Below are positions 1-55,362 of a stretch of DNA of 55,362 nucleotides, piece by piece. How positions within the stretch are numbered: the stretch's first letter is position 1; every line of letters starts with the position of its first letter. Below the pieces are notes generated by a model. The model worked only from the letters and a program-made list of their open reading frames with translations. It was not told the DNA's origin and ran no database searches. The position numbers and the translations under genes were made by a program. Source of the DNA: a virus; the IMG/VR virus record IMGVR_UViG_3300030329_004008, positions 1 through 55,362 of that record, one strand, 5' to 3'.

Positions 1-127
1 TTCCTTTCGCCCTTCTGCTGTTGAGGCATTTCACGAGTCTCTAGTAATTTATTCAGCTTTGGTATAGTAAGCTTGTTATAATCTACAGGCTCTTCAGTTA
101 GCTCGTCTGGATTTAAAAATCCTGGAG
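1..127. repeat. Left copy of the 127-bp terminal direct repeat (circular overlap)
   Basis: Bases 1-127 match 55236-55362 at 126 of 127 positions. The only difference is T at 49 against G at 55284. The minus-strand frame of the giant gene passes through both copies unchanged, so joining them gives a 55,235-bp circle with one continuous ORF. The overlap length and the intact ORF suggest assembly redundancy of a circular or circularly permuted genome. A true short terminal repeat is less likely but cannot be excluded. Confidence 0.9.
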
Positions 128-2015
128 GAAGATCTTCTGTTTCATCCTGCTGCTCAAGTGCAGCTTGCTCCATTTGTAATTCAATTTCTCTCTCTTCTTC
201 TGTAGTGAGGTCAGGATCTGTTTGTTTTGGCTTACGAACTGGAGCGACTTCAGTAGCCTCTATATTTAAAAGTCTCTTAGCCTCTTCTACATAGGCTGGA
301 TCTGTATATCTTGTTGAAAATGCATCTAAAAATTCTTCATCATTTACCCCAAGTTCTCCAAGGATAGCTCTTCCTTTACGCTTTAATGCACCAAGGACTG
401 CTCCTGGAGTTCTATCTGATTGTCCTATATTTGCAGCTAATTGTTCTTCTTGATCAACCTCTCCAAGCCTAAGGACAGTTTTTAGCAATATACTATCCCT
501 ATCTATATCTGGAGCAACAACCTCAGGTCTAATATCTGGCTTATCAATCTGAAGATCCTTTAATGATTTAGCAGATCTAGGCTTTCCACCTAAAGCTTTA
601 ACAGCTAAACCCACTGCAGCTTCACCAAATGCACCTTTACTAGCAGTCTCACCAAGCTCTGTTTTAAATTCTGCCATTGCCTGAGTGTGACCTTTATAGC
701 CTGATTGTATAGCTTTTTGAGCTAATAGCTGTAAAGATTCCTCTCCAGCCCCTCCAGCACCTATAACTGCGGCAGATTCAATCCAGTCTACTATGCGCTT
801 ACTGCGCATCTTCTTAATTCTAGAACCAATATCACTGATACTCTGACCTGTTTTTTGAGCTAAGGCAACAGTCTTAGGATGCTTATATATAAAATCATCC
901 ATCTTAGCAGCCATCTTTTTATAGCCCGAAGTAAATCTTGTTCTATTCCATAGCTGTTGAGCAGGCACTCCCATTGACTTGTTAAGCATGAGTTTCAAAC
1001 TAGTACGCTCTATTGCCATAGCAGGTCCCATGTAGGCTAGGGCATTTGCATTAGCCATAGAAGAAGCATTCTCTATGCTATAACCACGATTTCTAAAATA
1101 TTCAAAGCTTTCATTCCATTCATCTGAATATTCAAATATTCCACCAACAGTCATTCCAGTTGTAAGAGCCGCAGAAGGTCCCCCTAGCACGAATCCTAAG
1201 CCAGCAGCACCAAAATTTATAATAGGAGAAGTTAATGCACTGGCAGCCCATGCGCCCATTTGCTTTGCGCTACGCTCCTTCTGTAAGTCTGAAGGACTAG
1301 CATTGTTAAGCCAATGATAATATGCACGATTCTTAGGATCTTGCATATGTTTTTCCATTGCATGCCCGCCATGTTCAGATAACATATTGCTCCACATTTG
1401 CAATGCATCTCCTGTGGTATACCCAGTAACAGGTCTTTTAAATCTGCCTTTCTTATAATCTCTGTATCCTTTATTTATTGCAAGGAAAGCCCCATCTGGA
1501 TTAGCATTCCATAAGCTCTTCCCTACCTTGCCCCAATCTACATAAGCTAAGGATTCTGGTATAGCAAATACATTTGCAGCAGTCTGAGGTAGCGCTGAGG
1601 GTAATGCAGATATAGCTCTCCATAATTGGGTTTCAGCTTCCTGTGTTATAACCTGTCCCCAACCTGGCTCTTTTACGCCAGCATCATAAAGAAATTCAAG
1701 AGGAACATCATCGCTCAATCTGTGCCTTAAAGCAGCTCTCTCTGGATGATTTTCATCGAAAATGTATCCTAATACAAATTGCTGATCTGTAATATTCTCT
1801 GGCTGGGTAAAGACTAATTTTTGCTCACCTGCGAAAGGAGTAACCCAATCGTAATCAGTACCTCCTCGTATTTGAGAGGCAAATTCCTCATAAGACATAA
1901 GTCCTGGAGCTAAGGAAAGCTTATCAGAAATAGTCTGTTCTTTTTCTAGTAGGGCTTTATACTTATCTGATGCATTTATGAGTGCATTAATCTCGGAAAT
2001 ATCTAGTCTGGCCAT
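1..2015 (-). CDS. Giant polyvalent virion protein with RNA polymerase motifs, N-terminal part (residues 1-671, continues at the right end)
   Basis: I translated this frame triplet by triplet from the ATG at 2015 to base 1 and found no stop. It continues in frame through the terminal repeat into the ORF ending at 48875, giving 8,376 nt and 2,791 residues. This part begins MARLDISEINALINASDKYK. It has a helical acidic region, then Gly/Ala-rich hydrophobic stretches at about residues 255-285, 400-415 and 445-460, as in internal virion proteins that cross membranes at ejection. A Gln/Glu-rich linker (about 590-650) leads to the catalytic half. The ATG lies one base after the stop of the upstream gene and its Shine-Dalgarno is weak, so translation is probably coupled. 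The T/G mismatch between repeat copies changes one residue (Lys in this copy, Thr in the right copy). Confidence 0.9.
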   Translation of the reverse strand, partial: MARLDISEINALINASDKYKALLEKEQTISDKLSLAPGLMSYEEFASQIRGGTDYDWVTPFAGEQKLVFTQPENITDQQFVLGYIFDENHPERAALRHRLSDDVPLEFLYDAGVKEPGWGQVITQEAETQLWRAISALPSALPQTAANVFAIPESLAYVDWGKVGKSLWNANPDGAFLAINKGYRDYKKGRFKRPVTGYTTGDALQMWSNMLSEHGGHAMEKHMQDPKNRAYYHWLNNASPSDLQKERSAKQMGAWAASALTSPIINFGAAGLGFVLGGPSAALTTGMTVGGIFEYSDEWNESFEYFRNRGYSIENASSMANANALAYMGPAMAIERTSLKLMLNKSMGVPAQQLWNRTRFTSGYKKMAAKMDDFIYKHPKTVALAQKTGQSISDIGSRIKKMRSKRIVDWIESAAVIGAGGAGEESLQLLAQKAIQSGYKGHTQAMAEFKTELGETASKGAFGEAAVGLAVKALGGKPRSAKSLKDLQIDKPDIRPEVVAPDIDRDSILLKTVLRLGEVDQEEQLAANIGQSDRTPGAVLGALKRKGRAILGELGVNDEEFLDAFSTRYTDPAYVEEAKRLLNIEATEVAPVRKPKQTDPDLTTEEEREIELQMEQAALEQQDETEDLPPGFLNPDELTEEPVDYNKLTIPKLNKLLETREMPQQQKGER

Positions 2016-2016
2016 A

Positions 2017-4077
2017 TTATCTTATTTTAAAAAGTGCTGGATCTATATTGTTAAGAAGTCTTACCGCTGGTAGCAACTCAAGGAATAATCTAGCATGATT
2101 TTCATCACCATCAAAATAACTTGAGATAGTCTTGGATGTTATATTTGGAATATATCCACCACGTCCATCGCTTTTAGTCATATATTCTGATAATGCTTTT
2201 AAACTCTGCATTCTATCTTCGTTACTTGCATGATAAGCGTCTTGATAATCGTCAAAAAGTTTATAATAAGGCGTCTCTTTGTCATCTCTGAACCATCCCA
2301 TTTCACCTCCCGCTTTTGACAATAAACTATATGCATTGCTTGCAACTTCATTTGCTACTCTTATCGAAGCCCCAGGAGTATATTTCTTCATGGTTGTCGG
2401 AACCTTAATCTTGAACAGCCCTGCAGTGCTTTGGTCCTCTTCTGTAAACATATCCTCAAGTTTGTCATCCCAAGCATTACTCCAATCTGATAAAGTCCCT
2501 CTATTATCTTCAAGATATTCCTGATTAAATGCATGCCCGCTAACAGACGCCCATCTTTCTTGGAAGGCGCTAATATTAGCAGCTTCAGATTCCATCTTAT
2601 CACTAACTTTATCAAGTTCTTTAATAAGTTCTGGATCATCCATTATAGTCTGTGCATATACCTTAGCTTGCTCAACCATATCTGCAGTAGTATTAGGCAG
2701 CATTGACTGAATAGTAGCTTCATCATTATTAGCATAAGCATTAACCAGACCAAACAACTGAGGATCTTCTGTGGCTAGCGTCTCTATATTCGCAAGAGAA
2801 GTAGCTGTAAATATTTTATCATAATCTGTACGTAATCCCTCTATAGCTTCATTTAAATGGTCTATCGCTCCTGGAGATTGGCTTATTAGCCTTGCCCTAT
2901 TTTTAATAGCTTCTCTATCGCTATCTGAAATAGAACTAAAATCCCCAGACCTTACTCCAGTTACCTCGTAATTTAAAGCGTGTAGCTGTACAGGAGACAA
3001 GCTATTAATATCAGCTTCTAGCAATCCTGTAGCTACCTTTTCATATTCTGTGCTTCTATTGTCAATCTCAGTACTAGCCTTCTTGTATAGCTCGCCTAAT
3101 TCTCCATGTAACGAGAATCTATCTATATTCTCTACAAATGCCTTGATATTATTAGCTGCTTGATCCTTATCCATTGGTGAGGGACCCAATAATGCAGCGG
3201 CATCATCATATGTTTTCTGACTTCTATCGCCAGATGCAGCAGCTACATAAACAGCTTGCATTAAATTTGGATTCTCTAAAGCCAATACTTCTAACTGACT
3301 CTTAGAAACTTCTGTCAAAGCTGTAATTCCGCTTTCGTAAAATTCTTTTGCATCAGATATATTTTCTGACTTCATCTCATGACCTTCAGGAAGAAAATAG
3401 CTCTTCATCCCTGTAGCATCTTGATCCTTAAGCTCTGCAAATCCTAATTCCTTAAGAGCATCTTCCTGATATCCAGACAAGAAATTCTCCATGTCAAGCT
3501 GTATCCCAGCTTCGTTTTTATCCTTATCCATAGCCTTAACTAAAGCTATTGACTGATTGTCTTTAACGATCTTATCTAATCTATTTTTCAGCCTGGATTG
3601 ATTAGCATCATATGCCTTGCTAGCAACAGAAAGCTTAGATTGTTTTAAACTTTCCAGAACTTCTAAAGCATCCATGCTTCTAGTTTCTAATCCACTCCAC
3701 TCATCATATACTGCTTGAATTTCATTCTCACTATCTACAAACATCTGCTCACGTTGCTTAATAGCTTCAAGCCCCATAGTGCCCTGTTGGTAGACTGTTG
3801 CAAGGGCATCATTATATAGGTCGTAATCATCATTTTGAGACGCCTCGTTTACAAGTTCTAAGCTTTCTTCCATTCCTGATACAATCTCTGCATTATATCC
3901 TTGAGAATTAAGCATCTTAAAGCCTGAACTAATCGGATCAACAAGAGCCTTAACTTCTACTTGATCTTCCTTTGCGTCAAGCTTCGTAAAGTACTCTAAT
4001 GCAGTTAATGCAGTGCTAGTAATGCCCTTTAATAACTGTTCATTACTTACTTGTAATTTACTTGTATCTATTGCCAT
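2017..4077 (-). CDS. Putative internal virion protein, 686 aa, all-helical
   Basis: Unrecognised protein directly upstream of the giant gene in the late operon. The sequence is rich in Glu, Lys, Ala, Leu, Asp and Gln with long predicted helices throughout. It has no cysteine, no signal peptide and no hydrophobic segment that I can see. Its size and place (after the tail spike, before the giant polyvalent protein) match the internal or ejection protein block of podoviruses such as T7 gp14-gp16 or P22 gp7/16/20. That role is inferred from position, not from a motif. An AAGGAA Shine-Dalgarno precedes the ATG. Confidence 0.7.
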   Translation of the reverse strand: MAIDTSKLQVSNEQLLKGITSTALTALEYFTKLDAKEDQVEVKALVDPISSGFKMLNSQGYNAEIVSGMEESLELVNEASQNDDYDLYNDALATVYQQGTMGLEAIKQREQMFVDSENEIQAVYDEWSGLETRSMDALEVLESLKQSKLSVASKAYDANQSRLKNRLDKIVKDNQSIALVKAMDKDKNEAGIQLDMENFLSGYQEDALKELGFAELKDQDATGMKSYFLPEGHEMKSENISDAKEFYESGITALTEVSKSQLEVLALENPNLMQAVYVAAASGDRSQKTYDDAAALLGPSPMDKDQAANNIKAFVENIDRFSLHGELGELYKKASTEIDNRSTEYEKVATGLLEADINSLSPVQLHALNYEVTGVRSGDFSSISDSDREAIKNRARLISQSPGAIDHLNEAIEGLRTDYDKIFTATSLANIETLATEDPQLFGLVNAYANNDEATIQSMLPNTTADMVEQAKVYAQTIMDDPELIKELDKVSDKMESEAANISAFQERWASVSGHAFNQEYLEDNRGTLSDWSNAWDDKLEDMFTEEDQSTAGLFKIKVPTTMKKYTPGASIRVANEVASNAYSLLSKAGGEMGWFRDDKETPYYKLFDDYQDAYHASNEDRMQSLKALSEYMTKSDGRGGYIPNITSKTISSYFDGDENHARLFLELLPAVRLLNNIDPALFKIR

Positions 4078-4093
4078 AATTTTTCCTTATTAA

Positions 4094-5320
4094 TTAACAT
4101 GAGCCACATTGAGTATTATGATATCTTGTTCTACATCTTGTATAGCTTTTACCCCATTTGCCTAAACAATGCAGAAGAGATTGCGCCTTCGCTGCTGAGC
4201 AACATAGTGTATTTACCGTACCACCTGGTGTAGACTCATCTAATGTATCTAAAATTTCACCGCCAGTTTCTGTTGTGATGCTACCAGTAGCAAGATCAGT
4301 ATAAAGTTCAGTAGCCCAATCTACACCTGCACTTTCACATTCTGCTTGAGAATGACCAGCTTGCATGCATGATGACATAACTTCATTTTTTAAAACCTCA
4401 TCTCCTTGAACGCCCGCGAAAACTTCTGTACAACTACCATCGTCTTTATTAGCATTTGGATTGTAATTAGGATCTTCAGGATCCATACAGCCTGGAATAA
4501 CTTCTGGACCTTCTTGTAATGGCTTAGCAGCAGTAATCAAATCCCACATTCTTCCTTGATAATTCTCTACTATATCTAAAAGATCTTGACCATAATCAAG
4601 TCTTCTACCTTCTATATTGATCAAGCTTCCTTCTAGTGCTAATTCATTTGCGTCTGCTTGAAAATCAAATCCACTCACTATTCTATCATATGCACTGTCA
4701 GCCTTTTGTTGCATTTGACCAGTTCTTTGACCAAATCCTCGAGACCTTATAATTGCCTCAGCACTATCTCCCATAGATTCAAGTTCACTAGACTTAGTAA
4801 ATCTTAAATCATCAGCTTTCAATTCCGCACCTTCTTTTGTAAGCCTTTTCTCTTCCTCTAAAAGACCTATCATAGATTCAATATTCTCTGTTTTCTGCTC
4901 AAAAGTACTACCTTCCCAACCAGGAAAGTCAGCACCATATTCCGCTTTCCATTCTTCAAAGCTAAGGTTTGTCCAATCCTTCCCTCCGATAGCTTCATAT
5001 ATATCTATAAGCCAAGAATCCTCATGTTCTCCTACTCCTGAAATAAAATCTCCCTGCTTATGTTCGTATCGCTCTGTTTCTGGATTCCAGATTAAAGGAT
5101 CTGGTTCCCAGCCTCTGTCGTCAGTATATGGATTTAGCGTAGCCTGAGGACAATCTTGAGGTGTAGCTGCATAAGATCCATCTATACATCGAAAGTTTCC
5201 CTGGCTTTTTGGAACTATATTTACATCTTTCTGATCTGTATCCCAAGGATTAAATTCTGTAAGATCTATAGGCTCATGAGAGCCCCATTCGTAACTGATA
5301 GAAGGATTTGTCTTTCCCAT
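4094..5320 (-). CDS. Virion-type protein with a GCMDP..DDGSC motif and Cys-rich tail, 408 aa
   Basis: The function is not recognised. The N-terminal third is Trp/Asp-rich and the middle (about 130-260) is helical. Around residues 287-307 there is the motif GCMDPEDPNYNPN followed by KDDGSC, an Asp/Asn-rich, two-Cys element common in secreted proteins of marine bacteria and some marine phages and suggestive of calcium binding. The last 40 residues hold six cysteines (LCC, HC, RC, QCGSC), which is odd for a cytoplasmically assembled virion protein. It lies three bases downstream of the next gene in the late operon. A structural or ejection role is inferred from position. Confidence 0.7.
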   Translation of the reverse strand: MGKTNPSISYEWGSHEPIDLTEFNPWDTDQKDVNIVPKSQGNFRCIDGSYAATPQDCPQATLNPYTDDRGWEPDPLIWNPETERYEHKQGDFISGVGEHEDSWLIDIYEAIGGKDWTNLSFEEWKAEYGADFPGWEGSTFEQKTENIESMIGLLEEEKRLTKEGAELKADDLRFTKSSELESMGDSAEAIIRSRGFGQRTGQMQQKADSAYDRIVSGFDFQADANELALEGSLINIEGRRLDYGQDLLDIVENYQGRMWDLITAAKPLQEGPEVIPGCMDPEDPNYNPNANKDDGSCTEVFAGVQGDEVLKNEVMSSCMQAGHSQAECESAGVDWATELYTDLATGSITTETGGEILDTLDESTPGGTVNTLCCSAAKAQSLLHCLGKWGKSYTRCRTRYHNTQCGSC

Positions 5321-5322
5321 AT

Positions 5323-6363
5323 TTAATTACCTCTTCTTATATTATTTATTAATGGTAATTGGTCTTGATTTAAGTTTAATCTATTCCTTAATCTTACCGA
5401 TTCTAATAAGGCACTTGCCCGAGTTTGGGGTAATTCTGGCATAGGAACTGAAGATACTGTAGACCCAACAGTATACCCAGATTCTGTTATCTCCCCAGTA
5501 TCTATCATATTCTGTAAAAGCTCATCTAGATCTGGTATTCCATAAGTTAGTGATTCTGATGCTTCATCCCACGATGCAGAAGCATAATGTAGAGGAGTAG
5601 AACCAGAGAAAGGCTCTAATGGAACTTTTGATATTTGAGATAAATATGAATCTGAGACTGGCATATCTTTGAATCCCAATGCTTCAGGCAGAGGTGCATC
5701 TAAAGCATCTATAGCTGACAAGCCTCCTTCCAATGTACCAGTACTTTCAAGACCTTGATTAAACATTAATGCCTCAGGACTGAGTGTAGCACCTGTTGGG
5801 ACTGGAGCTTCAGGTCCCCCGAAGATAAATTCATTGGCTGACTCCCATCCACCTAGCTTCTGAACTCCAGAGGCCATACTATATGCAGTCATAGAGTCGT
5901 TAAGTTGCTTTAATATATCAGTCTTCCACTCACTATCAACTACATCCCTTAGCTTATCAGCTTGACCGTCTAATGCTTTAGCGACCTCTGGAGCTTTATT
6001 TTTATAATATTTTGTCTTAGGAGGCTCTCCAGTTACAAAGTCTCTTATAGCTTCATCTCCTTCTTGAAAATAATCTATCCCTCCTCTTACGACAGCACCT
6101 GCAGCTGTACCAGCAGCAACACATCCTCCAAGTCCAGTACCACCTGTGAAAATTAGACATCCAGCTGTAGTACCTAAAGTAGCTAGATTACCCCAAAATC
6201 CCTTGTCTTCTGTCTCTTCTGTATAGTCCTTTACGGCAGAGCTTAATCTATCTTGACCTTTTTGGAGCCACTTATCTATAGCTGATAAAGCTTCTATTGC
6301 ACCCATCTGCATTTTAGATCCTGCTTCCTTAAAACTTGCTGGTCTTTTGCTTTCTTCTGACAT
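5323..6363 (-). CDS. Putative internal/ejection virion protein with a hydrophobic hairpin, 346 aa
   Basis: Unrecognised. Residues about 1-55 form a charged helix. A Gly/Ala-rich hydrophobic stretch (about 58-95, including TAGCLIFTGGTGLGGCVAAG) could insert in a membrane. The C-terminal half is Pro/Ser/Leu-rich and low in charge. A hydrophobic hairpin behind an amphipathic helix is typical of phage ejection proteins that build a channel in the host envelope. The gene lies between the S74 spike gene and the other internal protein genes with 2-3 bp spacing, which supports a virion role. Confidence 0.65.
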   Translation of the reverse strand: MSEESKRPASFKEAGSKMQMGAIEALSAIDKWLQKGQDRLSSAVKDYTEETEDKGFWGNLATLGTTAGCLIFTGGTGLGGCVAAGTAAGAVVRGGIDYFQEGDEAIRDFVTGEPPKTKYYKNKAPEVAKALDGQADKLRDVVDSEWKTDILKQLNDSMTAYSMASGVQKLGGWESANEFIFGGPEAPVPTGATLSPEALMFNQGLESTGTLEGGLSAIDALDAPLPEALGFKDMPVSDSYLSQISKVPLEPFSGSTPLHYASASWDEASESLTYGIPDLDELLQNMIDTGEITESGYTVGSTVSSVPMPELPQTRASALLESVRLRNRLNLNQDQLPLINNIRRGN

Positions 6364-6366
6364 AAC

Positions 6367-8442
6367 CTATCCCTTTAAGCTATTAATTTCTGTTTGCATT
6401 GTGTCTATCTTTGCTGACAATTCTTGTACTGCTTTGATAAGGGGAAGAACAACTTTACCTATTGATAAAAATTGTTTTCCATCTTCGCCTTCTTCCCACA
6501 TTTTAAAAGTCTCAATATTGCATTCATCTAATGCCTGCTTAACTTCCTGAGCAATTAATCCATGATGAACTTTATCCGTATTTAGCCTATTAACTGCTGA
6601 ATAGTCATCCCATTCTTCTGGAAATTCATTTTGTGGTTTCCATCTGAAGGTGACATTTCTAAGTTTATTGATAAAGTTAAGACCAAGAACATCATCTTTA
6701 ATATCTTGTTTCCTTCTAATATCAGAAGTTTGAGACCAGGACACAGTTCCAGTATCAAAAGTTGAAGAATATATCTTTTCACCTAACATTCCAAATGTGA
6801 ATCTATCAGCAGACCCAGAGAAAACACCTTCACCTGATGCAGCCCCAATTACTATTCCACTATCTGTGCCACCAGCAAGATCAGCCCCATAACCAATACA
6901 TATATTGTAATTTCCAGTAGTAAGACCATCTCCAGCATTACTTCCAACAGCTACATTGCCGAATGCTTCGCTTGACGTTGTTGCATCTAAATTTTGGAGT
7001 GATGCATACCCAACACCTACATTATGTTGATTGGATGATGAAGACAGTGATCCATCTGTTGTTCCAGCATCTAAAAGGCTATTTCTACCAATAGCTATAT
7101 TAAGACCACTATCTGTAATATTCGTTCCAGCATAATCACCAATACATATATTCCCTTGACCATCTTCAAGGCTTTTCCCAGCACTATCGCCTATTAAAGT
7201 ATTTTGTGTTGAAGTAGCAGTAAGTGCTGCTCCAGCATCAACACCTATAGCTATATTCTTAGACCCTAAATCATTCCCATTGACACCTATGACAACATTT
7301 CTAGTTCCAGAACTTGTAATATTAATTTGGCCAGTAAGGTTAATATTGGCAACATTAAACACACCAGCGTCAGTAAGCTGTGCTGTAACAGTATCCGTAG
7401 TCCCTTGCCGATTGACAAATTGAAGAGCACCACCAGTTAAAATAAGTCTAGAAGTATCATCAGCTACTGGCCCTATAATAGCTCCACCAGCTTGAAATGT
7501 AGCTGCTAACACACTATTATCATATAGCCTTATACCATTACTATCTACATGCGTATATGTAGTAGCATTATCTCCATAGAGTTTAATACCAGCAGCAGCA
7601 ACCTCAAGTTTTACATTTTCACTAGCAGTACCATCATATAAATAAATAGTAGAACCAAATCTTGCAAGCTTAAAATCAGAAGGGGACTGGTTTTCAGTCA
7701 TTATATCTATCTGAGTATCCCCTAAAACAACTTGAGCCTCCATAGCATCAATAGCATCTTGAGCAGCATCGGCAGCACTATCATCAGTAGCAGCTGTATA
7801 GGCTAAACCTATTTCATTACCTGCATATGAAGATCCAGAAGTTAAGGCAGCAACGCAATTAAGAGTCAGTACGCTACCATTCCATGTTAAGGAGTTGGTT
7901 CCTGTGCCCCTTATTGAGAAGCTTGGAGTAGAATCATCAAGCCCTAAAAAAATAGCAGATTCTTGATTATATGATACAGTATCATCACTTGCATGTACAG
8001 TCAACTTGGTACTTGTTCCTGTTAAGGCCAAACTACTATTAATAGTAGTAGTACCATTAGAATCAACTCGAAAATTAGTAACAGCATTCGTTCCTATTGT
8101 TAATTCGCCATCTGCCGCAACCCTAAGGGCAGATTTACTTGAAGAATCTTCACCTATTCTAAGAGTCTCTCCAAATTGAGCTATAGAGATGCTTCCATCC
8201 ATTGCATTGATACCGCTATCATCTATAGTAAGATGGGTTAAGTGCCTCTCTCCAAGAGTCTCTGTAGGACCTAAGCCAGTCCCATGCCATGCTCCACCGA
8301 CTTTAGCAAATAAGCTTACCTTGCCATTTATATCTCTAATAGTAATAGCTCCATTAGATCCTTCACTGCTATCAGGTTCTCCAGTGCCAGTAGTGATTTT
8401 ACTAGACTTTTGATTCCATATTTGTCTTTGGTATCTATCCAT
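6367..8442 (-). CDS. Tail spike/fibre with C-terminal Peptidase_S74 chaperone, 691 aa
   Basis: A long Ser/Thr/Gly-rich beta-repeat body ends in an intramolecular chaperone. The S74 self-cleavage motif SDIRRKQDIKD begins at about residue 573 and is followed by FRWKPQ, HGLIAQEVKQ and a C-terminal coiled coil (ELSAKIDTMQTEINSLK). In the family, the chaperone trimerises the fibre and then cuts itself off at the conserved serine. Repeated blocks of the type NIAIG, TLIGDSAG and NICIGYGA at about 390-520 resemble the shallow beta-helix of other S74 fibres. This is probably a receptor-binding or glycan-degrading appendage. It overlaps the next gene by one base. Confidence 0.88.
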   Translation of the reverse strand: MDRYQRQIWNQKSSKITTGTGEPDSSEGSNGAITIRDINGKVSLFAKVGGAWHGTGLGPTETLGERHLTHLTIDDSGINAMDGSISIAQFGETLRIGEDSSSKSALRVAADGELTIGTNAVTNFRVDSNGTTTINSSLALTGTSTKLTVHASDDTVSYNQESAIFLGLDDSTPSFSIRGTGTNSLTWNGSVLTLNCVAALTSGSSYAGNEIGLAYTAATDDSAADAAQDAIDAMEAQVVLGDTQIDIMTENQSPSDFKLARFGSTIYLYDGTASENVKLEVAAAGIKLYGDNATTYTHVDSNGIRLYDNSVLAATFQAGGAIIGPVADDTSRLILTGGALQFVNRQGTTDTVTAQLTDAGVFNVANINLTGQINITSSGTRNVVIGVNGNDLGSKNIAIGVDAGAALTATSTQNTLIGDSAGKSLEDGQGNICIGDYAGTNITDSGLNIAIGRNSLLDAGTTDGSLSSSSNQHNVGVGYASLQNLDATTSSEAFGNVAVGSNAGDGLTTGNYNICIGYGADLAGGTDSGIVIGAASGEGVFSGSADRFTFGMLGEKIYSSTFDTGTVSWSQTSDIRRKQDIKDDVLGLNFINKLRNVTFRWKPQNEFPEEWDDYSAVNRLNTDKVHHGLIAQEVKQALDECNIETFKMWEEGEDGKQFLSIGKVVLPLIKAVQELSAKIDTMQTEINSLKG

Positions 8443-9074
8443 TAGTGTGCCCTGAGTATCCTGTAAACTAATGCAATATCATTGACCTCAAAATCCGCAT
8501 GAGTACTCCCACCGCTAGATACTATCTCCAGGGTTAAGTAACTAAATGCAGTGGGGCTTGATACTGTAAATTCATTCTTAGTTAAGCTAGCGCTTGTATT
8601 AAATGTATTGCTAGCAAACACATCACTGGTAGTTCCATTATCGTATCCCACTTTTATAACAGTATTCTCACCCTTTTTTGCATGCACTATTACCTTATAT
8701 AACTTCTTTTTTAATGCAGGGTACTTGAAGTCGAATGCTTTTGATGTCCATTTAAAATTAGCAGTAGCTTGCGGGCTTGGTTGCCACTTATCAATATCGT
8801 CAGTTCCTATCTTCCATACTACTAACTCTGAAGATCCGTTAATAGCAAAATTACTTACACTGACATTGGCAATAGCCCCTTTGCATAAAGACCATGAACC
8901 TGTTCGCATATCATATATAAGCATATCTTCATGATCAGTATGTGAAGAGTTAGTAGATCTTAAAACTAAAATTTGATCATTTACAGGATCATAGCCAATA
9001 GATGGATGTTGATCTGTATCGAAGAAAGACTGCCAGTCTATAGCTTTTTGTAATATATCAGTATTCTGAGCCAT
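8442..9074 (-). CDS. Tail nozzle C-terminal-like protein, 210 aa
   Basis: The protein begins with a beta-propeller-like blade (PSIGYDPVNDQILVLRS, then MLIYDMRTGSWSLC), the pattern seen in phage stabilisation and nozzle proteins. The second half reads as a beta-sandwich (YKVIVHAKKGENTVIKVGYD). It lies one base downstream of the 541-aa nozzle-like gene, which stops after a Pro/Ser/Asn-rich tail. I read the pair as a nozzle protein encoded by two genes. Alternatively it is an independent tail-tip protein. There is an ATG start. Confidence 0.65.
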   Translation of the reverse strand: MAQNTDILQKAIDWQSFFDTDQHPSIGYDPVNDQILVLRSTNSSHTDHEDMLIYDMRTGSWSLCKGAIANVSVSNFAINGSSELVVWKIGTDDIDKWQPSPQATANFKWTSKAFDFKYPALKKKLYKVIVHAKKGENTVIKVGYDNGTTSDVFASNTFNTSASLTKNEFTVSSPTAFSYLTLEIVSSGGSTHADFEVNDIALVYRILRAH

Positions 9075-9075
9075 A

Positions 9076-10701
9076 CTAGAATACTCCCTGATTATTATTA
9101 GGGGTATTACCGCCTGAATTGGAAGTGTTCATATCCGAGGTATCAAGATCTCCTGAAGTAGATGGTGGAGGATTCTCTGGCGGCTCTACAGTTACTCCTT
9201 GTTCTGGAATAGGCAAGTCTGCTCCTCCAGCAGTTGATGAAAATCCAGCTATTGACATATCGTTCATCTTTCCTGTCAAGGTTACTACCTTTGTTCCATC
9301 ATATAAATGCACCCCTAAATCGTTCATAAATACTATGCCATGAGCCGTAGGAAATGAATGAGACATTTTTCTTATTCCCATAAAGGGAAAAGTAGCATCA
9401 AGATAATCACCCATATCAGGAGAATAGTTTACAACAAATAAGCTCTTCCGCTTAAATACGAGCACCTTATCTGCAAATGTTTCTAGCTTAACAATCTCGT
9501 CACCGTCATTGGGAGTAACTGGAATGAAATTACTTTCTGGGAACTTATCAGGACAAATACCAAACGGTGGTGAAATAGAACTTTTTATCACTCTATCTGG
9601 ATACTTGATGCCATTTTGAAGAAAGTTCCCCGCATAAGTAACTCCATCTACAACTACAGCACTCTTATAGCTACAATCAATATTTTCATCGAATGCATGG
9701 CCGTTAATACTTCTATAGGTATTAGGTCCTAAGCGCTTTATATTAAAGGGAACAGTAAACATGACTTCATCCGCGCCACCGCCCCAATTTGCTTCATGTA
9801 TATCATTGAAGTTTTGTCTTGCACCTTTAATAAGATCTACATCTAACAATAGAGTCCAATCATCTGTTGTATCATCACGCTTAACGTATATTCTAGTTCC
9901 TACAATTCTGGAATTAAGAGTATGGAAATACAACTTAATGTGATCGCCACCTCCTCCAAAATATTGCCCTGCAGTAATAGTCACTGGAGAGCTGCTAAAC
10001 TCTTTTAATAAACTTTCTTGATGATCGTCATATACAAAAGAGTAAGCTATATTGTAATCTGCAGCTGCAATAGAGCCACCACTACCTCCTATATCTGTAC
10101 GAAAATTAACAGAACCATCAGTAAAGGTAGTGTCATTTGTGACAATGGCTCCTGCTGCAGGTGTGGCTAAATCAGCATCATGCCCACGCATATTGGCAGA
10201 GTAAGCATCTTCTCTAGCATTAGATGTATTTCCAAAGTGCGTTCTATTTATATATCCCCACCATCTGCGCTGATTAGCAGCTATTAACTGTCCATCACAT
10301 TGCCTTAAGACTCCATTATGAAAGAGGTAATTAGCCTCAACCCCGCTACTGGTACCCCACTCACTAGAACTTGTTATTTCTAAAGCAGTTGTAGTGTTAT
10401 CTTCATATACTTTGATGGAGTTGTTGTGATTTACAACGATATAGTTGCATGTATTATTAGCACCATTCTTATTTCTATCGGACCTGAATGTAAAAAATCC
10501 CTCACCAACCGCTGGACTTGCAGTTATTCCAGTATTGGCTATTCCTGTCCCCTGGAAGTTTCCTTGAACAGTCATTTTTCCTACTACAGAGAAGTCAACA
10601 TTCTGTGCTTCTTGACATTCAATATCGGAAATATCTGTAGCTTCTGCAGCATCATTTATACCACCATGGAATTGTCTGATATGTGCAACCTCTTTAGGCA
10701 T
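9076..10701 (-). CDS. Tail nozzle / phage stabilisation-type protein, 541 aa
   Basis: The N-terminus (IRQFHGGINDAAEATDISD, then CQEAQNVDFSVVGKM) matches the opening of podovirus tail tubular B and stabilisation proteins such as T7 gp12 and P22 gp10-like proteins: a short statement of net position, then the first propeller blade. Blades continue with KLETFADKVLVFKRKSLFVV and HGIVFMNDLGVHLYDG (about 395-460). The last 60 residues are low-complexity Pro/Ser/Thr/Asn/Gly. In these phages the protein forms the nozzle that closes the tail tube. The ATG overlaps the stop of the 59-aa gene upstream (TAATG). Confidence 0.78.
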   Translation of the reverse strand: MPKEVAHIRQFHGGINDAAEATDISDIECQEAQNVDFSVVGKMTVQGNFQGTGIANTGITASPAVGEGFFTFRSDRNKNGANNTCNYIVVNHNNSIKVYEDNTTTALEITSSSEWGTSSGVEANYLFHNGVLRQCDGQLIAANQRRWWGYINRTHFGNTSNAREDAYSANMRGHDADLATPAAGAIVTNDTTFTDGSVNFRTDIGGSGGSIAAADYNIAYSFVYDDHQESLLKEFSSSPVTITAGQYFGGGGDHIKLYFHTLNSRIVGTRIYVKRDDTTDDWTLLLDVDLIKGARQNFNDIHEANWGGGADEVMFTVPFNIKRLGPNTYRSINGHAFDENIDCSYKSAVVVDGVTYAGNFLQNGIKYPDRVIKSSISPPFGICPDKFPESNFIPVTPNDGDEIVKLETFADKVLVFKRKSLFVVNYSPDMGDYLDATFPFMGIRKMSHSFPTAHGIVFMNDLGVHLYDGTKVVTLTGKMNDMSIAGFSSTAGGADLPIPEQGVTVEPPENPPPSTSGDLDTSDMNTSNSGGNTPNNNQGVF

Positions 10702-10880
10702 TATTTTAACAACTGACTCTTCATTACATCTTCTATTGCACTATAGATTGAATCCAAAATCTTAGCTTCAGTCTTTTCATTGATAAATGGTATATCTACT
10801 TTATCATTTAAAGCATTAATAATCTTAGACTTAGTCTCATCATTAAATAAATGATTCATTAATATATCTTGCAATTGCAT
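10701..10880 (-). CDS. Small conserved-type helical protein, 59 aa
   Basis: I found this by translating the gap between its neighbours. It starts at the ATG at 10880 with a strong Shine-Dalgarno (AAGGAG, 5 nt upstream) and stops TAA at 10701, overlapping the nozzle ATG by one base. The sequence starts MQLQDILMNHLF and contains VDIPFINEKTEAKILDSIY. No function is known to me. It is amphipathic and helical, with no cysteines or membrane segment. Its operon position suggests a tail assembly or virion accessory role, which is inference only. Confidence 0.7.
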   Translation of the reverse strand: MQLQDILMNHLFNDETKSKIINALNDKVDIPFINEKTEAKILDSIYSAIEDVMKSQLLK

Positions 10881-10889
10881 TCTATCTCC

Positions 10890-11099
10890 TTAATACATGT
10901 TCTTTTTATTGTGATTATCTCTTCGTCCGAAACGATTCTTATCCAAGCTCATGGGAGAGGATGGGTCTGGTATCTTTGGAGCATCATTCCCAAACTCATT
11001 CACTTCCATAATTGGCTGGTTTGTTTCCTTTGCATAATTGTAGGCTTTCTCTCGGCCAGTATCTGTATATGCAAACTTCTTGTTTCCTACTATAGGCAT
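10890..11099 (-). CDS. Small phage protein of unknown function, 69 aa
   Basis: It begins MPIVGNKKFAYTDTGREKAY and is polar, with a Pro/Met-rich disordered C-terminal half ending KKNMY. It is preceded by AAGGAGG and follows the tiny basic gene by 10 bp. I know of no function. Short proteins with a GNKKFAYT-like opening occur beside tail genes in many environmental phages. It lies between membrane protein and nozzle genes. Confidence 0.7.
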   Translation of the reverse strand: MPIVGNKKFAYTDTGREKAYNYAKETNQPIMEVNEFGNDAPKIPDPSSPMSLDKNRFGRRDNHNKKNMY

Positions 11100-11109
11100 A
11101 ATAGCCTCC

Positions 11110-11187
11110 TTATTTTTTCTTTTTAGATTTTTTCTTCTTCTTAGGTCTTCCTACTTGTTTACCGTATGTTCCTTTACCCTTTGGCAT
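11110..11187 (-). CDS. Tiny Lys-rich protein, 25 aa (MPKGKGTYGKQVGRPKK...)
   Basis: ATG at 11187 with AAGGAG 5 nt upstream, stop TAA at 11110. The protein opens MPKGKGTYGKQVGRPKK and ends in an almost pure Lys tract, about half lysine overall. Similar tiny proteins with an MPKGKGTYG opening occur in the tail region of many uncultured marine phages. The function is unknown. The charge suggests nucleic acid or polyanion binding, perhaps packaged with DNA. It is too short for usual gene calling. Confidence 0.75.
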   Translation of the reverse strand: MPKGKGTYGKQVGRPKKKKKSKKKK

Positions 11188-11188
11188 T

Positions 11189-11440
11189 TTATTTCTCCTT
11201 CTTAAATAACTTAAGTATTATATCTTTAATAACAGCCACTGCTGTCATTGTTTTCTTGACTTCATCTTTTGCTTCTCTATTGCTATCAATTAATTTCACG
11301 GTAATGTCATGCAATTCCTTGATATCCTCTTGCACATCTCGTGTCAAAAACCTGATCAAATACATTAATGCATATCCCAACCCGACTGATACTGCAACAG
11401 GAACTCCCAGTGTCTCTATTACATCTAGTATCATTTCCAT
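11189..11440 (-). CDS. Holin-like small membrane protein, 83 aa
   Basis: One hydrophobic segment at about residues 10-30 (TLGVPVAVSVGLGYALMYLI) is followed by a charged, helical, Lys-rich cytoplasmic tail ending KLFKKEK. This is the layout of BhlA-type and other single-span phage holin or holin-like proteins. It lies in a lysis-associated cluster with a 51-aa membrane protein and a muralytic enzyme. It could instead be a regulator of the other holin. An ATG start was chosen; a nearby ATG in another frame is a shadow. Confidence 0.6.
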   Translation of the reverse strand: MEMILDVIETLGVPVAVSVGLGYALMYLIRFLTRDVQEDIKELHDITVKLIDSNREAKDEVKKTMTAVAVIKDIILKLFKKEK

Positions 11441-11448
11441 ACTGCATT

Positions 11449-11694
11449 TTACCTTTTCCTTGGTTTTCTTTTAGTCGTTTTAGCCTTTTGTAATACAACT
11501 ACATCAGACTGTGTTTCTAGCAATAACTCCTGCAAAGCATCCAATCTTGCCTGAAGTTTAGACATTTCAATATTGATCCTGTATACTTCTCGATCAAGAT
11601 CGTTTTCCTCATGTACATACTGTTCTAGAGGCTTTATTAGCTTTACTACCTCTTTTAGTATCTTTGGTAATAAAAGTCTTACTACTGTTCCCAT
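11449..11694 (-). CDS. Coiled-coil protein, possibly spanin-like or lysis accessory, 81 aa
   Basis: The N-terminus is moderately hydrophobic (GTVVRLLLPKILKEVVKLI). A long coiled coil follows (about 30-68, MSKLQARLDALQELLLETQS) and the tail is basic (KTTKRKPRKR). Its start lies inside the upstream metallophosphoesterase gene, giving an 86-nt out-of-frame overlap. In size and coiled-coil content it resembles small lysis accessory or tail assembly proteins, but no signal peptide or lipobox is visible. Function unknown. Confidence 0.6.
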   Translation of the reverse strand: MGTVVRLLLPKILKEVVKLIKPLEQYVHEENDLDREVYRINIEMSKLQARLDALQELLLETQSDVVVLQKAKTTKRKPRKR

Positions 11695-12466
11695 CTATTA
11701 GTGTCCCCCATATAGAAGTTTTTCCGTCTATTATTTGGACTACATCTACTGTAAAGTCTCCTTCTTCTCCGTAGAAATCTACAATAGCAAATGCATGTCC
11801 CCAATTAGTTATCCTGTTCTTTAGCCAAGCGTTGCTTTCGGCTCTCATATCTTTTAAGCATCCTATTGACCATGCAGCTTTAGGACCATCCATGTGAGTG
11901 GCAGTCATTTGCTGAAGATCATGATGATGGCCATACATAATATTACAACCAAGCTTTCGTAAATGATTTGCAGTATGATACTGTCCTGCATATTGATGCC
12001 CATGATATAGATACAACTTCCCAAGCTTAAGATGAGTACCCATAGCATGGTATTTGTAATTCCTTGACCTGAGGTTAACAACATTTTTAAATGCAAACTT
12101 AGCATACGGATACCGCTTAGTGAATTCATTAACCCAATTATCATGGTTTCCTTCACACATATGCTTTTCTTTGCAATCAATCTTATCCAGAGCTTCATCA
12201 ATAATATCCATCCCCAAATTAACATCAATTATATCATCATTACAGTCATTAAGCATGTATTCTAATGGCGGCTTCTCTCTTCCCTTATATTTAAATCTGG
12301 AAAAATGACTCCATTCTCCTACATCTCCTAAATCTACATATATATCTGGCTTCACCATTTCTATAGCCTGAGTAAGTACATTTATTGCAGCTTTATCGTG
12401 CAATGGAAAGTGCTTATCTGGCGTAATGATTGCCGTTCTAACTAAATTCTTTTTATGTCTGCCCAT
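11609..12466 (-). CDS. Calcineurin-like metallophosphoesterase, 285 aa
   Basis: All five metal-ligand blocks of the family are present: DKH (residues 17-19), DLGD (45-48), GNHD (106-109), HGH (155-157) and GHHH (179-182). Such enzymes hydrolyse phosphomonoesters or diesters with two metal ions. The substrate here is unknown (nucleotides, RNA ends or protein phosphates). I chose the ATG at 12466 because AAGGAG lies 5 nt before it; the ATG at 12487 would place that Shine-Dalgarno inside the gene. The 3' end overlaps the 81-aa gene by 86 nt. The place among lysis and tail genes, rather than among DNA metabolism genes, is notable. Confidence 0.88.
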   Translation of the reverse strand: MGRHKKNLVRTAIITPDKHFPLHDKAAINVLTQAIEMVKPDIYVDLGDVGEWSHFSRFKYKGREKPPLEYMLNDCNDDIIDVNLGMDIIDEALDKIDCKEKHMCEGNHDNWVNEFTKRYPYAKFAFKNVVNLRSRNYKYHAMGTHLKLGKLYLYHGHQYAGQYHTANHLRKLGCNIMYGHHHDLQQMTATHMDGPKAAWSIGCLKDMRAESNAWLKNRITNWGHAFAIVDFYGEEGDFTVDVVQIIDGKTSIWGTLIDGNSSKTFITKDTKRGSKANKASRTVCT

Positions 12467-12476
12467 AATATTCTCC

Positions 12477-12941
12477 TTAAAACCCAACTATCTTATAATC
12501 TTTATTAGCATCAACAAAGTGCTTAATTGTGCCTTTTCCAAGCTCTGTATTATACACCCTTTTCCAGTATTTTGCCTGGTCCTCTAAATTATTATGACTG
12601 GGTAATGCAAATTTATCCCTTCTGTATTTTAAGCGACAAAATGCCACCTGTAAGGCGATATTACTCATTACCCTATATGCAACATCACTTTCAGCATATC
12701 CGAGCTCTATGAGGCTATTTTCGATCTCAGGGCGATATTTAACATAATTATCCATTGTATCTGCTATAGTTTTAGGCTCTACTTGGAAAAAGCCTAATGC
12801 AGGGCCATTCCCCATCTGTTTGATATGTCTGAATCCTGTTTCAGCCATTCCAGTACGCATAATCATATGCAATGCATCTTTGCTATACATTCCCATAGTC
12901 TGCAATGCCCAGTATGTTATATTCTCTATATCTTTAATCAT
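12477..12941 (-). CDS. Lysozyme-like/transglycosylase-type muralytic enzyme, 154 aa
   Basis: The pattern RTGMAETGFRHI followed by GPALGFFQVEPKTIADT puts a candidate catalytic Glu at residue 34 and the conserved G-x-x-Q-V-x-P segment at 50-56, as in lysozyme-superfamily transglycosylases. It has no signal peptide, so release would depend on a holin. The gene directly upstream (51 aa) overlaps it by ATGA and looks like that holin. The role is host lysis by cutting peptidoglycan. A virion-borne muralytic role is an alternative. Confidence 0.75.
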   Translation of the reverse strand: MIKDIENITYWALQTMGMYSKDALHMIMRTGMAETGFRHIKQMGNGPALGFFQVEPKTIADTMDNYVKYRPEIENSLIELGYAESDVAYRVMSNIALQVAFCRLKYRRDKFALPSHNNLEDQAKYWKRVYNTELGKGTIKHFVDANKDYKIVGF

Positions 12942-13093
12942 TTAAGCTCCTTACGTATTTTAACTACAAGGTAGAACAAAGTTGCTATACCTACTAACAA
13001 GCTTACTACATCTGGCAATACATTCCAAAGCGAAAGCCAAAATCCTCCAATGCCTATTCCGCTTGTTTTGAGTGTGTCTATTGCATCTATCAT
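12938..13093 (-). CDS. Putative holin, 51 aa, one membrane span
   Basis: Found by translating the gap 12942-13110. ATG at 13093, with GGAG 9 nt upstream. It stops TGA at 12938 within ATGA, overlapping the muralytic gene start. After MIDAIDTLKTSG a hydrophobic stretch runs from about 14 to 45 (IGGFWLSLWNVLPDVVSLLV, then GIATLFYLVV) and the end is basic (KIRKELK), typical of small class II/III phage holins. Tight coupling to the endolysin-like gene supports a lysis role. Confidence 0.72.
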   Translation of the reverse strand: MIDAIDTLKTSGIGIGGFWLSLWNVLPDVVSLLVGIATLFYLVVKIRKELK

Positions 13094-13110
13094 TAAAAGT
13101 TACTCCAAAA

Positions 13111-14538
13111 TTACGTTGTGGTATCAAATTTCAAAACTATTACCATATGGGTATCATAAGGAATGTTGGTAGGATCGAATGACCACATCATAATATCACC
13201 TTTATCAAAATCATTCGTCCCTCCTGTAAAGTCAAATTCATAAGAAGTATCGTCTACGGACATATCTACAGTTACAGATTGAGTAGCTCCACCTAAAATT
13301 GAAGGAAGTTCAGAACCAGTAGGCGTATCATCTCTATACCAATTAATGACGCTACTATCACAAGCTGCTTCAGACCTTACAATAGCCTTTACCAGCACTC
13401 CGTCATAAGGAGCTACAAAAACTAAATTTTCACTACCGCCTGAACTTGAAGTAGTATCTCTTTGATTTTCTGCCCCTGCTATAAATAAAAAACTATTACT
13501 TGCTGTACTTATATATGCACCAAATCTTATAAAGTGAAACTGTGCTGCTAATATTGCATCATCTACATAAGTTTTTGTAGTAGCATCTGAACCAGCAGAT
13601 GGAGTATATGTACTTGCATTATCATGCAATGTAATATTCCCACCATTAGCATCTAATATAATATCTCCTTCAGCGTCCAAAACAATCCTATCACCTGAAG
13701 TAAGAGTCAAATGTGTACCATTGCTATATATAGATTCTCCACCAGTATCATAGAAGTATAATTTATTGTCTCCGCTGATCTTAACATCTCCAGCAACCTC
13801 TAATAATTCATCTGGATCACTCACTCCAATACCTACATTCCCTCCTGATGTTATAAGAGCATAATTAGTATCTGCGCCACTAACATTAATATCAATACCA
13901 ATATTTGATTGAGTTCCATCTGTAGCAGCTACCATATCTAGATCAATACCAGTCTGATTTACAGTCCCAACATGAGTTATGCTTTCACAATTCATGTCCA
14001 AATCTAAGCCAATGGAAGTTAATGTCTGCCCTGAAGCTATTATACCAGTTTGATCAAAATCTATCTGTAACCCAGTATCAGTACCAGTTGCTGTAAATAT
14101 GCCGTCTTTATCTAAAACCACAGTCCCAGTTCCATTTGGCTTTAAAGTTAAATCATAGTTAAGCGTTCCTATTAATTTCAAATTATTTGCAGTAGCTGTA
14201 TCAAAATACGCAAATTGCGTTCCACCCTTTTTTATACGTGTTTGTCCGCCACCAGCATCAAGTATAAGGTCTGCACTAAGAGCATTAATCTCAAGTACGT
14301 TGCCTGTCGAAGACTTAATCTCATAGTGACTATCTAGCTGAATATTTCCTCTTGGATTGCCAGAGCCTTTAAAATATATAGTATCGCCATCAGCATCGAA
14401 TGACAAGTCTCCACTAGTTAATATAGTATCTAAAGAAGATATTGTTAAATCGCCACTAGAATAAGTAACATCAGATAAATCATCTAATGCAGATGCACCG
14501 CCACTACTTGAGGAAGGATTATGAATCTTTATGCTCAT
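13111..14538 (-). CDS. Tail fibre/beta-repeat virion protein, 475 aa
   Basis: The Ser/Thr/Asp/Gly-rich repeat body (LTISSLDTILTSGDLSFDAD, then LILDAGGGQTRIKKGG) is typical of phage fibre shafts. A segment NVGIGVSDPDELLEVAGDVK at about 235-255 has the same motif that precedes S74 domains in other fibres, but no S74 chaperone follows. The C-terminal 130 residues instead form a compact domain ending DTHMVIVLKFDTTT, likely a tip or trimerisation domain. The stop lies 17 bp before the 51-aa holin gene. Receptor binding is inferred. Confidence 0.75.
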   Translation of the reverse strand: MSIKIHNPSSSSGGASALDDLSDVTYSSGDLTISSLDTILTSGDLSFDADGDTIYFKGSGNPRGNIQLDSHYEIKSSTGNVLEINALSADLILDAGGGQTRIKKGGTQFAYFDTATANNLKLIGTLNYDLTLKPNGTGTVVLDKDGIFTATGTDTGLQIDFDQTGIIASGQTLTSIGLDLDMNCESITHVGTVNQTGIDLDMVAATDGTQSNIGIDINVSGADTNYALITSGGNVGIGVSDPDELLEVAGDVKISGDNKLYFYDTGGESIYSNGTHLTLTSGDRIVLDAEGDIILDANGGNITLHDNASTYTPSAGSDATTKTYVDDAILAAQFHFIRFGAYISTASNSFLFIAGAENQRDTTSSSGGSENLVFVAPYDGVLVKAIVRSEAACDSSVINWYRDDTPTGSELPSILGGATQSVTVDMSVDDTSYEFDFTGGTNDFDKGDIMMWSFDPTNIPYDTHMVIVLKFDTTT

Positions 14539-14912
14539 GGAGACAGCTCCGTTACAGTTACATTTTTAGAACCGCTTGCACAAATCCCATTAACTGACCC
14601 AGTCCAACTATCAGTTGAAAAAGAGCCCCCATTTGCATTTAACCTAATCCCTTCATTAACAACTGCTGTGCTACCAATTCCAAGATATATAGTCTCATCG
14701 CTGTCATTTACAATTACTAATTCCTCCCTAGTAGAAAGTGCATCAACTATCGGAGTATTAGTACTCCCAATTGAAACTTTATCACTTGTAGTGCTAGTTG
14801 ATAGCTTTTTAGTTGTTGTATTAACATTAAGCTTTCCAGCTCCATCATCTACTGCATCCCCATCAGAATCTATTAGGGTTCTAGCTATTCCTGATCCAAC
14901 AACATTACTCAC
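14535..14912 (-). CDS. Small beta-rich virion protein, 125 aa
   Basis: GTG start with GGAG 7 nt upstream. Predicted to be beta-rich, with a segment EELVIVNDSDETIYLGIG like the FLFIKNTGSTDVWVTL and FLYVKNTGSSKNALVSL segments of the 128- and 180-aa proteins at 20527 and 19985. This suggests a family of related small structural or decoration proteins in this genome. No enzymatic motif. The stop overlaps the start of the fibre gene by 4 nt. Confidence 0.68.
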   Translation of the reverse strand: MSNVVGSGIARTLIDSDGDAVDDGAGKLNVNTTTKKLSTSTTSDKVSIGSTNTPIVDALSTREELVIVNDSDETIYLGIGSTAVVNEGIRLNANGGSFSTDSWTGSVNGICASGSKNVTVTELSP

Positions 14913-15864
14913 CTAGTATCTCCCTTAGTCCTGCCTTATCTATATTTTCTATCTTTCCTTTTAGATGAAGCCTAGCAACTTTATCTAGTTCATTTAATTT
15001 CCAATTATTGTATTGCTCCTTGATCTTAGCTATAGATTCTTTTTGCCTCTTAACAATTCCGTCTGAATCTTGCTGTGCCTTTTCCAAACGTCTTTCAGCT
15101 GATAGTATCTGACTCTGAATAGAGATGTAATCAGCTTGAGCTTTCTTTGCCAGGGCTTCATAGACCTCGGACTCATCCTTTTTCTCAGTCATTGTATTAT
15201 CTAATAATTTCATATGCTGATTGTGGGCACTTTCCTTTGCTATTCTCTCAGCGTCTTGTGCAGCTATAGATTTAGATATTTCCTCTTGCTTGATCTCTAT
15301 ATCTTTCTTAAATGCTTTAAATTCAGCTTCCAATGAGTCTCTAGCGCTTTTAGTAGCTACAGCATCAGTTCTAGCAGATTCAATCTCACCTTGCAATACC
15401 TTAATATCATGTTTGATATTTGCATATTCATCTTTAGCTGCCTTAATAGAGCCCTTAAGGTCAGTGTACCCTAAACGCTCTTTATTCAATGCATCTAAGG
15501 ATTTCTTCATCTTTGATTCGTTCTTTATTAGCTTCTCTATATTCATTTCAACACATCGTTCCTCATCAAGACTACGAGATAATCTTTCCTGAGATACTTC
15601 CAAATCTCTACGATTCTTATTCGCAATTTTTATGTTGCTATTTATTTCAGACTTTATACTGTCAAGATTAGAATGCTTACTATCTGATTCTTTTTGCACT
15701 ACCTTTATATCAGATTTAATAGATTTTAATTCAGCCTTTGCATCAGCCACCTGAGATTCTAACTTTTTCTTTTGAAGTTTTAATCTGTCATTAGCAGCTA
15801 TAATGGCTTGCTTAAGATCTTCTTTCTTGACTGGTATTTCAGGCCTTCTTTTATTTCCAAACAT
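14905..15864 (-). CDS. Long coiled-coil protein, 319 aa
   Basis: Nearly the whole chain (about 15-300) is heptad-like and rich in Lys, Glu, Ala, Asp, Ser and Ile (KKKLESQVADAKAELKSIKS, then ERRLEKAQQDSDGIVKRQKE). The N-terminus is basic (FGNKRRPEIPVKKEDL). It has no membrane segment or enzymatic motif. It could be a fibre connector, a tape-like spacer or a virion scaffold. Its place among fibre and small virion genes supports a structural function. Sequence alone cannot settle it, since coiled coils give misleading matches. Confidence 0.65.
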   Translation of the reverse strand: MFGNKRRPEIPVKKEDLKQAIIAANDRLKLQKKKLESQVADAKAELKSIKSDIKVVQKESDSKHSNLDSIKSEINSNIKIANKNRRDLEVSQERLSRSLDEERCVEMNIEKLIKNESKMKKSLDALNKERLGYTDLKGSIKAAKDEYANIKHDIKVLQGEIESARTDAVATKSARDSLEAEFKAFKKDIEIKQEEISKSIAAQDAERIAKESAHNQHMKLLDNTMTEKKDESEVYEALAKKAQADYISIQSQILSAERRLEKAQQDSDGIVKRQKESIAKIKEQYNNWKLNELDKVARLHLKGKIENIDKAGLREILGE

Positions 15865-15872
15865 AATCTCTC

Positions 15873-16505
15873 CTAGTGAAATGATAACACAGCTATATCA
15901 TCGTTAGCATTGTTTTCAGCTCCAGTATTCCACATATTAAGCCTAGTAATGTTTGTACCAGATATAGTAAATGGTAATTGATCTACACCAATTTTTATTA
16001 TTGGATTCTTAGAATGAGTCGCTGTATGATTGCTAAGATCACCTATTATCCATACCTTGGTGCCATCTGCGTGACTTGCTGCTACAGAAGAACCATACCC
16101 CCTGCCACCTGAGACAACAAGATTATAGGGTGAAACACGACTCAGAACTTTCATTATTTCAGCATTAACTAGAATTCCAACAGCAGGATCCCCAGAATCA
16201 ATAATTGTGGTAGCGTCATCCACTGTCAGAGATATTCCATCATCTGCAAAAGAACCATCTAGCACAGAACCTGAATCAGTAATGGTATCATTTAGATACA
16301 GATACAAATTATCATTACTAGCAACGGTTTGCCCTGGAATTGGATATATAATGACCTTTTTAGCTGGATTGCTAGGAAGAATATAGCTAGATGTTTTATA
16401 TCCTGCTAATGCAGTCCCCAAATCTAGCTCTTCATAATTCCAGTCACTGAATGCATCATAATTAAGTCCCTCCTGTATAAGAAAGGATGTTAATCCCTTG
16501 CCCAT
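15873..16505 (-). CDS. Virion protein paralogous to the next gene, with an inserted beta domain, 210 aa
   Basis: The N-terminus (GLTSFLIQEGLNYDAFSDWN, then YEELD) and C-terminus (QLPFTISGTNITRLN ... VLSFH) match the 121-aa neighbour at 16514, so the two arose by tandem duplication. This copy carries about 75 extra residues (about 85-160) of the pattern ISLTVDDATTIID ... GILVNAEIMKVL ... SGGRGYGSSVAASHADGTKV, a known phage beta-domain type with an RG-x-G-(T/S)..AH..G signature. Probably tail or head surface. Tandem orientation with 8-bp spacing. Confidence 0.72.
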   Translation of the reverse strand: MGKGLTSFLIQEGLNYDAFSDWNYEELDLGTALAGYKTSSYILPSNPAKKVIIYPIPGQTVASNDNLYLYLNDTITDSGSVLDGSFADDGISLTVDDATTIIDSGDPAVGILVNAEIMKVLSRVSPYNLVVSGGRGYGSSVAASHADGTKVWIIGDLSNHTATHSKNPIIKIGVDQLPFTISGTNITRLNMWNTGAENNANDDIAVLSFH

Positions 16506-16513
16506 ATCGCTCC

Positions 16514-16879
16514 TTAATGAAATGAAAGCACTGACAATGATTCCGATCCACCGCCACCAGCATTCGTTAATGTTAATGAAGTTATAGCTAGTCCAGTTAA
16601 AGTAAATGGTAAATCTCCAGTATCAATCTTGATTAGCTTATTTGTATCAGTCTGACCATTTATAGTAAGCGTTACTACGTCAGTCTCGCTAGTGATAGAC
16701 ACTCCATTAATATCTGGATCATTATATATAACTACTTTCTTTGCTGGGTTAGTATTGGTTATGTATTGCGCTGAATGTGCATTCGTATCACTTTGATCTA
16801 CTTCTTCATAATTCCAATCACTAAAAGCGTCAAAATTAACTGCTTGCTGTACCGTAAATTCTGTTAAGCCTCTTGCCAT
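16514..16879 (-). CDS. Small virion protein, uninserted paralogue, 121 aa
   Basis: Shares GLTEFTVQQAVNFDAFSDWN, NPAKKVVIY and the C-terminal LSVLSFH with the 210-aa protein, but lacks its inserted domain. Beta-rich, no cysteines, no membrane segment. The family is unknown to me. Position between the tail adaptor genes and the coiled-coil protein suggests a structural role. ATG preceded by AGGAGG. Confidence 0.72.
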   Translation of the reverse strand: MARGLTEFTVQQAVNFDAFSDWNYEEVDQSDTNAHSAQYITNTNPAKKVVIYNDPDINGVSITSETDVVTLTINGQTDTNKLIKIDTGDLPFTLTGLAITSLTLTNAGGGGSESLSVLSFH

Positions 16880-16931
16880 TATTACCTCCTACCCTAAGCA
16901 CTGGCGCGTGCATGAATGGGTATGTTTATTG

Positions 16932-17540
16932 TTATTTGATTGCATTGGGCGCAGGATGAACCTGCCTTAAGCCCCAAACTTTTGAACTCTCCTGCTTCTC
17001 TACCATCTTCCTGTATTCTGCCATAAAGTATTCTTTACCTTCAATATCCATTCTATCTTCAGCTACCTTAGCTTTTACATAATATACTAGCGCTTTAGCG
17101 AGATATTCTGGTAAGTCTATTTCATCGTCTTCATCATCCAATGTATCAATATCTTGCAAAACATTAAACGACTCTGTAACTGATCCACCATTGTATTTAG
17201 TTTTTAAAATTAATGTAGTGGCCCCAGATACTGTAGCATTAACATAATGCAATCCATTCCATTTCTCAGAGCCATTAATAACTATAGGGTCTCCCGCTGT
17301 AAAGCTACAAGACGCTATGGTTAATGATAATAATCCTGAAGATTCAGTATATGCAGTAACAGCTAAAGTATCATCAGCATCATTAATTCTATATCTTGGG
17401 CTATATGCATATTCTACTTCTAGACCATCGGTTACGGATTCAATTGGACTTTTCCATTTACCATTATCATCAAGATCCTCTTCAATGAGCGCAATTTGAC
17501 TTCCTCTTAGATAATATCCATAGAATTTATTAGACGCCAT
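16932..17540 (-). CDS. Head-tail connector/adaptor-like protein, 202 aa
   Basis: The ATG at 17540 is preferred because GGAGG lies 7 nt upstream; an ATG two codons earlier would be too close. The chain opens with a short beta region (NKFYGYYLRGSQIALIEED), has a mixed beta middle, and ends in a long helix (DLPEYLAKALVYYVKAKVAE) and a basic tail. The C-terminal YLAKALVYYVKAK..ED helix is typical of the helical part of podovirus adaptor (T7 gp11-like) and head-completion proteins. It overlaps the 93-aa gene, with which it may together make one adaptor. Confidence 0.65.
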   Translation of the reverse strand: MASNKFYGYYLRGSQIALIEEDLDDNGKWKSPIESVTDGLEVEYAYSPRYRINDADDTLAVTAYTESSGLLSLTIASCSFTAGDPIVINGSEKWNGLHYVNATVSGATTLILKTKYNGGSVTESFNVLQDIDTLDDEDDEIDLPEYLAKALVYYVKAKVAEDRMDIEGKEYFMAEYRKMVEKQESSKVWGLRQVHPAPNAIK

Positions 17541-17811
17541 CTGCATCCTCCATGTTTGGTGTATTTATAGCCCTGGGAATACTACGATATTCATCTTTTA
17601 TATTACCATGATTCTTACATCTAATATCGACAACTTTTAATGTGTCATGTGGCATATCGTAAAATCTCTGATCTTTCACTATATCTATTCTCTGAGTAGT
17701 GACATGGGTTTCAGATGTGATATTCATTTCATCTAATCCGTCCTTGATATAAGCAATAGCACGACCTGTTTGCTTAATGCCTACTCTCTCCATAAGCTCT
17801 TTAACTTTCAC
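17530..17811 (-). CDS. Adaptor-like N-terminal domain protein, 93 aa
   Basis: GTG start with GGAG 4 nt upstream. It contains a helical pair (MERVGIKQTGRAIAYIKDGL) then beta strands (TTQRIDIVKDQRFYDMPHDT), the usual order at the N-terminus of podovirus tail adaptor proteins, which are longer single chains. Its 3' end overlaps the 202-aa connector-like gene. It may be one half of a split adaptor or an independent protein. Confidence 0.6.
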   Translation of the reverse strand: MKVKELMERVGIKQTGRAIAYIKDGLDEMNITSETHVTTQRIDIVKDQRFYDMPHDTLKVVDIRCKNHGNIKDEYRSIPRAINTPNMEDADGV

Positions 17812-18016
17812 TATTCTCCTCTTCAGGATGTAACTGAAGCAAGACCTCTAATGCACCTTGAGCCTTAACGGCCATTGTCTTGTGATGGTCTGCTTGCTTT
17901 ATATGATCTTGAAGTTGAACCCTTAAAGTCTCAATAGCTTCCTTAGGATCTAACTTATCATCCTTAACTTCAGTTACTTCTGCATCCTTTACATTATTTT
18001 CTTTTACTTTACTCAT
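17801..18016 (-). CDS. Small acidic helical protein, 71 aa
   Basis: The N-terminus is charged and probably disordered (KENNVKDAEVTEVKDDKLDP). It is followed by an amphipathic helix with three histidines (RVQLQDHIKQADHHKTMAVK) and an acidic tail (HPEEENSES). Function unknown. Similar short helical proteins sit beside adaptor genes in related phages and may be chaperones or tail assembly factors. It overlaps the adaptor-like gene by 11 nt. Confidence 0.65.
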   Translation of the reverse strand: MSKVKENNVKDAEVTEVKDDKLDPKEAIETLRVQLQDHIKQADHHKTMAVKAQGALEVLLQLHPEEENSES

Positions 18017-18031
18017 TATATCTCCTGTTTG

Positions 18032-19969
18032 TTATTTGCTTTCTAAGGCATCTACCTTAGCTGATAATTCTTGTATTGCTTTCATCATAACAGTTATAAA
18101 TTGACTTTCGGTAACACCCATTCTGTCAATAGACCCATCTTCCTTAACAGCTCCTGGAGTGCCTGTTGTCGCCTGCTTATATACTTCGTATACCTCGTCT
18201 GCTATAAGGCCGCCTATAACTTGCTTATTCTCTCTATGCCTACCTAATTCTGCATTCCATTTAAAATCTCTAAGTTTTATACTATTCATTATTGCAAGTC
18301 CATCCATACTGGTATCTTTTATATCCTTTTTTAATCTAACATCAGAAACATTAGTCCATGCTGTATTTATATTTCCATCAGATGCTGTTACAAACTTTCC
18401 AATTTCTCCATCTTGACCATCATGAATAGTTATAATTTTAAGTTGTGTGCCATGTATATCCTGATCAGCAGATGCGTCTAAACGCAATATTTCATCACCT
18501 GCTTCCATATCACCCTCACCATGCTCAATATGAACTATTGGGATATTTGTCTCTCCACTGCTATAAACATGAAGTGGGCTTAATGGTGGATTAATTCCAA
18601 TACCAACAAAACCTCCCTTTAGATACGATACATTCCCTGAATCTAAGCTTATGTCAAGATTACCAGAAGCATCATATAAGTTCATATATCCATCCTGAGT
18701 AGAACTTTTACCCATAACACCAGAAGTTTCACCACCAGATTCCTTAACTACGATAATATTCTCACCTGTACCGTCACCTACCGCGCCCTTGACTACAAAC
18801 TTATTTCCAGGACTAGTATCGCCAATACCGACTCGCAAGTTTACACCGTCTAAAGTCATAATCGTGTTCCCAGCGGAATCATCACCCATAGGGTCTTGGT
18901 TAACAGGGTTGCCAGAACAGAAAAATAAACTTCCTTGCTGTTGTGTGGGGTCACCAGAACCATCAGCTCTAGCTCCGTTAGCAATAGCAAATTGCCTAGA
19001 ATTAGTATCTTCATTGTCACCAAATTGGAGTATTGCAGTGGTTGCAATAGCACCAGAATCTCCAGTTATAGCCACTGTATTAGTATAACCTTGTTCCGCA
19101 TCAATAGTTAAACCGCTATTACCTATTTGCAATTTTACTACTGGGTCAGTAGTTCCAATACCGACATTGCCATTAGATAGAATACACATTTTTTGAGTAG
19201 CAGTTGTTGTTCCACTATTTGTATAAAATGCAAGTTCTCCTGGCATATCATCTGTACCTGGTGTTCCATTTATTCTTGCCCTAATTATAGCAGCTTCTGT
19301 CCAAGTATCATCAGACACATCTAAACCTTCAAAAAATATATCTCCCACTATATCATTATCAGTAAGATTGGCTTGTGTCCCTCCTATTGGCCCATCACCT
19401 TTTCTAAATACTATATTTCCACCCTCATCATCAGCAGTTGTAGAATGATTAGTTATATAAAGATTAGGTCTATTGTTAGTTTCCGAGTATATTTCAAGAA
19501 GTCCAGTTGGATCATTAGTCCCAATACCTACCTTGCCACTGCCAAGTATTGTCATAACTCGATTTGATGCCCCTCCCATAAATAATCTCAGTTCTTCGTC
19601 AGCTGCTGTGCTATTGTGAGCGAAATTAATACTTCCTTTTGCACTACCTCCTTGATAAAATTCTATAATAGAGTTATGAGTAGCAGCGTTCGCATCTAGC
19701 CTTAATGTAGCATTGTCCGTAGTGGCATCTAAAGTTAATACAGGTGTAGCACTCTCTAGCTCTAATAAAGTTGCTGGCGAAGAAGTCCCAATACCGACCC
19801 TTGCTGTACCTACTGCTAAGCAAGATTCTGTTATACTTCCGTCCTTATCATCAGTAGCTATTACTCTTTCACTTCCAGCGCCTGATCCATTAAATCCAGA
19901 ATCACTCTTAGTAATAAGTAGCTTCCCATATGTAGCTGCTAGCGTCTTTCCATGTATTTCATTTGCCAT
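18032..19969 (-). CDS. Head/tail fibre with Peptidase_S74 chaperone, 645 aa
   Basis: A beta-repeat shaft has several GKVGIGTNDPTGLLEIYS-type blocks (about 60, 145, 270, 375, 455), each G-I-G-x-(T/D)-x-P. The C-terminal chaperone starts at the self-cleavage motif SDVRLKKDIKD (about residue 542), continues with KLRDFKWN and GGLIADEVYEV, and ends in the coiled coil IQELSAKVDALESK. The last motif closely matches the end of the other S74 protein (QELSAKIDTM), so both may share a chaperone origin. It lies just after the small virion genes, closer to the head genes than the other spike. Confidence 0.88.
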   Translation of the reverse strand: MANEIHGKTLAATYGKLLITKSDSGFNGSGAGSERVIATDDKDGSITESCLAVGTARVGIGTSSPATLLELESATPVLTLDATTDNATLRLDANAATHNSIIEFYQGGSAKGSINFAHNSTAADEELRLFMGGASNRVMTILGSGKVGIGTNDPTGLLEIYSETNNRPNLYITNHSTTADDEGGNIVFRKGDGPIGGTQANLTDNDIVGDIFFEGLDVSDDTWTEAAIIRARINGTPGTDDMPGELAFYTNSGTTTATQKMCILSNGNVGIGTTDPVVKLQIGNSGLTIDAEQGYTNTVAITGDSGAIATTAILQFGDNEDTNSRQFAIANGARADGSGDPTQQQGSLFFCSGNPVNQDPMGDDSAGNTIMTLDGVNLRVGIGDTSPGNKFVVKGAVGDGTGENIIVVKESGGETSGVMGKSSTQDGYMNLYDASGNLDISLDSGNVSYLKGGFVGIGINPPLSPLHVYSSGETNIPIVHIEHGEGDMEAGDEILRLDASADQDIHGTQLKIITIHDGQDGEIGKFVTASDGNINTAWTNVSDVRLKKDIKDTSMDGLAIMNSIKLRDFKWNAELGRHRENKQVIGGLIADEVYEVYKQATTGTPGAVKEDGSIDRMGVTESQFITVMMKAIQELSAKVDALESK

Positions 19970-19984
19970 TTCAGTTTCTCCTTA

Positions 19985-20527
19985 TTAAGGCGTCAATTGT
20001 GCTATAATCCATTCTATTGTAGTTCCGTCTGAATGAGATGCCTTAACATAAACTTCGTTACATTCTAAATCTGTTGTTCCCCTTAAACATACACTCCCAT
20101 TTGGAGGAATTACTATATAATAATGACTATCTCCATTTAAAGATACAAGTGCATTCTTAGAGCTTCCAGTATTCTTTACATATAAAAAGCCACAATCAGT
20201 AGAGTCTGTTGTTAATTGCACACCATTAGTTCCTAATGTTAAAATTCCACTCCATGTTTCGTGAGAATCTTCCCATCTATTTCCGAGCGTATCAGTAGCA
20301 TCATCCAAATCTTCCCACTTTACTTGAGTATGAAGCATTGAAGTCCACGCGTCATTCCACTGTGTAGTATCTATTTCTGCAGAACCTTTTCCACCAAGAG
20401 TTTTATTTAAAGTATCATTAGAAGTTGCACCTAAAAATGATGTTTTAGATATAGAATCTTCTTCCATTGTATCTATTCTTGTTGGGACTACATATGTGCC
20501 GAATATTACTCTTCTATCAGTTGCCAT
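19985..20527 (-). CDS. Small beta-rich virion protein, 180 aa
   Basis: The C-terminal half (CGFLYVKNTGSSKNALVSLN, then YYIVIPPNGSVCLRG) matches the 128-aa protein upstream (FLFIKNTGSTDVWVTLND, YHILLSEGEAF), implying duplication. The N-terminal half adds a helical segment (TTQWNDAWTSMLHTQVKWED). Probably a head decoration, fibre-attachment or collar protein. Stops and starts overlap (TAATG) with the neighbour, so the two are likely co-expressed at set ratios. Confidence 0.7.
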   Translation of the reverse strand: MATDRRVIFGTYVVPTRIDTMEEDSISKTSFLGATSNDTLNKTLGGKGSAEIDTTQWNDAWTSMLHTQVKWEDLDDATDTLGNRWEDSHETWSGILTLGTNGVQLTTDSTDCGFLYVKNTGSSKNALVSLNGDSHYYIVIPPNGSVCLRGTTDLECNEVYVKASHSDGTTIEWIIAQLTP

Positions 20528-20913
20528 TACTTGCTCACAAAATATTCAACTGTTGAAGTTCCACTTGCTGTCTTAACCTTAACAACAGAACTAGTATCAA
20601 TCTCTGAAGCAAAAGCTTCTCCTTCTGATAGCAATATATGATAATTACTATCATTAAGCGTGACCCAAACATCTGTTGAGCCAGTATTTTTTATAAAAAG
20701 AAATTCATGACTACTAGTAAGTGCAGAGGAAGCAGAACTAGTAACAGGAAGAGTTTCATCATAAGTACCAGTAGTAGTTAGGCTGGCAACTGTACTACAA
20801 TCTCCTGTCAACTTTCTACCACAATCACTATCTAAATAATATCTACCACCAGAGATTACCTGTGCTTGTGGTGTGCAATGATTTTTATATCTTACGTTAT
20901 ATGTTGTTGCCAT
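20527..20913 (-). CDS. Small beta-rich virion protein, 128 aa
   Basis: The single domain EFLFIKNTGSTDVWVTLNDS ... YHILLSEGEAFASEID ... VEYFVSK is the pattern of small phage virion beta-sandwich proteins, paralogous to the 180-aa gene downstream and more distantly the 125-aa gene at 14535. Two cysteines near the N-terminus (CTPQ, DCGRKLTGDC). Role inferred as decoration or collar. TAATG overlap with both neighbours. Confidence 0.7.
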   Translation of the reverse strand: MATTYNVRYKNHCTPQAQVISGGRYYLDSDCGRKLTGDCSTVASLTTTGTYDETLPVTSSASSALTSSHEFLFIKNTGSTDVWVTLNDSNYHILLSEGEAFASEIDTSSVVKVKTASGTSTVEYFVSK

Positions 20914-22178
20914 TATTCGCCCTCATCACTGCTAGGTATTGCAAATGCTTGATCGTATTGCGACTGTAATTTCATCATTTGACCTTGCGTCCATTGATAA
21001 TTAGTAACTTGTTGCTGTAAATTTTGAGTATATTGCTGAACTTCCCTCCCTACATCTGCATTATATCCTTCTATTTCTTGAGAATACCTGCTAAGTTTTT
21101 GAGAATACTCATCTACTTGAGTTCTATAAGTATTAATTGCATTTTGTAAATTAATATCACTTACCTTATTATATATAGTAATCAATCTTTGAACTTCATT
21201 CTGAGATACTTGTAAATGTTCTTTTATTTCAGCTTGATATTTAGTATTTGCTTCATTAAATTCATTTACTTGATTTTGCATAGATTGAGAATATGCACTT
21301 AAATAAGTATTAATTTTATTTATTTGCGCACTAGCCAACTCTACATCTTCATCGGTCTCTATATAATCCCCAACCTGATCAAACCAATCATTAAAGTCTA
21401 CTTTACTACTATCACTTCTTAAATCAACCAATTCGCCTCCTGACGCATCAATTGCAGGAGGTGTATATGTCGGTGCGCTACCAAGAGACTCTAAATCTGT
21501 AATTGCTCCAATTTCACTATCTATGCTAGTATCATCAGCTGCATTTGTATAAGAAAATGATGGAGCTGATGGAGTATCAGGTGGAACAGCATTAATAGAT
21601 AATGCAGTAATGCTTGTGTCAGCCATTTTACTATGAAGAGCCTGTATTGATGCATACAATACTACTAGATAGACTTTATCTATTGGAAAATATAATATAT
21701 CATCATGCCCATGAGCCAGTGCACTACCTGATCCATTCACAGCATCTTTATTAACATAGTAAACCTTAAAGGCATTTGGATTTGCGCCAGGGGTAGGAAA
21801 GACACTGATCTTGCCAGCATCACCTATCATATATACTGGATTGGTCGCAGAAGCATAATTTAAACTATCAGTATCTGTAACCTCATATTGCATTGATGGA
21901 GATATTTGAGTGCAACCTCTCCACTGATTATTCGCTCCACCTTCCCTTATTACACTAATGATTTTAGCTCCATTCAAGTTCAAACTATCATTAGATGTTG
22001 TCTCTGCACTTTCTTTGCCAAACATGTACACATCACCTGGATGTCCTGTGAGCCATCTATTTGTCACATCCATAACTCCATCTTTCAAGAATTGAGATAA
22101 CTCATCTTGAGTTGGACTAGATGATCCATCTATTGCTATGCCTGTTAATGCTTCTACTTGTAAATGAAACGTTGCCAT
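20913..22178 (-). CDS. Virion protein with adaptor-like N-terminus and long Gln-rich coiled coil, 421 aa
   Basis: The first 190 residues look like an adaptor-type domain (ELSQFLKDGVMDVTNRWLTG ... KVYYVNKDAV ... YFPIDKVYLVVLYASIQALH). A Pro/Ser/Asp linker (about 195-255) follows, then a Gln/Asn/Tyr-rich coiled coil (about 275-410, SAYSQSMQNQVNEFNEANTK). In environmental podoviruses a gene of this type directly follows the capsid gene and is thought to connect head and tail. The coiled coil may reach into the portal or along the tail. There is an 89-bp gap with a strong hairpin before it. Confidence 0.7.
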   Translation of the reverse strand: MATFHLQVEALTGIAIDGSSSPTQDELSQFLKDGVMDVTNRWLTGHPGDVYMFGKESAETTSNDSLNLNGAKIISVIREGGANNQWRGCTQISPSMQYEVTDTDSLNYASATNPVYMIGDAGKISVFPTPGANPNAFKVYYVNKDAVNGSGSALAHGHDDILYFPIDKVYLVVLYASIQALHSKMADTSITALSINAVPPDTPSAPSFSYTNAADDTSIDSEIGAITDLESLGSAPTYTPPAIDASGGELVDLRSDSSKVDFNDWFDQVGDYIETDEDVELASAQINKINTYLSAYSQSMQNQVNEFNEANTKYQAEIKEHLQVSQNEVQRLITIYNKVSDINLQNAINTYRTQVDEYSQKLSRYSQEIEGYNADVGREVQQYTQNLQQQVTNYQWTQGQMMKLQSQYDQAFAIPSSDEGE

Positions 22179-22202
22179 TTAATTCCTTATCTATAGACCT
22201 CA

Positions 22203-22240
22203 CCCACCCCCGAGACAGACAGGAGCTACTCGGAGATGGG
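22203..22240 (-). other. Strong GC-rich hairpin between capsid-region genes and downstream structural genes
   Basis: On the minus strand CCCATCTCCGAG (22240-22229) pairs with CTCGGGGGTGGG (22214-22203): 12 base pairs, two of them G-U, around a 14-nt loop. No U-run follows on the minus strand, so it is not a classical intrinsic terminator. It could stabilise the 3' end of the capsid message, act as an RNase processing site or cause partial termination to set capsid excess. Confidence 0.7.
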
Positions 22241-22267
22241 CTTGGTCATTTTGTTATTTAGCCATTC

Positions 22268-22783
22268 TTATGCTGTTGATACAGCTATACCATCACTTCC
22301 AGAGCCAATAGCTCTTCCATCTAACTCAACCATATACTTCCCTATGCCAACTACTGTAATAGTAGCTATTGAGTTTTCACCCCATAGAGAGTTTGTGGCT
22401 GCGCCAGTTATTGTAATAGTATTATTAGCTGCGGCAGCAGGTCTAAAAACAGTACATCCAACACCTGCAAACCAGCTATTAGCTGCCCAAGTGTTAGAAG
22501 ATCCAGCGGATATTGTTAAGACACCACTACCTACAAGGCTAACTTGTTGGATGATTTTGATTTGCTTGCCAATATCATCCTCACCTACAGAAGCAGGCAA
22601 GGTTACTGTTTTAGCAGCACCATCTAATAAGCAGAAGAAGGTTTTTCCAAAATCTTCATCAGTCATAGCTAATGCAGCTGTGCTATCAGCAATATCAGTA
22701 CCAGCGGCTTCTCCGAATCCACCATTTAAGGCTTTATCTAAAGCATCACCATCTTTATTTTGACCATACATTGGTATACTCAT
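22268..22783 (-). CDS. Putative head decoration protein, 171 aa
   Basis: Ala/Gly/Thr-rich and beta-rich (KTVTLPASVGEDDIGKQIKI ... NTITITGAATNSLWG ... YMVELDGRAI). It lies 12 bp downstream of the capsid gene. Size, composition and place are those of outer-capsid decoration or stabilising proteins, but no family match is claimed. It is followed by the hairpin at 22203-22240, so capsid and this gene may share a 3' end. It has an ATG start with a good Shine-Dalgarno (AGGAGG). Confidence 0.65.
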   Translation of the reverse strand: MSIPMYGQNKDGDALDKALNGGFGEAAGTDIADSTAALAMTDEDFGKTFFCLLDGAAKTVTLPASVGEDDIGKQIKIIQQVSLVGSGVLTISAGSSNTWAANSWFAGVGCTVFRPAAAANNTITITGAATNSLWGENSIATITVVGIGKYMVELDGRAIGSGSDGIAVSTA

Positions 22784-22795
22784 GTTTTAACCTCC

Positions 22796-24331
22796 TTATG
22801 ATGTTTTAGTCCACACAGCATGGGCTTCAGGCATACTGAATTCCATACCAGCTTCCGTTAAGATTAGATCAACCCTGCGGTCAACACCACTATTTTCAAG
22901 TGTTTGCACACCTACATAAATAGCAGTATCACGATCTACACCGTTGCCGACCAATGGACGATATTTAGCATACTTCATATTACAAGCAAGGATCTTAACG
23001 TGAGATCCGTCCAAGTGAATATTACGTACTAAGTGCATATCTCCATAAACAGTGCTTATAGTACTAACGCCTAATCCGAGTATATTTTTCTTACCAGATA
23101 CGCTAAGATCAGAATAGTAATTATTGATATTATTACTAGTATCATTACCGATCTTAAGATTTTGAAGTGCATATCCACCAAGCTGATGCAACCAATTGTA
23201 TACATCTGTTGAGCAGAAAAATACAGTAGCATTACCATTATTGTAACGTGGATCTAAGTAGCTAGACATATCATTTAAGAAATCATCTTGTGATTTGGAA
23301 GTAGACCAGCTGAATTGATTACCATAAGAGGTAACAAAATCAACAGCACCTTGAGTATAATTAATACCGCCAGAAGAATATTGGCTTCCAAATAAAAGAC
23401 TTTGTTCAATGTCCCACTTATGCTCTACTAGCTTTTCTTTCCATACACGAGCCCATTCACTAGAATCATACTTCAAAGAAGTAGCTCTGGCAGTATTAGT
23501 CATTGCCATGCTTGTTTTCCAGATCTGAGTTTGCCCGTAACCTGTACTAAACGGTTGGTCTTTCCAAGTTTCAGGATATCCAGAGCCTTCAGCATGTGCA
23601 GTACCTACTACATAAGAGCGCTTTGGTTCAAGTTGGTCATGTATTCTTAAGCTAGATATATCTTGAGCATCGATTGCATTATTAGCTGCATAGTAAGAAG
23701 CAAGTTCCACAGCTGAAGAAGTACCCTTAACTATAGTAGTTTTAAGTATAGCTGCATTGCTTACACTAGTTGTATCTACACTATCGATTTTTGCTACAAG
23801 ATATCCATCTAGAGCATCTATTACTCCACCAGAAAAACTAGCACCAGAATCCCCATAAGGAATTTTAACTAATTGATTTGGTAGAAAGAATTGCGGCTGT
23901 GTACCAGACGCACCTACTAAGATATCATTTGAAGTATTTCCAAATGTAGTCCCAATATTACCTTCAGACTCATAATCTGCACACATACAAAAATAATATG
24001 TGTCACCAGCGTCTACAGCACCTGCACTAACACTAGCATCTGTTCCAGCTAAAGCAGCAGGAGCTGATGCACCATGATTAGTTACATATGCAAAACGCTT
24101 ATGGTAAGATGGTCTACGTTCAGTAAACTTAAATGATGGATCATCTGTAGGGTTTTTTGACACCATTGACACGAATCTGAAAAACGGATCCTGTGCAATA
24201 GCTAATTCAGAAACCTGATCACCGAAGTTATACTTTCGCCTCAGATCGCCAGTATCTAAACCAGATCCAGCAGACGAAGGTGAGTCAACATCGGTAACAG
24301 TCAGGTTACTTAATTGAAATAAATCAGACAT
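22796..24331 (-). CDS. Major capsid protein, 511 aa
   Basis: Identified by order (portal, scaffold, this gene) and content: a moderately acidic chain with a long N-arm (DVDSPSSAGSGLDTGDLRRK), a Gly/Ser/Asn-rich middle and a C-terminal beta-rich part ending AIYVGVQTLENSGVDRRVDL ... MEFSMPEAHAVWT. It lacks an obvious protease site, in line with a separate scaffold gene. The Shine-Dalgarno is unusually strong (AAGGGGGG, 5 nt from ATG), as expected for the most abundant virion protein. HK97-type fold is inferred from family knowledge. Confidence 0.85.
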   Translation of the reverse strand: MSDLFQLSNLTVTDVDSPSSAGSGLDTGDLRRKYNFGDQVSELAIAQDPFFRFVSMVSKNPTDDPSFKFTERRPSYHKRFAYVTNHGASAPAALAGTDASVSAGAVDAGDTYYFCMCADYESEGNIGTTFGNTSNDILVGASGTQPQFFLPNQLVKIPYGDSGASFSGGVIDALDGYLVAKIDSVDTTSVSNAAILKTTIVKGTSSAVELASYYAANNAIDAQDISSLRIHDQLEPKRSYVVGTAHAEGSGYPETWKDQPFSTGYGQTQIWKTSMAMTNTARATSLKYDSSEWARVWKEKLVEHKWDIEQSLLFGSQYSSGGINYTQGAVDFVTSYGNQFSWSTSKSQDDFLNDMSSYLDPRYNNGNATVFFCSTDVYNWLHQLGGYALQNLKIGNDTSNNINNYYSDLSVSGKKNILGLGVSTISTVYGDMHLVRNIHLDGSHVKILACNMKYAKYRPLVGNGVDRDTAIYVGVQTLENSGVDRRVDLILTEAGMEFSMPEAHAVWTKTS

Positions 24332-24377
24332 GATTTACCCCCCTTATTATTGTTATTTTAGACTTCTCGATAATGTA

Positions 24378-25289
24378 CTATCCAAACAATCCGTCAACTC
24401 CACCGTCAAGATCCTTAAGTACATCAAGGATTTTGTCGCCTTCAGACTTCTTCACTTCGCCAGCATTATTAGTGCTAGCTTGTGATGTCGGGATCTCACG
24501 TACATTCTTCATTTGGCGTAGGGTCTCTTCTTTAGAAGCGTTTGCAACATTTTGCTGGACCTTGTCACGGTTCACCAGATAGAATGCATCGTCTAAAGTC
24601 ATTCGATGACCTTTCGCCTTTTCCTGAAAATCCTTAAACTGCTCATCAGTTAGTTTATGGCGTTTCTTAAAGTCAACTTCAGCTTTATGCAATTCATTTT
24701 TAGCTCTTGCAGCATTGACACGTTGTCTTTCTGCAGCTAAATGTTTTTGCATGCGATTGTTCACTTGTTCATTTACCATATGATTCATAACCTTAGCAGA
24801 ATCAGAATCAGGATTGGTAACAGCTTCATGAGAATCAAAAACGAAATCTTCATCTAGCTTCAATTTATCTTGAACACTTTGATTGGGCTTACCGCCCTGC
24901 TCTAAGTAATCCTTGATATAAGGAATTAGATTTGGATCTTTTTTCATCACCTCTAACAATGGTTGTAATGGTTGGAGCTCCTTGAGCTCGGCATTTAACC
25001 TTTGTGCTTCCCGAGAAGAATCGCTGTATCGCTTTTCCCAGTCAGTACTGAGTTCTGCTTGTGTTTCTTCTACGGTTTCTCCACTATTACCAGTGTCCGA
25101 GGGGTCCTTAGCTTGCGCTTGGGGAGTTACCTGTTCTTTGTCAGTAGAGTTATCGTGCGTTATCGCACTATTTACGTCATTTTCTAACGCATCAAAGAAT
25201 GCATCAGTAGAGCTAGATTGATCTTCAGTAGTGCCTTGCATTACTGTTTCCATATCTAGGTTACCCTTTTGCTTCTTATTTTCAGCCAT
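24378..25289 (-). CDS. Scaffolding protein, 303 aa
   Basis: Highly charged and helical: a disordered acidic N-terminus (about 1-85), Gln/Glu/Lys-rich helices (ERYSDSSREAQRLNAELKEL, KRHKLTDEQFKDFQEKAKGH) and an acidic C-terminus ending DVLKDLDGGVDGLFG. No cysteines. The position between portal and capsid genes is the standard place for a podovirus scaffold (T7 gp9, P22 gp8). It guides procapsid assembly and is lost on maturation. A scaffold-protease is unlikely, as no catalytic motif is seen. Confidence 0.85.
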   Translation of the reverse strand: MAENKKQKGNLDMETVMQGTTEDQSSSTDAFFDALENDVNSAITHDNSTDKEQVTPQAQAKDPSDTGNSGETVEETQAELSTDWEKRYSDSSREAQRLNAELKELQPLQPLLEVMKKDPNLIPYIKDYLEQGGKPNQSVQDKLKLDEDFVFDSHEAVTNPDSDSAKVMNHMVNEQVNNRMQKHLAAERQRVNAARAKNELHKAEVDFKKRHKLTDEQFKDFQEKAKGHRMTLDDAFYLVNRDKVQQNVANASKEETLRQMKNVREIPTSQASTNNAGEVKKSEGDKILDVLKDLDGGVDGLFG

Positions 25290-25307
25290 TTCTAGCCTCC
25301 TAATTTA

Positions 25308-27701
25308 TTATTGTTTTTGGTTGTCTGTCAAATCTGCAACTTGCTGTTGAAGTTCTTTTCTGAGTTTCTCACTTTCAGCTCTTTCAATTGCTTGAAGAAT
25401 CTTCTGTTGAGAGTCAGTTTGCAAGTAGCTCTTTTCAAGTTTTGATTTTGTATCGTGAACTTTTTTATCGACCTCGGACGCACCTTGTAGCACCTTGGCT
25501 TTAATGCCAGCCTGTACAAGCTGTCTGGTCAATGTTTCGATTGTTCCATCTCTTTCTTTCACTTGTTCCTCCATAGCCGATACTTGCCCCTGTATTTGAG
25601 CTAACTGGCTCTTACGTTGAGCAATATTTTGCTTATTTTTTATATCAGTTTCTGCAAGTAACGCTATATCATCTATGACGCCTAATTGCATCAATTGTTT
25701 TAATTCTTCTAGATATGCCCATCTATTAATTGGCATTGTAGAGCCTGCAATAAGTCGAACATCGAACTGCGCTGATTCATAGTCCATATACTTACCTACA
25801 GCTTTGCCCATATCATTATACATCGGTATATTGATTTCCACTTCTTTAGGCTCTAGCAATGCGTTTGGTTGTATTATTCTAAATACTTTATTGCTAGTAT
25901 ATACGCTTTGCGAATACTGCATCACGCATTTGCCTACCTGTCTAAGTCCTGGTTCTATACAATTATTTAACCAGTATTTAATTCTTCTTGTACCATACTC
26001 ATCCATTGCAAGCATGCCACGATATGTTTCATGTTGAGTGCCAGTGTCTCCTTGCATTGAAGCATATATGCCCGCCAGATATTCCATATCACCCTTACCT
26101 TCTGCCACTATTTGCCCAAAAGCTGAAACAATAGGGGCTGGCATTACAGGTGTAGGAGCTTGAGCACCTGGTCTGATTGGTAATAATGCACCTGGACTAC
26201 TAGAATACTTTTCCCAATAACTAGTATCTATAGCCCCCTCTTCATGCATCCATCTAAGAGAAGAACCTAAAGATGCATTATGCACCATAAGTTGATGCGC
26301 TTTATTCATCTCGCGCTGCTTTCCTATCAATGGAGAGACTGCTGACATGGGATAAGGAGTTCCTGTCCACTTATAATGGAATGGTATTATTGGATATTCA
26401 GTTATCTTGTCTGGTAAAAATCTTTGTGATATTGTTTTATCGCCAATGACAATGGTCTGTTGAACCTTATCATCATAAAATTTTACAGCTTCAATTATCA
26501 TAGCCCTAAAGGTATGATCCTTTTCAAGGACCTTATATTCCTTTTCAGTTACTACTTTATTTTCAACCTTAGAAGCTTCATTCTGCAATTCAGACATTTT
26601 CTCTTGAGATGCATTCTGGATCTGTGTATTTATTAGTTCCTGCTCTTTTCTAAGTTCAAGCTCCATACGCTCAGGCAACATCTCACCTTCTTTTACTGCA
26701 TCTTGCATCTGCTTTTGCTTCTCCAGAAACGATACCTGCATTTCAGCTTGCATTTCCTGAATGTATACTTCCACCTGCTGTTTAATCTGTTGTAATATCT
26801 GTTCATCTGGCAGTACCCTGTAAAAGATATTCATATAGGGTAGCTTTATCTTTTCGTAACATTCAAAATACTCCAATAATTTCTCATCATGCTCATTAGA
26901 TTGCAATGAATTGCGCATATTAGTTCCTGCTTTATGCGTTACTCCTGCCGAATCTACTCCAGAGAATTGAGCTCCACTAGTATGCCCACCTCCCATTCCA
27001 GAGATAATATCTTTGTAAGAAAAATCTTTTTGATTTTCATCATATGTCTTGGTAGATAGATTGCCGTGATGATCATTTCTTGCAGATATATTATGAATCT
27101 TTCTAGCATTATCAGGGAACTTTTGCTTTAAATGCCCCAATGGAAGAACCTTTTTAATCATTATATATGCAGCATCTCTAAACAATATATCTCTACTTTT
27201 AGCATCTACATATACATCAAAGGGATCTGGCTGCTCTAATATAACCTCCCCCATACCTCTATCAGCATTAGCATCTACATTGACCATAACATAACCAACT
27301 GACTTAGTTACTGAATCATTAATAGCATTAGAAAGTAAAGCACTACCATCAGAATGATACCAAATATAGTCCGCTATATCAGAAAAGACTGCAGCCACAT
27401 CAGTATCGCTACCCTCAGCCCCGATAGCTTGCCACCGAGGCCGATTAGCGGTAGCGTAAAAATTTAGCATTTCAACTACAGGTATAATCCTATTAATAGT
27501 AAAAGTAGGCATACCTTGAGCTTCTAAAGCTTCTGTCTCTTCAGCACTTAATTGATTATCATTAGCAAAGTCAAAACCTTGCTGATTAATAAATTCCCAC
27601 TGTTGCCTCAATCCGCTTTCTGCAATCTCAAAGAGATTCAGAATTCTATCGGCAGTCTTATCGTTAATGCCTTTGTATTTACGTTTTCTCTTCCGTGCCA
27701 T
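25308..27701 (-). CDS. Portal protein, 797 aa (P22-like length)
   Basis: The N-terminus is basic (ARKRKRKYKGINDKTADRIL), followed by a portal core (MPTFTINRIIPVVEMLNFYA, DPFDVYVDAKSRDILFRDAA, QRFLPDKITEYPIIPFHYKW). A Gln/Glu/Lys-rich helical insertion lies at about 315-385. The C-terminal 110 residues form a coiled-coil barrel-like helix (EKSYLQTDSQQKILQAIERA). Length and barrel agree with P22-type portals, which form the dodecameric vertex for DNA entry and exit. The order TerL-portal-scaffold-capsid confirms the call. AAGGAG lies 4 nt before the ATG. Confidence 0.92.
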   Translation of the reverse strand: MARKRKRKYKGINDKTADRILNLFEIAESGLRQQWEFINQQGFDFANDNQLSAEETEALEAQGMPTFTINRIIPVVEMLNFYATANRPRWQAIGAEGSDTDVAAVFSDIADYIWYHSDGSALLSNAINDSVTKSVGYVMVNVDANADRGMGEVILEQPDPFDVYVDAKSRDILFRDAAYIMIKKVLPLGHLKQKFPDNARKIHNISARNDHHGNLSTKTYDENQKDFSYKDIISGMGGGHTSGAQFSGVDSAGVTHKAGTNMRNSLQSNEHDEKLLEYFECYEKIKLPYMNIFYRVLPDEQILQQIKQQVEVYIQEMQAEMQVSFLEKQKQMQDAVKEGEMLPERMELELRKEQELINTQIQNASQEKMSELQNEASKVENKVVTEKEYKVLEKDHTFRAMIIEAVKFYDDKVQQTIVIGDKTISQRFLPDKITEYPIIPFHYKWTGTPYPMSAVSPLIGKQREMNKAHQLMVHNASLGSSLRWMHEEGAIDTSYWEKYSSSPGALLPIRPGAQAPTPVMPAPIVSAFGQIVAEGKGDMEYLAGIYASMQGDTGTQHETYRGMLAMDEYGTRRIKYWLNNCIEPGLRQVGKCVMQYSQSVYTSNKVFRIIQPNALLEPKEVEINIPMYNDMGKAVGKYMDYESAQFDVRLIAGSTMPINRWAYLEELKQLMQLGVIDDIALLAETDIKNKQNIAQRKSQLAQIQGQVSAMEEQVKERDGTIETLTRQLVQAGIKAKVLQGASEVDKKVHDTKSKLEKSYLQTDSQQKILQAIERAESEKLRKELQQQVADLTDNQKQ

Positions 27702-27831
27702 CTTTCTCCTTTATCTTGGCCTTGCAAGAATTACAAACGACAAACTCCCTTGGAGGATGTGCTTCTTGTTCTAATTTAAATAATCTATTCTCAATACTCA
27801 TAATTCTTTTCCTAAGATTCTCATAATTCAT
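27679..27831 (-). CDS. Small protein with a CxxC pair, 50 aa
   Basis: Translated from the gap between terL and portal. ATG at 27831 overlaps the terL stop (ATGA); it stops TAA at 27679 inside the portal gene start (23-nt overlap). The sequence starts MNYENLRKRIMSIENRLFKL, an amphipathic helix, then PPREFVVCNSCKAKIKEKDG with one CxxC. A dimer could bind zinc. Function unknown. Translational coupling on both sides supports it as real. Confidence 0.65.
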   Translation of the reverse strand: MNYENLRKRIMSIENRLFKLEQEAHPPREFVVCNSCKAKIKEKDGTEEKT

Positions 27832-29417
27832 GCTACTACCCAAGATTTAGGTACTGGGGTTTTCTTTGAATACATGCCATCTTTATTCATTTGGATATTA
27901 GCATTAGGATGAGCATGCAAACATGCATATGCCAATGCATCAATTGTATCATCATGAGCCATCCTTGGTCCAAAGGTAATAATCTCACGATGCAAATCAT
28001 AATGCTCCTTTTTAATATGTATCTGCCCTACAGAAAATCTCTGAGCTAATACGGATTGTATCCTATCTCTCTTTGACTGTCTATTTCCAGGCTTCTCTTC
28101 TTTGAACTTAACTGTAAAATCATTCCTACGCATCATTTCTGATTGAAGAGCCTGGAAGACTGGACGTGACATAGTAGTATCTTCAATAACAAACAAATCA
28201 GGTAGAAACGCTTTATTGATCTCAAATACATGATCAACAATACCCTTTTGATCTTGACCTTGTATACCGAGAACAGGTAAGCCCCGCTGGCGCACATAGT
28301 CCAAAACATAAATACGATTAAAGCTATCAACTCCAATTGTAAGTAAGACGGAATAATCACTATCTCTCCTGTTTATGTCAGTAGCAGTATCAACACCTGT
28401 AAATACTGTAACTGGCAGTATATCACCTGACTCTTTAATGACATAAGAAATACCATCGCCCTCATTGTGAAAGAATGTTCCATCCCAATAATTGACATGG
28501 TCTCTATTGAAAACCGAATGGTCCTCACTTTGGACCTCCATCATATATTCTTGATAGAATTTGTGAGGCTGTCCAGAGTCGGCATAAAACTGTTTTTTTC
28601 TCTCTATTTCCTGTCTTCCGAACCACGAATCCCATAAAATATCTCCCTTATCATTTTCCACTTTGTACATAAGTACGTCCCAGGAAAAGTCTTCCCTATT
28701 AGCTTTTGCTTTAGCGTGGTTAACAATAAGATTGTTAATAAAACTGTCAAAATGCACAGGTGTGCCATTAACCCTAAGACGACCAGTATGAGGCTCAAGA
28801 GCAGGGAAGACAACAGCAGTAATGAGGTTAGCGTTCTTTGACCTAGCCTCTGAAGTAATGGTATTGTTTTCATCTTCGAAGTCATCGAGAACAACGAGAT
28901 CGTATCTTTTATGCAATTTAGCACCACCCCTGATGCCAGAAATATTTGATTTCGAAATGAGCTTACATCCATTGGAGAGCTCTATATCTGTTTCTGTCCA
29001 TTTCTTTCCCCTTAAATCTCCGAAGTAGTATCGGATTCTGTCATTTATTTCAATATGGGACTTGATATAATCCATATTCCCAGTAGCCAATTTAGCTGTA
29101 GCTGATATCCATCCATAGAAAAATGGCTCATCATCATCAGCAAGTCCCCATTCCTTTCTCATGCCAGCAAAACAGAAGTCTCGCATTATGTCTGCTTTTG
29201 TCAAAACCGTCTTGCCATGCCCTCTGGGCATTATAAATGCACTTTGTCTGATTGCTTTGTTATTAATCTTATCTGCTACGGTATAATGAAAAGCTGGGGT
29301 CTCTGAGCGTAAGAAGTCGTCTGGCAAAAATAATTTTCCAAAAGATATCAAGTCTTTATATGCAAGCTGCAAGTTTTCCTCTTCTTTGCTTACATTATGG
29401 AAATTCACATTAGCCAT
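27828..29417 (-). CDS. terL: Terminase large subunit, 529 aa
   Basis: The ATPase has an atypical Walker A, PRGHGKT (64-70), Walker B DLVVLDDFED (173-182) and a coupling motif RLRVNGTPVHFD (213-224). The nuclease half has the RNase H-like acidic triad: GVDTATD (about 353), FVIEDTT (about 436) and AHDDTIDALAYA (about 495). The protein translocates DNA into the procapsid through the portal and cuts it. It overlaps the preceding 31-aa ORF by 8 nt and the following 50-aa ORF by ATGA. Full length for the family, with all key residues visible. Confidence 0.96.
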   Translation of the reverse strand: MANVNFHNVSKEEENLQLAYKDLISFGKLFLPDDFLRSETPAFHYTVADKINNKAIRQSAFIMPRGHGKTVLTKADIMRDFCFAGMRKEWGLADDDEPFFYGWISATAKLATGNMDYIKSHIEINDRIRYYFGDLRGKKWTETDIELSNGCKLISKSNISGIRGGAKLHKRYDLVVLDDFEDENNTITSEARSKNANLITAVVFPALEPHTGRLRVNGTPVHFDSFINNLIVNHAKAKANREDFSWDVLMYKVENDKGDILWDSWFGRQEIERKKQFYADSGQPHKFYQEYMMEVQSEDHSVFNRDHVNYWDGTFFHNEGDGISYVIKESGDILPVTVFTGVDTATDINRRDSDYSVLLTIGVDSFNRIYVLDYVRQRGLPVLGIQGQDQKGIVDHVFEINKAFLPDLFVIEDTTMSRPVFQALQSEMMRRNDFTVKFKEEKPGNRQSKRDRIQSVLAQRFSVGQIHIKKEHYDLHREIITFGPRMAHDDTIDALAYACLHAHPNANIQMNKDGMYSKKTPVPKSWVVA

Positions 29418-29505
29418 CTAATATACTTCTTTGTAAGGCTTCCTTTTCTCCATAATCATCCATGTTCTTAAAGCTGGACATTAACTTATCTATGATATTA
29501 CTCAT
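29410..29505 (-). CDS. Micro-ORF before terL, 31 aa
   Basis: ATG at 29505 follows the TAG of the 73-aa gene directly and it stops at 29410 inside terL. The sequence starts MSNIIDKLMSSFKNMDDYGE, polar and helical. Its Shine-Dalgarno is poor (GGTAG), so any translation would be by reinitiation. It could be a coupling leader for terL rather than a functional protein. Confidence 0.45.
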   Translation of the reverse strand: MSNIIDKLMSSFKNMDDYGEKEALQRSILDG

Positions 29506-29727
29506 CTACCATTTCCCTACAGGGCATCGAGCCGCTTTTAACTTTGTTTTCAGTTTCATGAAGCATCCGCATTCCTTGCAAGTGCCTGTTGGTTTATAGA
29601 AATGCTCGCATGCTTGACACATCTCCCATCTTGCCTGAGGATCATCACTTACTAGTTTCTTTTTTAGATAACTTGCGAAGTCCTCTATCTGTCCCATGCG
29701 ATTCCCAAACTGGATGCTTCTTTCCAT
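29506..29727 (-). CDS. Zinc-ribbon small protein, 73 aa
   Basis: Cysteines are arranged CQACEHFY then CKECGCFMK, followed by RCPVGKW at the C-terminus: a four- to six-Cys zinc-binding module. Small proteins with this layout and a CPVGKW-type ending are common near phage terminase genes. The role is unknown; DNA or terminase binding is plausible. The N-terminal half is a helix (IEDFASYLKKKL). Stop is adjacent to the next micro-ORF. Confidence 0.75.
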   Translation of the reverse strand: MERSIQFGNRMGQIEDFASYLKKKLVSDDPQARWEMCQACEHFYKPTGTCKECGCFMKLKTKLKAARCPVGKW

Positions 29728-29784
29728 CCAATGGTCAAGTATGTGTAGCCTTTTCTAGGTTTTGCCATAAATTAACCTTTATCT

Positions 29785-29970
29785 TCACAGACCCATACGA
29801 CCTTTTACTTGCTTTACGCTTCTGGATAATTCGTTAATAAAATCTGCATGATCTTGCATTGTCTTTACGACATAGTTCATCCTATCGCTCAATTCTACGA
29901 TCTTCTCTGAACATTTATCGCAAGATTTATTACTTACTACTGTAGCTTCTTTTTTAGTTTCTTTACTCAT
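29785..29970 (-). CDS. Small helical protein with CDKC pair, 61 aa
   Basis: The N-terminus is Lys-rich, with one CDKC pair (residues 17-20), then a coiled coil (ELSDRMNYVVKTMQDHADFI). Function unknown. ATG overlaps the 136-aa gene by 8 nt. The 57 nt downstream of its stop have no ORF. Confidence 0.6.
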   Translation of the reverse strand: MSKETKKEATVVSNKSCDKCSEKIVELSDRMNYVVKTMQDHADFINELSRSVKQVKGRMGL

Positions 29971-30373
29971 ATAGATCTCCTATGTCTATCTCTAGTGCTT
30001 TCATTTCTTCCATTGTTGGTGCATGTTCTGCCTCAGTAAATGCTGGATTTGTCATTTTCTGCAAATTTTTTGCATCCAAATGTTGAGATATACCATGCTC
30101 TTTAAATAAATCACTATTTTGTTGAAAATATCTTATTGCTTCTCCAGTCACTTCATCCATCGTTCCATCCTCTGGAATAGTATTGAGTTTTAGAATGTTG
30201 GATATAGTATTCAAGTTCTTCTGTATTGCAGATACTTGATTGCGATTTCCTAGATCAGCTGCTCTGATCTGTTTATCTAGACTAATTACAAAGGCCTGTT
30301 CATCATCAATTGCATAAGAGCCTTCTCTACCATATGCAATGCTTCTTCCATCCAAAGTTATAAAATTAGGCAT
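29963..30373 (-). CDS. Protein of unknown function next to small terminase, 136 aa
   Basis: Begins MPNFITLDGRSIAYGREGSY and continues with a helical middle (GNRNQVSAIQKNLNTISNIL) that resembles the helical repeats of peptidoglycan-binding-like or assembly proteins, then GTMDEVTGEAIRYFQQNSDL. The latter pattern (DG.xx..T..A...FQ) recalls PG_binding_1 repeats, but the match is partial. C-terminus acidic. It overlaps the upstream gene by 8 nt. Low confidence in any function. Confidence 0.6.
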   Translation of the reverse strand: MPNFITLDGRSIAYGREGSYAIDDEQAFVISLDKQIRAADLGNRNQVSAIQKNLNTISNILKLNTIPEDGTMDEVTGEAIRYFQQNSDLFKEHGISQHLDAKNLQKMTNPAFTEAEHAPTMEEMKALEIDIGDLYE

Positions 30374-31100
30374 CTCCTTCTCCTAATAATTCTTTTCTAT
30401 CCTCTATCACTTCAGCATCCTCTGGTAGAAAGCCTTTAAATACTGCACCGCCAATAGCGGTTATTTCTTTCTGTGTTTCCTTTAAGCCCAATATGTCTGC
30501 TAGTTCAAACAAAGCTTTTAACTTATCAGAATCCTTTTCTCCAGATGAAGCTATATCTTTTATTCCTGACAATACAAATGAACTGTCTATATTAAGCTTC
30601 TCTAATACTGGCTTCAGTTCCGTTTTCATCGCAGTTCTAATCCTCTCTTGTTTTAGTAATAATGCTGCACTGCCCTTTGCATAATCTTTACTCTTAGCAT
30701 GAAAAGCTTTTGAATAAGCTTCTATATGCTCCATTCCTTGAGAAACAAATAATGCAAACAAGCGTTCTCTCACTGTCAGTCTAGCTCTTGTTTTGACAGA
30801 ATCCTCTGGATGCTTACCAGAAAAGCTATATATATTAGCTCTTCTCTCTGTATCCATAGTAACTGTGTCCCTACATACAAAAGTACCTGTACAGGTACCT
30901 ATATATTTAACTGGCTTTTGCTTTCCTGGCCTTTTTAATCGACCTTCCCTTAATACCTGAATGTAACATTCATCATCAGCTTTCACCCAATCACCCATTT
31001 CAGCATCTCTCCAATTATCAATATAGTGAAAGTCTTCAGGTAGCTCACCCTCATGATCATAGACTTGATGCTCTATGCCGCTAACTTTAAAAGTTCTCAA
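30366..31100 (-). CDS. Terminase small subunit-like protein, 244 aa
   Basis: TTG start in a TTGA overlap with the upstream gene. Residues about 1-95 form a beta-rich N-terminal module (GDWVKADDECYIQVLREGRL ... YIGTCTGTFVCRDTV). From 108 on it has a helical layout of small terminases: RARLTVRERLFALFVSQGME (helix-turn-helix-like), AAALLLKQERIRTAMKTE-type helices, then an oligomerisation helix (DSDKLKALFELADILGL) and acidic tail. The 5' position relative to terL supports DNA recognition for packaging. A 16-bp palindrome lies inside the gene. Confidence 0.7.
   Translation of the reverse strand: MRTFKVSGIEHQVYDHEGELPEDFHYIDNWRDAEMGDWVKADDECYIQVLREGRLKRPGKQKPVKYIGTCTGTFVCRDTVTMDTERRANIYSFSGKHPEDSVKTRARLTVRERLFALFVSQGMEHIEAYSKAFHAKSKDYAKGSAALLLKQERIRTAMKTELKPVLEKLNIDSSFVLSGIKDIASSGEKDSDKLKALFELADILGLKETQKEITAIGGAVFKGFLPEDAEVIEDRKELLGEGDA
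30883..30898. other. 16-bp perfect palindrome inside the small terminase-like gene
   Basis: GTACCTGTACAGGTAC is its own reverse complement. It encodes part of the TCTGT segment of the protein. Packaging-start (pac) sites of headful phages often lie inside the small terminase gene, so it is a candidate recognition site, but coding repetition alone could create it. Confidence 0.5.
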
Positions 31101-31288
31101 GCCTCACCAAGCCCATTTTCATTAATCAGCTTTATAAGTTCTTCATCGTCAAAATACTCATCATCCAATTCCATCTCCATCTCTACAGGCATAACACCTT
31201 CAGGAAGTTCCTCTTCTATATGCTCTTGAATATACTCAACCTCTTCTGTCCGATCATTATATGCGATTATCAGATGATATATCTTCAC
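31097..31288 (-). CDS. Small acidic protein, 63 aa
   Basis: GTG start with AAAGGA 5 nt upstream. Begins MKIYHLIIAYNDRTEEVEYI, a single beta-alpha opening, then becomes strongly acidic (EEELPEGVMPVEMEMELDDE). It is the first gene after the predicted late promoter and structured leader. Acidic proteins of this sort can mimic DNA, but no function is shown. TTGA overlap with the small terminase-like gene. Confidence 0.65.
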   Translation of the reverse strand: MKIYHLIIAYNDRTEEVEYIQEHIEEELPEGVMPVEMEMELDDEYFDDEELIKLINENGLGEA

Positions 31289-31306
31289 TTCATTCCTTTC
31301 CTCTAC

Positions 31307-31361
31307 TTACGCTTATTAGTGAGGGCCTTAGCCCGAACGCTCTGTTGCATCTTAAGCGTAA
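31307..31361 (-). promoter_or_regulatory. 5' leader stem-loop of the leftward late transcript
   Basis: TTACGCTTA (31307-31315) is the exact reverse complement of TAAGCGTAA (31353-31361). Inside lies GGGC-CTTA-GCCC (31323-31334). Transcription from the promoter at 31374-31403 would start near 31367, placing the 9-bp stem about six bases from the RNA 5' end. Such a 5' stem can protect mRNA from decay or serve as an antitermination signal. Function is inferred. Confidence 0.55.
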
Positions 31362-31373
31362 ATACAGTAACAT

Positions 31374-31403
31374 ATTTTACATACTTTTAGCGATATGATG
31401 CAA
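31374..31403 (-). promoter_or_regulatory. Sigma70-type promoter for the leftward (late) genes
   Basis: On the minus strand: -35 TTGCAT (31403-31398), 18-nt spacer, -10 TAAAAT (31379-31374) with TG directly before it. Predicted start near 31367. It lies in a 193-bp gene-free gap before the small terminase block. If the late genes are read by host polymerase this is the best candidate. If the virion polymerase reads them, a different signal is needed. Confidence 0.5.
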
Positions 31404-31474
31404 ATCAGCTAAGTCCTTTAAAAACAACATTGAAGGGTGCTTGCGATAATTTCGTAGAAATTGAGTAAGCAATC

Positions 31475-31492
31475 CAAACCCCTAGGGGTTTG
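31475..31492. terminator. Perfect 18-bp palindrome, possible bidirectional terminator
   Basis: CAAACCCCTAGGGGTTTG is fully self-complementary and includes the TAG stop of the 71-aa gene. Folded, it gives a 7-bp stem with a 4-nt loop (CTAG). T-runs after it are short, so termination is uncertain. The location just upstream of the late promoter would insulate the two leftward units. Confidence 0.45.
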
Positions 31493-31697
31493 TGTCTTCA
31501 ACATCTGCAGATTCAGACTCGACCTTTTCTTTAATGAACTTGTCAAATGCATCCTTAGTTCCTGTGAAGTCTAGATAGTCAGTTAAAAATTCGGTTATAG
31601 TTCCTACTTGGCTTTTGATAGCCATAACGTCAAATCCTAGTCTCTGGATGACTCTTTGGAAGTCTTTGTTCGTTGGCTTTGTTCTTTTTGTTTTCAA
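31482..31697 (-). CDS. Small helical protein with acidic C-terminus, 71 aa
   Basis: TTG start with GGAG 6 nt upstream; no ATG fits as well. N-terminus basic (KTKRTKPTNKDFQRVIQRLG), middle amphipathic, C-terminus acidic (ESESADVEDTNP). No membrane segment. It overlaps the 68-aa membrane protein gene by 68 nt in another frame. Function unknown. A CRP-like site ends 22 nt upstream of its start. Confidence 0.6.
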   Translation of the reverse strand: MKTKRTKPTNKDFQRVIQRLGFDVMAIKSQVGTITEFLTDYLDFTGTKDAFDKFIKEKVESESADVEDTNP

Positions 31698-31836
31698 TGC
31701 AATCTCCAGTTAAGTGAATGTGATCTACATCACAATAGCTTGGACAGGTGTAAGATCCCCCTGGGCAATATTCTAGATAGATTTCTCCATACCACATTAC
31801 CCCCGCGAAAATTAAGGCCAGGAGGATATTTCCCAC
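31630..31836 (-). CDS. Small membrane-anchored Cys-rich protein, 68 aa
   Basis: GTG start. An N-terminal hydrophobic span (GNILLALIFAGVMWYGEIYL) is followed by a Cys/His cluster (YCPGGSYTCPSYCDVDHIHL, then C) and a polar tail. The layout suggests an exported or membrane-anchored protein with a disulfide or metal-binding head. It could be a superinfection-exclusion or lysis factor; there is no direct evidence. Its coding sequence contains the CRP-like site at 31719-31734. Confidence 0.58.
   Translation of the reverse strand: MGNILLALIFAGVMWYGEIYLEYCPGGSYTCPSYCDVDHIHLTGDCIENKKNKANEQRLPKSHPETRI
31719..31734. promoter_or_regulatory. CRP-type operator, copy 1
   Basis: TGTGATCTACATCACA matches the CRP consensus half-sites TGTGA and TCACA exactly with N6 spacing, and 15 of 16 bases of the ideal palindrome TGTGATCTAGATCACA. 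It lies 22 nt upstream of the 71-aa gene start and inside the 68-aa gene. No good -10 sits at a standard class I or II distance, so activation, repression or looping with copy 2 remain open. Confidence 0.65.
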
Positions 31837-31839
31837 TAG

Positions 31840-32052
31840 TTAATTCTTCCTAGTGAATATCCATGCTCCTATATTCAGCATTGCGATAGACAGTATAATC
31901 ACTCCAGCACCGAGCATATAGTAATACATATTTATTATCCCCATGCCAAGATTAAGCCATCTGATTGATTGAAAGATTTCATCTCTTTTCATTTTCTCAC
32001 CAAGCAATGCAAGGCCTTTAAGAAATTCAAGTATGCTAGACCAAGCACGCAT
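31840..32052 (-). CDS. Small membrane protein, 70 aa
   Basis: An amphipathic N-terminal helix (MRAWSSILEFLKGLALLGEK) is followed by one long or two short hydrophobic segments (about 33-66, INMYYYMLGAGVIILSIAML, then NIGAWIF). It is the first leftward gene after the divergent control region, so probably expressed early, before the structural genes. Function unknown; host envelope modification or superinfection exclusion are possible. ATG start. Confidence 0.6.
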   Translation of the reverse strand: MRAWSSILEFLKGLALLGEKMKRDEIFQSIRWLNLGMGIINMYYYMLGAGVIILSIAMLNIGAWIFTRKN

Positions 32053-32066
32053 TTACGTCCCCTTTG

Positions 32067-32072
32067 ATTATA
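32067..32072 (-). promoter_or_regulatory. Leftward -10 element of the divergent control region
   Basis: The minus strand carries a perfect TATAAT (32072-32067), predicted start near 32060, 8 nt before the ATG of the 70-aa membrane protein gene, so the leader would be very short. The -35 is poor (TTAACG at 19 nt), as expected for an activator-dependent promoter. CRP-like copy 2 is centred about 56 bp upstream of the start, half a helical turn off the usual -61.5. Confidence 0.4.
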
Positions 32073-32108
32073 GGTAAATATATATGGATTGCGTTAACTT
32101 TGCAACTA

Positions 32109-32124
32109 TGTGAGCTACATCACA
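32109..32124. promoter_or_regulatory. CRP-type operator, copy 2
   Basis: TGTGAGCTACATCACA has both exact CRP half-sites and differs from copy 1 at one base only (spacer position 1). It lies between the divergent -10 elements at 32067-32072 (leftward) and 32171-32176 (rightward). This is the expected location for a shared activator of both arms. Confidence 0.7.
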
Positions 32125-32148
32125 AATAAGGAGGAGAAGTTTCAAAAA

Positions 32149-32176
32149 TTGGGGGATTTTAGTGTGTGACTAGAAT
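32149..32176 (+). promoter_or_regulatory. Candidate rightward early promoter
   Basis: -35 TTGGGG (32149-32154), 16-nt spacer, -10 TAGAAT (32171-32176, five of six consensus bases). Start near 32183, leaving a 70-nt leader before the first early gene, whose Shine-Dalgarno is AGGAGA. The weak -35 fits an activated promoter, with CRP-like copy 2 centred at about -66. Confidence 0.45.
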
Positions 32177-32253
32177 TCAAACACCATCGGGTATGCACGG
32201 GTTTTTCTTGAATAGAAACTCGTTAACTTTCAATTAAAATAGGAGACATTACA

Positions 32254-32586
32254 ATGAAACATTGGTTCTTAGCAGCACTCAAATGGTCTGAAAAAATGGG
32301 TCAACCATTCTACTCTACATCCTTGCGTACTTACGAGGCACCAAACAAGTCTGGACAGCAAAGGGTGATGCAACCTGCAAAGCAACAAGTAGATGGTGCA
32401 CCACAATGCCAAGTCTACTTCGGCAGTGGAGTTGAAGACCACCAGAGAGCCGACAAATTCGCATACATCTACACAGGTCCCGAGACAAAGGACAACTACA
32501 TCATGTCCGAGGACGAGTACAAGGCGTCTGCTACCCGCAAACCTGAGACGAAGACTGCGAGCACAGCCTCTGCGAAGACAACATAG
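32254..32586 (+). CDS. First early protein, 110 aa, codon-optimised
   Basis: Unrecognised. Begins MKHWFLAALKWSEKMGQPFY and ends in a Lys/Thr/Ala/Ser-rich tail. Its codon use is unlike the rest of the genome: C- or G-ending codons dominate (TAC, AAC, ATC, TTC, GAG, AAG), as in highly expressed gammaproteobacterial genes. It is first in the rightward operon and is followed at once by a terminator-like hairpin, so a short, abundant message is likely. A host-takeover protein made at high level is a reasonable inference. Recent acquisition from a higher-GC source is the alternative. Confidence 0.75.
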   Translation: MKHWFLAALKWSEKMGQPFYSTSLRTYEAPNKSGQQRVMQPAKQQVDGAPQCQVYFGSGVEDHQRADKFAYIYTGPETKDNYIMSEDEYKASATRKPETKTASTASAKTT

Positions 32587-32610
32587 GGGGACATTTCGTC
32601 CCTTCTTTCT
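32587..32610 (+). terminator. Intrinsic terminator after the first early gene
   Basis: GGGAC (32588-32592), loop ATTTC, GTCCC (32598-32602), then TTCTTTCT. It begins two bases after the stop codon of the 110-aa gene. A compact 5-bp GC stem extendable by a G-T pair. Confidence 0.65.
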
Positions 32611-32640
32611 ACTACATAATAATGCCGTAGACTCCATACT

Positions 32641-32677
32641 AGACACAGGGGATATCTTAACAGACGTCCCCTTGTCT
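32641..32677 (+). other. Two-part hairpin upstream of the micro-ORF cluster
   Basis: AGACA (32641-32645) pairs with TGTCT (32673-32677), and GGGGA (32648-32652) with TCCCC (32667-32671), leaving a 14-nt loop. No clear U-run follows. Probably a second terminator or a processing site that separates the first gene from the micro-ORFs. Confidence 0.55.
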
Positions 32678-32709
32678 CTTACCTATCAATCAAAGAAAGG
32701 AATAATATC

Positions 32710-32841
32710 TTGAATAAAGACAAACAGACTCACTGCAAGATAGATGGCTGTAACAACCCTATCAGTGACCTTGAAGATGGCTGGCTGATATGCGACATAC
32801 ATCTCAAAGAAGATGCTTTGGCGAAGGAGAAGGATGAATAA
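32710..32841 (+). CDS. Micro-protein with CxxxxC...CxxH zinc-finger pattern, 43 aa
   Basis: TTG start with AAAGGA 8 nt upstream. The protein contains HCKIDGCNNPI and then ICDIHLKEDA, a C-x4-C-x16-C-x2-H arrangement suited to one zinc ion. Function unknown. It overlaps the next micro-ORF by 8 nt (GATGAATAA). Confidence 0.6.
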   Translation: MNKDKQTHCKIDGCNNPISDLEDGWLICDIHLKEDALAKEKDE

Positions 32842-32941
32842 AGAGCAAAGAGAATGGTATGTCAATCATGTAATGAATAATACAATTAATTCTATTGGTG
32901 ATTGGCTTAGACTAAAACCTTGGTTAAAGAAACTACTATGA
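32834..32941 (+). CDS. Micro-protein, 35 aa, amphipathic
   Basis: ATG inside the end of the 43-aa gene, preceded by GAAGGAGAAGG. The sequence starts MNKEQREWYVNHVMNNTINS and ends with a Trp/Leu/Lys helix (DWLRLKPWLKKLL). Stop overlaps the next ATG (ATGA). Small membrane-interacting or protein-binding peptide is possible; unknown. Confidence 0.55.
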   Translation: MNKEQREWYVNHVMNNTINSIGDWLRLKPWLKKLL

Positions 32942-33102
32942 AGATATTGAAAAGACAACGACATCCTAACTTGAAAGACTATTTAATTTGCATGTTGTAT
33001 TCTATCTGTAGATTAATAGAATCTATCATTGAACTTGTAACGCTTGGGATGTACACAACAGAGCTCTATGATTATGTAACATTTGAGCTATTTGAAGATT
33101 AA
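32938..33102 (+). CDS. Small protein with a hydrophobic helix, 54 aa
   Basis: The ATG at 32938 is chosen because it couples to the upstream stop (ATGA); an upstream in-frame start at 32920 has no Shine-Dalgarno. A basic N-terminus (MKILKRQRHPNLKDY) precedes a hydrophobic helix (LICMLYSICRLIESIIELVT) and an acidic end. Possibly membrane-associated. Confidence 0.6.
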   Translation: MKILKRQRHPNLKDYLICMLYSICRLIESIIELVTLGMYTTELYDYVTFELFED

Positions 33103-33110
33103 TTCTACCC

Positions 33111-33306
33111 GAGTGGATAGATGTATCGGTAAGGTCACGATCCTTGCTTATACCGCTGGTTTTGGGCTTAATACAGCTATTCACTCACTAAATTGAGAGA
33201 GTTACGAATCTCACAGTAGTCTTAAGGAGTTTTGGCTACTAAAACCACCATCCGTTAATAGGTCATGGTTAAATCCAGTTCACAGCCTTAAGAGTGGTCT
33301 CTCTCA
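33111..33306 (+). ncRNA. Structured RNA candidate (two domains, pseudoknot-capable)
   Basis: Gene-free stretch between early genes. Domain 1: GAGTGGAT (33111-33118) pairs with ATTCACTC (33179-33186). Inside are CGGT/ACCG plus AAGG/CCTT with a 7-nt loop (33127-33155) and GCTG/CAGC (33155-33177). Domain 2: TGAGAGAG (33194-33201) pairs with CTCTCTCA (33299-33306). Inside are AGTAG/CTACT (33215-33240) and ACCAT/ATGGT (33247-33269). The loop of the first holds TCTTAAGG (33220-33227), complementary to CCTTAAGA (33286-33293), giving a pseudoknot. TGAGA can alternatively pair locally with TCTCA (33209-33213). Either a cis-acting leader of the next gene or a free ncRNA. Confidence 0.5.
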
Positions 33307-33346
33307 TTAATTTCAACCTATCACAATAAACATAAGGAATAGAACC

Positions 33347-33646
33347 TTGGAAATCAATCTGAAAAAAGAAAACTGTATCAACATTGTTAAGGGTATAATG
33401 CATCTGATAAACAGTCAGAAGCTCTTACTTACCATACTTGATGAAACTCAAGCTGAAGTAGAAATAATGGAAGAGATGAAAGCTAATGCAGAAGAAGCTG
33501 CAATTATCATTATGTCTGCTTCTGCTACTCTCTTGGAATTGAAGCCAGATGAGCTTGAGGTCTTGATAAAGATTTCAAATAATGAGCTTATTAATGGCTC
33601 ACCTTCCTCTGCTTTGCAAGATCTTAGTAAGGTAATGGGAGTATGA
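33347..33646 (+). CDS. Small helical protein, 99 aa
   Basis: TTG start with AAGGAA 8 nt upstream. Entirely helical by composition (MEINLKKENCINIVKGIMHL, then EVEIMEEMKANAEEAAIIIM). Function unknown. It is the first gene after the structured RNA element, which could control its translation. The stop overlaps the next ATG (ATGA). Confidence 0.65.
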   Translation: MEINLKKENCINIVKGIMHLINSQKLLLTILDETQAEVEIMEEMKANAEEAAIIIMSASATLLELKPDELEVLIKISNNELINGSPSSALQDLSKVMGV

Positions 33647-33801
33647 ATTTATTTATCAGTAAAGCAATATGGAAGCATTATGCATTGCAAATAGCTCTTG
33701 AAGACCTTGTTACTGTCTTTGGCTTTGTAGATGAAGAAATTATTACGGATAAATCTATCAACACTAACGAGTGCTCAGAATCTGAGTATCTCTTAAAATA
33801 A
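33643..33801 (+). CDS. Small protein, 52 aa
   Basis: ATG at 33643 inside the stop of the 99-aa gene, TAA at 33799. Sequence begins MNLFISKAIWKHYALQIALE, a probable amphipathic helix, and ends acidic (NECSESEYLLK). Not recognised. An AAGGAG-type site for the following gene lies just after its stop. Confidence 0.55.
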   Translation: MNLFISKAIWKHYALQIALEDLVTVFGFVDEEIITDKSINTNECSESEYLLK

Positions 33802-33812
33802 GGAGACTATAA

Positions 33813-34250
33813 ATGTCACTACAACCTATCAACCCTAAAATTAAACTTCAAGAAGGAGATACTTTCATGATCTCCAATCTTGATCCTGACTTAGCTAAAG
33901 ATATTGAACTATGCCATAAGTTCGGTGAGTTAATGGTAAGAAATCTGCGATCAGGATTTGATCGTGATGCAATAATGTCAGATCTTAAAGGTATGATTGG
34001 ACTTGTTTCTTTCACTATTTATGAGAAATTTGGTGAAGTGTATAATGTAAAAACTATACCCGATCAACCAAAAGAACGTGGTGATACTATTGATACTGAA
34101 GGTTTAGTAGGTCTTGAAATCAATATTAGAGAGTCAACAATAAGAGTTCAAGATCTTCCTTCAAAATATCTGTTCAATCCTTCTTCAGTAGAGGAAACAA
34201 TAGATAGTCTATTGGAAGTATCAGGTGTGAAGAGGAGCGATGATGATTGA
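33813..34250 (+). CDS. Early protein of unknown function, 145 aa
   Basis: Acidic, mixed alpha/beta. A helical block (DPDLAKDIELCHKFGELMVR, then NLRSGFDRDAIMSDLKGMIG) precedes a beta region (VGLEINIRESTIRVQDLPSK). No metal-binding or nucleotide motif visible. Overlaps the next gene by 8 nt. Role unknown. Confidence 0.65.
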   Translation: MSLQPINPKIKLQEGDTFMISNLDPDLAKDIELCHKFGELMVRNLRSGFDRDAIMSDLKGMIGLVSFTIYEKFGEVYNVKTIPDQPKERGDTIDTEGLVGLEINIRESTIRVQDLPSKYLFNPSSVEETIDSLLEVSGVKRSDDD

Positions 34251-34554
34251 TATTATAAATGAAATTACGCTCTTTATCATTCGCAATCCAATTGAATGGA
34301 CAGTGCTCATTGCCATCGTTATGATGGTGGTGGGCGCTGGTCTTGAATCAGTATTGCACCTACTTCATAACAATATGTACGATTGTGAAGAATGTGATAC
34401 ATCTTTCTTATATTCTAATGACAAAATCTCACAAAGTGGGTTTATCATGTGTTCTAAATGCTGGGATAAAGAAGTTACAACAGAATATAACAGAGGCAGG
34501 AATGATAAGCTGGACTATTTAGCTGGAATAAAGAAAACTATAACGGAGGGCTAA
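34243..34554 (+). CDS. Membrane-anchored zinc-ribbon protein, 103 aa
   Basis: Two tandem ATGs occur; the second (34243) is better spaced from GAGGAG. One hydrophobic segment (about 15-38, WTVLIAIVMMVVGAGLESVL) is followed by a zinc ribbon, CEEC (about 49-52) and CSKC (about 73-76), and a charged tail. Predicted to hold a small metal-binding domain at the inner membrane. Function unknown. Its stop codon is in the loop of a GC hairpin. Confidence 0.65.
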   Translation: MIDIINEITLFIIRNPIEWTVLIAIVMMVVGAGLESVLHLLHNNMYDCEECDTSFLYSNDKISQSGFIMCSKCWDKEVTTEYNRGRNDKLDYLAGIKKTITEG

Positions 34555-34562
34555 GGCCCTCC
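34545..34562 (+). other. GC hairpin spanning a stop codon
   Basis: GGAGGGC (34545-34551), loop TAAG, GCCCTCC (34556-34562): seven perfect pairs. The TAA stop (34552-34554) sits in the loop. No U-run follows, so termination is doubtful; it could affect translation termination or coupling to the 340-aa gene. Confidence 0.6.
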
Positions 34563-34586
34563 TTCACTAAATCAACAGGAGATAAT

Positions 34587-35609
34587 ATGAACTATCAATT
34601 AATGAATCTTATTGAAAATGATCCTATTGGATCAACACTAAAGTCAAGAGGAGGTGTCCGTAATAGATGGAGGCACTTTGTATTTCTGAAAATAAAGAAA
34701 AATACAGTTTGGGCATTAGATGCGGCTTCATATAAAAGCTTCGCTGATAAGGAAGGATCTTGGGAGCGTGGTTTTGACAAGGGACGTAGAATATGCATAT
34801 GTAATCCTGATGGTGTGCACTTTATATTAGATGAAAGACCAAAAGGAGAATACAGTACTTCTGTCTTAAATCATCCTGTTTATTATACTTGGGATATGGA
34901 TGCATTTTTTAGCTTAAACCTACTATATGGAGTGTATATGCGCTTCATTGACGGCACTCCAATATTACAATTAGATGGCAAGAGATGTCTCGTTCAAAGA
35001 ACTATGTCTTTTAATTGGAAAGGAGAATTAACAACTCCTATTACCAAGAAAGCAAAAGTAGCTTATCAAAAATGGGATAGAGCGTCTAAAGATCGTAAAA
35101 ATGCTTTGGCTAGAGCGAGATATGCTCAGAATAAAGCTGAAAGAATCTTTAAGAAACATAAAAAGAATGGTACTTTAAGTGAATGGGATGCAAAAGAGGT
35201 ATTTAATTTGCAGAATGCTCAAGTAAGACAACAAGCTATTGAAGAAGTTGGCCTTGCAAGAGTTTTATCAAACTTTGAGACTAAAGTTCTTGACAAATCC
35301 CGCCACTATGAACTTATTCAAGTGCTTATTCCCTCTTTCTCGACTAAAATGTGGGGCTCATTACATCCTTCAAGAGAGAAATGGGCTACATATCTTAAAA
35401 TGGTAAATCCATCTACTGGTGAAATTCATTTAGAAGGAGTGCCACTTAAAACTGATAATAATACAGATTATATTCCAGAAGAAACTGTAAAAGGTGCTTT
35501 AGCATGGAGAGATGGTGAGAATGGAGATCCAGCAGACTTTAACTCAAGAGTTGATAGAGTAACCACTGCATCAAATTGGAAATATAATAAACCAAATATC
35601 ATAACGTAG
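34587..35609 (+). CDS. Early protein of unknown function, 340 aa
   Basis: The largest protein of the early block before the replication genes, and not recognised. Basic and Trp/Lys-rich with a beta-rich first half (RWRHFVFLKIKKNTVWALDA, GRRICICNPDGVHFILDERP) and a helical, Arg/Lys-rich middle (RASKDRKNALARARYAQNKA). The composition suggests nucleic acid binding. Good Shine-Dalgarno (AGGAG). No catalytic motif is evident. Confidence 0.7.
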   Translation: MNYQLMNLIENDPIGSTLKSRGGVRNRWRHFVFLKIKKNTVWALDAASYKSFADKEGSWERGFDKGRRICICNPDGVHFILDERPKGEYSTSVLNHPVYYTWDMDAFFSLNLLYGVYMRFIDGTPILQLDGKRCLVQRTMSFNWKGELTTPITKKAKVAYQKWDRASKDRKNALARARYAQNKAERIFKKHKKNGTLSEWDAKEVFNLQNAQVRQQAIEEVGLARVLSNFETKVLDKSRHYELIQVLIPSFSTKMWGSLHPSREKWATYLKMVNPSTGEIHLEGVPLKTDNNTDYIPEETVKGALAWRDGENGDPADFNSRVDRVTTASNWKYNKPNIIT

Positions 35610-35618
35610 GAGATAATG

Positions 35619-36194
35619 ATGGGATTTGATTTATACGGACTTAATCCAGTAACTATGTCACCTGATCCTGAAATATCATTAGACGAATTCTTTAATCTTA
35701 ATGAAGAAGAGCGTCAAGATAATATCATAGCTGTCAGTAAATACAGAGATGAAAATCCTGGTGTATATTTTAGAAATAATGTCTGGTGGTGGCGGCCTTT
35801 ATGGGAATATACTTGCAGATTGGCATTTCGTATCTTTGATGAAGACGATATAAAGGCAGGTAGCTACAATGATGGTCATGAAATCAGTAAAGATAAAGCT
35901 GATATCATAGCCAGGAGATTAGAAGACAGTATAGTTAACGGTTTTGCAGAAAAATGGGAGAAAGATAGAAATGCAGAATTAGATAAGATGGAACTGGAAG
36001 TATGCGATTTATGTGAAGGAACAGGAAGCAGGAATAAACCTCCAAAAACAGGCGCTGGTACACATATGGAATGTAATGCTTGTGATGGTAAAGGTAAGAG
36101 AAAAGCATCTGCGACTCACTATCCTTTTTCTGTTGAGAATGTAAGAGAGTTCGCTCGTTTCTGTAAACATTCAGGTGGTTTTTCCATCCGTTGA
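35619..36194 (+). CDS. MGFDLYGLNP-type protein with a DnaJ-like CxxCxGxG module, 191 aa
   Basis: The second of two tandem ATGs is used because it gives the family opening MGFDLYGLNP and a better distance from AGGAG. An NNVWWWRPLWEYTC segment (about 58-71) is a recurrent hallmark of this phage protein family. Near the C-terminus CDLCEGTGSR and CNACDGKGKR form a DnaJ-type zinc module (two CxxCxGxG repeats; the family normally has four). Function unknown; perhaps a chaperone-like or binding role. A terminator follows 35 nt downstream. Confidence 0.75.
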   Translation: MGFDLYGLNPVTMSPDPEISLDEFFNLNEEERQDNIIAVSKYRDENPGVYFRNNVWWWRPLWEYTCRLAFRIFDEDDIKAGSYNDGHEISKDKADIIARRLEDSIVNGFAEKWEKDRNAELDKMELEVCDLCEGTGSRNKPPKTGAGTHMECNACDGKGKRKASATHYPFSVENVREFARFCKHSGGFSIR

Positions 36195-36229
36195 TAGGTA
36201 GTGCAGCTTAATAGGCTGGAGGACATGAG

Positions 36230-36270
36230 GGGGGAGTGAACGGCAATGCTACGTTAAGCTCCCCCTTTAT
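36230..36270 (+). terminator. Intrinsic terminator
   Basis: GGGGGAG (36230-36236) pairs with CTCCCCC (36259-36265), and AACG (36239-36242) with CGTT (36252-36255), followed by TTTAT. It lies in a 105-bp gap between the MGFDLYG gene and the next micro-ORF. The stem is far more G+C-rich than its surroundings. Confidence 0.7.
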
Positions 36271-36299
36271 TGCAACTATTAATAAATAAAGGAGAAATC

Positions 36300-36431
36300 A
36301 TGTATGACATCATAGAAAAATTATGCAGTTTAAATAGCATAACAACAAGATTGCTAGTGTGGATAATCTTAATAACATTCACTCTAGTAATATGGTATTT
36401 AATACTATCACAAATAACATGGAGAACATAA
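36300..36431 (+). CDS. Small single-span membrane protein, 43 aa
   Basis: ATG at 36300 with AAGGAG 6 nt upstream. The sequence opens MYDIIEKLCSLNSITTRLL and continues with a membrane span (VWIILITFTLVIWYLILSQI). The stop TAA overlaps the next ATG (TAATG). Probably in the inner membrane; function unknown. A longer reading frame covering the next gene's upstream region (start 36359) is a false extension. Confidence 0.6.
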   Translation: MYDIIEKLCSLNSITTRLLVWIILITFTLVIWYLILSQITWRT

Positions 36432-36805
36432 TGAAACCTAAAACAGCACTTCGCTACTCAAGCGCAACTAAGAAAAATGCATTGTCATTGATTTCTAGAG
36501 GTTGGTTAATTTCAGAGATAGCGAAAAAACATAATACAACTATTGCTACTATCTATGCTTGGAAGAAGAAGTATCCTCATTGGGTAACTTTGAAAAATCA
36601 AGTTAATGGTGTTTTAACTAAATCAGAAGGCAAAAAAGCTATCAAGACTCCTAAAAAGAAAGTCAATACTGTGACTATTAAGTTAACAGGGAAGTTTGCT
36701 GATGATTTAGCTAAGCAAGCAAAAGAAGATATTAGAACTTTGGATGCTCAAGCAAAATACTATATCTTGAATGGGATAAGAAACCATCACGGTATACCCT
36801 TTTAA
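36431..36805 (+). CDS. Helix-turn-helix DNA-binding protein, 124 aa
   Basis: The ATG at 36431 has GGAG 6 nt upstream and couples to the preceding stop. Residues about 13-45 (KKNALSLISRGWLISEIAKK, then HNTTIATIYAWKKKYP) form a transposase-orphan/terminase-like HTH of the 'eIAkkhnt...iyaWkkky' type. The basic middle (KAIKTPKKKVNTVTIKLTGK) and C-terminal DIRTLDAQAKYYI resemble an Arc/ribbon-helix-helix style oligomer. Probably a transcription regulator of early genes. Confidence 0.72.
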   Translation: MKPKTALRYSSATKKNALSLISRGWLISEIAKKHNTTIATIYAWKKKYPHWVTLKNQVNGVLTKSEGKKAIKTPKKKVNTVTIKLTGKFADDLAKQAKEDIRTLDAQAKYYILNGIRNHHGIPF

Positions 36806-36807
36806 TC

Positions 36808-37131
36808 ATGACTACACAGGAGTTTAAACTTCTCCTGGAAAATGAAATCATGCCTGCCATAAGCAGTATGAGAGATGCTGGACAGAAAGAATATGCACAA
36901 AATGTTGATGAAATATTTGCTAATTTCCACAGAATAGCAGAAGATATGGGCATTAATAGGAAGAAAGTATTAATGACATATTGCCTGAAGCATATAGATG
37001 GAATTAATGCATTTATTAAAGGTCATAAATCTCAAAGAGAAGATGTGACAGGACGCATAACAGACTGTATAGTGTATCTCATGCTCTTATGGGGCATGAT
37101 TAAAGAAGAACGGGAGAAGCAAAATGTTTGA
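36808..37131 (+). CDS. Helical protein, possible nucleotide-modification-associated domain, 107 aa
   Basis: All-helical. The ending KHIDGINAFIKGH ... DVTGRITDCIVYLMLLWGMI has the H-x-D..I and R..D...Y..LL spacing seen in the phage 'nucleotide modification associated' and DUF1599-like helical proteins. The similarity is by eye only and partial. It overlaps the next gene by 8 nt. Confidence 0.6.
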   Translation: MTTQEFKLLLENEIMPAISSMRDAGQKEYAQNVDEIFANFHRIAEDMGINRKKVLMTYCLKHIDGINAFIKGHKSQREDVTGRITDCIVYLMLLWGMIKEEREKQNV

Positions 37132-37324
37132 AGATATCATAAATAATGAAAAAGAGTTACTTGCTACTCTAGAGACTATCAAAGATCTGATTAATGAACA
37201 TAATATATTCCCTTTAAAAGGAATGATGGATCAGATAGATAAGCTTATTGAGCGAAGTAATTTAACTATAGCTGGATTAAATAAAATACAATCAAAGGAG
37301 AATAACAATGAACATACAAGGTAA
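37124..37324 (+). CDS. Small helical protein, 66 aa
   Basis: Leu/Ile/Glu-rich helical hairpin (EKELLATLETIKDLINEHNI, then GMMDQIDKLIERSNLTIAGL). Unrecognised. Overlaps both neighbours (8 nt and 17 nt). The Shine-Dalgarno of the next gene (AAGGAG) lies inside its end. Confidence 0.6.
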   Translation: MFEDIINNEKELLATLETIKDLINEHNIFPLKGMMDQIDKLIERSNLTIAGLNKIQSKENNNEHTR

Positions 37325-37676
37325 ATATCAACAAGGTGATGTGGTGCTTTATAAAGTATCTGAAGAGGATTTCGATAAAGCAAGGTTATATCATAGAGAT
37401 AAAACTCATCATAGAAGAGCCGCTCTTGCATATGGTGAAGAAACTGGTCATTGTCATGCTATTTATATGAAAGATATGCTGGATAATGCCGAAGTAACAT
37501 TATGCAAATCACAGACCTGGTCTAGAGATAATGAAGGCTTAATTGTACATAACAAACCTGTCCAGTTAAAGCATGAAGAGCATAACACTATAACATTAGA
37601 GCCTGGATACTATCTTCAACGAATTGTTAAGGAATATGATCATATTTCAGGCATAACCAGAGGAGTGATAGATTAA
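37308..37676 (+). CDS. Widespread phage protein of unknown function, 122 aa
   Basis: The opening QGDVVLYKVSEEDF, the centre ALAYGEETGHCHAIY and the end KHEEHNTITLEPGYYLQRIV match a recognisable small phage family with the pattern GDV..., GE.TGH.H, H.EH..I.L..G.Y.v..Q/R. Histidines are conserved and may bind a metal. The function is unknown; the family is frequent beside phage recombination genes. TAATG overlap with the next gene. Confidence 0.75.
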   Translation: MNIQGKYQQGDVVLYKVSEEDFDKARLYHRDKTHHRRAALAYGEETGHCHAIYMKDMLDNAEVTLCKSQTWSRDNEGLIVHNKPVQLKHEEHNTITLEPGYYLQRIVKEYDHISGITRGVID

Positions 37677-38221
37677 TGGCAAAACTAACAAGTCAACAAC
37701 GTGATTATTTTACAAAACGTATTAACGATCAATTCGCAACACACCTTGGACCACTTGAAAAGAATGCTGCATTAAAGAAAGCTGATTTTGTCAACGAACA
37801 GTTCGATATCTTCGTGGAAAATCTTGGTATAAAGAAAAACCTGGAAGATCTGCAAGAAGCATTAATGCATATCCAAACAGCAAGACAAGCAGTTGCAAAC
37901 ATAATGAGTAATCTATGCAAACAGTATGATATTAAAAATTCATCATATGGAAGTGATAGGTATGAATGGAATTGGTCTGACTATAGAGACGACATGATTG
38001 AAGTTAAAAATAAGCTAATGGAAATGTGCAGGAAGGAATGTGAAGAAGCATTCAAGCAGTTTCCTGAAGGTGTTGAGATTGAGAAGCTTAAATCTAAGAA
38101 GCGTGAAGCATTAGATTATATCATGGGTTATGACCAGTCTAAAGAACTTCTTGATGGCTTATCTGTGGTATTAACAGGTAGTGGAGTTGCAATGCTAGAA
38201 GAATATAAGGAGGCTAAATGA
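37676..38221 (+). CDS. Early helical protein, 181 aa
   Basis: Lys/Glu/Ala-rich, helical. Begins MAKLTSQQRDYFTKRINDQF and later has LEDLQEALMHIQTARQAVAN and LKSKKREALDYIMGYDQSKE. No enzymatic motif. Overlaps the 83-aa gene by ATGA. Role unknown, possibly accessory to the replication module that follows. Confidence 0.65.
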   Translation: MAKLTSQQRDYFTKRINDQFATHLGPLEKNAALKKADFVNEQFDIFVENLGIKKNLEDLQEALMHIQTARQAVANIMSNLCKQYDIKNSSYGSDRYEWNWSDYRDDMIEVKNKLMEMCRKECEEAFKQFPEGVEIEKLKSKKREALDYIMGYDQSKELLDGLSVVLTGSGVAMLEEYKEAK

Positions 38222-38469
38222 AGATAGAATGGAATTATGATGATGTGGAGCAAGATATAGTATCAGTTTATCTGAAGAAACATTGCATCGGATATTTTAA
38301 ACTTACAGATGATAATTTTAGAATAATAACAGATGGAATGAATACACCAGAGATTAGTATGATCGTTTTAAGTCAGATCGTAAGTGAGTATCCTGATGCT
38401 ATTAAGACTGCTGGTAAATACATGCTATCAGCAGAAAATGACTTTGTCGAAGAGGGTACAATGCAGTAA
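38218..38469 (+). CDS. Small acidic protein, 83 aa
   Basis: Mixed alpha/beta: IEWNYDDVEQDIVSVYLKKH, then CIGYFKLTDDNFRIITDGMN. Not recognised. ATGA start coupling with the 181-aa gene. Confidence 0.6.
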   Translation: MKIEWNYDDVEQDIVSVYLKKHCIGYFKLTDDNFRIITDGMNTPEISMIVLSQIVSEYPDAIKTAGKYMLSAENDFVEEGTMQ

Positions 38470-38483
38470 ATTTACCCTATCCA

Positions 38484-38666
38484 ATGGAACTAGATGTATT
38501 AAACTTTATAATCGAGACGTACGAAGATACGATTGATCGCCTTGTCACTATAGGAGTCGGTAATGAAACCGAATTTGGCAATATTGTCACAGACAAGATG
38601 ATGAATACTATTATCGACCGTATGAATACTCTCAAGATTAGAAGAATGCATCTCCTCGATTACTAA
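38484..38666 (+). CDS. Small helical protein, 60 aa
   Basis: MELDVLNFIIETYEDTIDRL, then GNETEFGNIVTDKMMNTIID. The pattern is helical with acidic bias and no motif. It lies 15 bp before the permuted ATPase gene, so both may be co-translated. The Shine-Dalgarno is weak. Confidence 0.55.
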   Translation: MELDVLNFIIETYEDTIDRLVTIGVGNETEFGNIVTDKMMNTIIDRMNTLKIRRMHLLDY

Positions 38667-38681
38667 ACCTAAGGAATAAAT

Positions 38682-39452
38682 ATGAAAACTCTTTATCTCG
38701 ATTTCGAGAACGGCTACAAGTCCCTCGGAAGTAAAGAAGACATCTCTAATATTTTTGGATATCCAATGCTTCAGTATGAAAATTGGAATGATTTCAAAGT
38801 ACTGCTTGGTAAGATATTTGACTATAAAGATATTGAAGAGGTTGTCAAAGTAGGTGAACTAGAAATACCCCAAAGATATAAAAAGTGGGTACGCAGAGAC
38901 GGAGTAGATATAGACTGTATAGTCTTAGATACTGTCACTGAACTAGTTAAGAAATACCAAAGAGCTCTGGCAGGACCTGCTAAGAAGCTAAAATTACAAC
39001 AATGGGGCGAAATGAAAGCTGAATTAGATGCATTCTTTTCCCTATTAAATGCAATCCCTATCTCAATGATCTGTAATGTACACGGCAAACTCAAGGAAGA
39101 TAATGATGAAGGCGTGTTAAAGGTAATGCCAAATATTGAAGGCAGTACCAAAGATGATCTAGGTAAGTGGTTTGACTTTGTATTATACACTAAAGTTGTT
39201 AAAGACGAGAAAGGAAATCGTCATTACAAGTGGGTAACAGCTCGTGATGAGAAATATTGTCACGCCAAGGACAGAAGTCAATCATTACCAGAAGAGATGG
39301 AACAAGATTACAGTGTTATAACTAACATTGTAAAAGACAAAGGCTGGGATGGAGCTAAGATATTAATCATAGGAGATCCTGGCAGTGGAAAAACCTTAAG
39401 CTTAAGAACAATAAACAAAGGAGTAAATAATGCTAAAACTGGATCTAAGTAA
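38682..39452 (+). CDS. Circularly permuted Sak4-like RecA-fold recombination ATPase, 256 aa
   Basis: Motifs are in rotated order. The protein starts at strand 2 (TLYLDFENGYKSLGS, residues 3-17; the E of the D-x-E pair is typical of Sak4). Walker B CIVLDTVTEL follows (79-88), then a sensor strand ISMICNVHGK (127-136) and ARDEKYCHAKDRS (187-199). Walker A (GDPGSGKT, 231-238) comes last, 18 residues from the end, on a strand KILII that normally opens the fold. An in-frame TAA at 38670-38672 proves that no N-terminal P-loop was missed. Sak4 proteins anneal single strands and load on SSB; the SSB-like gene overlaps by 23 nt. Confidence 0.82.
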   Translation: MKTLYLDFENGYKSLGSKEDISNIFGYPMLQYENWNDFKVLLGKIFDYKDIEEVVKVGELEIPQRYKKWVRRDGVDIDCIVLDTVTELVKKYQRALAGPAKKLKLQQWGEMKAELDAFFSLLNAIPISMICNVHGKLKEDNDEGVLKVMPNIEGSTKDDLGKWFDFVLYTKVVKDEKGNRHYKWVTARDEKYCHAKDRSQSLPEEMEQDYSVITNIVKDKGWDGAKILIIGDPGSGKTLSLRTINKGVNNAKTGSK

Positions 39453-39921
39453 GAAAGGTACAGCAGTCTTCCCAGAAGGCTGGGCAGAAGTTGTTATAAA
39501 TGATGCTGTAGATGGTGACTATAACGGAAATCGTTATATTGATCTATTCTTTAAAGATATGCCAGATACATTGAAATGTAGAATATGGTCAGCAAAGAAC
39601 ACAAAAACAGGTGAGGAATTTGGTATTGCCAATTTATTTCACCATGCGTGGGCTGGAATAAAGGTAGACGAAGCCACTAATACTGCGACTATAGATGATA
39701 ATGCACGTCATCTAAAGGGTAAAACTGTAAATGTATTCTTCTATAAAAATGAAGATGAATTTACTGATGCAGTAGGTCGTATCGCTCCAGTAGAAAGTGA
39801 GAATTTTACAGAAACTGATGTAAAAGCTCTTAAATCTAGTGTAGAAAGATACCACAAAAGACGTCACACTACAACAACTAGTACAAATGGGACTACCGAG
39901 ACAGCAGCAGTGCCATTTTAA
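39430..39921 (+). CDS. Single-stranded DNA-binding protein, DUF669-like, 163 aa
   Basis: Beta-rich OB-type region (AEVVINDAVDGDYNGNRYID, LKCRIWSAKNTKTGEEFGIA, KTVNVFFYKNEDEFTDAVGR), then a disordered Thr-rich segment and a terminal AAVPF. An SSB-like C-terminal hydrophobic tip (PF) after a disordered linker usually recruits partner proteins. It overlaps the Sak4-like gene and is followed by a terminator. It probably coats ssDNA for annealing and replication. Confidence 0.78.
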   Translation: MLKLDLSKKGTAVFPEGWAEVVINDAVDGDYNGNRYIDLFFKDMPDTLKCRIWSAKNTKTGEEFGIANLFHHAWAGIKVDEATNTATIDDNARHLKGKTVNVFFYKNEDEFTDAVGRIAPVESENFTETDVKALKSSVERYHKRRHTTTTSTNGTTETAAVPF

Positions 39922-39945
39922 TTAGCTAACAAATAACGATAGCGG

Positions 39946-39987
39946 AGGGGGATGGTTGTTTCTGTTATCCATTCCCCTTTTGCTTTT
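39946..39987 (+). terminator. Intrinsic terminator after the SSB-like gene
   Basis: GGGGGATGG (39947-39955) pairs with CCATTCCCC (39969-39977): nine pairs with one G-T, extendable by A-T at 39946/39978. Then TTTTGCTTTT. Loop 13 nt. It would separate the recombination genes from the primase-helicase unit. Confidence 0.78.
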
Positions 39988-40003
39988 AGAATAAGGAGAG
40001 ATC

Positions 40004-40405
40004 ATGCCAAAGAAAGTAAAAGAAATAATGCCTACAGTTAAATCCTTAATTGAAGAAGATCCTTCACTTGCTGATAATAATCCTAGGTTAATAGCTAATT
40101 TATGGTATCAACGATTGAAAGAAATGGGAGTTGTTGAGACTTATCCAGATACTAAATCAATACTTAGCTTTATAGTAAGCGGATTACCTAGTGCCGAAAG
40201 TATAACTAGGGCATCCAGAAAGCTTCAGATGGATAATCCTGAGTTACAGGGTAAGGAATGGAAGAAGAGGCAAGCTTACTCTAAAACTTACAGGAAGAAT
40301 ATCAATAAAATAGTACCTAAACCTTGTAAGGAAAGTACCAATAAGATAACAATGCATCCTGATTATGTAGCTCTTGTAGAAGATGAATTATTGGAGAAGC
40401 CATGA
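40004..40405 (+). CDS. Basic protein before the primase-helicase, 133 aa
   Basis: Helical and basic. An N-terminal region (VKEIMPTVKSLIEEDPSLAD, then RLIANLWYQRL) has the layout of a small DNA-binding or regulatory protein. The middle has SAESITRASRKLQMDNPELQ, a motif seen in phage HTH proteins (pattern ESI.RA.RKLQ). AAGGAG precedes the ATG. It overlaps the primase-helicase by ATGA. Perhaps a replication accessory factor. Confidence 0.6.
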   Translation: MPKKVKEIMPTVKSLIEEDPSLADNNPRLIANLWYQRLKEMGVVETYPDTKSILSFIVSGLPSAESITRASRKLQMDNPELQGKEWKKRQAYSKTYRKNINKIVPKPCKESTNKITMHPDYVALVEDELLEKP

Positions 40406-42195
40406 TAAAGGAAATGGCATTTAGCTTATCTAATAGATTCAATTTTGTCGAATCATCACAAGTGCCTCAGTGGTATGGAACTAACAAAGATACTTTCATG
40501 AGTCTGTATGACTATGATGAATATGTGAAGAGCTTTGTTAAATCTAATAAGAAGCTATCTGGATTTGATGGGAAGATCTATATCCCTGCTGAATTCCTCC
40601 TTGATATTGATGGTACGGATGTCGATGATGCAAGGCAGAAAACTATCGGTCTAACATTAGCTTTGCATGACTTAATGATACCTTATAATGTTTATTTCTC
40701 TGGAACTGGATTCCATCTTGGAATACCTCAGGAAGCATTTTTATGGCAAGGTGCTAGAGACTTGCACCTGAAAGTAAAAGATGCATTAACAGAAAAAGGA
40801 ATCTTCGAGTTTGCTGATCCATCAGTAACAGATAAAACACGTATTATCAGACTGTTAAATACTAGAAATAGTAAATCCAATCTATATAAAGTGCATATTA
40901 CACAGCAGGAATTGCATTTGCATCCTGAAGAAATAATCCAACTAGCTAAGAAGCCAAGAGAGATTGAGGTAAAAATATTAGAATGCAATCCAGTATTTGA
41001 TGTCACTATACGTAAAAAAGAAGCTATTAAAATACAATTGAAAAAGCCTTTACAGGGTGAGCAACCTGATTTGCATCAATATCCATGTATTCAAGCAATG
41101 ATGGGTAATGTTAATCCTGGATCTAGGCATGCTGTAGCTTTAAGGATCTCAGCGCATTTAAGATGGAGATACCCTAAGCCTATTGTAGATATTGTAATGG
41201 ATCATTGGAGAAAGACTGTTGATAAAGATGGTGATTTTCCTGCAAAAGAAATGGACAGATTGGTAGATAGTACCTATAATGGTCATGGCGGTCAAGGAAA
41301 TCGTTACGGATGTAATGATGCTATCATGGATAAATATTGCCAATCAACATGCAAGCTATTCAAAGCAAAAAAGAATCAGAATGCATTAGACTCAACTGCT
41401 ATGGAAAAGCTACTAATGGAATTCATTCAATCAGATATAGAACCTATTGATATAGGAGCTCTATATGGAAAGAAATTTCCTATCTATCCAGGAGAGGTGG
41501 TAATAGTTCAAGGTCCACCTAAGTCTATGAAAACCATGCTGTTACAGAACTGGCTTAATGGATTAAAGAAAGAAACATACTTCTTAGAGATGGAAATGTC
41601 TCCTCGTCAAATGATGTTAAGATTTGCTATGATGGAAACTGGAATGTCAGAAGAAGAGGTTACAGATTCCTATAGACAAGGTGTTAGCATGAATGATAAA
41701 TTTAAATGGCTTACAATTGATTTCAATCCTTGTAGATCATTTGAACTAAGTAAGAGGATAGATATGCAGCCTACCAAGCCCGAAATAGTTGTAGTAGACC
41801 ATATGGGCTTATTTCATTCAGCGCATAAAGATAACAATATGAAAGTGGAAGAAGCTTCTCAAGCGTTAATGGAGCTTGCAATACAAAAGAATCTTGTTGT
41901 ATTTGCTGTATCAGAAATAGGTAAAGAATCCTTTAGGGAAGGCCAGAATATTGCATCAACTAGAGGTTCATTCCGTGTTGCATATAATGCAAATAAGATA
42001 ATAGGTGTAACTGGACGAAAGAATGAAGATGGATTGCTTAAGCATGTAGATGTAATGACTATAGCTAATCGAGAAAGAGAATCTCTAAATATGAGGTTTG
42101 ATGTTGATAATGTAATACTGAAACCATCAAAAGAAAAGATCACTAAGCCAACAAATAACCAAAGGAGAGTAATAAATGCAGAGATCGCTAGCTGA
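40402..42195 (+). CDS. Primase-helicase: AEP-type prim domain fused to RecA-like helicase, 597 aa
   Basis: The N-terminal half has archaeo-eukaryotic primase signatures: FLLDIDG (65-71, metal-binding D-x-D), YFSGTGFHLGIP (98-109) and RIIRLLNTRNSKSN (147-160). A Cys cluster (C304, C313, C317) may bind zinc. The C-terminal half is a DnaB/RecA-type motor with Walker A GPPKSMKT (371-378) and Walker B EIVVVDH (461-467). Such proteins prime and unwind DNA at the fork. No separate DNA polymerase gene is visible, so the AEP domain might also extend, or the host polymerase is used. It overlaps the Gp157-like gene by 20 nt. Confidence 0.88.
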   Translation: MIKEMAFSLSNRFNFVESSQVPQWYGTNKDTFMSLYDYDEYVKSFVKSNKKLSGFDGKIYIPAEFLLDIDGTDVDDARQKTIGLTLALHDLMIPYNVYFSGTGFHLGIPQEAFLWQGARDLHLKVKDALTEKGIFEFADPSVTDKTRIIRLLNTRNSKSNLYKVHITQQELHLHPEEIIQLAKKPREIEVKILECNPVFDVTIRKKEAIKIQLKKPLQGEQPDLHQYPCIQAMMGNVNPGSRHAVALRISAHLRWRYPKPIVDIVMDHWRKTVDKDGDFPAKEMDRLVDSTYNGHGGQGNRYGCNDAIMDKYCQSTCKLFKAKKNQNALDSTAMEKLLMEFIQSDIEPIDIGALYGKKFPIYPGEVVIVQGPPKSMKTMLLQNWLNGLKKETYFLEMEMSPRQMMLRFAMMETGMSEEEVTDSYRQGVSMNDKFKWLTIDFNPCRSFELSKRIDMQPTKPEIVVVDHMGLFHSAHKDNNMKVEEASQALMELAIQKNLVVFAVSEIGKESFREGQNIASTRGSFRVAYNANKIIGVTGRKNEDGLLKHVDVMTIANRERESLNMRFDVDNVILKPSKEKITKPTNNQRRVINAEIAS

Positions 42196-42667
42196 TATTA
42201 GCAGAGACCTACTTATAGCTAAGACAGAATATGAAATCTTTAAAGAAGAAGATTTACAGAAACGTATTGATGAACTTAGGGATGAGCAGGCAAAGAAGGA
42301 AGATGGGATATATTTCTTCTATCAAGACTTTGATAAGGAAATAGAAATATTTGACCATCAAATAAAGAAAGCGCAAAGATACGTAAAGTTCCTGAAAAAT
42401 GAGCAAGAACGTATTAAGGGATATGTAGTAAGTCAATTCCAGCTTACTAATAAGTTACCTAAACACAGTGCTTTAAACCCTTTAAAGGTACGAGAATCTC
42501 AAGGAGCTGTAGATATAATTGATGAATCTAAGATCCCTGAGCAATATTGGGTTGAAGTAATCACTAAAAAGCTTGATAAGAAACGTATACTTAAAGAGCT
42601 AAAAAGTGGCAATGAAATCACTGGAGTCAGACTAATAAAGAAAGACTTCGTAACAGGACTTAAATAG
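42176..42667 (+). CDS. Siphovirus Gp157-like protein, 163 aa
   Basis: Coiled-coil N-terminal two-thirds (LQKRIDELRDEQAKKEDGIY, then DHQIKKAQRYVKFLKNEQER). The C-terminal end has a typical Gp157 finish: IPEQYWVEVITKKLDKKRIL then KELKSGNEITGVRLIKKD (P..Y..V....DK..I...L..G..V.G). This family accompanies phage ssDNA annealing genes. A recombination accessory role is inferred. Good Shine-Dalgarno (AAGGAG). Confidence 0.8.
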   Translation: MQRSLADISRDLLIAKTEYEIFKEEDLQKRIDELRDEQAKKEDGIYFFYQDFDKEIEIFDHQIKKAQRYVKFLKNEQERIKGYVVSQFQLTNKLPKHSALNPLKVRESQGAVDIIDESKIPEQYWVEVITKKLDKKRILKELKSGNEITGVRLIKKDFVTGLK

Positions 42668-42675
42668 GAGAAATA

Positions 42676-43419
42676 ATGCAAACTACACTAGTAAGTAGCA
42701 ATATAGTAGATGAAGGATTCCTTTCTACTATCGAATTACCAGAAAAAACAAAATCATATGTACCAGTATCGCATTCAGACTTTGTCGATAATGTGAAAGA
42801 TATTGCGTCTAGGATGATGCCATCACATGAATTGCATGTAGAGAAGTATGGCATAGCTAGAGATGGTAAGCAAATGTTTGGTACATTAACTTATAAACAG
42901 GTTCTAGATTCATCTTTAAATCCTATTAATGATCTAGGTTTAAGTATAGGAATAAGGAATTCTTATGATAAATCTATGTCATTAGGCATTTGTAGCGGAG
43001 CGTCTGTATTTGTATGTGAGAACCTAATGATGAGTGGCGAAATTGTTGTAATGAGAACGCACAGAGGTCGTATATTAGATGAGCTAAAGGGCTTGATCTT
43101 TAATGCTATAGCCAATGCTGAAGGAAAGTTCCATACATTGCACTCTGATTCACTAGCATTTAAGAGTGAGGATTGCAATAATGATATGGCATTTGGCATG
43201 ATAGGAAGGTTATATGGAAGAGGTGTATTGCGTGAAAGACAATTGCCAGTAGTTAAAAAGGAATGGTTAAATCCTAAACATGAAGCATTTTCCGACAGAA
43301 ATGCATGGGGACTATACAATGCATGTACAGAAGCATTAAAGACTACTCCACCTATGTTTAGAATGAACAATCAGATTAAATTGCATGAACAGTTTAAATC
43401 TGAGTTTGGCATAGCATAA
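42676..43419 (+). CDS. DUF932-like phage/plasmid protein, 247 aa
   Basis: The core SIGIRNSYDKSMSLGICSGA, SVFVCENLMMSGEIVVMRTH then RGRILDELKGLI is the DUF932 signature (R-N-S-Y-D-K-S, G..VFVC.N). The C-terminus has an Asn/Trp-rich block (DRNAWGLYNACTEALKTTPP). The biochemical role is unknown; the family is common next to phage replication and recombination genes. It overlaps neither neighbour and is spaced 9 bp from the Gp157-like gene. Confidence 0.82.
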   Translation: MQTTLVSSNIVDEGFLSTIELPEKTKSYVPVSHSDFVDNVKDIASRMMPSHELHVEKYGIARDGKQMFGTLTYKQVLDSSLNPINDLGLSIGIRNSYDKSMSLGICSGASVFVCENLMMSGEIVVMRTHRGRILDELKGLIFNAIANAEGKFHTLHSDSLAFKSEDCNNDMAFGMIGRLYGRGVLRERQLPVVKKEWLNPKHEAFSDRNAWGLYNACTEALKTTPPMFRMNNQIKLHEQFKSEFGIA

Positions 43420-43420
43420 A

Positions 43421-43702
43421 ATGGAACCTGATTACAAAGCTGCATTTAATATTCTTATGGATTATTGGAATTTCATACCAGATGATGAAAAGCCATTAGT
43501 TGATCAAAGGTTAAGGTTAGTTATAGATAATTATGGCTATGAACCTACTACTGCTGATGAGTATAACCAGGAATGGCTAAATAAAGAGCAAGAAGGGGCA
43601 TTAGAGGAGATATCTAATGATTCCCAGAGTGCACCATTACATAAGATAAAAGAGAGCTTAAAACGCTTAAAAGATGAATACGGCTTTGGAGTGCCAGATT
43701 AG
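43421..43702 (+). CDS. Small acidic protein, 93 aa
   Basis: Follows the DUF932-like gene after one base. Helical, starting MEPDYKAAFNILMDYWNFIP, with RLRLVIDNYGYEPTTADEYN. Asp/Glu-rich. Unknown function; possibly an accessory to DUF932. The region from its stop to 43900 has no credible gene. Confidence 0.65.
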   Translation: MEPDYKAAFNILMDYWNFIPDDEKPLVDQRLRLVIDNYGYEPTTADEYNQEWLNKEQEGALEEISNDSQSAPLHKIKESLKRLKDEYGFGVPD

Positions 43703-43785
43703 TCTTTTCAATAGACGGAAAAGAAAGGTTACGCTTCACCTTAAGCAAGCAGACAAGAAAATCTCACAAGAGGTTAGAGATAACG

Positions 43786-43841
43786 AAGGGGAGAGGTCGG
43801 ATATGCGGAAACCGAGACACGTAAGCATTCTCTCCCCTTTA
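43786..43841 (+). terminator. Intrinsic terminator with branched loop
   Basis: AAGGGGAGAG (43786-43795) pairs with CTCTCCCCTT (43830-43839), ten perfect pairs, then TAATT. The loop contains TCGG/CCGA and ATGC/GCAT complements that could form a secondary helix. It lies in a gene-free gap of 197 bp after the replication module. Confidence 0.72.
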
Positions 43842-43899
43842 ATTCAATCTGGAGTTAATACCTAATAGAGGTATATCGTAAGATTTAAGGAGATAAATA

Positions 43900-44091
43900 A
43901 TGAGGATTAGGAAATACCACTTATGGGAAGCGGGTAGTAAGAAAACTACCAGAGAGCACATAAGGAAACTTGACGACAGAATTAGCAAGTTAGAATCTGT
44001 TATAGAGCAATTAACAAAAGAACTTGGCTATGCTATCACTATTGAAGATTTTGATAGTGGTTGGCTTGAAATAAAGAAGGTGAAGAAATGA
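43900..44091 (+). CDS. Small coiled-coil protein, 63 aa
   Basis: MRIRKYHLWEAGSKKTTREH then a coiled coil (IRKLDDRISKLESVIEQLTK). The basic N-terminus is followed by a dimer helix, as in small DNA-binding or regulatory proteins. AAGGAG lies 8 nt upstream of ATG. ATGA overlap with the next zinc-ribbon gene. Confidence 0.62.
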   Translation: MRIRKYHLWEAGSKKTTREHIRKLDDRISKLESVIEQLTKELGYAITIEDFDSGWLEIKKVKK

Positions 44092-44243
44092 GAATGTGCC
44101 CTAAATGCAATATAGAAAAGCCTAAAGATCAGTTCTATCAATTTGGTGCTTTTAAGCATAATCTATGCAATCCATGTAGAAAGGAAAAGCAGAATGTATA
44201 TAACAGAGCGAGAGCTCAAAAGCTGAAGGCATCATCATGGTAA
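44088..44243 (+). CDS. Zinc-ribbon micro-protein, 51 aa
   Basis: MRMCPKCNIEKPKDQFYQFG, then CNPCRKEKQ: a CxxC...CxxC ribbon of the type found at the N-terminus of phage endonuclease VII-like and HNH proteins, here with no nuclease domain. It may be a free-standing ribbon or a truncated relic. It is too short for standard gene calls. ATGA coupling supports translation. Confidence 0.62.
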   Translation: MRMCPKCNIEKPKDQFYQFGAFKHNLCNPCRKEKQNVYNRARAQKLKASSW

Positions 44244-44284
44244 AGCAAATAGAATGTCTAGCAAACTTAAACCTTAATGAACAC

Positions 44285-44318
44285 GGGGAGTGGGCCTTGC
44301 CTTTTCAACCTACTCCCC
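44285..44318 (+). other. GC-rich hairpin without U-run
   Basis: GGGGAGTGGG (44285-44294) pairs with CCTACTCCCC (44309-44318): ten pairs including one G-T, around a 14-nt loop. It is followed by ACCCCACCC, so it is not a standard terminator. Same stem type as the elements at 36230, 39946 and 43786. Confidence 0.62.
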
Positions 44319-44327
44319 ACCCCACCC

Positions 44328-44447
44328 ATGAAAGAATTATTACAAATGGTACAGAGACTGATGAAAGAGAATGAGGAGCTCAAAGAAAGAGTTGCTATCC
44401 TGGAACAGATTCTGCATTCATACTTACCTACCATAGAACAAGATTAA
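44328..44447 (+). CDS. Leucine-zipper-like micro-protein, 39 aa
   Basis: The sequence starts MKELLQMVQRLMKENEELKE and continues RVAILEQIL, a clean heptad coiled coil, ending PTIEQD. No Shine-Dalgarno is visible (upstream is C-rich and part of a hairpin), so its translation is uncertain. A dimerisation peptide or antagonist of a coiled-coil regulator is possible. Confidence 0.42.
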   Translation: MKELLQMVQRLMKENEELKERVAILEQILHSYLPTIEQD

Positions 44448-44478
44448 ATCGTGTTAGTTGTTCATGCTAACTCCTAAA

Positions 44479-44516
44479 GCGAGCATTGGGTCTTTCCTAT
44501 TTTTCCTAGTGCTCGC
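44479..44516 (+). other. 12-bp hairpin in a 130-bp intergenic gap
   Basis: GCGAGCATTGGG (44479-44490) pairs with CCTAGTGCTCGC (44505-44516): twelve pairs with two G-T, loop of 14 nt (pyrimidine-rich). Followed by AAAAAC on the plus strand, so it does not terminate rightward transcription. A smaller GTTAG/CTAAC hairpin lies at 44453-44471. The rest of the gap shows nothing coding. Confidence 0.6.
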
Positions 44517-44577
44517 AAAAACTTCTTGTATCCTACTAAATATCTTTCCTAAACTAAGATACCCTTAGACTATTCAA

Positions 44578-44796
44578 ATGAAACGATTAGAGGCCCTTGG
44601 CCTAAAATATCACACTGAATGCAAGATGTGTGGTACTAAGAAAGAAAAACAAAAGCTTTACAATCTTTACCCACATCCAGCTGCTATTAATTTGCTTGTC
44701 GATACATCGCCTATAGCTATATGTGTGAAATGTGTAAAGCGTGAACTTGGAACTAAAAACCTAGAGGAACTTCATGAGTTGGAAAAAGTTAGGTAA
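44578..44796 (+). CDS. Zinc-binding small protein, 72 aa
   Basis: Two Cys pairs, CKMCGTKKEK (about 15-18) and CVKCVKREL (about 49-52), make one zinc ribbon with 30 residues between. Otherwise basic. No Shine-Dalgarno is evident at the ATG, so the start could differ. It overlaps the next gene by 23 nt. Probably nucleic acid binding; unknown function. Confidence 0.6.
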   Translation: MKRLEALGLKYHTECKMCGTKKEKQKLYNLYPHPAAINLLVDTSPIAICVKCVKRELGTKNLEELHELEKVR

Positions 44797-45025
44797 TGGA
44801 TGGCTCAATAAGAATGAGAAATCTAATGGCCAGAATAATCTCCCAATGTTTACAGGAGACATAAAGTTTAGCGAAGACATACTCGCTGGAGATAAGGTAA
44901 ACATAGCAATGTGGCGTAAGGTTAAATTCGGTAAAGAATCATTTAGCCTTGCCGTTAGCATTAACACAGACAGACCAAAAGATACAGAGGATATGAAGAA
45001 GGATGCCAAGTCCGAAATCTTCTAA
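44774..45025 (+). CDS. Protein of unknown function, 83 aa
   Basis: Begins MSWKKLGNGWLNKNEKSNGQ and continues FTGDIKFSEDILAGDKVNIA, MWRKVKFGKESFSLAVSINT: a beta-rich single domain resembling small phage proteins that sit with recombination genes. Its end overlaps the resolvase-like gene by 23 nt. AGAGGAA lies before the ATG. Confidence 0.6.
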   Translation: MSWKKLGNGWLNKNEKSNGQNNLPMFTGDIKFSEDILAGDKVNIAMWRKVKFGKESFSLAVSINTDRPKDTEDMKKDAKSEIF

Positions 45026-45350
45026 AGCAAAAGGTCGAAGACTCCAAAACCTGGTACGAGATAAGCTACGGGCTGCATTTGACTCTTTGCTCGAAGAGGA
45101 TGATATAAAGTCGCAAATAATGGGCATGACAGGGGAGGATATCGTTCTCTCGCCTGCAGCTCGTAAGCTTATTCCTTACAGTATTGAATGTAAAAATGTA
45201 GAAAGACTTAATGTCTGGAAATGTATTAAACAAGCTGAAGATAATGTGCAGAAAGATTGCAATCCAGCATTAGTAATTAAAAGAAACCAACAATCACCCT
45301 ATATATTAATACCACTTGACGAATGGATATCTATAATCCAAAAAAGATAG
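45003..45350 (+). CDS. PD-(D/E)xK nuclease, Holliday-junction-resolvase-like, 115 aa
   Basis: Basic opening (KSSKAKGRRLQNLVRDKLRA), then D46 in MTGEDIVLSP, the ExK-type motif IECKN (E62, K64) and Q77 in CIKQAED. This is the short archaeal-HJR-like phage resolvase layout: E.., GxD, ExK, Q. Such enzymes cut branched DNA during replication and before packaging. It is full length for this family. The start is coupled to the preceding gene. Confidence 0.82.
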   Translation: MPSPKSSKAKGRRLQNLVRDKLRAAFDSLLEEDDIKSQIMGMTGEDIVLSPAARKLIPYSIECKNVERLNVWKCIKQAEDNVQKDCNPALVIKRNQQSPYILIPLDEWISIIQKR

Positions 45351-45496
45351 GAAGAAAAGCTACATCAATTAATGATCAATTCTGGAAAGAATCTTATTTC
45401 ATTCATTCCACGCTTGAAGAAGCATTAGAGCAGGAAGTTGATTCAGAAATAATCAGGATATTAAAAAATCCAAATTTGTTTGTAGCTACTAGTTAG
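45323..45496 (+). CDS. Small protein at the convergence point, 57 aa
   Basis: ATG at 45323 within the resolvase gene, stop at 45494-45496. Begins MDIYNPKKIGRKATSINDQF and ends NPNLFVATS; helical and acidic in the middle. It ends 8 nt into the minus-strand gene 45489-48875, so the two arms of the genome meet with overlapping stops. No known function. Confidence 0.55.
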   Translation: MDIYNPKKIGRKATSINDQFWKESYFIHSTLEEALEQEVDSEIIRILKNPNLFVATS

Positions 45497-48400
45497 CTAT
45501 CTTTTTCATAAGAGCTGGACTTTCTTTAATGATTGCTCCAGTAACAGGCTCTGGCCATAAATAACCAAGCATACCTTTAGCTTTATATTTAGCTGCATCT
45601 TCCTCATTACCTGCAATTAATGCAAATAATGCGAATGCATCGTATAAGAAGCCTGCCCCTACGCCTGCACCAGGTAGAGACCTTATGTGATAAGCTATTA
45701 ATCTCTCGAGATCTTTAGCGTCATCCCATGGATCATCTATATCATCTGACATGGCGATTGCGGCTAGTATTGGTAGCCATATTAATGCAGCTATGGGAGA
45801 TCCTGCGCCTCCTAGATTGCGAGCACCTAAGAGATAAAATGCACTTCTTGCTACATCAGGTAATACTGGTAATACGTACATTGATTGCATTAATCCTTCT
45901 ATTAAGAAGTGAGTAAGAAACCATCTCTTCAGTCTAAGGACCTCAGGTTTTGAATTTGCTAAGACGTCATTGTTTCTCCATATATCTCTAAACATAAGCT
46001 TTATGGTTGCAGACAGTTTATTATCTGCATTAACTGCGTCTAAAGCATTCTTCCATAATTCTACATCAGATGCTGCTTTTTGTGACTTCCATACAGAAAA
46101 CTGACTAAATAAAGATCCCAATGCACCTCTATATGCCTCACCTACACCTTGTCTACTCATGCTAAAATCAAATTGCATATTTGTAGCAAGCCTACCATAG
46201 TAAATGGCCAAATCTCTATCTCGGCCAGTCAATTCCCACATATTACCAGAAGGAATTTCTCCAGCTTTTTGTGCATTTTGCACTCCTAGTATAAAAGAAA
46301 TGGAACGTATATGCTGTTCCATATCGGACATAATTCCTGCCCTACCAAAATGCTTCCTTATATTCCTTACAATATCTTCCCCTCGCTTAGCAAGAATTAA
46401 CATTGAAGGGTTCTCTCTCACCATATCTCTCAATATAGCTTCGTTGTTGATAGCAAAGTTTGTAATTTTATTCGTTATTCTTTGAATCTTTTCCTGCCTT
46501 AATTTGGCATCGAATTGTGAAGCCTCTTCCTGATCTAATACGTTTTCCCACTTTAGCTTTACTCCCCACAGCTTTGTAAGATTCTTCTTCAATATATTTT
46601 CTGCATTTTTAATGCTAGTACCCTTATTCCGTCTATCAAAATAAGATAGATATTCAGCAACCATCTTGTTGATATTATCTCTCTCCATTTCCATTGCCTC
46701 AAGTTCCTTGACAATAGAGTTAGTAAAGAACTCATTAAATAAAGTCACCCCAGACTCTTCAAGCATAGGCGAGAGTGCATCCTTATTTTGGGTATAATAT
46801 TTTGATGCATCTAAAAATGATCCTAGACCTGACTTAACTACTTTCTCAATATTTCCAAAGGCTTGCCTTATAGCGCTAGTAGGTCCAGATAACATTAAAT
46901 TGAGAAATTTTCTATAAATCTTTAAGCCTCTTACCATTCGAGGGTTTATATTTTGATCAGAGAGGTCCATTCCAAACATTAATGATCGTGCATCCTTCCT
47001 TCCCATTGTAGCTTTATATAAAGAGGAGAATGCATCTGATACTCCTGGCATATCTGTCATAGACATGGCCGTTATTAATGCGGCAGTAAGATTGTTTCTC
47101 TCTATGTTACGAGCTGTATGCTCTAAATAAGATCTAAATACACCGCGATCTGTACGAGACTTAAGAACATCAAAGGCATTACTAACATGCTTGAAGTGCT
47201 TAGCTCTAGTACGAGTGACCATTTTGTCTCCATCTAATGCATCTTCATCTGTCTCTAATAACTCTTCTTTCATTGCTTTTTGGTTAGCAATAGACGTCTT
47301 TAATGCATCTTCCTGAGCCTCTAATTTCACTAGTTCATCACCTGTAACAGCTGTTTTCGCATCTTGGATTTGGCTTAAGGCGTATTCCATAGAATCAATA
47401 GCGTCTTCTATAATGAAAACAAACTTTTCTGGCATATAGATATAAGGAAAGTAGAACTTCTTATATGTAGCCATATCTCCCATCATTGGCTTAAATGGTT
47501 GCTCTAACGACCACTTAGTAAATTCATTTTCTAACATTGCTAGCCTGGATATATCTTCATGAGACCATATTATATTCCCCTGCTCATCATGTAGCTTTCC
47601 ATCTACTATAGCCCTTTTCAATTGTTCAACGCTTTTCCCTGGGAAATGAGTCCTTAATGCATTTAATACCCTTAGGAAGCTCTCTTCAGATTGAGATTTA
47701 AAATGCTCAAATGCCTGATCCATAATAACTCTAGCTTCTTGTACGTATTGATCTAATTGTGCGAGCATTGTACTTGTAAGTGGAGGCATATTCATTATCA
47801 TATCTAGGGTATCATATCTCAATCTACCCTTTTGATCTGTCATTTTATTATCTTTTACAGTACCGTGAATATTAGGATCATATCTAAGAGGTACTGGATT
47901 CTGCCATCCGAAAATAACATCTCCACTATCATAACTTTCCGAAGTAGGAGCCCACCATTGATTAATATACCATCCAGCCCCATGCTCATACACTAATCGT
48001 GAAGGCCTACCAGGTTTCTCTTTAGTCATTTTAGCAGCTCTTTTATCATCTACATATTCAACACGACCATGCATCATCCATGTAAATAATTCTACAATTC
48101 TCTGAGCTCCCTGTTCCTTTGTCCTACCACCATAAAATCCTGCAGCTTCCCAAGCGCTTCTTAAATCTCCATCTATATCTGCATGATCATACACCCCTTC
48201 TACTGAATTCATTATACGAGTCATTCCAATGCTCTCATCAGTAGGGTTCATAAATTTATGTATATGTCCAGCTATATTATCAGCAAAGTCCTGTGTAGCT
48301 TTCCATACCTTGTGATATGCACCAGAGTTTTCAGTAAATCTAAGCTTTCTAGTAACACCCCATCCAAGTCTAACCCCTCTATACCATAAATTATCCCATC

Positions 48401-48875
48401 TAGATCCATCAGCACTAGTCCATGCCTCTGTAAATCTTAGATATCTTTTTAAAGTTCCAATAGGTAGCTTATATAGTAATAGCTTTCTCTGTTGAGTATC
48501 TTTATTGATCGCTATTACTTTCTTCTTGAGCATAGGGGCTAAGCTAATAGCATCAGCATGTAATTCTTCGACAATTGGCAGTGCTAAATGCTGGTTAGCT
48601 TCGATAAGCATCCTTATCTTATTAGCTATTTGTTCACGCTCTGGAAGAGATCCCATAATCTTATTTATAGCTTTAGCACGAGATTCTTTATTTCCAAAAG
48701 ATAGCTTACTTCCAATTTTAATGATGGCTTTTGCTATCTTACTATTAGCATATCTAGGATGCTCTGGATCAGCTTCTATAGAGCTATCTACATATTGTTC
48801 AGTTTGTAATTCAAAGCTCTTAGCTTCTGTCTCTATAGCGTTTAATGCTCTAGTGGCTATGTTGCATTTATCCAT
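45489..48875 (-). CDS. Large internal virion/polyvalent-associated protein, 1128 aa
   Basis: The ATG at 48875 is used; it has AAAGGAA 6 nt upstream and overlaps the giant gene's stop (TAATG), unlike an upstream TTG. The chain is helical throughout. Segments such as NNLTAALITAMSM and MLSGPTSAIRQAFGNIEKVV are typical of large helical domains in phage internal proteins and polyvalent proteins. Near the C-terminus there is a hydrophobic region (about 1005-1065, LIEGLMQSMYVLPVLPDVAR, then AFYLLGARNLGG). It is the last leftward gene and probably enters the host with the giant protein. No enzymatic motif. Confidence 0.72.
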   Translation of the reverse strand: MDKCNIATRALNAIETEAKSFELQTEQYVDSSIEADPEHPRYANSKIAKAIIKIGSKLSFGNKESRAKAINKIMGSLPEREQIANKIRMLIEANQHLALPIVEELHADAISLAPMLKKKVIAINKDTQQRKLLLYKLPIGTLKRYLRFTEAWTSADGSRWDNLWYRGVRLGWGVTRKLRFTENSGAYHKVWKATQDFADNIAGHIHKFMNPTDESIGMTRIMNSVEGVYDHADIDGDLRSAWEAAGFYGGRTKEQGAQRIVELFTWMMHGRVEYVDDKRAAKMTKEKPGRPSRLVYEHGAGWYINQWWAPTSESYDSGDVIFGWQNPVPLRYDPNIHGTVKDNKMTDQKGRLRYDTLDMIMNMPPLTSTMLAQLDQYVQEARVIMDQAFEHFKSQSEESFLRVLNALRTHFPGKSVEQLKRAIVDGKLHDEQGNIIWSHEDISRLAMLENEFTKWSLEQPFKPMMGDMATYKKFYFPYIYMPEKFVFIIEDAIDSMEYALSQIQDAKTAVTGDELVKLEAQEDALKTSIANQKAMKEELLETDEDALDGDKMVTRTRAKHFKHVSNAFDVLKSRTDRGVFRSYLEHTARNIERNNLTAALITAMSMTDMPGVSDAFSSLYKATMGRKDARSLMFGMDLSDQNINPRMVRGLKIYRKFLNLMLSGPTSAIRQAFGNIEKVVKSGLGSFLDASKYYTQNKDALSPMLEESGVTLFNEFFTNSIVKELEAMEMERDNINKMVAEYLSYFDRRNKGTSIKNAENILKKNLTKLWGVKLKWENVLDQEEASQFDAKLRQEKIQRITNKITNFAINNEAILRDMVRENPSMLILAKRGEDIVRNIRKHFGRAGIMSDMEQHIRSISFILGVQNAQKAGEIPSGNMWELTGRDRDLAIYYGRLATNMQFDFSMSRQGVGEAYRGALGSLFSQFSVWKSQKAASDVELWKNALDAVNADNKLSATIKLMFRDIWRNNDVLANSKPEVLRLKRWFLTHFLIEGLMQSMYVLPVLPDVARSAFYLLGARNLGGAGSPIAALIWLPILAAIAMSDDIDDPWDDAKDLERLIAYHIRSLPGAGVGAGFLYDAFALFALIAGNEEDAAKYKAKGMLGYLWPEPVTGAIIKESPALMKKIAN

Positions 48876-51800
48876 TAACAATTCCTTTTAAGGATTCTTG
48901 AAAGAGGATCATATGCAACTCTACGAGCTGATTCACTACGTCCTTCAATATCCTTAATCTTTTTATTATATAATTTTAAATACTTGCTCATTAATACAGG
49001 ATCTAACACTGTAAGGTCTGGCTCTGAAGATACTGGAGGCAGATTATTGCGTTGTACTGTGTACATTAGCTTGCCTTGTTGATCCAATTGGGCGAACCCT
49101 CTTAAGAATGCAATAGTTGCTGAGAATTGTCCTAAAGGTCCCATCTCCATATAAGCAGCTCCCCACCAAGAGGTAAATCTAATGAGATCTGGATTATAAT
49201 CCCAAGATACAGCTTCATTATTTTCAGCTATACGCTCCATTATAGATGCATATCCTTCTCCAGTTAGATTCTCACCTTCTCCCTTCGAGTTCCACATTTG
49301 ATTAGCATAAGATGTGCCATCTGCAATACTTTGCTCTAGATCTTTATCAGTAATCTCTTCTCCAGTCAATTCTCTATGATATATGCGCTCATTATCCATT
49401 GCTTCTTGCATTAAAGTATCTATATCTTCTTCAAGATCTGCCATAGATTGCAAGTGCACTGTATTATACACATCCTGCTCATACTCAACTGGGGAGATTT
49501 TATTAGGCTCAGCTAAAGATGCGATACCAGTTCTCTCATCTCCATACCACTGTCTAGCAAATTCTACTGTCACCTCTTCTAATGGAGATAATGTATCATT
49601 AAATTCTACTGAGCTTACTAGACCACTTAGAGCTTCATTTCCATCATACTTATCCATTAAATATCCTTGACGATCATTAATATAGTCTAATAGTTTCTTG
49701 CTTTCCTTTAATAATGATGTAACTGAATGACTATGATCAAAGCCTCTACCTCTACGGATAGTTCTAGTTAATGCACTTATTGATATAATGGGCTTTATTA
49801 AGTCCATATATTCAGTATTATTTTCATTTATTTCAGATTTCCAGTTACCATTTTCATCTGCGATATAGAACAACCTAGATATAAGTTTATCTCTGGAATA
49901 GTTCCATTCAGATAATAACAAATGCTTATGGTTATCTACCGCAGCCTGCAACCAGATTCGTAACTGCTCTTCCATTGTCATTGAATCGTTCATCTCAGGA
50001 AACAATACTTGATCCAGGAGCTTATGAACCTTAATCTGATTGCCATCATTAAGTTTAATTCCATTGAAATTGTGGTTTAGCTGTCCTAATACATTTTGTA
50101 ATGCAGCTATTTGCCCTACAGATCTTTTCCCTACCTGGAACATTTGTGTTAACAATCTAACATTTTCTGCCTTAGAAAGGTCTATCTCTCTAGCCATGCT
50201 TGGAAGTGAAATAGCTTTCATTCTATTAGCAGCCTCTGCATCTAGTAAAAACTGCTGAATACTAGTAGCTAGATCATCGGGAATAAATTCAACCTGTATT
50301 GCATCACCGTCATAGTCACCTTCAAGTAACTTAATAGAGACATTATCTGAAACAATTGCTTGCCCTCCTCTATTATGCAATGCCTTAACTCTTAATACTC
50401 TCGCACCTCCTACGTATGGAACTGGCGACCTGTGTATCAATGTCAAAATCTTTGTGTTCTCAAGCCACTTGTTTATTGCATTTAGACTAAGCTTTTTAGC
50501 CTCATTAACAGTTCCACCATTCTCTTTTGCATAAGCAACATATACTTGATGAGCATTTGTAGCAGCTAATGTGATTTCATCATCATTATGTGTATTGAAA
50601 TAATCTGGAGCAAGATCTACATATGTACCTTTACCATTATTAAGAGATAATGCAGGGGTTATGACCTGTGTTCTTAAAATCTTATTTAACATACCCATAG
50701 CATCAGCATGCATTCCTAATCCTAGCTTAAACTTCTCTAATAATGCAGTGGTCATTGCATGTGGAGAATCTGAATGCACACTCTGTGCAAACTTGAGTAA
50801 GGTAGATGCATTAAATGTATTAGATCCAGTCAGTGTAAATATGCTCTTTAATCGCTCCTTAATTCTTGGCATCATAAAGCCTTTCAAATCATTTACCAGG
50901 TCTGTATCATGAACATAGTTAGTCCATTGCATTCCGAATGTTGCGGTCTTCTTTGGCTCGTGATACTTTATAAGCCCTATTTCCTCACCTGCAATATCAA
51001 TAATCTCTCCAGATTTATAGTTCGATATCTTAGCCTCATCATCTGTCATAAGTATATCAACTTCATTCCTGCCTTCTGCAGTTACTTGATATATCCTGCC
51101 ATTGTCGTCAACTTCTGCTAATAGCTGCCTATTACCATCTTTCCCTATCTTGATAATTTTCATTCCAGCTTCAGGTTCAAACATTTCATGCTTAACAGCA
51201 AGAGATAGATCTGCCTTCCATATAACTGTCTTGAATAGCCTCATTAAAGGATTGCTTCCAAATGCTTCGTGCATATCATTCGTAAATGTACTGCTAATAA
51301 TGGATGCACCATCAGTACGATTCTTATTGCCCATACCAGCTATTATATCCATCATATTTCCTTCATTGCCATTACGGTCAACAAATACTATCTGATTTCT
51401 TTCAGCTTCATTAGTAGCTATTTGCACAGCTTTTGCACCTCTCATAAGAGGGGAAGTGAATACTGGCGTAGTAGCAATCTTGATACGTCTAAATAATTCT
51501 GCACCATTATTAATCATATTTGCTGGCATCAATCTTCTCATCATTTCATATCTAGCAATCTCTCCAGCTAGCCATTTCTGTGAGTATCTTGCCTTGCTTC
51601 TTACATGGTTACCATCCTTGTCAATTCTGTAACCCATAAAGTTAAGCATCTGATCTTCTGTTATAAAGCCACCTACCACTTGAGCTTTCCAATATGCTTT
51701 AATTTGATTTTCATTTCTAGCGATAGACATATGGCGATCTAATATAGGAGCAAACATCATATGCCCAGAATCTCCTCTGGTAGACATAAGAGCTAATCCG

Positions 51801-54800
51801 TGAATTACACCTTGTCTGTCTTCATAAGTAAAGTTATTTAATGCATACACTTGCAACTGCTTAATCTGATCATCAGACAGAACATCTACAAACTTATCGG
51901 TAAATGCCTTGCCATATTTTGTCACTATTTCATATATATCTTTTAGGTTCAAGAATACAGGCTTTTGCATTCCCCACTTCTTATCAGCTTTGGTAGCTTC
52001 ATATATTAAATTCTGATCTCTAGTAGAGTTTGACTTTTCTGTAAAATTACTTTTATTCCTTTTTATTACAAGCTCTCCAGAAGTTCGGTATTCTAAGTTC
52101 CTTCTCCTAGGAGTGATACCAGATGCAGGATTTACAGTAACAGTAGAAGCAGTACGCACAAAGAACTGTTTAATCCTTCTTCTTTCTATAGATCCTGAAG
52201 GAAAATCTGAGTACCTATACCCTGTAGCTACTTGCAAAGGACCTTCACCCCATGCGTCAAAAGCTTCTTGAGGAGTAAGGGTTGGTTGATTTAAGAATTG
52301 CAATACAGAACTCAGTAATGATATCATCTTATTGTGAGGTATATTAATTCCCAGTTCCCTCATGAAGGTATATTCAGTACTAACTCCATGCTTAGCTCTT
52401 ATATCATTATCATTTCCAGGGATAAAGCTTAAATCTTCTTCAACAGCAGCATATATCTCATCAAATGCATCATTGAACTCTTCTCTTGTAGCATAAACAT
52501 CATTCATCGCATGCATTCTTTTTACTATCTTGCCAATCTGAACATGCTGATTAGCCCATACATCAAAAATAGCAGCCATATCAAATGGTATCTCTTCAGC
52601 TAATTTTGCTATATATTTTTTGATATTAAAAGACTTGCCCAGCTTTGTCTGCATTGCATTTAATGCATTGTCAAATATTCTTAAAGCTTGATTCCCAGCC
52701 TCAGTTCCAGGCTCTATCTGTTGATAGTCTATCTGTCCAAGAGACATCTCCTCTGCTGGAATTGTATAATGCATTCTCTGAGGACCTTTGTCTGTTGGGA
52801 TGAAGCGATTGTAATCCCATATATCTTTAAATCTACTATAACTTAATTTAGCTCTAAATGGATCTTCATAATGAGCAAGCTGGACTTGATACCTATTTCC
52901 ATCAGAGCCTACAAAGTCATGCATAATTGGATTCTCTCTTCCCTGAGCCTCTGGGCCAGAAAAGAAGTCCACTAACATAGCTTCGGTGCCAGTCTTAATT
53001 TCTGTCTCTGATATAATATTACCAGCATCATTCATCTTATAATCAAGCTTATAAGTGCCAACAATCTCGTTCTTTGCATTTCTTACATTGTAAGATATAA
53101 TTTTCTTCCCATCTTTTCTGCGCTTAATGTCAGATACTTTATGCCCAGATGGAGGTACAAGGAATGTATCTGTACTAGCTCCTCCTGGTAAGCTAAATGA
53201 ATAAGCCTCGATAGCTCCTTTGAAATGCTTTTTAATTAAGGATATTGCTGATTCTCTAGTTCCTATATTGACAAAATCAAGATCATGCACTACAGAATCC
53301 TTAGGTCTATAGACTGAGCCTTGGGTAGAATAAGCAATACTTCCTGTCAATATAATATCATCTGCAGTACCGATCTTAGTCATAATATCTTTTGCGATCG
53401 GATTCATATCAAAAGCTTCCTGAAAATCTATTAGAACATATCCAGGTTTCTTAGTAGTTGCTACGAAACTTTCATGCTTAAAGGTATTGTCTACAATCTT
53501 GTTAATAGCGGGCTGTATAACGCTCCAATTTGCTCCAGTAAGACTATCTAATACCTTCTGAACAAATACCTTAATACGTTTTAATAAGCTATCGCTAACG
53601 TTTAATTCCTTAGCAAGTCTTTCACTAAAGCCAGACTGTAATAGGTCTTGGAATATTTCCTTAGTAGCTAATCTTAATGCAATCCTACCATTGATATCTG
53701 GATTGTCTTTATATATCTGCTCAATTGCATTCTTATACCTATCAGTGTCCTTTACCGCTTCTCTTATATCGTAAAAATCTTGTGAATAACTAAGCATTTC
53801 TGACAATGCATCTGCCATCACCTTAGATACGTGATTTATATCATGCCTATTTAGATCAACTCTCTTGTTAGCTAGATTTACAAACAGCTCCTGTACGTCA
53901 TTGACTTCAAATCCATAATCAATTAAGAAATTTAACAATCTACTTTGAGGAGAATCATCTTCAAAGCGAGTTAATGGAGTAAATGAAAACTCAAATCCCA
54001 TCTTCTTCCAGAAGTCAATAGAATCTGGATGAGCTATAATATTTATTATCTGCTCACCCCTACCTACCATTACCTCCTTGATTGATTCAAAAAATCTAGT
54101 CCCCAAGCCTTTGCCTCTAAGGTTTTCTGGCACTACAATATTACCAATACGTGACTTGTCAGTGGGATGAGGAGTCCATTTAAGTCCATATTTTTTAACA
54201 AGTTGGTTTAATAGTATCGTAGAAGCAGCTTCATGTTGAGCTCCTTTACGCTTATAAGCCTCTACTGCAATCTCTTCACCAACTTGAAATAGCTGATCAC
54301 CTTCTACAAATTTCTGTGCAATATATTGAGAGGGCCTTCCAAATACTTTCTTGACATGAGCCCAGAACTTGCGAAGGAAATTTTTAACTCTAGCTTTTAA
54401 GCTGCCAGGAGCGTCCTTTAATGCATTAGCATAGTATTCTCCAACATATTGAGTTAACTGCTCCTCAGTCTTCATATCCTGTAATGCTTTTTCAATAAGA
54501 GGATGACCTCTCAATGCTTTAACTAGTATATGAAAATACTCGTGCGGAGCTGTATCTACAGTAGCCTTTCCTTTAGCCCACTCTGCAATAGTATTGAATG
54601 CACGCCCTGCCTGCTCTTCTCCTGAGAGATGGTCAATTATTTGATCTACCTCTTTCCCTGCTATGTTAGGGAAGTCTTCTCTTAGCTTAGCTTTAACCCT
54701 ATCAGCCCATTCCTGTGCATCATCCGCTAAAGGAAGTTTAGTTTCTTTAATGGCTTGATAATCAATGCCCCAATCATGTTTATCCTTCAAGTCTTCAAGG

Positions 54801-55362
54801 TATGCTCTATTTTTTGCAGAACTAATTGACTCTTCCATTAAAGGGGTTGGATTATCTCTAATAAGGTCTAGAACATCTTCTTTAGTGTTTAGTAAGGAAA
54901 CATCCAACCCTCTACCTTGAGCAATTTCTTTTAAATCTTTAAGAGATCTATGCTGATTAGTCTCGATCCAATTCTCTTGACGTCTCTTTCTTTCTTGCCA
55001 TATAGCAGGATGCACACCTTCTGGCGCACCTAATGCATCAATTCTATCAGCTTCTGCCCTTTCAGCATCCATCTTGGCTGCTTCAGCTTCTTCCTCTTGC
55101 TGTGGAGCGGTAAGCTCTGTCTCTTCTCCAAAGATTCTAACCTGACCAGAAACATTAGGCTCTGTGTCTTCATATCCAGGAACCCCAAAGGCTTCTTGCT
55201 CATCTTTTTTCTGAAGCCTACGTACAAGGTCAGCCTTCCTTTCGCCCTTCTGCTGTTGAGGCATTTCACGAGTCTCTAGTAATGTATTCAGCTTTGGTAT
55301 AGTAAGCTTGTTATAATCTACAGGCTCTTCAGTTAGCTCGTCTGGATTTAAAAATCCTGGAG
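48875..55362 (-). CDS. Giant polyvalent virion protein with two-barrel RNA polymerase, C-terminal part (residues 663-2791 from base 55264)
   Basis: Continuation of the ORF that enters at base 1. Full-length residue positions (add 662 to the window ORF): metallopeptidase HEYFH (903-907); GNAT with NLRGKGLGTRFF (1043-1054); nucleotidyltransferase GSIAYSTQGS and HDLDF (1303-1326); double-psi barrel 1 DG in RTDGASIISS (1980-1981), then lysines in VIWKADLSLAVKHEMF (2012, 2020); barrel 2 DYDGD in LEGDYDGDAIQV (2312-2316; codons at 50303-50317), preceded by HRSPVPYVGGARVLRVKAL as in beta-prime subunits. This order and spacing fit a single-chain two-barrel RNA polymerase of the YonO/phi14:2 gp66 class. 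The stop is at 48875. Confidence 0.87.
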   Translation of the reverse strand, partial: PGFLNPDELTEEPVDYNKLTIPKLNTLLETREMPQQQKGERKADLVRRLQKKDEQEAFGVPGYEDTEPNVSGQVRIFGEETELTAPQQEEEAEAAKMDAERAEADRIDALGAPEGVHPAIWQERKRRQENWIETNQHRSLKDLKEIAQGRGLDVSLLNTKEDVLDLIRDNPTPLMEESISSAKNRAYLEDLKDKHDWGIDYQAIKETKLPLADDAQEWADRVKAKLREDFPNIAGKEVDQIIDHLSGEEQAGRAFNTIAEWAKGKATVDTAPHEYFHILVKALRGHPLIEKALQDMKTEEQLTQYVGEYYANALKDAPGSLKARVKNFLRKFWAHVKKVFGRPSQYIAQKFVEGDQLFQVGEEIAVEAYKRKGAQHEAASTILLNQLVKKYGLKWTPHPTDKSRIGNIVVPENLRGKGLGTRFFESIKEVMVGRGEQIINIIAHPDSIDFWKKMGFEFSFTPLTRFEDDSPQSRLLNFLIDYGFEVNDVQELFVNLANKRVDLNRHDINHVSKVMADALSEMLSYSQDFYDIREAVKDTDRYKNAIEQIYKDNPDINGRIALRLATKEIFQDLLQSGFSERLAKELNVSDSLLKRIKVFVQKVLDSLTGANWSVIQPAINKIVDNTFKHESFVATTKKPGYVLIDFQEAFDMNPIAKDIMTKIGTADDIILTGSIAYSTQGSVYRPKDSVVHDLDFVNIGTRESAISLIKKHFKGAIEAYSFSLPGGASTDTFLVPPSGHKVSDIKRRKDGKKIISYNVRNAKNEIVGTYKLDYKMNDAGNIISETEIKTGTEAMLVDFFSGPEAQGRENPIMHDFVGSDGNRYQVQLAHYEDPFRAKLSYSRFKDIWDYNRFIPTDKGPQRMHYTIPAEEMSLGQIDYQQIEPGTEAGNQALRIFDNALNAMQTKLGKSFNIKKYIAKLAEEIPFDMAAIFDVWANQHVQIGKIVKRMHAMNDVYATREEFNDAFDEIYAAVEEDLSFIPGNDNDIRAKHGVSTEYTFMRELGINIPHNKMISLLSSVLQFLNQPTLTPQEAFDAWGEGPLQVATGYRYSDFPSGSIERRRIKQFFVRTASTVTVNPASGITPRRRNLEYRTSGELVIKRNKSNFTEKSNSTRDQNLIYEATKADKKWGMQKPVFLNLKDIYEIVTKYGKAFTDKFVDVLSDDQIKQLQVYALNNFTYEDRQGVIHGLALMSTRGDSGHMMFAPILDRHMSIARNENQIKAYWKAQVVGGFITEDQMLNFMGYRIDKDGNHVRSKARYSQKWLAGEIARYEMMRRLMPANMINNGAELFRRIKIATTPVFTSPLMRGAKAVQIATNEAERNQIVFVDRNGNEGNMMDIIAGMGNKNRTDGASIISSTFTNDMHEAFGSNPLMRLFKTVIWKADLSLAVKHEMFEPEAGMKIIKIGKDGNRQLLAEVDDNGRIYQVTAEGRNEVDILMTDDEAKISNYKSGEIIDIAGEEIGLIKYHEPKKTATFGMQWTNYVHDTDLVNDLKGFMMPRIKERLKSIFTLTGSNTFNASTLLKFAQSVHSDSPHAMTTALLEKFKLGLGMHADAMGMLNKILRTQVITPALSLNNGKGTYVDLAPDYFNTHNDDEITLAATNAHQVYVAYAKENGGTVNEAKKLSLNAINKWLENTKILTLIHRSPVPYVGGARVLRVKALHNRGGQAIVSDNVSIKLLEGDYDGDAIQVEFIPDDLATSIQQFLLDAEAANRMKAISLPSMAREIDLSKAENVRLLTQMFQVGKRSVGQIAALQNVLGQLNHNFNGIKLNDGNQIKVHKLLDQVLFPEMNDSMTMEEQLRIWLQAAVDNHKHLLLSEWNYSRDKLISRLFYIADENGNWKSEINENNTEYMDLIKPIISISALTRTIRRGRGFDHSHSVTSLLKESKKLLDYINDRQGYLMDKYDGNEALSGLVSSVEFNDTLSPLEEVTVEFARQWYGDERTGIASLAEPNKISPVEYEQDVYNTVHLQSMADLEEDIDTLMQEAMDNERIYHRELTGEEITDKDLEQSIADGTSYANQMWNSKGEGENLTGEGYASIMERIAENNEAVSWDYNPDLIRFTSWWGAAYMEMGPLGQFSATIAFLRGFAQLDQQGKLMYTVQRNNLPPVSSEPDLTVLDPVLMSKYLKLYNKKIKDIEGRSESARRVAYDPLSRILKRNC
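55236..55362. repeat. Right copy of the 127-bp terminal direct repeat
   Basis: Identical to bases 1-127 except G at 55284 against T at 49. It encodes the linker between the N-terminal and catalytic parts of the giant protein (LTIPKLN-T/K-LLETREMPQQQ). Coding continues through it, so the contig ends are artificial. Confidence 0.9.

What the first reader, a model, noticed from the sequence alone, without database searches (positions are those of the whole stretch)
48875..55362. A 2,791-residue single-chain protein carries both catalytic signatures of a two-barrel RNA polymerase
Seen: DG (full-length 1980-1981) with lysines at 2012 and 2020, then DYDGD (2312-2316, codons 50303-50317) after an HRSPVPYVGGARVLR segment. 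Known: multisubunit and YonO/crAss gp66-type RNA polymerases use a barrel-1 lysine and a barrel-2 D-x-D-x-D. Inference: this podovirus packages or synthesises its own two-barrel polymerase, here as the C-terminal half of a larger protein. No other RNA polymerase gene is in the genome. The polymerase would drive early transcription if carried in the virion.
Basis: partly seen in the sequence, partly recalled or inferred. Interest (0 to 1): 0.93.

Follow-up and report, generated by a model that had tools for sequence, protein, structure and literature searches.

The report
Giant phage protein ending in RNA polymerase
An uncultured, probably marine, short-tailed virus of bacteria carries a giant protein whose last part is predicted to be a complete single-chain RNA-copying enzyme built like the cell's own RNA polymerase, fused behind other enzyme domains in what looks like a protein injected into the host, so the virus probably brings its own machine for reading its first genes.

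Summary
A minus-strand ORF crosses the ends of this end-overlapping contig and encodes 2,791 aa; DYDGD lies at 2312-2316 exactly as stated. The last ~990 aa are conserved in 27 further giant proteins (mostly 2,100-4,400 aa) from IMG/VR contigs, at 18-28% identity. In all 28 sequences D1980-G1981, K2007, K2020, R2274-x-P2276 and the D-x-D-G-D triad are invariant. [quoted passage not shown] The DYDGD barrel aligns with bacterial beta'. The lysine region folded alone aligns with the first-barrel regions of phi14:2 RNAP, QDE-1 and RDR2. N-terminal to the polymerase are an HExxH metallopeptidase-like region, a GNAT domain and a nucleotidyltransferase-like domain: a 'polyvalent' injected-protein architecture resembling N4 vRNAP, with an unrelated polymerase. 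The gene lies in the structural-gene arm, paired with a conserved 1,130-aa gene. Virion carriage and activity are inferred, not shown. Filed as a new branch of phage single-chain two-barrel RNA polymerases.

The parts
48875..55362 (-). C-terminal part of the giant gene (residues 663-2791 from the ATG at 55264; frame open to the contig end)
1..2015 (-). N-terminal part of the same gene (residues 1-671); bases 1-127 repeat 55236-55362 with one mismatch, so the gene crosses the contig ends
48878..52735 (-). RNA polymerase module, residues about 1506-2791; residues ~1795-2791 conserved in all homologs, 1506-1795 in a subset
50813..51586 (-). First barrel region (residues 1889-2146), double-psi beta-barrel of the beta/QDE-1 type
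   Evidence: AlphaFold of this segment alone pLDDT 86; VIA-align Z 9.4 to 6vr4, 8.2 to QDE-1, ~8 to RDR2
51308..51313 (-). Invariant D1980-G1981
51230..51232 (-).
51191..51193 (-). Invariant lysine K2020
50213..50647 (-). Second barrel (residues 2202-2346), double-psi beta-barrel of the beta' type
   Evidence: VIA-align Z 13.9 (rmsd 2.6, 140 aa) to AR9 nvRNAP beta' fragment, Z 13.3 to E. coli beta'
50417..50434 (-). HRSPVP (2273-2278), R2274 and P2276 invariant; leads into the DYDGD strand of barrel 2
   Evidence: aligned by profile to RNPV of P23-45 gp96
50303..50317 (-). DYDGD (2312-2316), predicted Mg2+-binding aspartate triad
49931..49948 (-). QAAVDN (2435-2440), Q, A, D, N invariant, after the long helices that follow barrel 2 (possible trigger-loop/bridge region; inference)
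48878..48880 (-). Cys2791, invariant cysteine at or close to the C-terminus
54530..54544 (-). HEYFH (903-907), metallopeptidase-like HExxH; conserved region about 826-983
53993..54172 (-). GNAT acetyltransferase domain (residues 1027-1086)
   Evidence: PF00583 E=1.4e-4, above cut-off
52784..54022 (-). Nucleotidyltransferase-like domain (residues 1077-1489, GS...DLDF), shared at 41-54% identity with giant proteins of three contigs with no detectable A2-type polymerase
   Evidence: fold assignment by motif only
45489..48881 (-). 1,130-aa gene directly downstream, a homolog of which lies beside the polymerase gene in 17 related loci; two hydrophobic segments near the C-terminus

Best explanation
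The giant protein is an ejected 'polyvalent' virion protein whose C-terminal ~1,290 residues are a single-chain, two-barrel DNA-dependent RNA polymerase. Shown by computation: two double-psi beta-barrels in one chain, an invariant aspartate triad in barrel 2, an invariant DG plus lysine pair in barrel 1, and a fixed gene position in the structural arm. Inferred: the protein is packed in the capsid, enters the cell with or ahead of the DNA as in phi14:2, N4 and P23-45, and transcribes the plus-strand early genes (about 32.2-45.4 kb) from phage-specific promoters before or instead of host polymerase. The metallopeptidase, GNAT and nucleotidyltransferase-like domains would process the protein or modify host targets on entry (inference).
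For: AlphaFold2 of residues 1795-2791 with 28 sequences: pLDDT 84.9, pTM 0.80. Foldseek: 6vr4 (phi14:2 virion RNAP) E 2.3e-11, QDE-1 E 2.7e-9, P23-45 gp64 1.7e-6, AR9 nvRNAP 4.9e-5, bacterial beta' ~4e-4. VIA-align: RDR2 Z 19.1, QDE-1 Z 18.9 over most of the module, beta' barrel Z 13-14 over model residues 408-552. Barrel 1 folded alone: 6vr4 Z 9.4 (175 aa, rmsd 3.0), QDE-1 Z 8.2. Invariant catalytic-type residues in 28 sequences at 18-28% identity to the window protein. Sub-threshold but correctly registered sequence matches: P23-45 gp96 RNAP, E 0.26; phrog_2987 'RNA polymerase beta subunit', E 0.0066 at DYDGD; PF05183 RdRP in two members, E ~0.006. Structural-arm position and conserved 1,130-aa partner. 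HExxH and GNAT domains N-terminal, as in polyvalent proteins and N4 vRNAP (PMC5512222).
Against: No experimental evidence of activity, virion presence or promoters. Coordinates of the model could not be read, so the lysine-aspartate distance was not measured. The only clear sequence-level domain match in the protein is the GNAT domain. Sigma70-like promoter matches in the early region are no more frequent than in shuffles (58 versus 56.9), and no repeated phage promoter motif was found. The full 2,791-aa reading depends on joining the contig ends; the polymerase module itself does not.
Confidence: 0.8

Rival explanations
1. A true two-barrel RNA polymerase, but made and used inside the cell (non-virion type, like YonO or P23-45 gp64), with the giant protein not packaged.
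For: Two-barrel non-virion enzymes exist: YonO (PMC5467207) and P23-45 gp64 (PMC10770324). No proteomics for this virus.
Against: The gene lies in the same-strand structural arm and is paired with a conserved 1,130-aa partner. Fusion to HExxH metallopeptidase-like and other polyvalent domains matches injected proteins. YonO is about 840 aa and unfused.
Confidence: 0.1
2. A degenerate or repurposed two-barrel fold acting as a structural or ejection protein without polymerase activity.
For: Sequence is extremely divergent from known polymerases; three contigs with related terminases have giants in the same slot without DxDGD.
Against: The aspartate triad, DG and both lysines are invariant in 28 sequences that otherwise share 18-28% identity with the window protein, which is what selection on catalysis gives. 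The three DxDGD-less giants have an alternative invariant DAD[FY]DxDKS motif.
Confidence: 0.04
3. A two-barrel polymerase with another chemistry: an RNA-dependent RNA polymerase like QDE-1/RDR2, a primase, or a PolD-like DNA polymerase.
For: Highest VIA-align Z values are to RDR2 and QDE-1.
Against: The best Foldseek hit is the DNA-dependent phi14:2 enzyme; the virus has double-stranded-DNA packaging genes and its own primase/DnaB-like gene.
Confidence: 0.05
4. Chance DxDGD and DG/K motifs in an unrelated giant protein.
For: DxDGD alone arises in 5.3% of shuffles.
Against: Conservation, structure prediction and fold matches.
Confidence: 0.01

Closest known systems
Virion RNA polymerase gp66 of crAss-like phage phi14:2 (PDB 6VR4)
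   Same: Single-chain two-barrel polymerase in a giant protein of a short-tailed phage; best Foldseek match of the whole module and best VIA-align match of barrel 1; encoded among large structural proteins.
   Different: phi14:2 carries DFDID at 1361-1365 rather than DxDGD and no HExxH in the same protein; HEIMH is in the neighbouring gp076. 100 kb Crassvirales genome; the window phage (55 kb) has P22-type portal and SU10-type capsid genes, and the profile shows no significant sequence similarity to gp66.
P23-45 gp96, virion RNA polymerase fused to the tail tape measure protein (PDB 8H2M/8H2N)
   Same: Two-barrel polymerase fused in one chain with a metallopeptidase-bearing giant virion protein; the only polymerase in the PDB that the profile touches, exactly at RxPV...DxDGD (E 0.26, not significant).
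   Different: There the polymerase is N-terminal in a 5,002-aa tape measure protein of a long-tailed phage; here it is C-terminal in the giant of a predicted podovirus. Barrel 1 matches gp96 only weakly (Z 4.0).
QDE-1 / RDR2 RNA-silencing polymerases (PF05183)
   Same: Whole-module fold similarity (Z 16-19); two members hit PF05183 weakly.
   Different: Cellular eukaryotic enzymes; about 10-12% identity.
Coliphage N4 virion RNA polymerase (polyvalent protein, PMC5512222)
   Same: Architecture: giant injected protein with metallopeptidase and a polymerase serving early genes.
   Different: N4 uses a T7-type single-subunit polymerase, an unrelated fold.
YonO (SPbeta) and jumbo-phage AR9/phiKZ polymerases
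   Same: Two-barrel chemistry with DxDGD; AR9 beta' fragment aligns at Z 13.9.
   Different: YonO is a small unfused intracellular enzyme; the jumbo-phage enzymes are multisubunit.

Membership tests
Two-barrel (double-psi beta-barrel) RNA polymerase superfamily | Barrel of beta' type carrying DxDxD | tested here: met
   Model residues 408-552 align with beta' chains at Z 13-14, rmsd ~2.6; DxDGD invariant in 28 sequences
Two-barrel (double-psi beta-barrel) RNA polymerase superfamily | Barrel of beta type with conserved lysines | tested here: met
   Segment folded alone matches 6vr4, QDE-1, RDR2 and weakly Pol III B (Z 4.9), also plain double-psi barrels (expansin, kiwellin); K2007 and K2020 invariant
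Two-barrel (double-psi beta-barrel) RNA polymerase superfamily | Lysines face the aspartate triad across the barrel interface | not testable with these tools
Two-barrel (double-psi beta-barrel) RNA polymerase superfamily | Template-dependent RNA synthesis | not testable with these tools
   Needs purified protein
Single-chain phage/QDE-1 clade of two-barrel polymerases | Both barrels in one polypeptide, beta-type barrel first | tested here: met
   Barrel 1 at 1889-2146, barrel 2 at 2202-2346 of one ORF
Virion RNA polymerase (carried in the particle) | Protein present in virions | not testable with these tools
   Only indirect: structural-arm position and polyvalent domains
Crassvirales (crAss-like phages) | Related terminase, portal and capsid genes | tested here: inconclusive
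   The 20 listed TerL hits are other phages at 22-27% identity, 414 further hits not listed; portal matches P22_portal, capsid SU10_MCP; portal and MCP tblastn lists show no Crassvirales, six MCP rows not listed
Polyvalent proteins (Iyer et al. 2017) | Several unrelated catalytic domains in one phage protein encoded near packaging/late genes | tested here: met
   GNAT by Pfam, HExxH by motif and conservation, polymerase module by fold; NTase-like by motif only
N4-type virion RNA polymerase | T7-type single-subunit polymerase domain | tested here: inconclusive
   PF00940 gave no hit, but its control genomes also gave none; the polymerase found has a different fold

The most novel reading that the evidence does not exclude
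This virus group represents an undescribed branch of virion polymerases in which a two-barrel RNA polymerase is the C-terminal cargo of a polyvalent ejection protein. In the same gene slot, related phages carry divergent versions: DxDGD in most, DAD[FY]DxDKS in G003/G006/G009, and a different HExxH-bearing giant without a DxDxD motif in the more distant cultured Roseobacter phage CRP-810. That would mean injected transcription machines are swapped or diverge extremely fast within one phage clade.
Probability: 0.45. Interest if true: 0.75.

Novelty: new variant of a known kind. Interest (0 to 1): 0.66.

Why it matters
Single-chain two-barrel polymerases are central to ideas on how cellular RNA polymerase arose, and solved phage examples are few (phi14:2 gp66 and the two P23-45 enzymes in the literature read here). 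This adds a family of at least 28 divergent sequences with a confident model, clear catalytic residues and a defined construct to test (about residues 1506-2791), from uncultured and apparently marine phages. It also shows the N4 strategy, a polymerase fused to metallopeptidase and effector-like domains, paired with a completely different polymerase fold, which points to convergent evolution of injected transcription machines.

Tried and rejected
Direct sequence searches of the single protein gave little: only GNAT in Pfam, no phage-collection tblastn match, no PDB sequence match beyond chance. A degenerate-peptide scan with the catalytic 580 aa found nothing; relatives were reached through the terminase. 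hhalign of the family against single-sequence gp66 was uninformative, and against the DADxDxD-type giants it aligned only the aspartate motif at a non-significant score, so that second type is a lead, not a result. Sigma70 promoter scan and direct-repeat search in the early arm gave no promoter candidate above chance. 6vr4 is absent from the VIA-align rows for the whole module, although it tops the Foldseek list and the barrel-1 list; absence there is not evidence against kinship. A Bacteroidota host (suggested by one relative in a Flavobacteriales MAG, and by the phi14:2 host) was weighed against Shine-Dalgarno-like sequences upstream of 30 of 37 genes and left open. The Crassvirales assignment of the virus is not supported by the structural genes seen but is not excluded.

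Full report
Observation. The window is a virus record of 55,362 bases. Its two ends overlap by 127 bp with one mismatch, and the minus-strand frame that leaves the low end (residues 1-671, 2015 to 3) re-enters at the high end, so that the joined protein has 2,791 residues. The full-length reading depends on the overlap, but the region in question lies wholly within 48,878-52,735 and does not.

Conservation. The single sequence has almost no detectable relatives in curated libraries: GNAT in Pfam, a weak phrog_2987 'RNA polymerase beta subunit' match centred on DYDGD, nothing in the phage collection. Relatives were found through the terminase, which has at least 600 matching stretches in IMG/VR. 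Of 17 contigs then searched (most of them terminase relatives), six contain the catalytic region within much larger ORFs. An alignment of six modules then pulled 31 loci; all 31 carry an ORF that matches the module, and 27 entered alignment A2 with the window protein. Invariant in all 28 are D1980, G1981, K2007, K2020, R2274, P2276, D2312, D2314, G2315, D2316, four residues of QAAVDN (2435-2440) and the C-terminal cysteine. The second residue of DxDGD varies freely. This fixes the lysine pair as K2007 and K2020 rather than K2012 and K2020.

Structure. AlphaFold2 on residues 1795-2791 gave pLDDT 84.9 and pTM 0.80. [quoted passage not shown] VIA-align gives RDR2 and QDE-1 Z 16-19 over most of the module and beta' subunits Z 13-14 over model residues 408-552, which include DYDGD. 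Residues 1889-2146, containing DG and both lysines, were folded alone (pLDDT 86). Foldseek on that piece is weak (best E 0.03, QDE-1), but VIA-align places 6vr4 first (Z 9.4, 175 residues, rmsd 3.0), then QDE-1 and RDR2 (Z about 8), with Pol III B, P23-45 gp64 and gp96 and generic double-psi barrels lower. Both barrels are therefore present in the prediction. The lysine-aspartate distance could not be measured because model coordinates are not exposed. In the viral structure library the closest entries are unnamed proteins (A0A516LSI3, A0A516LUR1; TM 0.8), then crAss-like proteins.

Architecture and context. N-terminal to the polymerase are an HExxH region (HEYFH 903-907), a GNAT domain (1027-1086) and a nucleotidyltransferase-like domain (1077-1489); an HExxH lies N-terminal of the polymerase in most homologs. 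This is the architecture of polyvalent proteins, and close to that of N4 virion polymerase, whose T7-type domain is almost always fused to a metallopeptidase (PMC5512222). P23-45 gp96 likewise joins a two-barrel polymerase to a metallopeptidase-bearing tape measure protein (PMC10770324). The gene is on the strand of terminase, portal (P22 type), capsid (SU10 type) and tail fibre/spike genes, and a homolog of its downstream 1,130-aa neighbour is found beside the polymerase gene in 17 related loci. No other polymerase gene was found in the ORFs scanned with the libraries or by six-frame search with PF00623 and PF05183; the PF00940 search lacked a working control.

Related phages. Of four large contigs with related terminases that the first search missed, G008 has a divergent DNDGD site, and G003, G006 and G009 have giants of about 3,050 aa with INPQDAD[FY]DxDKSS and a cysteine near the C-terminus. 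Profile comparison of these with A2 is not significant, so their being polymerases of another type is a lead. The cultured Roseobacter phage CRP-810, whose capsid is a distant match, has a 2,016-aa HExxH-bearing protein next to 'internal virion protein D', without DxDxD in it.

Mechanism. Shown by computation: fold, invariant catalytic-type residues, single chain, gene position. Inferred: packaging, injection and transcription of the plus-strand early arm. The inference rests on experimentally studied analogues: phi14:2 gp66 (as summarised in PMC7886860), P23-45 gp96 (PMC10770324) and N4. No candidate phage promoter was found. The confidence of 0.8 is for the whole statement; that the module is a two-barrel polymerase by fold I hold at about 0.97, virion carriage at about 0.8.

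Verdict. It is a new variant of a known kind: a divergent single-chain two-barrel phage RNA polymerase as the C-terminal module of a polyvalent giant. No paper describing this group was found in seven literature searches of an open-access library, which does not exclude that one exists elsewhere.

Noticed in passing
31719-31734 and 32109-32124: Two exact TGTGANNNNNNTCACA palindromes (CRP/FNR-like sites) 390 bp apart in the divergent region between the late and early arms; with up to one mismatch, two matches are expected by chance in the whole window, but both of these are exact and close together.
   Followed up: partly
45489-48881: 1,130-aa protein with two hydrophobic C-terminal segments, homologs beside the polymerase giant in 17 related loci; no family match in Pfam and only weak unknown-function ones in PHROGs.
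   Followed up: partly
L143, L147, L149 (G003, G009, G006): Giant proteins of about 3,050 aa with invariant QDAD[FY]DxDKS and a cysteine near the C-terminus in phages with related terminases; possibly a second polymerase type (phi14:2 gp66 has SDFDIDKM).
   Followed up: partly
L004:4712-18172: A 4,486-codon ORF that shares the NTase-like domain and has EGDYDGDATAMFF at about residue 2909 but is not matched by the A2 profile; probably another divergent two-barrel polymerase.
   Followed up: no
48878-48880 (C2791): A cysteine at or close to the C-terminus is invariant across the polymerase giants; purpose unknown.
   Followed up: no
52784-54022: Domain 1077-1489 is 41-54% identical to parts of giants in contigs L002, L003 and L004, in which the A2 polymerase profile found no match, far above the roughly 25% identity of the polymerase itself: a recently moving domain.
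   Followed up: partly
L157: A homolog of the polymerase module (26% identity) lies on a 13 kb contig of a Flavobacteriales MAG, perhaps a binned virus contig.
   Followed up: no
window, gene starts: Shine-Dalgarno-like sequence upstream of 30 of 37 genes examined, more in line with a proteobacterial than a Bacteroidota host (inference).
   Followed up: partly
1-127 and 55236-55362: Terminal overlap with one mismatch inside the giant gene: circular or permuted genome, or short terminal repeat.
   Followed up: partly
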